Shown here: positions 1 to 20,157 of the stretch, in pieces
Numbering within the stretch: position 1 is the first letter of the stretch
How the letters are laid out: every line of letters starts with the position of its first letter
Source of the DNA: a virus
Direction: 5' to 3' (one strand)
Virus record (IMG/VR): IMGVR_UViG_3300010370_000313
Span: 1-20,157 of that record
Length of the DNA: 20,157 nucleotides
Notes under the pieces: generated by a model
Seen by the model: the letters and a program-made list of their open reading frames with translations, nothing else
What the model was told of the DNA's origin: nothing
Databases searched by the model: none
Translations under genes and position numbers: made by a program

Positions 1-1
1 A

Positions 2-40
2 GACCGTGGCGTTATTGGGGGCAGCGGCGACAATCGGTAG
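2..40 (+). CDS. 3' end of an upstream gene (partial, unidentified)
   Basis: Frame 2 reads DRGVIGGSGDNR and stops at TAG (38-40), 24 bases before a hairpin terminator. The other two + frames run on through the terminator into the reductase gene, so this frame is the most economical reading of the end of an upstream rightward gene cut by the window edge. Twelve residues are too few to identify a family. The call rests only on position relative to the terminator and on compact phage layout. Confidence 0.3.
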   Translation, partial: DRGVIGGSGDNR

Positions 41-64
41 CTTTTGCTATAACATCCATCCCCG

Positions 65-88
65 ACGCCGACATCACGTCGGCGTTTT
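65..88 (+). terminator. Rho-independent-like hairpin upstream of nrdJ
   Basis: A perfect 8-bp stem (ACGCCGAC at 65-72 with GTCGGCGT at 78-85) encloses a 5-nt ATCAC loop. It runs into a short T tract, TTTT from 85 to 88, followed by CGT. The T tract is short, so termination may be partial. Only about 20 bases separate it from the nrdJ start codon, leaving no room for a separate promoter. It may therefore act as an attenuator or an RNA processing/stability hairpin rather than a full stop. Confidence 0.7.
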
Positions 89-109
89 CGTCTCTAACCA
101 AAGGAAAAT

Positions 110-2023
110 ATGGAAAAAATCAATACCCCGTGGTCATCTGTTGGCTATCTCACCTACAAGCGCACCTATTCTCGCCGCCTTAATGAGCAAGATATTGCTA
201 GCGCTACCGAAGAATTCGAAGACACCGTAGATCGCGTTCTGAACGCTTCTAACGAGCAGCTAGGGTGTGGCTTCACCTACGACGAAAAAACGCGCCTGAA
301 GCGCTATATGCTCGAACTGAAGGGCACTGTTGCAGGACGATTCCTTTGGCAACTCGGAACCGACACCGTCGGACGTCTGGGTTTGTCGTCGCTGCAAAAC
401 TGCGCCTTCACCGTCGTTGACAAGCCGGTTGAGCCGTTCACGTGGGCAATGGACTTGCTGATGTTGGGTAGCGGTGTTGGCTACAACATCCAAAAAGATA
501 ACATCGATAAGCTTCCCCCGGTCAATGTTGAGTTCAAGGTGCCGACACGTACCGACTTGCCCGACGCTGACTTCATCGTCCCCGACAGCCGCGAGGGATG
601 GGTGGCACTGCTCGGCAAGACGCTCAAGGCTGCTTTCCTTGCGCACAAGAGTGGCAAGCAAACCTTCACCTACTCGACGCAACTCATCCGCTCTAAGGGC
701 GCTCCGATCAAGGGCTTTGGCGGCACCGCTTCCGGTCCTGAAGATTTGGTGTGGGGCATCACCGAGATCGGCAAGGTGCTGGAAAAGCGTGCCGGTAAGA
801 AGATTAGGCCCATCGATGCGCTTGATATGATGAACATCATCGGCGCTGTCGTGGTGGCAGGCAACGTTCGTCGCTCGGCACAGATTGCCATCGGCGACCC
901 TGACGACGTCGAATACCTGTTGGCAAAGCGTTGGGACATGGGCAACATCCCGTCGTGGCGTGCAATGTCGAACAACAGCGTGGTGTGCCACGACGTGACC
1001 GACCTTCACGACTTCTTCTGGGATGGCTACGAAGGCAAGGGTGAGCCGTATGGACTCATCAACCTGAAGTTGTCACGCAAGATTGGACTGCTTGGCGACA
1101 CCCGCTATCCCGATCCGAAGGTGCAGGGCTACAACCCCTGTGCTGAGCAGAGCCTTGCTGACAAGGAAACCTGCTGTCTTGCAGAAATCTTCCTGCCCAA
1201 CATCACGAGCTATGAAGAGTTCATCGATGTAGCAACGTTGCTATACCGCATCAACAAGCATTCGCTTGCGCTGCCGTGCCACCTGAAGGAAACGGAAGCC
1301 ATTGTGCATGCCAACATGCGCATGGGCATCGGCGTCACGGGCGTATTGCAGGCAACGGAAGAGCAGAAGTCGTGGCTGCGTCGGGCGTATGAAGAGCTTC
1401 GCGCCTTCGACAAGGAGTACAGCGCTGAGCACAACTTCCCCGAGTCGGTGAAGCTGACCACGGTGAAGCCGTCAGGTACGCTGTCGCTGTTGCCGGGTGT
1501 GACGCCGGGATGCCATCCTGCCTACGCTCGCTTCATGATAAGGCGCATCCGCATCAGCAGCAATCATCCGCTTGTGCAGGTGTGTCGTGACCACGGCTAT
1601 CATGTCGAATATCAACAGAACTTCGACGGTAGCGAAGATCACAGCACGGTGGTGGTGTCGTTCCCCTTCCGCCATCCCGATCACGCGGTGTTGGCAAAGG
1701 ACATGACCGCTATCGATCAGCTTGAGACGATTAAGTGGTTGCAAGAGAACTGGAGTGACAACAGCGTTAGTTGCACCGTCTACTATCGCAAGGAAGAGCT
1801 TCCTGAGATTCGGAAATACTTGAAGAAGTATTACAAGAATGCTCACAAGAGCCTGTCATTCCTGCTGCATTCCGAACATGGATTCAAGCAGGCTCCGCTC
1901 GAAGAAATCACCGAAGAGCAGTACAACGAGTTGGTAGCAAACACTCGACTCATCACTGCCATCGATGAAGCCAATATTGGTCTAGATGACGATTGCGCAA
2001 CTGGCGCTTGTCCGATTCGCTGA
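110..2023 (+). CDS. nrdJ: Class II adenosylcobalamin-dependent ribonucleoside-triphosphate reductase
   Basis: This enzyme reduces ribonucleoside triphosphates to deoxyribonucleotides using vitamin B12 coenzyme, feeding phage DNA synthesis. The 637-aa product carries the family signatures in order: LQNCAF (Cys98, the first redox cysteine), GSGVGYN (120-126), NIPSWRAMSNNS (279-290), NPCAEQ (342-347; Cys344 as thiyl radical site, Glu346), Cys355 eleven residues later as the second redox cysteine, KPSGTLSLLPGVTPG (453-467), and a C-terminal DDDCATGACPIR tail with the C-x4-C shuttle pair (Cys629, Cys634). The spacing matches the monomeric Lactobacillus leichmannii enzyme (Cys119, 408, 419, 731, 736). 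It is about 100 residues shorter than that 739-aa enzyme, although all catalytic residues are present. The start ATG follows AAAGGA at 100-105. Hairpins flank the gene on both sides. Confidence 0.96.
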   Translation: MEKINTPWSSVGYLTYKRTYSRRLNEQDIASATEEFEDTVDRVLNASNEQLGCGFTYDEKTRLKRYMLELKGTVAGRFLWQLGTDTVGRLGLSSLQNCAFTVVDKPVEPFTWAMDLLMLGSGVGYNIQKDNIDKLPPVNVEFKVPTRTDLPDADFIVPDSREGWVALLGKTLKAAFLAHKSGKQTFTYSTQLIRSKGAPIKGFGGTASGPEDLVWGITEIGKVLEKRAGKKIRPIDALDMMNIIGAVVVAGNVRRSAQIAIGDPDDVEYLLAKRWDMGNIPSWRAMSNNSVVCHDVTDLHDFFWDGYEGKGEPYGLINLKLSRKIGLLGDTRYPDPKVQGYNPCAEQSLADKETCCLAEIFLPNITSYEEFIDVATLLYRINKHSLALPCHLKETEAIVHANMRMGIGVTGVLQATEEQKSWLRRAYEELRAFDKEYSAEHNFPESVKLTTVKPSGTLSLLPGVTPGCHPAYARFMIRRIRISSNHPLVQVCRDHGYHVEYQQNFDGSEDHSTVVVSFPFRHPDHAVLAKDMTAIDQLETIKWLQENWSDNSVSCTVYYRKEELPEIRKYLKKYYKNAHKSLSFLLHSEHGFKQAPLEEITEEQYNELVANTRLITAIDEANIGLDDDCATGACPIR

Positions 2024-2032
2024 TATACTCAC

Positions 2033-2065
2033 AGCCGCTGTTGGGAAACCTTCAGCGGCTTTTTT
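2033..2065 (+). terminator. Rho-independent terminator after nrdJ
   Basis: An 8-bp stem (AGCCGCTG at 2033-2040 with CAGCGGCT at 2053-2060) closes a 12-nt loop that contains an inner GG-GAAA-CC mini-stem with a GNRA-type tetraloop. A run of T residues follows to 2065. It starts 10 bases after the nrdJ stop codon and ends about 15 bases before the next start codon. The downstream genes must be reached by read-through or by a promoter hidden in nrdJ. Confidence 0.85.
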
Positions 2066-2079
2066 CTAGGAGCAACAGA

Positions 2080-2283
2080 ATGGAAATATTGGTTCGTCCT
2101 CGCCTTGGCTTTGGACTCGACATCGAACACAATGAAGAGATTTGTTACCGTGCCGGAGCAATTGATGACAAGGGAAGGGAAGAAGAGATATTGCTATGCT
2201 TTGTTGGCTTGCTGATTAAGGTGCCTTTCCTGACGATTCACATTGGCGAATTCATGGATCGTCGGGAGATGGCAGATGATTGA
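2080..2283 (+). CDS. Hypothetical small phage protein (67 aa)
   Basis: The start chosen is the ATG at 2080, preceded by TAGGAGC at about 2067-2073, a clear Shine-Dalgarno site. An in-frame ATG at 1993 would lie inside nrdJ and upstream of the terminator, so it is rejected. The product begins MEILVRPRLGFGLDIE, has an acidic centre, then a hydrophobic stretch (LLCFVGLLIKVPFLTIHIGEF, about residues 38-58) that reads more like buried beta strands than a transmembrane helix. I do not recognise a family. Its last 8 bases overlap the start of the nuclease-like gene, which suggests translational coupling. Confidence 0.7.
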   Translation: MEILVRPRLGFGLDIEHNEEICYRAGAIDDKGREEEILLCFVGLLIKVPFLTIHIGEFMDRREMADD

Positions 2284-2764
2284 AGTAGACATCACAGACA
2301 GCATGATCAATCGCGCCCGTAAGAAGGCGAAAGAGATGGGCAGACTCAATAACAGCATTACCGCAGGCATGGGCAACCTTGTTGGCTTTATTGGCGAGGA
2401 AGTGGCGGCACATGTACTGCGCCATTCTGGAAAGAAAGTTGTCGAGGAAAACACATACGACTACGATCTTGTCGTAGATGGTGTGAAGGTGGATGTGAAG
2501 ACGAAGTCAACCTCTGTTGCTCCGTTGCCGCATTACAGTAACAGCGTTGCCAACTTCAACACAAAGCAACAATGCGACTATTATGTGTTTATTCGTGTCA
2601 AGAAAGACTTGACAGTGGGGTGGTGGTGTGGCGTATACTCAAAGAGTCAGTTCTTTAAAGACGCTGTGTTTATGAAGAAAGGGCAATTGGATGCTGACAA
2701 CAAGTATGTCGTCAAAGCAGACTGTTACAATCTTCCTATTTCGCAACTGAAAGAAATGCTATGA
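2276..2764 (+). CDS. PD-(D/E)XK nuclease-like protein (162 aa)
   Basis: The start is the ATG at 2276, which has GGGAG at 2264-2268 with 7-nt spacing; an ATG 33 bases earlier lacks a comparable site. The protein shows the order expected of a compact restriction-endonuclease fold: a helix with a conserved glutamate (GFIGEEVA, Glu41/Glu42), an acidic strand (YDYDLVVDG, Asp62/Asp64), then KVDVKTK, where Asp73-x-Lys75 would be the D-x-K half of the active site. A following strand reads CDYYVFIRV (100-108). This pattern is seen in small phage nucleases and resolvases, so a role in DNA processing or host DNA breakdown is plausible. No specific substrate can be assigned. It overlaps both neighbours (8 nt and 4 nt), so it is probably co-translated with them. 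Confidence 0.7.
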   Translation: MIEVDITDSMINRARKKAKEMGRLNNSITAGMGNLVGFIGEEVAAHVLRHSGKKVVEENTYDYDLVVDGVKVDVKTKSTSVAPLPHYSNSVANFNTKQQCDYYVFIRVKKDLTVGWWCGVYSKSQFFKDAVFMKKGQLDADNKYVVKADCYNLPISQLKEML

Positions 2765-2946
2765 ACAAAGAGTTCATTTCTAAGGAATCTGCCTTCGCCT
2801 TCAAGGAAGGCTATTACGCCTTCTCTCGCGGATGGATTGTGTCGAAGTACAACGCCGACAGCCTCAAAGGCAAAGAGTGGCAGCGAGGTTTTGATCGCGC
2901 CTATTTCGACAATCTAGACCGAAAGAAACAAAGTGAACAACGATGA
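2761..2946 (+). CDS. RMF-like small protein (61 aa)
   Basis: The ATG overlaps the stop of the nuclease-like gene by ATGA, indicating translational coupling. The protein contains F-x-x-GYYAFSRG (residues 14-24) and then KEWQRGFDRAYFDNL (about 38-52). This reproduces the spacing of ribosome modulation factor-type motifs (GY-x-AF-x-x-G, followed by W-x-x-GF). Cellular RMF dimerises 70S ribosomes in stationary phase; small RMF-like proteins are common in phages but their role is largely unknown. The NPY element usual between the two halves is here KYN, so ribosome binding is a guess. The basic C-terminus (DRKKQSEQR) fits nucleic-acid or ribosome contact. Confidence 0.65.
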   Translation: MNKEFISKESAFAFKEGYYAFSRGWIVSKYNADSLKGKEWQRGFDRAYFDNLDRKKQSEQR

Positions 2947-3130
2947 CATCACCGGCACCATTGTCATTAGCGCCACCGCTGACTCGCTTGATTTAAAGGT
3001 GAGTAGTGGGCTTACAAAAGAACAGACAATGCAGCTTCTTATTGAGACTTTGCATGCGGTTGACGATCTCGACATCGACGACGATGAAGAGATACCGAAC
3101 GGTGAGTTCAGCGCAGGCCCACTTCAATAA
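2933..3130 (+). CDS. Hypothetical acidic small protein (65 aa)
   Basis: The gene starts at a GTG (2933) inside the end of the RMF-like gene, a 14-nt overlap; the Shine-Dalgarno site is weak (GAAAGAAAC), so translation may rely on coupling. The product has a beta-like N-terminus (ITGTIVISATADSLDLKV) and a helix (EQTMQLLIETLHAV). It ends in a strongly acidic run (DDLDIDDDEEI). It is the last rightward gene and ends 6 bases before the convergent terminator. No family is recognised. Acidic small phage proteins sometimes mimic DNA, but nothing here shows that. Confidence 0.6.
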   Translation: MNNDDITGTIVISATADSLDLKVSSGLTKEQTMQLLIETLHAVDDLDIDDDEEIPNGEFSAGPLQ

Positions 3131-3135
3131 AGAAG

Positions 3136-3159
3136 AAGCCCCCTTTCGGGGGCTTTTTT
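3136..3159. terminator. Strong convergent, probably bidirectional terminator
   Basis: An 8-bp stem (AAGCCCCC at 3136-3143 with GGGGGCTT at 3148-3155) has a TTTC tetraloop and a T6 run at 3154-3159, ideal for stopping the rightward transcript. Read on the - strand, the same stem follows directly after the TAA of the last late gene and continues into TTCTTCTTT, a broken T tract. It probably also terminates the late operon. It is the only intergenic DNA between the two convergent operons. Confidence 0.9.
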
Positions 3160-4909
3160 ATTTGCGTCGGACTAGACCACCGTCTTTGAATTTGTCGGCT
3201 AGCTTTAACATGTCACTGCCGATCTTGGTATCGCTGCCAAGATTTAAACCACGCTCTGATATGTTAATTAGTTGTGAAATATTACCAGCTTTTTCTGGTA
3301 GATCATATTGCGTTAATGAATCCCTCAACAATTTTAAATAGTCTTGTCGATAGAACAATGACGCCATCGCATTTTCATATGATTCACCAATACCACTTCG
3401 AACATTTGATACTTTTGCCAGTTTACCGGCATTATCAATATATTCTTTAATGAGTTTATATCCCGCCATCACCTCTTTTTTCGAAAGAGTTTTTGTGTAA
3501 ACGTTCTTTGCCGCAAGGTCTGTTAGCTCGTCCTGAAGCTTACGCTTTCTTTCCGTAAACTCATCGATGATGTCTTTCTTCTTTGAAAGTTCTTCAGGAT
3601 TTCTTGCCATCTTCAATTTATCGGATTCAATATAAGCCGATTCAGTTTCAAAGAAACCAGAGGTGCGGGGAAGTTGAAGAGCGCGAGTGCCCGTCGGTGA
3701 GCCGGTTATGGTGCGAGCAGTGGCATCCAAATCTCTTGCACGATACTCAGCCGGAGTCATGTTTACGCGAGTGAATGCATATTCGGCATACGGAATCTTC
3801 TTTTCAAGAACATTCTCTGCCTTACCACCAAAACCCGTTGCCGGATTGAAATTCAAAGCAATATCTCGCGTCAGCGAAGTTGATCCGGTGCGAAGCTCTT
3901 GTTGCGCTGTGCGCTTAGAAAGTGAAGGACGACGGAATCCTTCCGCTTCGATTGAAGCAATTTTCAAATCGCTACCACCGTGATAAATGGAAATGTCAGG
4001 GGTATCGGAATATTTCTTTTTCAGCCTGTTGTATTCCTGTTGCTTTTCTTCCATAAGGCTGATAATGCGCTTGTTGTCGCGACGAATTACTGGATCAAAC
4101 TCATACCCGTATTTATGCCTAAATTCACCCAATGCTACATCTAATACTGGCTCATCAAACTTTTGAGCCTGTGGCATATTCGTCAAGATTTTATAGTTTT
4201 CTTCGCGTAGTTGACGAATCTCTTCCAACACTTTATTGCTATCAGGACCAGTGCTAGTACCAAGCTTTCCAGAGAAAATACTTTTCTTCCGATCAATAGT
4301 AGAAGTTGGCAAAACATCTTCTTCACCGGTGATATCAGCAGCAGGCTTCTGAGCCTTTGTAGCCTCTACTTCGGCAATGGCTTCATCAACCGTCTTAGCT
4401 TTTGACTGAATGTCATAGGGCACAGGCGCAGATTCACCTTTATTACCAAACATCTTCTGCGCTTGTTTCTGAAGCTCATTGGCAAACTTTTCTTTGTTGC
4501 TCTTCAGCTTCGTGTACAAGCTTTCCATCGCAAAGCTGTTTTCTAGCGCCATCTCAGCAGCAAAGTATTGGTCATCCGTGAATACTTTATTAGGAAAGCT
4601 ATAGGGTGACCAAGACTCGCTTGCGGGTGCAGGCAGCGCTTCTTCGGTTTGCTTGGCAACGCTTTGTTGCTTGGCAAACATTTCGGCATTAGAAAGCGTA
4701 AGCTCGCCTTCAGGCGCTTCAACAGCCTGAGCAGGGGTCGGAGTAGGCTCGGTGGCTTTTGTCGCCTTCAGCGCCCGTTTAGGAGCCACCAGAGGCGTCT
4801 TTTCAACAACACCCTCTGCCGCCTCTTCAACAAGCGGTGCTGCCTTGCGAATGGCAAGGCCGGTGGTTTTACTTGCAAGTGTGCTTGCGCCCTTTGAAAG
4901 AAGTCCCAT
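3158..4909 (-). CDS. Putative virion/ejected protein with ADP-ribosyltransferase-like domain (583 aa)
   Basis: This is the last gene of the late operon. The N-terminal ~100 residues are Ala/Pro-rich and low complexity. Residues 225-300 are charged and helical. Residues 305-432 look like an ADP-ribosyltransferase fold: ISIYHGG (His310) as strand 1, then GSTSLTRDIALNF (Ser343-Thr344-Ser345) as the second motif, then FFETESAYIE (Glu421-x-Glu423) where the catalytic ExE is expected. Residues 433-583 are mostly helical and end in DGGLVRRK. ADP-ribosyltransferases move ADP-ribose from NAD+ to host targets, and T4 Alt is a virion-packaged precedent. Its place behind the large ejection-type proteins suggests it travels in the virion. 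The first motif has His rather than the Arg of toxin-type enzymes, so activity and even the fold are inferred. AGATAAT-spaced GGAAG precedes the ATG, two bases after the preceding gene. Confidence 0.55.
   Translation of the reverse strand: MGLLSKGASTLASKTTGLAIRKAAPLVEEAAEGVVEKTPLVAPKRALKATKATEPTPTPAQAVEAPEGELTLSNAEMFAKQQSVAKQTEEALPAPASESWSPYSFPNKVFTDDQYFAAEMALENSFAMESLYTKLKSNKEKFANELQKQAQKMFGNKGESAPVPYDIQSKAKTVDEAIAEVEATKAQKPAADITGEEDVLPTSTIDRKKSIFSGKLGTSTGPDSNKVLEEIRQLREENYKILTNMPQAQKFDEPVLDVALGEFRHKYGYEFDPVIRRDNKRIISLMEEKQQEYNRLKKKYSDTPDISIYHGGSDLKIASIEAEGFRRPSLSKRTAQQELRTGSTSLTRDIALNFNPATGFGGKAENVLEKKIPYAEYAFTRVNMTPAEYRARDLDATARTITGSPTGTRALQLPRTSGFFETESAYIESDKLKMARNPEELSKKKDIIDEFTERKRKLQDELTDLAAKNVYTKTLSKKEVMAGYKLIKEYIDNAGKLAKVSNVRSGIGESYENAMASLFYRQDYLKLLRDSLTQYDLPEKAGNISQLINISERGLNLGSDTKIGSDMLKLADKFKDGGLVRRK
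3614..3997 (-). other. ADP-ribosyltransferase-like domain region
   Basis: This encodes residues 305-432 of the 583-aa protein. The three motif blocks are YHGG, S-T-S-L-T-R-D, and E-T-E, with spacings of about 33 and 78 residues. The YHG start and the downstream 'A-x-x-F' helix after the STS block recall diphtheria-toxin/PARP-like and phage polyvalent-protein ART domains. The assignment comes from reading motifs by eye, not from a profile match. Confidence 0.45.
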
Positions 4910-4911
4910 GA

Positions 4912-7900
4912 TTATCTTCCGAACAAGTGTTGCATCTGTTGTACCACACCGCCCATTGCAAACTTCACGTTGCCAAAGTCTGAATACAGCGGCAACTGCT
5001 TATAGGCTTTGTCTTCCTCCATCGTCCTGCCATTGTTATCTTTGGCATAGCGCTGATTAACGATTTTCTTTTCTTCAGACGACAGGCGCAGATAACGAAT
5101 CCGATCAATTTTATCTGGAAAGTCTTGTGCGAATTTCCCTTCTGTTTTTACTTTAGCACGCTCTGTTGCAGCACGAATAGCGTTGTCAATGATCATCTTC
5201 TTTTCTTCGCTAGTGCCTTCTTTGTAATCAGGACGACGAATGGCGCTGTTTACGAAGCTAATTGCAAAATCATTGACATTACTGATATAGGCCCGGTCAA
5301 AATCTTTGTCACCACTGGGACGACCATATACCTTAAATAGATCAGTGCTGTGCTTATTGATTTCTTTCTCAGCGTCTGTCGGATTCGGAATAGTGCGGAA
5401 ACCAACAATACGATTGAAGAATTCACCCTCTTTCGACGGGGTTTCTTGCTCTTTGAAACGAACAATGGCGGGTGGCAACTCTTCTTTAACAACCGGAAGC
5501 TTTGCCTGTACGCGCTGTGTAGCAGCTTCGACAGCCTTTCCACCGGCTGTTTCAGCAGTTAGCACATTCGGGTCGCGAGCCATTACAGCTTCGTCACCAC
5601 GGATCAAATCGATTAGGTCGAAAATTTGCTTGGTAACAAACGGCTGCGTAAAGCGACCCATAAAGTCGCCTGCCATTTTACCAATTCCCTCAAGCGCCTT
5701 GTCCCACTTCTCTTCGCTACCAACCAAGTCCTGAATTGTTTCTAAGAAACTATTCTGGCTACCGGCAGGCATCTTAAAGCCCATGATGTTTTCGGCAATC
5801 TCCTTTGTCGGAGCGTTACCAGTACCACCGGCAACATCGCGAGCAAGCCAGTCTGCCAATCCGAGATATGGCGACAACGGGAAAATGGCACGAACATCAA
5901 CATCGCCCAACTGATACCACGGCTTGTCGGGGTTGTTGACACGATAGTCATACGCGGCAGCAAGCATGCCCAAACCAACGGTGGCTTGAATGGCTTTGGT
6001 AGCACCTTCACGAGCCACCATCTCTGCCTTATCAAGTTGACCGGCAGCACGAAGCTTTGCCGCTTGCGTGACGTATTCGGTAGCGCCAATGAAGCCCAAC
6101 GGGCTGTATTTATATTGGAACGCAATGGCGTTGGTAACGAAGCGCGGAAACGGAATTACCAATGACGCACCGGGTGCTTCTGCCATGCGAACAAACTGTG
6201 CTCCCACCTTTTCAAAACTATCTTCAAATGCTGAGAACGACTTTGCGTACATTTGAGGCGTGTACGAGAAGGTGTCCTTAAATGCTTCGTCCATTGACCG
6301 CTTCAACACAGACGCCGGAATCTCTTTGTTCTGTGCCAGCACATCTTTGTACAGATCGACGCCAACACGGCGCAGTTCGCGCTCCAATGAAGATGCAAAC
6401 GATGCACGCCGATACATACCGTCCATTGCGTTGTTGAGCGTTTGTGACCATTTAGCAAGCCTACTAACATTATCCATCTCAGTATCTTGCGTGGCGGTGC
6501 TGATGCGGCTGAGCAGCGACGGATTATTTTCAAGCACTTTCTCGGTGACATCTTCTGCCAATCCACGATTGCGCAGGTAATAGAAGGTACCGAGGGCATC
6601 GCTGAATGCGTCGCCCATTGTCGTCTTGAGTGTAGCAACACGAGTGCCATCGGCAGCACCGAGGGCAGTACCGACGCTGTAGCGCAAGCCTTCGAGCATT
6701 TGCACACCGGTCTTGATGGTCAGCGCAATGTTGTTACCAATCAAGTTACGAGCAAGTGTGTCAATACCCGAAGTGATGAGTGCCTTACTCTCGCGCTCAA
6801 CCCGCTGAATGCCTTCACCGACTTTTGTCAAAGCGCTGACACCATCGTTATCGACGCTGTACAACTCCTTCATGCGTTGATCGAATGTCGAATCAATCTG
6901 ACGCATGCGATTAACAACACGAGACGCAGCAGAATATGCCTGCATCGTCTTAGCGGCTTCAGACACCGTAGTCTTCATCATCGCCGCAAACTGATCAGGA
7001 CGCAGCCCTGCGCGATTTACAGCGGCTTCGAGGGCAACATCGTCAATGTTGTCAACCTGCGACAGCGTGCGATAGACAGCATCGCTGATTTGCTCTTTGG
7101 CGGGGTTGAAGCCGTATTGCGTCGGATTGTCTTTAATCAGTTGCAAAGCAACGCGAACAGCCGTGCGGCTATACGGTTCCTGCACCTTTGCATCGGTGAC
7201 AGCCGTAGCCGGATCAAGCTGATTCAACAGGGCTTTGCCATAGGCTTTGACATACTGTGAATGCACGTCATCAAAGTCTGTCGTCAAAGCCTTAGAAATT
7301 TGCTGTTCAGCTTCTGTCAGCGGTGCTGTCGGATTTGCCGGGGTGATGTTGCGACGAGTGATTTCGTCGGAGATGATTTCGCCACGCTCACGAATCGTCG
7401 GGGCTTTGGTTGCTTTGGCAGAGACAGCAGCACTGAGTGTGCCGCCTAGTACGGAAACGATTGCGGTGCGAGTGGCGCTGAATTCCGGCACTTCCTCGCC
7501 CATAATTTCGGCTGTGGCACGTTCTGCACGCTGTGCGGTGATGTCAGCGGCACCGGCAACAGCAGCTTCTGTAATTGCAGACGCGCCGACTTCTGCACGC
7601 TTTGCTGTCTTTGACAACGCTTGCTTTTCCAAAGCACGAGCGGCAACGTCTTCAGACAACTTCTTTGCACCAGTTCGGACAACACCGGTAGAAACTGCCT
7701 TACCGGCACCAAGACCAAGATAGGTCGATGGGTCAGTGGCAACAGACTTAACAATATCCCATGTGGCACGAAGCGCTGACGGTCCACCCGGAGCACCGGC
7801 ACTTGCTGCTTGCTCATACATCCTTCGACCAAGAGCAATGGCTTCTTGTGTATCCAGATTAGCGTTCTTCAGCGCTGCCAGTTCAGGGATGGTGCCGAGA

Positions 7901-8391
7901 ACAGTATTGAAATCGGCAAAGCGACGCTCGCTATAAAAGCGCTCGATAAAGTCTTTGCGGGTTTCTTTCTTCTCGTCGAACATTGGCTGTCCGACAGCTT
8001 TCATGTATTGATTGGCAATGGAGAAATAATCGTCACGATTGGTGAGTTCGTCCATCGAAATCTTAGGCTCTTGTGCGGCCTTTCGAGCTTCAATGTTTTC
8101 ACGACGCTGCTTGCCTTGAATTGCAAATACACCAAAGGCCGCACCACCAGTACCTTCAACCGGTGCCGTTGTCGAAGGAGCTAGACCGGTTTGTTCACGA
8201 TAGCGTTTACGATCTTCTTCTGCGCGTTTGCGAATATCGTCAGGCGTAAGCGCCTCGCTTACAGGCACAAACTTTGCCTTTGGTGCGGGAGCAATTTCAG
8301 CAGTGTCCAACGGAACAAAGCGCAGGGGTTTAGGCTGCGCTTGTTGTTGTTCCGTCGTTGTTTCTGCCTCGTTCAGAGGTACGAAACGCAT
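4912..8391 (-). CDS. Large internal virion / DNA-ejection protein (1159 aa)
   Basis: Its size, Ala-rich helical make-up and place in the late operon resemble the large internal proteins that short-tailed phages eject to form a channel across the host envelope; this role is inferred. The N-terminus has three short repeats (RFVPLNEAE at 2-10, RFVPLDTAE at 24-32, KFVPVSEAL at 40-48). Two stretches could enter a membrane: about 308-325 (AIVSVLGGTLSAAVSA) and 800-816 (AIQATVGLGMLAAAYDY). A block near 205-245 (TDPSTYLGLGAGKAV) resembles large proteins of uncultured marine phages as I remember them. No lytic transglycosylase motif is visible, unlike T7 gp16. The end reads FAMGGVVQQMQHLFGR. AAAGGA precedes the ATG, and the next gene starts two bases after the stop. 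Confidence 0.65.
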   Translation of the reverse strand: MRFVPLNEAETTTEQQQAQPKPLRFVPLDTAEIAPAPKAKFVPVSEALTPDDIRKRAEEDRKRYREQTGLAPSTTAPVEGTGGAAFGVFAIQGKQRRENIEARKAAQEPKISMDELTNRDDYFSIANQYMKAVGQPMFDEKKETRKDFIERFYSERRFADFNTVLGTIPELAALKNANLDTQEAIALGRRMYEQAASAGAPGGPSALRATWDIVKSVATDPSTYLGLGAGKAVSTGVVRTGAKKLSEDVAARALEKQALSKTAKRAEVGASAITEAAVAGAADITAQRAERATAEIMGEEVPEFSATRTAIVSVLGGTLSAAVSAKATKAPTIRERGEIISDEITRRNITPANPTAPLTEAEQQISKALTTDFDDVHSQYVKAYGKALLNQLDPATAVTDAKVQEPYSRTAVRVALQLIKDNPTQYGFNPAKEQISDAVYRTLSQVDNIDDVALEAAVNRAGLRPDQFAAMMKTTVSEAAKTMQAYSAASRVVNRMRQIDSTFDQRMKELYSVDNDGVSALTKVGEGIQRVERESKALITSGIDTLARNLIGNNIALTIKTGVQMLEGLRYSVGTALGAADGTRVATLKTTMGDAFSDALGTFYYLRNRGLAEDVTEKVLENNPSLLSRISTATQDTEMDNVSRLAKWSQTLNNAMDGMYRRASFASSLERELRRVGVDLYKDVLAQNKEIPASVLKRSMDEAFKDTFSYTPQMYAKSFSAFEDSFEKVGAQFVRMAEAPGASLVIPFPRFVTNAIAFQYKYSPLGFIGATEYVTQAAKLRAAGQLDKAEMVAREGATKAIQATVGLGMLAAAYDYRVNNPDKPWYQLGDVDVRAIFPLSPYLGLADWLARDVAGGTGNAPTKEIAENIMGFKMPAGSQNSFLETIQDLVGSEEKWDKALEGIGKMAGDFMGRFTQPFVTKQIFDLIDLIRGDEAVMARDPNVLTAETAGGKAVEAATQRVQAKLPVVKEELPPAIVRFKEQETPSKEGEFFNRIVGFRTIPNPTDAEKEINKHSTDLFKVYGRPSGDKDFDRAYISNVNDFAISFVNSAIRRPDYKEGTSEEKKMIIDNAIRAATERAKVKTEGKFAQDFPDKIDRIRYLRLSSEEKKIVNQRYAKDNNGRTMEEDKAYKQLPLYSDFGNVKFAMGGVVQQMQHLFGR
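8248..8388 (-). repeat. Three degenerate FVPL/FVPV repeats at a protein N-terminus
   Basis: These encode residues 2-48 of the 1159-aa protein. Units RFVPLNEAE, RFVPLDTAE and KFVPVSEAL start at residues 2, 24 and 40, joined by Gln/Pro/Ala-rich linkers. The DNA units have diverged, so these are old or selected repeats rather than a fresh duplication. Confidence 0.8.
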
Positions 8392-8400
8392 GTCAATCCT

Positions 8401-9831
8401 TTATTCTTGAGCGTAGCCGATTAGCTTACCTTCGGCATTGTAAACCTTGAATCCTTTACCGGCAACGAATTCGTTGCGAGCGATCCTGCTGCCGGGAGGG
8501 AATCCTTCAGGCGTTGTAGCAGGCTTTGGAGCCGGTGTCGAAGGTGCTGAAGCAGCCGAAGCTGCTGCCGAAGGAGTGCGCGGAGGAACAGCGGGGCGTT
8601 CACGAGCGGGTGGCATCGGGGTAGCGTCAATGAGCACGGGTCTGCGGTCTTCATCAAGAGTAATACCAAAAGCAGATAGAGCAAGTTCAATATTTTTATT
8701 TGTAACTCGACCCGTCGGCTCAAGCCTCATTAACGAAGCAACGACACCTTCTTGTTCGCGACGAACAATGCGCTTTTGCATTTCAGGATCGTCACCAGAA
8801 TATTGAACAGAGGTGCTACCATCTTGATTGGTAACGAAAGCAAGCTGCGCACGAGTAACGCCTGTGCCGAAAGTATTGCGAACAGCATTAGCGCCTGCGG
8901 TACGGGCAATACTAACGAGTGATCCCGGTGCCGGAATCTTTTCGTCAGGCTTACCCAAAGCTTCTTGTTTACGCTTGTATTCGTTATAGCTGTCCAGATA
9001 GCTTTTTGCCCACGCTCGATCTTGATCCGTTACGTTAGGCATAGTCTTATCAAACATGATGGCATTAGCACGAGACAGCTTTTTAGCGTGATCGAATTGC
9101 TCTTCCGTCATGTTACTGGTGGCAACACGATAACTATCTACCGCATTCTTTGCTTTGACTGCTTCTGGGCTGTCGGCACCAAAACGCTGAACAGCGTCAG
9201 CATAGTTGGTCTCGTAGCGCTCAAGCTTTTGTTTCCACGTAGTTTTATCTTCTTTCTTCAACACTTCGAAGTTAATCGACGCAGCTACTTCAGGACGCTG
9301 CGGAGTAAATCCTGCTTCAGCACGACCAACATCTTCTGGCGTCAAGCCACGCATGCTGGCGATTTGTTGGAAACGCTGTTGTTGCATACTGGCAGACGGA
9401 GCAAGCATGCTTCCGCCTTCCGTGGGCGTAATCGTTGCAGCCTTCACTGTACCTGTCGGACGTGTTGCTGCCCTAATCATTTCTTCCGGGGTGCCTGCGA
9501 AGAGTTTGTCTTTATTGACCGTGATAAGTGCTTTCGGATCAACTTCAAGACCAGACAGCTTTGCCTTTTGCAAGGCTTCTAGAGCGGTAGGAGCAGACAA
9601 GTATGCCTTTTGCAACTCAGGATCGTTTACGCCAAATTCTTTCAACGAATTAAGCTTGCCCTTGAGGTCTTCTTCAATGGCCTTTGCTTCTTTCTCTTGC
9701 TGCATCTTCAACACAGACGCACGCTCAATACGACCCTGCAATGCAAGATTGGAGAACTTACGTTCTTCTTCAATGCGCTCAGTAATGCTCTCGGCAAGAC
9801 CGGCACCAAATCCAACAAGACTAAAAGCCAT
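8401..9831 (-). CDS. Putative internal virion protein (476 aa)
   Basis: The N-terminus begins MAFSLVGFGAGLAESITERIEEERK, a short glycine-rich hydrophobic start. It is followed by a long charged helical segment (to about 70), likely coiled coil. The middle is helical and rich in Ala, Lys and Glu. Residues about 405-440 form a Pro/Ala/Ser-rich linker, and the last ~35 residues (GSRIARNEFVAGKGFKVYNAEG...) look like a small beta domain at the C-terminus. No catalytic motif was found. Between the 152-aa family gene and the 1159-aa gene it most likely belongs to the same virion/ejection set. GGAGGAAG gives a strong ribosome site; its ATG overlaps the upstream TAA by one base. The gap to the next gene is 9 bases. 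Confidence 0.6.
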   Translation of the reverse strand: MAFSLVGFGAGLAESITERIEEERKFSNLALQGRIERASVLKMQQEKEAKAIEEDLKGKLNSLKEFGVNDPELQKAYLSAPTALEALQKAKLSGLEVDPKALITVNKDKLFAGTPEEMIRAATRPTGTVKAATITPTEGGSMLAPSASMQQQRFQQIASMRGLTPEDVGRAEAGFTPQRPEVAASINFEVLKKEDKTTWKQKLERYETNYADAVQRFGADSPEAVKAKNAVDSYRVATSNMTEEQFDHAKKLSRANAIMFDKTMPNVTDQDRAWAKSYLDSYNEYKRKQEALGKPDEKIPAPGSLVSIARTAGANAVRNTFGTGVTRAQLAFVTNQDGSTSVQYSGDDPEMQKRIVRREQEGVVASLMRLEPTGRVTNKNIELALSAFGITLDEDRRPVLIDATPMPPARERPAVPPRTPSAAASAASAPSTPAPKPATTPEGFPPGSRIARNEFVAGKGFKVYNAEGKLIGYAQE

Positions 9832-10289
9832 TATTTCTTCCTCCGAGCAATAAGACCACCGGATTCTTCTTTCACTTCGGCAATTTTCTGTGTTGCTTCT
9901 TCAACAACTTTTTGAACTACATCGGTAGGCATAATCCGCTGCGTGATCAAATCATCAGCCTCAATGACATATCCGACGTCATAAATCTCAGCCATTGCAA
10001 TCATCAGTTCGACAAGGATTGGTTTAACAAGCATAGCCGTATCGATACTATGCAACCCTTCCATCACGCCCATCTTCAACATGCCGTCGGCAATTGTCAG
10101 CAACGGAATGTTTCCTTTGATGGCGTCAAGCATGTCTTTAGTGACATCAGGCTCTATGATTTTATCAGAATAAAAATCAACGACTTCATCAATCGTCGTA
10201 TATTTCGGAGGCTGTTCCCACGGAGCATTGCCGAGTTCACCGGTCAACGAAATACCGGGGATGGGCTGGTGGAGGAAATCAGGCTGCAT
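9831..10289 (-). CDS. Conserved phage virion-associated protein (152 aa)
   Basis: The N-terminal stretch PIPGISLTGELGNAPWEQPP (about 9-28) followed by a helical body (LDAIKGNIPLLTIADGMLKMGVMEG, HSIDTAMLVKPILVELMIAMAE) matches a conserved family I recall from uncultured aquatic phages, including pelagiphage-type genomes, always among late structural genes. Its function is unknown; a virion or assembly role is inferred from context. The helices are amphipathic to hydrophobic but interrupted by acidic residues, so this is not a clear membrane protein. The C-terminus ends SGGLIARRKK, a motif echoed in neighbouring proteins. It overlaps the upstream gene by 11 bases and the next by one. Confidence 0.65.
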   Translation of the reverse strand: MQPDFLHQPIPGISLTGELGNAPWEQPPKYTTIDEVVDFYSDKIIEPDVTKDMLDAIKGNIPLLTIADGMLKMGVMEGLHSIDTAMLVKPILVELMIAMAEIYDVGYVIEADDLITQRIMPTDVVQKVVEEATQKIAEVKEESGGLIARRKK

Positions 10290-10482
10290 TCTTCGCCTTC
10301 ACTTTCTGTGTTGTTTTGCGGATAATTGCAATGTATGACGCAATGGTATCGACATAGTCGTCAGCGGCTTTCATATCGCGCTCCTTACGAGCCATGATGC
10401 CGCCCTCAGGCTTGGTCGTCTTCTTACCAGACTTTTCGATGCGCTCATTAACTTGAGCCATAAACTTTTTATAGTTTTGCAT
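10279..10482 (-). CDS. Hypothetical small basic late protein (67 aa)
   Basis: AGGAGGATAATCT ahead of the ATG is the best ribosome site in this part of the operon and fixes the start. The product is very basic and helical (KKFMAQVNERIEKSGKK at the N-terminus, IIRKTTQKVKAKNAA at the end). A central PEGGIMARKERD resembles the GG-hydrophobic-basic motif found at the ends of neighbouring proteins. No family recognised. Its start lies three bases after the 1022-aa gene and it overlaps the 152-aa gene by 11 bases, so it is co-expressed with the virion set. It could bind DNA or an acidic structural partner, but that is only suggested by charge. Confidence 0.6.
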   Translation of the reverse strand: MQNYKKFMAQVNERIEKSGKKTTKPEGGIMARKERDMKAADDYVDTIASYIAIIRKTTQKVKAKNAA

Positions 10483-10485
10483 AGA

Positions 10486-13400
10486 TTATCCTCCTGTCGG
10501 TGTAAACAGATTCTTAACAAAGTCCCATGCTCCATCAAGAACTTTCTCACCAACCTTAGTGCCAACAATAGAACCAAGCAGCTTACCATATGAAGCACTT
10601 GTTTCGGCACTGATTTTCTCACGAGCAAGTTCTGCTTGCAACACTGCTGTTGCCATCGACGCTGCTCTATCTTCAGCACGCTCATAGCTGTCAAACACCA
10701 TCTTCACCTGATCGCGATAAAGCTGCACTTCGTTATTATACTGCGCAAGCGTCATGTTGTTCATTGCTTGAGCATTTTGGAAGTTGGCACCGTTGATGGC
10801 AGCGGTGTTAGCGGTGCTAATGTTAGCAATGAGTTGAGCATTTGCTTGATCAATGATGATGCGATTACGAGCGTTAAACTGTTGACGCTGTTCTTGCATC
10901 TCAGCATTAAACTTACTAATCGCATTAGTTTGACCAGCATTAAACTGCTGCATCGCGTTATATTGAGCAGTATTAAACTGATTTACTTGAGTTGCCAAAC
11001 CAGCGTTAAACTGATCAGCCTGCTGCTTGTTAGAAGCATTAAACTGACGAGCGGCATTTTCAGCAGCAGCGTCCGTCAATGCCGCTTGTGAAAGCTGTTG
11101 TGCCTTGAACAACGCCGCTTGTTGCGTGTTGGACATGTTCGCTATTTCCATTTGCAGGAAATTTTGAGCATTAGCAACAGCCGTTTGTTGACGAGCGCTT
11201 AGATTTGCCATTTCCATGCCAGCGAGTGTTGCTGCGTTAGCAATGACGGTGGCTTGACGATTGTTCAGATTTGCCAGATCAACCGACTGAGCAAGCCGTG
11301 CATTTTCCAAATACACCTGCTGCTGAGCGGTAAAGTTCATGTTGGCAATGTCGGCAATCTTTGCCGCATTCAACACGCGGGTCTGGAACGTCTGATCAAA
11401 CTCTTGTCCCAGAAACTGAGCACGCTGTTGTGCTGACAGCATAGCAACTTGCTGACGATTCGACAGATTCTGTGCTGCCATTTGCTGATATGCAGCAGCA
11501 TCAGCAGAGGCAATCGGAGTAGCCATCTCAAGTGCAGCCTGCACAATGGCTTGTCCTGCCATGCTAGAAGCTCCCAATCCGCGAGCAGCAAGCTGTGCCG
11601 TAACAGAGCGAATAGCACCCGCTGCCCAAGGCGGCGGATTGCTAGCATCGAAGTTAGCCGTAAGCTTTGTAAGTTGTCCCTGCACCGTCATGTCTTCGGT
11701 GACGACGCCCTGTGCAGCTTGAGTTTTGGCAATGGCTTCTTCGGCACGACGCATATCCACGGCAGTACCAGAAACAAGTTCGCCTTCTTGCAAAGTGCGA
11801 GTTGCCAACTGAGCCTGTTGCGCTTTGTCAAGCTGTTGAGCCTGAGCCATTGCTGCTTGCTTTTGTTGTTCCGTAAGCTGAGCAGCTTGAATAGTTTGAG
11901 CCGTTCCGGTGGAAGGAACAACACCCAACATTGCTTGTTCAACAGCGGGCTTCGCTGTGACAGCAGTAACAGATTGCGGAACAACGGCAGGCGGCGCAGC
12001 TACAGGAGAACCGGCTACTGCAAGAGTTTGTTGTGCTTGGCGTGCATCACCAGTAAGAGCATACTTGGCGGAGTCAAGTTTCATGTCGTCAGTAATAGCG
12101 GTTTGTGCTGCTGTAACAGTCGTCGCACCGCCCATCAGTGGTCTTCCACCCTCGCCGTATTGCGTACCTGTAACGGTACCGGTACCTGTACCACCACCAC
12201 CACCGGTAGTTGTTGTACCTGTACCACCACCACCGGTAGTTGTTGTATTTCTCGTAGTAGTTGTAGTGCCTGTACCACCACCAGTTGTAGTGCCGCCACC
12301 AGTGCTGCGTAATCCAGTAGCAATTCGTTGTAGTTCTGACCAATTGGCATCTAGAGGAGCATCAATTGCCTCACGAATCGTAGCATCGTCATATCCTGCT
12401 GCAAGCAATGAGTTGTAATACGCAGCCTTCTCTTGCGGCGTCTTGCTAAAGATTGAAGTATCAAATGACTTGCGCAATCCTGCCAAACGCTGTAGTCGCG
12501 ACCAATTTTGATCTGCCGGAGCGCCAATAGCTTCGCGGATAGTAGCGTCGTCATATCCAGCAGCAAGCAATGAATTGTAATATTCTGCTTTCTGCGCAGG
12601 CGTCTTATTGAAGATTGATTGGTCAAACGATGCACGCAAACGATCTACAGCAGATTGTGTAGCGGGTGTACCACCGCCACCACCACCAGCGCCGCCTGTT
12701 CGCAAATTCTGAGCGATGTCTCGCAATTGCGCCCAGTTCTGATCTTCTGGGGCATTGATTGCAGCGCGAATAGTGGCATCATCGTATCCTGCATCAAGCA
12801 ACGAGTTGTAATATGCGGCTTTTTCTTGCGGTGTTTTGCTGAAAATAGATTGATCAAATGATGAACGTAGCTTTTCAACAGGCGACTGTGTGATAGTTAC
12901 AGATGGGGGTGTTGTCGTATAATTAGTAACGCCCGCTGCCCTAGCGGCGCTAGGGGAGCTATACATTGTTCCATCTGGCCCATAAACAACCACTGCCATG
13001 TCTACCATACCATCTGTGTCTGAGCTTGGTGCCGATGAGGAATCTACTAATGAGCGACCGCCCCAAGCAGTATCCAACATCTGTATTGCTTGATTTTCTG
13101 TTAGTGTACCAAGACTAGATGGTTTAACAGATGAAGAAGAGGAGCTTGCAGCAGCAGCTCGCTGTTGGCTTGCAGCAGCAGCTCGCTGTTGGCTTGCCAT
13201 ATTCGTCAAAGCACTCCAGTTTTGATCCTGTGGAGCACCAATAGCGGTACGAATAGTTTCGTCATCATAACCGCTGTCCAAAAGCGAATTGTAATATGTC
13301 GCTTTTTCTTGTGGCGTCTTGCTAAAGATTGAAGTATCGAAAGTGCTGCGAAGCTGTTCAACACTGCCACCGGCTTGATAGCGCATCACTGCACCACCTT

Positions 13401-13554
13401 TATTCATACGCTCGGTGTACTTGTCATTGATCATTTCATATTTCATGGCAAGCGCGGGCGAGCTTTGAACGAATTCGTCAAAGCCCTGCATCGGACCATC
13501 GTAGCCAAGTTTACGAGCAATGATTTCTTTTTGCTTTGCAGTGAAGTTTTTCAT
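10486..13554 (-). CDS. Large repeat-built virion protein (1022 aa)
   Basis: The protein is modular. Residues 1-65 include KGGAVMRYQAGGS. Four copies of a ~53-residue module lie at 68-120, 229-281, 306-358 and 360-412; the core is FD-x-SIF-x-KTP, YYNSLL, GYDD-x-TIR-x-AI-x-AP and a Trp. Low-complexity Ser/Ala (121-142) and Gly/Thr (418-464) linkers separate parts. Residues 555-615 are Ala/Gln helical. Residues 696-902 are 22- and 11-residue repeats predicting a long right-handed coiled coil or amphipathic helix. The C-terminus (950-1022) ends in a Gly/hydrophobic segment (KLLGSIVGTKVGEKVLDGAW). Such long Ala/Gln helical proteins are typical of internal, ejected or fibrous phage virion parts; the exact role is unknown. 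The start overlaps the HExxH gene by ATGA and has a weak ribosome site, so translation is probably coupled. Confidence 0.65.
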   Translation of the reverse strand: MKNFTAKQKEIIARKLGYDGPMQGFDEFVQSSPALAMKYEMINDKYTERMNKGGAVMRYQAGGSVEQLRSTFDTSIFSKTPQEKATYYNSLLDSGYDDETIRTAIGAPQDQNWSALTNMASQQRAAAASQQRAAAASSSSSSVKPSSLGTLTENQAIQMLDTAWGGRSLVDSSSAPSSDTDGMVDMAVVVYGPDGTMYSSPSAARAAGVTNYTTTPPSVTITQSPVEKLRSSFDQSIFSKTPQEKAAYYNSLLDAGYDDATIRAAINAPEDQNWAQLRDIAQNLRTGGAGGGGGGTPATQSAVDRLRASFDQSIFNKTPAQKAEYYNSLLAAGYDDATIREAIGAPADQNWSRLQRLAGLRKSFDTSIFSKTPQEKAAYYNSLLAAGYDDATIREAIDAPLDANWSELQRIATGLRSTGGGTTTGGGTGTTTTTRNTTTTGGGGTGTTTTGGGGGTGTGTVTGTQYGEGGRPLMGGATTVTAAQTAITDDMKLDSAKYALTGDARQAQQTLAVAGSPVAAPPAVVPQSVTAVTAKPAVEQAMLGVVPSTGTAQTIQAAQLTEQQKQAAMAQAQQLDKAQQAQLATRTLQEGELVSGTAVDMRRAEEAIAKTQAAQGVVTEDMTVQGQLTKLTANFDASNPPPWAAGAIRSVTAQLAARGLGASSMAGQAIVQAALEMATPIASADAAAYQQMAAQNLSNRQQVAMLSAQQRAQFLGQEFDQTFQTRVLNAAKIADIANMNFTAQQQVYLENARLAQSVDLANLNNRQATVIANAATLAGMEMANLSARQQTAVANAQNFLQMEIANMSNTQQAALFKAQQLSQAALTDAAAENAARQFNASNKQQADQFNAGLATQVNQFNTAQYNAMQQFNAGQTNAISKFNAEMQEQRQQFNARNRIIIDQANAQLIANISTANTAAINGANFQNAQAMNNMTLAQYNNEVQLYRDQVKMVFDSYERAEDRAASMATAVLQAELAREKISAETSASYGKLLGSIVGTKVGEKVLDGAWDFVKNLFTPTGG
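10849..11469 (-). repeat. Hendecad (11/22-residue) coding repeats
   Basis: These encode residues 696-902 of the 1022-aa protein. Residues 837-902 are six 11-residue units starting (Q/K)FN (QFNASNKQQAD, QFNAGLATQVN and so on). Residues 740-805 are three 22-residue units (such as NLNNRQATVIANAATLAG... and NLSARQQTAVANAQNF...), followed by a fourth, NMSNTQQAALFKAQQ. The period of 22 is twice 11, so one helical repeat geometry probably runs through the region. In the DNA the (Q/K)FN units show as recurrent TTAAACTG blocks on the + strand. Confidence 0.85.
12163..12303 (-). repeat. Gly/Thr low-complexity linker
   Basis: These encode residues 418-464 of the 1022-aa protein, almost wholly Gly and Thr apart from one Arg-Asn pair and one Val. 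On the + strand the DNA is a string of ACC-type triplets with GGTAGTTGTTGT blocks repeated at about 12204-12215 and 12234-12245. It most likely forms a flexible linker between the repeat modules and the helical half. Other reading frames here give only low-complexity shadow ORFs. Confidence 0.8.
12319..12477 (-). repeat. 53-residue module, copy 4
   Basis: Encodes residues 360-412 of the 1022-aa protein, starting LRKSFDTSIFSKTPQEK and including GYDDATIREAIDAP. It follows copy 3 with only one residue between them. It is the copy nearest the Gly/Thr linker. Confidence 0.9.
12481..12639 (-). repeat. 53-residue module, copy 3
   Basis: Encodes residues 306-358, starting LRASFDQSIFNKTPAQK and including GYDDATIREAIGAP. 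It has the most changes in the KTP-x-x-K segment (AQKAEYYNS rather than QEKAAYYNS). Confidence 0.9.
12712..12870 (-). repeat. 53-residue module, copy 2
   Basis: Encodes residues 229-281, starting LRSSFDQSIFSKTPQEK and including GYDDATIRAAINAP. A Gly-rich linker (286-296) separates it from copy 3. Confidence 0.9.
13145..13192 (-). repeat. Exact 24-bp tandem duplication
   Basis: Two identical 24-bp units (13145-13168 and 13169-13192) encode the duplicated peptide SQQRAAAA within the Ser/Ala-rich linker after module copy 1. Perfect identity implies a recent slippage or duplication, or turnover of the repeat. Confidence 0.95.
13195..13353 (-). repeat. 53-residue module, copy 1
   Basis: Encodes residues 68-120, starting LRSTFDTSIFSKTPQEK and including GYDDETIRTAIGAP. 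It is separated from copy 2 by about 108 residues of unrelated linker, so the array is not purely tandem. Confidence 0.9.
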
Positions 13555-13865
13555 ACGGTTCTCGGGTTCGCGATTGCGTCTTGCAGGTATCTAACAAACT
13601 CTGGATTGTCTCGCAGCAACGCGATAATGCCACCAGTTAAGCAATAGACATGACGCTCTGTTAGATTCAATTGAAAGATTTCGTCTAACACATGCACGGC
13701 TTCGTGCAATATTGTATCAGCTTCTAACAGCTTTTGTTGCCCACTCTTGATATTTATTGTACATGACTGATGATCTACACCTCCGACTTGACCTTCATAT
13801 TGGTCAAGCATCTTCACCTCAAACTCTCTGCCTACAATACGGAGTGAAGTGGGTGCAGAAGTCAT
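13551..13865 (-). CDS. HExxH metallopeptidase-like protein (104 aa)
   Basis: The central motif ADTILHEAVHVLDE (residues 49-62) contains His54-Glu55-x-x-His58, the zinc-binding signature of gluzincin/metzincin-type peptidases. Glu70 in LNLTERH, twelve residues on, is a candidate third ligand. The N-terminal 45 residues look like beta strands (LRIVGREFEV, SCTINIKSG), as in minimal zincin-like domains. Short HExxH proteins of this layout, with LTE after the motif, are common in phage late regions; neither activity nor substrate is established. Roles could include virion protein maturation or cell-wall work at entry or lysis. It sits one base after the holin gene and overlaps the 1022-aa gene by ATGA. 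The ribosome site is poor, suggesting coupling to the holin. Confidence 0.7.
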   Translation of the reverse strand: MTSAPTSLRIVGREFEVKMLDQYEGQVGGVDHQSCTINIKSGQQKLLEADTILHEAVHVLDEIFQLNLTERHVYCLTGGIIALLRDNPEFVRYLQDAIANPRTV

Positions 13866-13866
13866 A

Positions 13867-14058
13867 TTATTTCTTTACTTCTTTATATATTTGGTACAGC
13901 TTGTGACCAATCATAATAACAGTGTAGAGCAGCGTTGCCCACACCAATATTTCTGAAACAGAAAATCCAGCGACAGTAGCAAGCGACACTGTAACGGGCG
14001 GTGCCACTTTGGCGGCGACAGCAGATGCGGATTCGGTTACTTGTTGAGCGGTTTCCAT
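13867..14058 (-). CDS. T7-type (class II) holin
   Basis: This 63-aa protein has a polar N-terminus and a single hydrophobic segment (SEILVWATLLYTVIMIG, about 35-51). A basic tail (HKLYQIYKEVKK) follows. The G-F-S-V-S-E-hydrophobic-x-Y-T-V-x-x-IG-x-K pattern lines up by eye with the C-terminal half of T7 gp17.5 (GLSLNEW..., YTVVQIGAKV). Holins accumulate in the inner membrane and open it at a set time, letting the endolysin reach the cell wall. The gene is two bases downstream of the endolysin gene, which supports the call. A second membrane protein just upstream of the endolysin is an alternative or partner holin. Confidence 0.75.
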   Translation of the reverse strand: METAQQVTESASAVAAKVAPPVTVSLATVAGFSVSEILVWATLLYTVIMIGHKLYQIYKEVKK

Positions 14059-14060
14059 AA

Positions 14061-14528
14061 TTAAAGTAAGAGATTTCCTTCAGCTTGTCGTCGCAATGTT
14101 AGTCCACGTAGGACGCGACCCGCTGCTTTATTCCACTTCAAGATTTCTTCATACGCGCCTTGCCAGTCTTTGGCGTCTACGCGCTTCTTGAACGTGCTTA
14201 TCCGATAGTTGCCTAGTCCACAGTTATAAGCGAAAGATATCACAGCGGCAAGGCGTCTCGGAGGCTCAGCAGCCAATCCGGGTGATAGTTTCAATACTCC
14301 GTGACAAAAATGCAGTAAATGATTATCAAGTTCTGCTTGTGCTTTCTCGACAGTCCAGACGGTGCCGGGTTTGATGTCGGGACCGGTACAGCCCCATCCA
14401 ATCGTCCACGGATCACCGTTTGTGCCGGGGTCTGGATAGGCTGTACAGTCGCCGTTAGGCAGACGCTTGGCATAGCCCTCGAAAGGCTTTACCAAAACGT
14501 CTCCGGCAATCTGAATAGCCTCTTTCAT
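14061..14528 (-). CDS. GH24 endolysin (T4/P22-type lysozyme, muramidase)
   Basis: This enzyme cleaves the N-acetylmuramic acid-N-acetylglucosamine bond of peptidoglycan to lyse the host. The 155-aa length is usual for the family. KPFEGY carries the catalytic Glu17, CTAYPDPG carries Asp33, and DPWTIGWG carries Thr42, giving the Glu-Asp-Thr triad of T4 lysozyme. AAVISFAYNCGLGNYRIST (113-131) and LRGLTLRRQAEGNLLL at the end are also typical. The Glu-Asp spacing is longer than in T4 because of an insertion containing PNGDCT. There is no signal peptide or N-terminal anchor, so release should depend on a holin. The start overlaps the upstream membrane-protein gene by ATGA. Confidence 0.93.
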   Translation of the reverse strand: MKEAIQIAGDVLVKPFEGYAKRLPNGDCTAYPDPGTNGDPWTIGWGCTGPDIKPGTVWTVEKAQAELDNHLLHFCHGVLKLSPGLAAEPPRRLAAVISFAYNCGLGNYRISTFKKRVDAKDWQGAYEEILKWNKAAGRVLRGLTLRRQAEGNLLL

Positions 14529-15010
14529 TGCTTATTATATTTTTCGATGGAGCGACCAACGAACCAGAATGTCAGACACATATTCAGCATGGCAAAGTCA
14601 TCAACATCCCATGACTGACGCAAAATCTCAGCCCAATGTCCACCAGTCTGCATTGCCAACACAATTGCCGCAATCTTCACCGTTGCATACATGAAGAACA
14701 ACGCCCACGTGATGCCGGGACGAACCAGAGCCGACACAGCAGAAACAAACCATCCGGCTTCTTTAGCGGTCTTAGATTGCTCTTTGAAGGCTTCCTTGAT
14801 GGTTTCAAGTTGCGTGACGGAATAGTCAACATAGCGCTCTTCCATCTTAAACTGACCACGCATCTTCTCCAGATCAGTTTGCAGGCTGAACATGGCAAGC
14901 TCGTGCTTGCGCTCACTGCCCTTATCCAGAAACTTCAATACTTCGGGAGCAAGTCGAAACAAGCCACCGAAGAGGCTACCCAATACTCCACCACCCAACA
15001 TTTCCAACAT
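14525..15010 (-). CDS. 3TM holin-like membrane protein (161 aa)
   Basis: The N-terminus is a glycine-rich hydrophobic start (MLGGGVLGSLFGGLFRLAP). A charged helical stretch (30-85) follows, probably coiled coil. Two clear membrane segments come after it: about 96-120 (VRPGITWALFFMYATVKIAA...) and 139-154 (AMLNMCLTFWFVGRS). The G-W-x-x-S-A-x-x-VRP-x-x-T-W feature resembles the 3TM holin family of gene-transfer agents and phages (PF11351-like). Directly upstream of the endolysin with a 4-nt overlap, it is a second holin candidate or a regulator of lysis timing. TTAGGAGC precedes the ATG. Confidence 0.65.
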   Translation of the reverse strand: MLEMLGGGVLGSLFGGLFRLAPEVLKFLDKGSERKHELAMFSLQTDLEKMRGQFKMEERYVDYSVTQLETIKEAFKEQSKTAKEAGWFVSAVSALVRPGITWALFFMYATVKIAAIVLAMQTGGHWAEILRQSWDVDDFAMLNMCLTFWFVGRSIEKYNKQ

Positions 15011-15011
15011 A

Positions 15012-15488
15012 CTAAGCTCCTAAAGCAATAAAGAACAAAGCCGTGCCGATAGCACCGACTCCTAGCGATACATAAAACAAAGACAGCGTCACAGCCAAGA
15101 TGGCGGCAGACGACAACACAATAGCAAGCTGTAGAGCCATTGCCGAATACGAATACCACGGAGATTTTGTTTTGGCAGCGTCTCTGGTGGCTTCGGCAGC
15201 ACGCGCCTTAGCTTCTATTTCTTCCATGTCAGCACGCAGACGAACAACTTCGTCTTTAGAGCCTGCGACTTCATGTATGGTGGCTCTGACATTCTTGGTG
15301 CCATACCACGTCCACAAATTGTTAGCGCTAATAGTACCGTTCAAAACGGCAGAGGAATTTCTCCCGGCAAAGTAATTTGTAACAGCAAGCAATAGAGCAA
15401 GCACGCTAATAGAAATCGCAGCAAGAGCTTTGACATATGCTTCCCTTTCAGAGCGAGTGGCAGTTGGCGCAGGCTTTTTTAGACTCAT
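15012..15488 (-). CDS. DUF4337-like membrane protein (158 aa)
   Basis: The layout is one N-terminal membrane helix (about 21-41, ALAAISISVLALLLAVTNYF), an external or periplasmic middle, and two C-terminal helices (about 113-135 and 137-157). The block ANNLWTWYGTKNVRATIHEVA (55-75), followed by a charged helix, resembles DUF4337 proteins, whose function is unknown. It lies between two other membrane-protein genes in the lysis neighbourhood, so a part in envelope disruption is possible but unproven. The ATG overlaps the upstream gene by 4 nt, and the downstream gene begins one base after the stop. Confidence 0.65.
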   Translation of the reverse strand: MSLKKPAPTATRSEREAYVKALAAISISVLALLLAVTNYFAGRNSSAVLNGTISANNLWTWYGTKNVRATIHEVAGSKDEVVRLRADMEEIEAKARAAEATRDAAKTKSPWYSYSAMALQLAIVLSSAAILAVTLSLFYVSLGVGAIGTALFFIALGA

Positions 15489-15979
15489 TTTTGGATAGAA
15501 GCTATAATATAATAGACGATTCCAGCTAAAGCGGTCAATAAAAATGCAATGCCTGTGCCGTATTTGACATTAAGCATGAATGCCTGCTGACGCAAATAAT
15601 GCTCACGCTCTCTTTTCTCGCGCTCCTTCTTTAAACGGATGCGCTCCATAATCATCTCGTTGTAAACGTTCTCACCGTAGTGAGCGATGATGAGTATCTT
15701 GAGTTCGTACTCTTGCTTGACAAGCGCTTGCTTGTGCATGGTAATCTGCAAGGCTTCTTGCTCGACTGACCCGTCATGCAGCAGGCGCTTGAAGATGGTG
15801 GGCTTCTTGTTGGCCTTCTCGTTGGCAATGCGGTTGAAGTCCCCAAAGGCTCCATACCACTTGCCAATTTGACCGGCAACGTCCTGCACTTCTCTACCGG
15901 CTGCAACAAGCTTTTTAACAGCACCAAAAGCGGCATTCGCTGCCGATACAGCCGCGAGAATGCCGCTTATTGGCTCCAT
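15485..15979 (-). CDS. Conserved phage protein with C-terminal membrane anchor (164 aa)
   Basis: The N-terminal 45 residues (ISGILAAVSAANAAFGAVKK, GREVQDVAGQIGKWYGA) match a family I recall from cyanophage- and pelagiphage-type genomes, usually annotated as hypothetical. Residues 60-135 are strongly charged helix, ending in a run rich in Lys, Glu and Arg (RIRLKKEREKREREHYLRQQ). One membrane helix (about 142-160, TGIAFLLTALAGIVYYIIA) sits at the C-terminus. Such a tail-anchored coiled coil could be an envelope or lysis accessory protein; it lacks a lipobox or N-terminal signal, so it is not a standard spanin. The ATG shares one base with the upstream stop (TAATG). Confidence 0.65.
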   Translation of the reverse strand: MEPISGILAAVSAANAAFGAVKKLVAAGREVQDVAGQIGKWYGAFGDFNRIANEKANKKPTIFKRLLHDGSVEQEALQITMHKQALVKQEYELKILIIAHYGENVYNEMIMERIRLKKEREKREREHYLRQQAFMLNVKYGTGIAFLLTALAGIVYYIIASIQK

Positions 15980-16146
15980 TATTGCACTTGCTCTTCAGGT
16001 TTAATTTCAGGCATCGGCAACTGCGGAGTCGCTTGCTCTTGAATAGCTTGAACAATTTGAAACACTTCCTGATAGGGACGTGTTGCCAAATATTGAAGCA
16101 CAGCATTTACAAGCGGCAGTGTCAATGCAATTTTAGTGTCGTTCAT
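15979..16146 (-). CDS. Small conserved phage protein (55 aa)
   Basis: Reading the - strand from the ATG at 16146 gives a 55-residue protein beginning MNDTKIALTLPLVNAVLQYL. It continues ATRPYQEVFQIVQAIQEQA and ends in a Pro/Glu-rich tail (PQLPMPEIKPEEQVQ). The ribosome site is AAAGGA just before CTTTT-ATG. The LPL-x-x-VNAVLQYL-x-TRPY-x-EV pattern matches small proteins I recall from many uncultured aquatic phages; their function is unknown. Two amphipathic helices are likely, suggesting a small adaptor or subunit. Its stop overlaps the next start by one base. An inverted repeat lies just upstream of its ribosome site. Confidence 0.75.
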   Translation of the reverse strand: MNDTKIALTLPLVNAVLQYLATRPYQEVFQIVQAIQEQATPQLPMPEIKPEEQVQ

Positions 16147-16160
16147 AAAAGTCCTTTCGT

Positions 16161-16198
16161 TAACATGAACAGGCGTTGTTAGCGCCTATAACATGTTA
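16161..16198. promoter_or_regulatory. Two-part inverted repeat in the late operon
   Basis: The outer arms TAACATG (16161-16167) and CATGTTA (16192-16198) pair over 7 bp. Inside them AGGCG (16171-16175) pairs with CGCCT (16183-16187) around a 7-nt loop. Neither side has a T run, so it is not an intrinsic terminator. It covers the end of the DUF7936-like gene and lies 14 bases before the 55-aa gene, in one of the few gaps of this operon. Possible roles are an RNA processing or stability hairpin or a protein-binding site. Confidence 0.5.
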
Positions 16199-16486
16199 CC
16201 ACGGAACGCCAGAAAGCACTGGAGGATTTGCAAGAGATGCCAATTGAGCATCCAATGCGGCTTCTTTAGCAGCAACGCCTTCTTCACCCCAACGCTCTGT
16301 AAGCCACCCTTTTACATCAGCTTCAGTGAGTTCTTCGAAAGGCTTAAATACGCCTTCGTGAGTAAAAGACTCAGTGCCATACTGAGAAGCAGTATGTTCG
16401 CCTTGCGTTTTGGTAACGCTCCAATGGACGATGGTGACAAAACCATCGGTGGCATTTCGTTCAAGGGTGTTAATGATGATGTTCAT
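16196..16486 (-). CDS. DUF7936-like phage protein (96 aa)
   Basis: The N-terminal half is beta-rich and matches a conserved phage pattern: IINTLERNATDGFVTIVHWS (about 4-23), then ASQYGTESFT (33-42). A short helical half (YEELTE-like FEELTEADVKGWLTERW) follows, and the tail ends ANPPVLSGVPW, a PxxxxGxPW ending typical of the family. These proteins usually sit beside tail-fibre or adsorption genes and their function is unknown; a tail accessory or assembly role is inferred from this position. CGGAGTAAA precedes the ATG, six bases after the chaperone-like gene. Confidence 0.7.
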   Translation of the reverse strand: MNIIINTLERNATDGFVTIVHWSVTKTQGEHTASQYGTESFTHEGVFKPFEELTEADVKGWLTERWGEEGVAAKEAALDAQLASLANPPVLSGVPW

Positions 16487-16492
16487 ATTAAT

Positions 16493-16984
16493 TTACTCCG
16501 GTTGAGTGGGCCATTGAATAGTCCACGGAAAGCCTTCTTGCGTGGTGATGTCACGAAGAGATTGACGATAGGTAGCCCACACGGCTTTGTCTACGGGTGA
16601 GTCTGCCAGTTGAGTCCAGTCACAAGCATCAAGACTTCGATTGCGACTTTCCCGCACAGACTTAGCCTGTTCCGCGTCTTTCACCACCTTGTAAGCAGCC
16701 TCCTGCTCGGCGGCAGTTGCCTCCGGCGTATCCGTGAAGATCGGCCCAAGCACATACTTGGTGAACCACTTGCCGTCAGCCTGCTGCTCCACGCCTTGAC
16801 GCATGGAATATTGATAGACTGTCCCGCCGGTGGCTTGCGGGCCTTCAAACACCGGGTCTGAGTCGAACATTTCAATGGCCTCGGGACTCAGCGGCCCTAC
16901 CGACCTGCCGTAAGTCATCGCCACCCACTTGATCCACTCGTGGTCAAGCAGCACTTGGCCTGTTGATCGAATTCTGATTTCCAT
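16493..16984 (-). CDS. Phage tail-assembly-chaperone-like protein (163 aa)
   Basis: The C-terminal domain (about 110-160) contains RNRSLDACDWTQLADSPVDK, then an Ala-Trp-Ala-like VWATYRQSLRDI and GFPW-x-I-x-WP. This matches the domain found in many phage tail-fibre assembly chaperones (PF16778-like/DUF4376-like). The N-terminal half (to about 95) has a WI-x-WVAMTYGRSVG strand and aromatic residues (TVYQYSMRQG) and may bind the fibre. Such proteins are usually encoded just after the fibre they help fold, as here: the gene begins 9 bases after the repeat-built fibre. AAGGAG gives a strong ribosome site. Confidence 0.75.
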   Translation of the reverse strand: MEIRIRSTGQVLLDHEWIKWVAMTYGRSVGPLSPEAIEMFDSDPVFEGPQATGGTVYQYSMRQGVEQQADGKWFTKYVLGPIFTDTPEATAAEQEAAYKVVKDAEQAKSVRESRNRSLDACDWTQLADSPVDKAVWATYRQSLRDITTQEGFPWTIQWPTQPE

Positions 16985-16993
16985 TATTTCTCC

Positions 16994-18982
16994 TTATGCG
17001 ATGGCGAGGTAGATGTAGGTGCCGCCGTTGGCGTTCAGCCCTGCCGGGGCTGCTGCGGTGACTTGGAAGCCCACGCTTGTGGTGTCCACATAGTTCGTGC
17101 CGGTGTCTTCAGCAGCCGTGGAGTTAAGCAACAAGTAGGGATCATTGCCGCTTGTGATGCCACGGGCAGAGTCGTACACAAACCAATCGCCCGTGCTGTC
17201 CGTGCGCTTGATGAGCACGAACCGAGCACCGCCCGTGAAGCCGCAGTTAATGGTTTGCAATGCACCCGTGCCGGTGTAACTGCCGACCTTGCTGACGCCG
17301 GGGCAGGAGGCGAACAGGTAGGCGACATAATTAACACCCGAATCGTTTGTTGAGCCGCCACCCGCTGCTAAAGTAAATACGGTGCTTGTTGGAGTGGTGT
17401 TGTTCCAATCCGATGTCGTATACGAAGCGCCGGTGGTGTTTAGTTCTATCCCTTTATTGTTTCCAAGTGAAGCAACATACACAGGCCAACCCGCCGAAGT
17501 GGTGCGAGATTTAAATATCATCAACTCAGGAACAACACCCAAATTGTGCGTCACCGTTCTAGTTCCACTTGTACCGGAATAACAAACCACATCGAAGAAG
17601 CCGGGGGCGCGACCAAACATATAGCCGATGTACGCAATGTTAAGTTGGTTGGTTTGGCTATTGCTTCTGTTGACTGACACACCGTCGTTGTTGAAGCTCT
17701 CAACCTGATAACCAAGTCCATCGCCCCCGGAAGTGTCAGTTTCTTCAGCCGACACTGCGGCACCCGACGGTGCGCCATACAAAAACACCCTAGTTCCACG
17801 CAACTTGTCGTAGCGTGCAGTAGCAACACCCCCGGGTCTTGGAATGGGCCAAAATGTATCCGGTGAGAACGACGCCCCGGTTAACTTGTTCAAGCTAAAT
17901 CCGGCTCCGGTGTACGCCTTGGGCAAGAAAACACTCGTCCCCGTTGTCGGCGTTTTCATCGGGCCGCGACGGATGGCGATGTAGATGAATGTTTGAGATC
18001 CATTCACCCCACTGACAGTAAACCCAGTTGCGTTTGGAGATGCATAGTCGCTGTTGAATATTTCTGCGCCGCTAGAGTTTGCTTGCAGCAGCGCATCATT
18101 TTGTCCCTCAACGGTCATGCCGCGCATGGTGTCAAACATCCACCATCCTGTGCCGTTCAGACTGGACATTTTCCACATCACCCACTGCGGCTCATACCCA
18201 AGAGTGACACTCGCATTCCCGCTGCCGTCAGTCGTAAACGACCCACACGAAATCACATTGTCCGTACCCGTCAGCCCGAAGCCGCCTGCGTCGTGGGCGA
18301 AGAGGTAGGCGACATAGGTTGAACCATTGTTATTGACCTGAGTGGAATTCCCCACCGTGAAATTAGTACTTGTAGGCTCCGTGTCATTCCAAAATGTTGA
18401 TGAAGTAACAAATACACCAGTGCCATTAAAGTTTGCACCTTTCGTCGCTCCAGTTGATCTATGGTAGGCCAACCAGTTGAACCCATCGCTCAAGCATTTG
18501 ACAATAATGAAGCCCGGCGCAGAACCAAGGTTGTGGCTAATTGCTCGACTTGCAGAGCCATTCCCCGTATAAGTCACCACATCAAAGAACTTCGCCTGCT
18601 TGCGAAATGTCCATGAGACATAGTTCGTGCCGCTTGCGTTGTTTCCACCGACGCCAACTCCGTTACCTAATGTAAAACCAGTTGTGCTAAATGCAGTAAT
18701 TGCCTGCGTATACCCCTGCTGCGAATTAGTAAGGTCTGAATAAAGCAGCGCGTTAGCGCCTGCCGACCATCGGTTCGTATCAATCAGGATGTGGCTCGTG
18801 CCTGCGTTAATCCTGTCCTTTCCCCACACCAACCCGCCCTTGGTGGACAGATCAATCCCGTTGGTGATCGTCTGCGTAGAGCCGTTGCCGGTGTAGAGCC
18901 ATGTGCTGAACACATCCTCGATGTAGACCTTTTCAGCCCCACCGGCACCTTCAGCCAAAACTAGTTGCTGTGAGCCGCTCAT
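16994..18982 (-). CDS. Tail fibre/spike protein with duplicated beta-rich cassette (662 aa)
   Basis: The protein is rich in Gly, Thr, Asn and aromatic residues, typical of phage receptor-binding proteins. It is built from two copies of a cassette of about 310-320 residues (26-340 and 350-662). In each, an N part leads to FFDVV-x-Y(T/S)G with a HNLG-x-x-P block (132-160 and 462-490) and then N-x-x-PTST-x-FT (200-209 and 528-537). YVAYLFA follows (223-229 and 552-558), and a last part contains W-x-x-(F/Y)D-x-x-RG (281-288 and 600-608). The pattern resembles DUF7483-type tail proteins. It probably recognises the host surface. It is followed by the chaperone-like gene and overlaps the upstream fibre gene by ATGA, with no strong ribosome site of its own. 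Confidence 0.75.
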   Translation of the reverse strand: MSGSQQLVLAEGAGGAEKVYIEDVFSTWLYTGNGSTQTITNGIDLSTKGGLVWGKDRINAGTSHILIDTNRWSAGANALLYSDLTNSQQGYTQAITAFSTTGFTLGNGVGVGGNNASGTNYVSWTFRKQAKFFDVVTYTGNGSASRAISHNLGSAPGFIIVKCLSDGFNWLAYHRSTGATKGANFNGTGVFVTSSTFWNDTEPTSTNFTVGNSTQVNNNGSTYVAYLFAHDAGGFGLTGTDNVISCGSFTTDGSGNASVTLGYEPQWVMWKMSSLNGTGWWMFDTMRGMTVEGQNDALLQANSSGAEIFNSDYASPNATGFTVSGVNGSQTFIYIAIRRGPMKTPTTGTSVFLPKAYTGAGFSLNKLTGASFSPDTFWPIPRPGGVATARYDKLRGTRVFLYGAPSGAAVSAEETDTSGGDGLGYQVESFNNDGVSVNRSNSQTNQLNIAYIGYMFGRAPGFFDVVCYSGTSGTRTVTHNLGVVPELMIFKSRTTSAGWPVYVASLGNNKGIELNTTGASYTTSDWNNTTPTSTVFTLAAGGGSTNDSGVNYVAYLFASCPGVSKVGSYTGTGALQTINCGFTGGARFVLIKRTDSTGDWFVYDSARGITSGNDPYLLLNSTAAEDTGTNYVDTTSVGFQVTAAAPAGLNANGGTYIYLAIA

Positions 18983-20157
18983 GTCACATTCCCCGTAACG
19001 ACGCAGACGGTGCCGCTGATGAACAGGATGGTTGCCACGCCCCGAGTTGCCAGAGTCATCGTAGCCTTGTCGGAGTCCGTGCCCGCGATGTAAGCCGTGG
19101 TGATGGAGCAGGTGATGGTGATGTTGCCCGTGGTGTTGTTGAACACGCTCACCACATCGCCCGTGGCGAAGGTCGCGTCAGGGATCGTGATGCTGCCGCC
19201 GGAGCCCACCTGAATGTACTCACCCACATCCGTGGTGGCGAGGGTGTAGGAGCCCGTCTTGGCAGAACCTGACTGCGGGATGTTGCGGAACCCAACCGGG
19301 TAGGCGTTACCCGCTGCGTCCATGAACCGCAGATCGCCCGACTGGGAGTACAGCGAGACACCGTTGGTCAGCGTACCCGCCGGGGCCGTGCCGTTAAACA
19401 GTTGCAGGGCAGCAGAGCCTACCGTGGTGCCGCGATCAGCCGAGCCGCCGATGGAGACATTCCCACCCGAGGTAATCCGGGCGCGTTCTGTGTTGTTGGT
19501 GTTAAAAATCAGCGGGTTGTTGGAGTTGGTCTGAAGTTGTAAGCCGTTGTTGTTTGCTAGCAAAAAGCCAAGTGAGGCTCCGTTGGACAGCATTTCCAAA
19601 TGCGATCCGCTAGATCCATTAACGGTAATACCTTTAGTCCCGCTGCCAAAGAAGTTTGGCGATGTAGTTCCCACCCCCAAATTCCCACTCGCATCAAGCG
19701 TCATCGCCTGCGTGAAACTGATGGTGTTTCCTGCGGTGCCGGAGGCTGCGGTGTGCCACTCATAAGCACCTACATTTGAAAAGCGATGAAATCCTGCAAA
19801 GTTGCTAGCGATGTAGCGATAGTTTGTGCCGTCAAAATAATTGTTTGCGCCAATCTGATAGTAAGAAGTCTGCCCATTGTTGGACAGAGAAGTTCCGTTA
19901 GCCAGTTGCAAAACTTTAAAAGCCGATCCCCAAGCACTCGGCGTCACCCCGAGGCCGAGGTTTTTTCCATCAGGCTGAAGAACTAAATCAGCATAAGCGG
20001 CGAAAGCACTATTACTGAATCCTTGAATAGAAGCACCCTTGCCGCTATTGCCAATGGTTACAACTTGGGAGCCGCCTACCGCACCAAATACCGCAGAGAA
20101 AGAATTACCAGCGTCATAGACTTGCAACTTAGCACTAGGCGAACTCGTCCCAATGCC
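18979..20157 (-). CDS. Tail fibre protein, C-terminal 392 residues (cut by window edge)
   Basis: The frame stays open to the right edge: upstream of a TTG at 20127 it reads GIGTSSPSAK, so the TTG is not the start and the N-terminus lies outside the window. The protein shows degenerate repeats of the form L-G-(V/L/I)-G followed by a T/S-P-rich turn (GIGTSSP, LGLGVTPSAW, LGVGTTSP, VSIGGSADRG), each followed by an L-x-(L/V) strand. This is usual in trimeric phage fibres. The last ~120 residues (from about AYPVGFRNIPQSG to VVTGNVT, including VSVFNNTTGNITIT) form a beta-rich tip domain common in cyanophage- and pelagiphage-like fibres. Host attachment is the likely role. Confidence 0.85.
   Translation of the reverse strand, partial: GIGTSSPSAKLQVYDAGNSFSAVFGAVGGSQVVTIGNSGKGASIQGFSNSAFAAYADLVLQPDGKNLGLGVTPSAWGSAFKVLQLANGTSLSNNGQTSYYQIGANNYFDGTNYRYIASNFAGFHRFSNVGAYEWHTAASGTAGNTISFTQAMTLDASGNLGVGTTSPNFFGSGTKGITVNGSSGSHLEMLSNGASLGFLLANNNGLQLQTNSNNPLIFNTNNTERARITSGGNVSIGGSADRGTTVGSAALQLFNGTAPAGTLTNGVSLYSQSGDLRFMDAAGNAYPVGFRNIPQSGSAKTGSYTLATTDVGEYIQVGSGGSITIPDATFATGDVVSVFNNTTGNITITCSITTAYIAGTDSDKATMTLATRGVATILFISGTVCVVTGNVT

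Follow-up and report, generated by a model that had tools for sequence, protein, structure and literature searches.

The window analysed here is the whole of a 20,157-nucleotide stretch of viral DNA, positions 1 to 20,157 of IMG/VR record IMGVR_UViG_3300010370_000313. On its minus strand, the gene for a protein of 1022 aa, hereafter the carrier, opens a block of large genes whose successive products measure 1022, 67, 152, 476, 1159, and 583 aa. The window and the Puniceispirillum phage HMO-2011 (NC_021864) have in common the order of the gp25 counterpart, the large gp24 to gp22 proteins, and ribonucleotide reductase. Since this gene order is accompanied by a homologous gp25, we assign the window to an HMO-2011-type phage. 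The carrier, a virion-type protein, is the syntenic counterpart of gp25. Virion proteomics for this gene was not found in the literature consulted on HMO-2011-type phages. Elsewhere on the same strand, the window encodes a phage lysozyme (14061-14528, Pfam E 8e-27), which lies upstream of the carrier gene and may belong to a small lysis cluster, and a tail-fibre-type protein (16994-18982) with a DUF7483 domain (E 7.6e-98) and PHROG matches to tail fibre and virion structural proteins. The carrier gene is organized as follows:

10486..13554, minus strand: carrier gene, open reading frame of 1022 aa (P0001), counterpart of HMO-2011 gp25
13366..13554, minus strand: conserved N-terminal domain, residues 1-63 (FTAKQKEIIARKLGYDGPM..MNKGGAVMRYQAGG)
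13195..13353, minus strand: module copy 1, residues 68-120, from profile match and alignment
12895..13029, minus strand: 45-aa linker segment between copies 1 and 2 (..VVVYGPDGTMYSSPSAARAAGVTN..), conserved in loci L040 and L080
12712..12870, minus strand: module copy 2, residues 229-281, subject of the structure prediction
12481..12639, minus strand: module copy 3, residues 306-358, from profile match and alignment
12319..12477, minus strand: module copy 4, residues 360-412, separated from copy 3 by a single residue
12115..12318, minus strand: Thr/Gly-rich low-complexity linker following copy 4, residues 413-480, from sequence and composition
10489..11784, minus strand: conserved C-terminal part, residues 591-1022, Gln/Asn/Ala-rich

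Both ends of the carrier are conserved. The N-terminal domain (~60 aa) shows 92-100% identity among near relatives and is present in most full-length orthologues scanned, module-bearing or module-free. In L016 (CRP-1), L134, L140, and L150, reading by eye places an N-terminal-like domain internally, several hundred residues into the protein. The C-terminal part (~400 aa), probably coiled and with QFNA motifs spaced ~11 residues apart, has 571 relatives among viral contigs; residues 591-1013 of the carrier are 54% identical to HMO-2011 gp25 over 423 aa, and this part also resembles CRP roseophage products and, at a greater distance, those of pelagiphages and of Rhizobium and Sinorhizobium phages. 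PHROGs assigned it no function, and its profile retrieved only prion chains from the PDB (E 0.06 and worse), which are low-complexity chance matches. Copies 1 and 2 are separated by a linker that contains a 45-aa segment (YGPDG-x-MY..A..AGVTN) distinct from the modules, which looks like another small mobile unit; in the comparison outside the modules, this segment is 58% identical to L040, and it is visible in L080 too.

A first, sequence-only reading had described four copies of a ~53-residue module joined by variable linkers, and had proposed a profile search, a structure prediction for a single module, and a count of copies in related phages as checks. Alignment and profile recover the four copies at exactly the residues that it gave, and the linkers do vary. 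The four-copy profile scores each of them at ~120 bits, although it was built from those copies; in an independent test, it matched modules in other contigs with 17-124 bits. The repetition of the module in the carrier is far beyond chance, with a conserved unit slightly longer than 53 residues (~57-62, with a core of ~46). The copies are 70-79% identical pairwise in protein and 60-71% in DNA, and many stops interrupt the plus strand across the module stretch. With synonymous sites saturated (pS 0.73-0.93), a count of identical codons close to that given by resampling, and the protein conserved (pN 0.15-0.27), the copies point to purifying selection and not to recent DNA duplication: each is old and has long been held by selection, in agreement with the earlier view that selection acts on each copy as a unit. 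One gene with four similar copies might suggest a recent, functionless tandem duplication, but the synonymous saturation refutes it; moreover, in the module tree, L007 and in part L005 contain positional orthologues of copies 1 to 4, so the copies predate the divergence of the phages bearing the carrier, L007, and L005. Such a duplication is, in our judgement, next to impossible. We also discarded the idea that codon divergence was selected to prevent recombination between the repeats, since identical codons are slightly more common than expected, not fewer (101 against 86 +/- 7.5 by resampling with the codon usage of the window).

The structure predicted by AlphaFold2 for copy 2 with a 37-sequence alignment is that of a small, all-helical folded domain (mean pLDDT 88, pTM 0.71) with five helices (2-7, 10-14, 17-30, 34-40, and 47-61), and residues K20, G31, D34, R38, W49, and L52 are invariant. 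As the sequence-only reading had anticipated, the module matches no named family: nothing exceeded the cut-offs in Pfam and NCBIfam, and the best PDB match by sequence was no better than E 0.08. By fold, Foldseek returned three PDB matches, none with E<5, and the fold may still be a known one. The only PDB chain aligning with Z>=2 was 2x48, the rudivirus ORF55 protein (Z 3.3, rmsd 3.1, 49 residues), a value far too low to indicate kinship. UBA-like Pfam matches, listed by E-value alone, comprised UBA_DHX29 (three of the 37 modules, best E 0.0015) and UBA (one of the 37, E 0.18). Among 50,697 phage records, no convincing relative of the module turned up. A pattern scan of GTDB species genomes gave a single match, L054, a cytochrome c-like protein that we rejected as false; a Caulobacter phage exonuclease match (E 0.01) was also discarded as chance, the protein being a nuclease that scores 2 bits against the module profile. 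On these sequence searches, the module is a new small domain family that lies outside any named one.

The sequence-only reading had also hinted at a helix-turn-helix-like unit that could bind nucleic acid, among other ligands. The helix-GY-helix pattern is indeed present, and a helix-turn-helix that engages the phage genome while it is packaged or ejected would agree with this helix-GYxD-helix arrangement and with the structural match to 2x48, though its Z is only 3.3. However, most of the 37 modules are acidic, with a mean net charge of -1.7 and a median pI of 4.7, which disfavours nucleic-acid binding, and helix-turn-helix families gave only sub-cut-off matches to the carrier (for example, RecX_HTH1 with 18.0 bits for a cut-off of 26). 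We therefore consider such a role very unlikely.

Two families come closest to the module. DUF4214 (PF13946) also consists of small repeated helical units in extracellular or virion-type proteins, has a helix-G[YF]-x-x-x-IR-helix motif, and fills the same slot in the same type of carrier. By contrast, the DUF4214 signature LYRxxLGRxxDxxG is missing from the module consensus (Y17, R23, and G29 are invariant in 15 DUF4214 copies), and the module has its own invariant K20, W49, and L52. A Pfam search with 37 modules at E up to 1 did not list DUF4214 among the matches, and a profile of local DUF4214 copies scored at most about 7 bits against the modules. Three hhalign comparisons of the two profiles, differing in alignment or settings, gave probabilities of 19, 57.5, and 17.4%, over ~20 residues confined to the helix-GY-helix stretch; of 150 column shuffles, one reached as high a score. 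The module could be a highly diverged DUF4214 that lost the LYRxxLGRxxDxxG half and kept the role of that domain, as the shared slot, the profile match over ~20 residues, and the occurrence of the two domains side by side in L043, L051, L010, L035, and L036 would allow; nevertheless, the missing signature, the Pfam result, and the purely local match make this improbable, and we rejected membership in DUF4214.

The CW_7 repeats of the Cpl-7 endolysin (5i8l) are likewise small, helical, and repeated, and place AGYD between two helices followed by a V/I, Q/R, V/I, N pattern. The module lacks WGNG, a motif found in nearly all CW_7 copies read, and has an extra C-terminal helix carrying the Trp. 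Arg271 and Gln286 of CW_7 have been implicated in muropeptide binding (PMC5705596); in an alignment anchored on AGYD, they correspond to Tyr/Leu23 and to the invariant Arg38 of the module, respectively. The hhalign probability was 25%, a value that none of 80 column shuffles reached, although the alignment spans only 20 columns, and CW_7 appeared in the PDB profile search with the first alignment (E 0.15) and disappeared with a larger one. Membership in CW_7 was rejected too, given a likeness limited to a local motif, the missing WGNG, and the lack of conservation of the muropeptide-binding residues. As far as these comparisons go, the likeness to both families is a shared local helix-GY-helix motif, with kinship not demonstrated. 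Among PHROGs, two families of unknown function gave weak, partial matches to the carrier: phrog_35627 (E 3.3e-8, best stretch residues 320-365), which had no match in six other module-bearing contigs, and phrog_649 (E 3e-7).

In orthologues of the carrier, the modules occupy a variable slot between the conserved N-terminal domain and the conserved C-terminal part. HMO-2011 gp25 (YP_008320287.1) and its CRP-phage orthologues resemble the carrier in gene position, in the C-terminal part (46-54% over about 40% of the query), and in the N-terminal domain but, unlike it, have no module in the slot. We surveyed 80 non-duplicate orthologues, made up of those of four named phages and the nearest ones from viral contigs, a sample biased to close relatives and not a random draw from the 571: the slot holds one to four modules in 11, DUF4214 alone in four, and neither in the remaining 65, so that copy number in relatives runs from 0 to 4. 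Module-free slots include those of HMO-2011 gp25, CRP-1 gp35, and the Pelagibacter phage and Manatee Spring phage orthologues. The turnover is visible in L040, L043, and L077, whose C-terminal parts are 97-98% identical while their slots contain four modules, one module together with one DUF4214, and three DUF4214 domains, respectively; L040 and L077 are 98% identical at both conserved ends. In a tree of the C-terminal part, most module-bearing sequences form one clade in which DUF4214-only sequences are intermixed, and the module-bearing pair L103/L104 falls outside it. Read by eye, the slots of L106, L133, and L082 appear to hold other two-copy repeats (for example, ADRLVRAGYAKIGRTGIG.. and IANIQASGGGDKEIAAAMNQYGV..) and an NPDVAKAGVDP-type segment. 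In L115 and L133, a Peptidase_S74 domain follows the conserved C-terminal part (E 1.3e-12 and 2e-7); it was not seen in the other orthologues read. Peptidase_S74 is the chaperone domain (of endosialidase) of trimeric fibre-type virion proteins.

The module is not restricted to this type of carrier. Iterating a 46-position module profile over the fetched loci (threshold E<0.01) yielded 78 copies, a figure that includes the false L054 and some near-identical loci. They belong to class A, that of the carrier in the window, and to three or more further classes of phage protein; the module-bearing proteins are encoded among tail, ejection, or portal genes. Class B (MSLAVLANHM..) has DUF4214 in some members, and virion structural and DNA-ejection-type proteins are encoded nearby; judged by a neighbouring gene, the nearest isolate is phage DSL-LC04, in which a gene two positions further on carries the annotation 'tail tape measure protein'. 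Class C comprises very large proteins. Class D is L027, whose gene immediately follows a portal gene; its two modules enclose a GDSL esterase (Pfam E 1.8e-16), a layout that resembles binding modules around a glycan-active enzyme. Among the module bearers, L033:4977-7028 includes a stretch like an intein/Hint splicing domain (Pfam Intein_splicing E 7.6e-4, below the cut-off), and the giant protein of L032:4914-9281 has Thr-Gly dipeptides repeated in a very long run. Once modules and DUF4214 are masked, class A has nothing in common with the other classes, whereas B, B2, and C have a common C-terminal tail, and L027 and L033 one common segment. In the module tree, which rests on 62 columns and leaves many forks unresolved, an FDxSIF clade unites class A, B, and B2 copies (support 100/100) and a second clade groups copy 1 of class A with class B (92/87). 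From these groupings, it is probable that modules have passed between non-homologous carriers on more than one occasion.

The analysis directly supports the domain as a conserved unit, the slot and the turnover of what fills it, and the occurrence of the same domain in unrelated carriers. A slot filled with 0-4 modules or with an unrelated small domain suggests that the module is an exchangeable binding part. We tentatively favour, at somewhat less than an even chance, an exchangeable unit that binds most likely a cell-envelope component and is borne by adsorption or DNA-ejection proteins. The four modules would be small, independently folding helical beads strung along flexible linkers, each weakly binding an exposed ligand, most likely a host envelope component such as a surface glycan or peptidoglycan. 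Multiple copies would provide avidity, exchange of modules or DUF4214 domains would retune binding, and the conserved ends would anchor the protein in the virion or the ejection apparatus. We prefer an envelope ligand because the slot changes fast while both ends of the carrier stay fixed, the same module lies on both sides of the GDSL esterase in L027, DUF4214 occupies the same slot, and Peptidase_S74 ends two of the orthologues. The DUF4214 argument is weak guilt by association since, to our knowledge, DUF4214 has no established function. Against envelope binding, the sugar-binding arginine of CW_7 has no counterpart in the module and most relatives do without any module.

A protein that stays inside the virion and has no contact with the surface would agree equally with the position of the carrier and its Gln/Asn-rich coil. 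The modules could then be assembly or spacer domains inside the virion, docking the carrier to portal, tail, or ejection proteins or the modules to one another, with copy number tuning only length or bulk. The carrier indeed heads the block of large proteins and adjoins ejection-type genes, it has the long Gln/Asn/Ala-rich coil, its copies 3 and 4 are directly adjacent, and other low-complexity or repeat segments appear to occupy the slot in relatives. Yet a constant docking partner is hard to square with the complete turnover of the slot between carriers 98% identical elsewhere, L027 has the same module on either side of an esterase, and many relatives lack the module. We regard such a structural role as a real possibility, only slightly less probable than envelope binding. 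To return to the envelope-binding unit, an extended version of it, which we consider doubtful, would make the slot a fast-exchanging cassette for receptor or envelope recognition, supplied from a module pool traded with unrelated phages and setting how the ejection apparatus engages the envelope.

HMO-2011-type phages reportedly rank with the most abundant phages of the ocean (PMC9038755). Despite this abundance, most of their virion genes have no annotation. The module profile, predicted fold, and invariant residues, together with the natural series of 0-4 copies in proteins that are otherwise alike, make the function of the carrier gene testable, and the module offers a same-slot stand-in for comparison with DUF4214. 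If the slot does act as a recognition cassette, it would constitute a second host-range determinant, besides the tail fibre, in an abundant group of marine phages.
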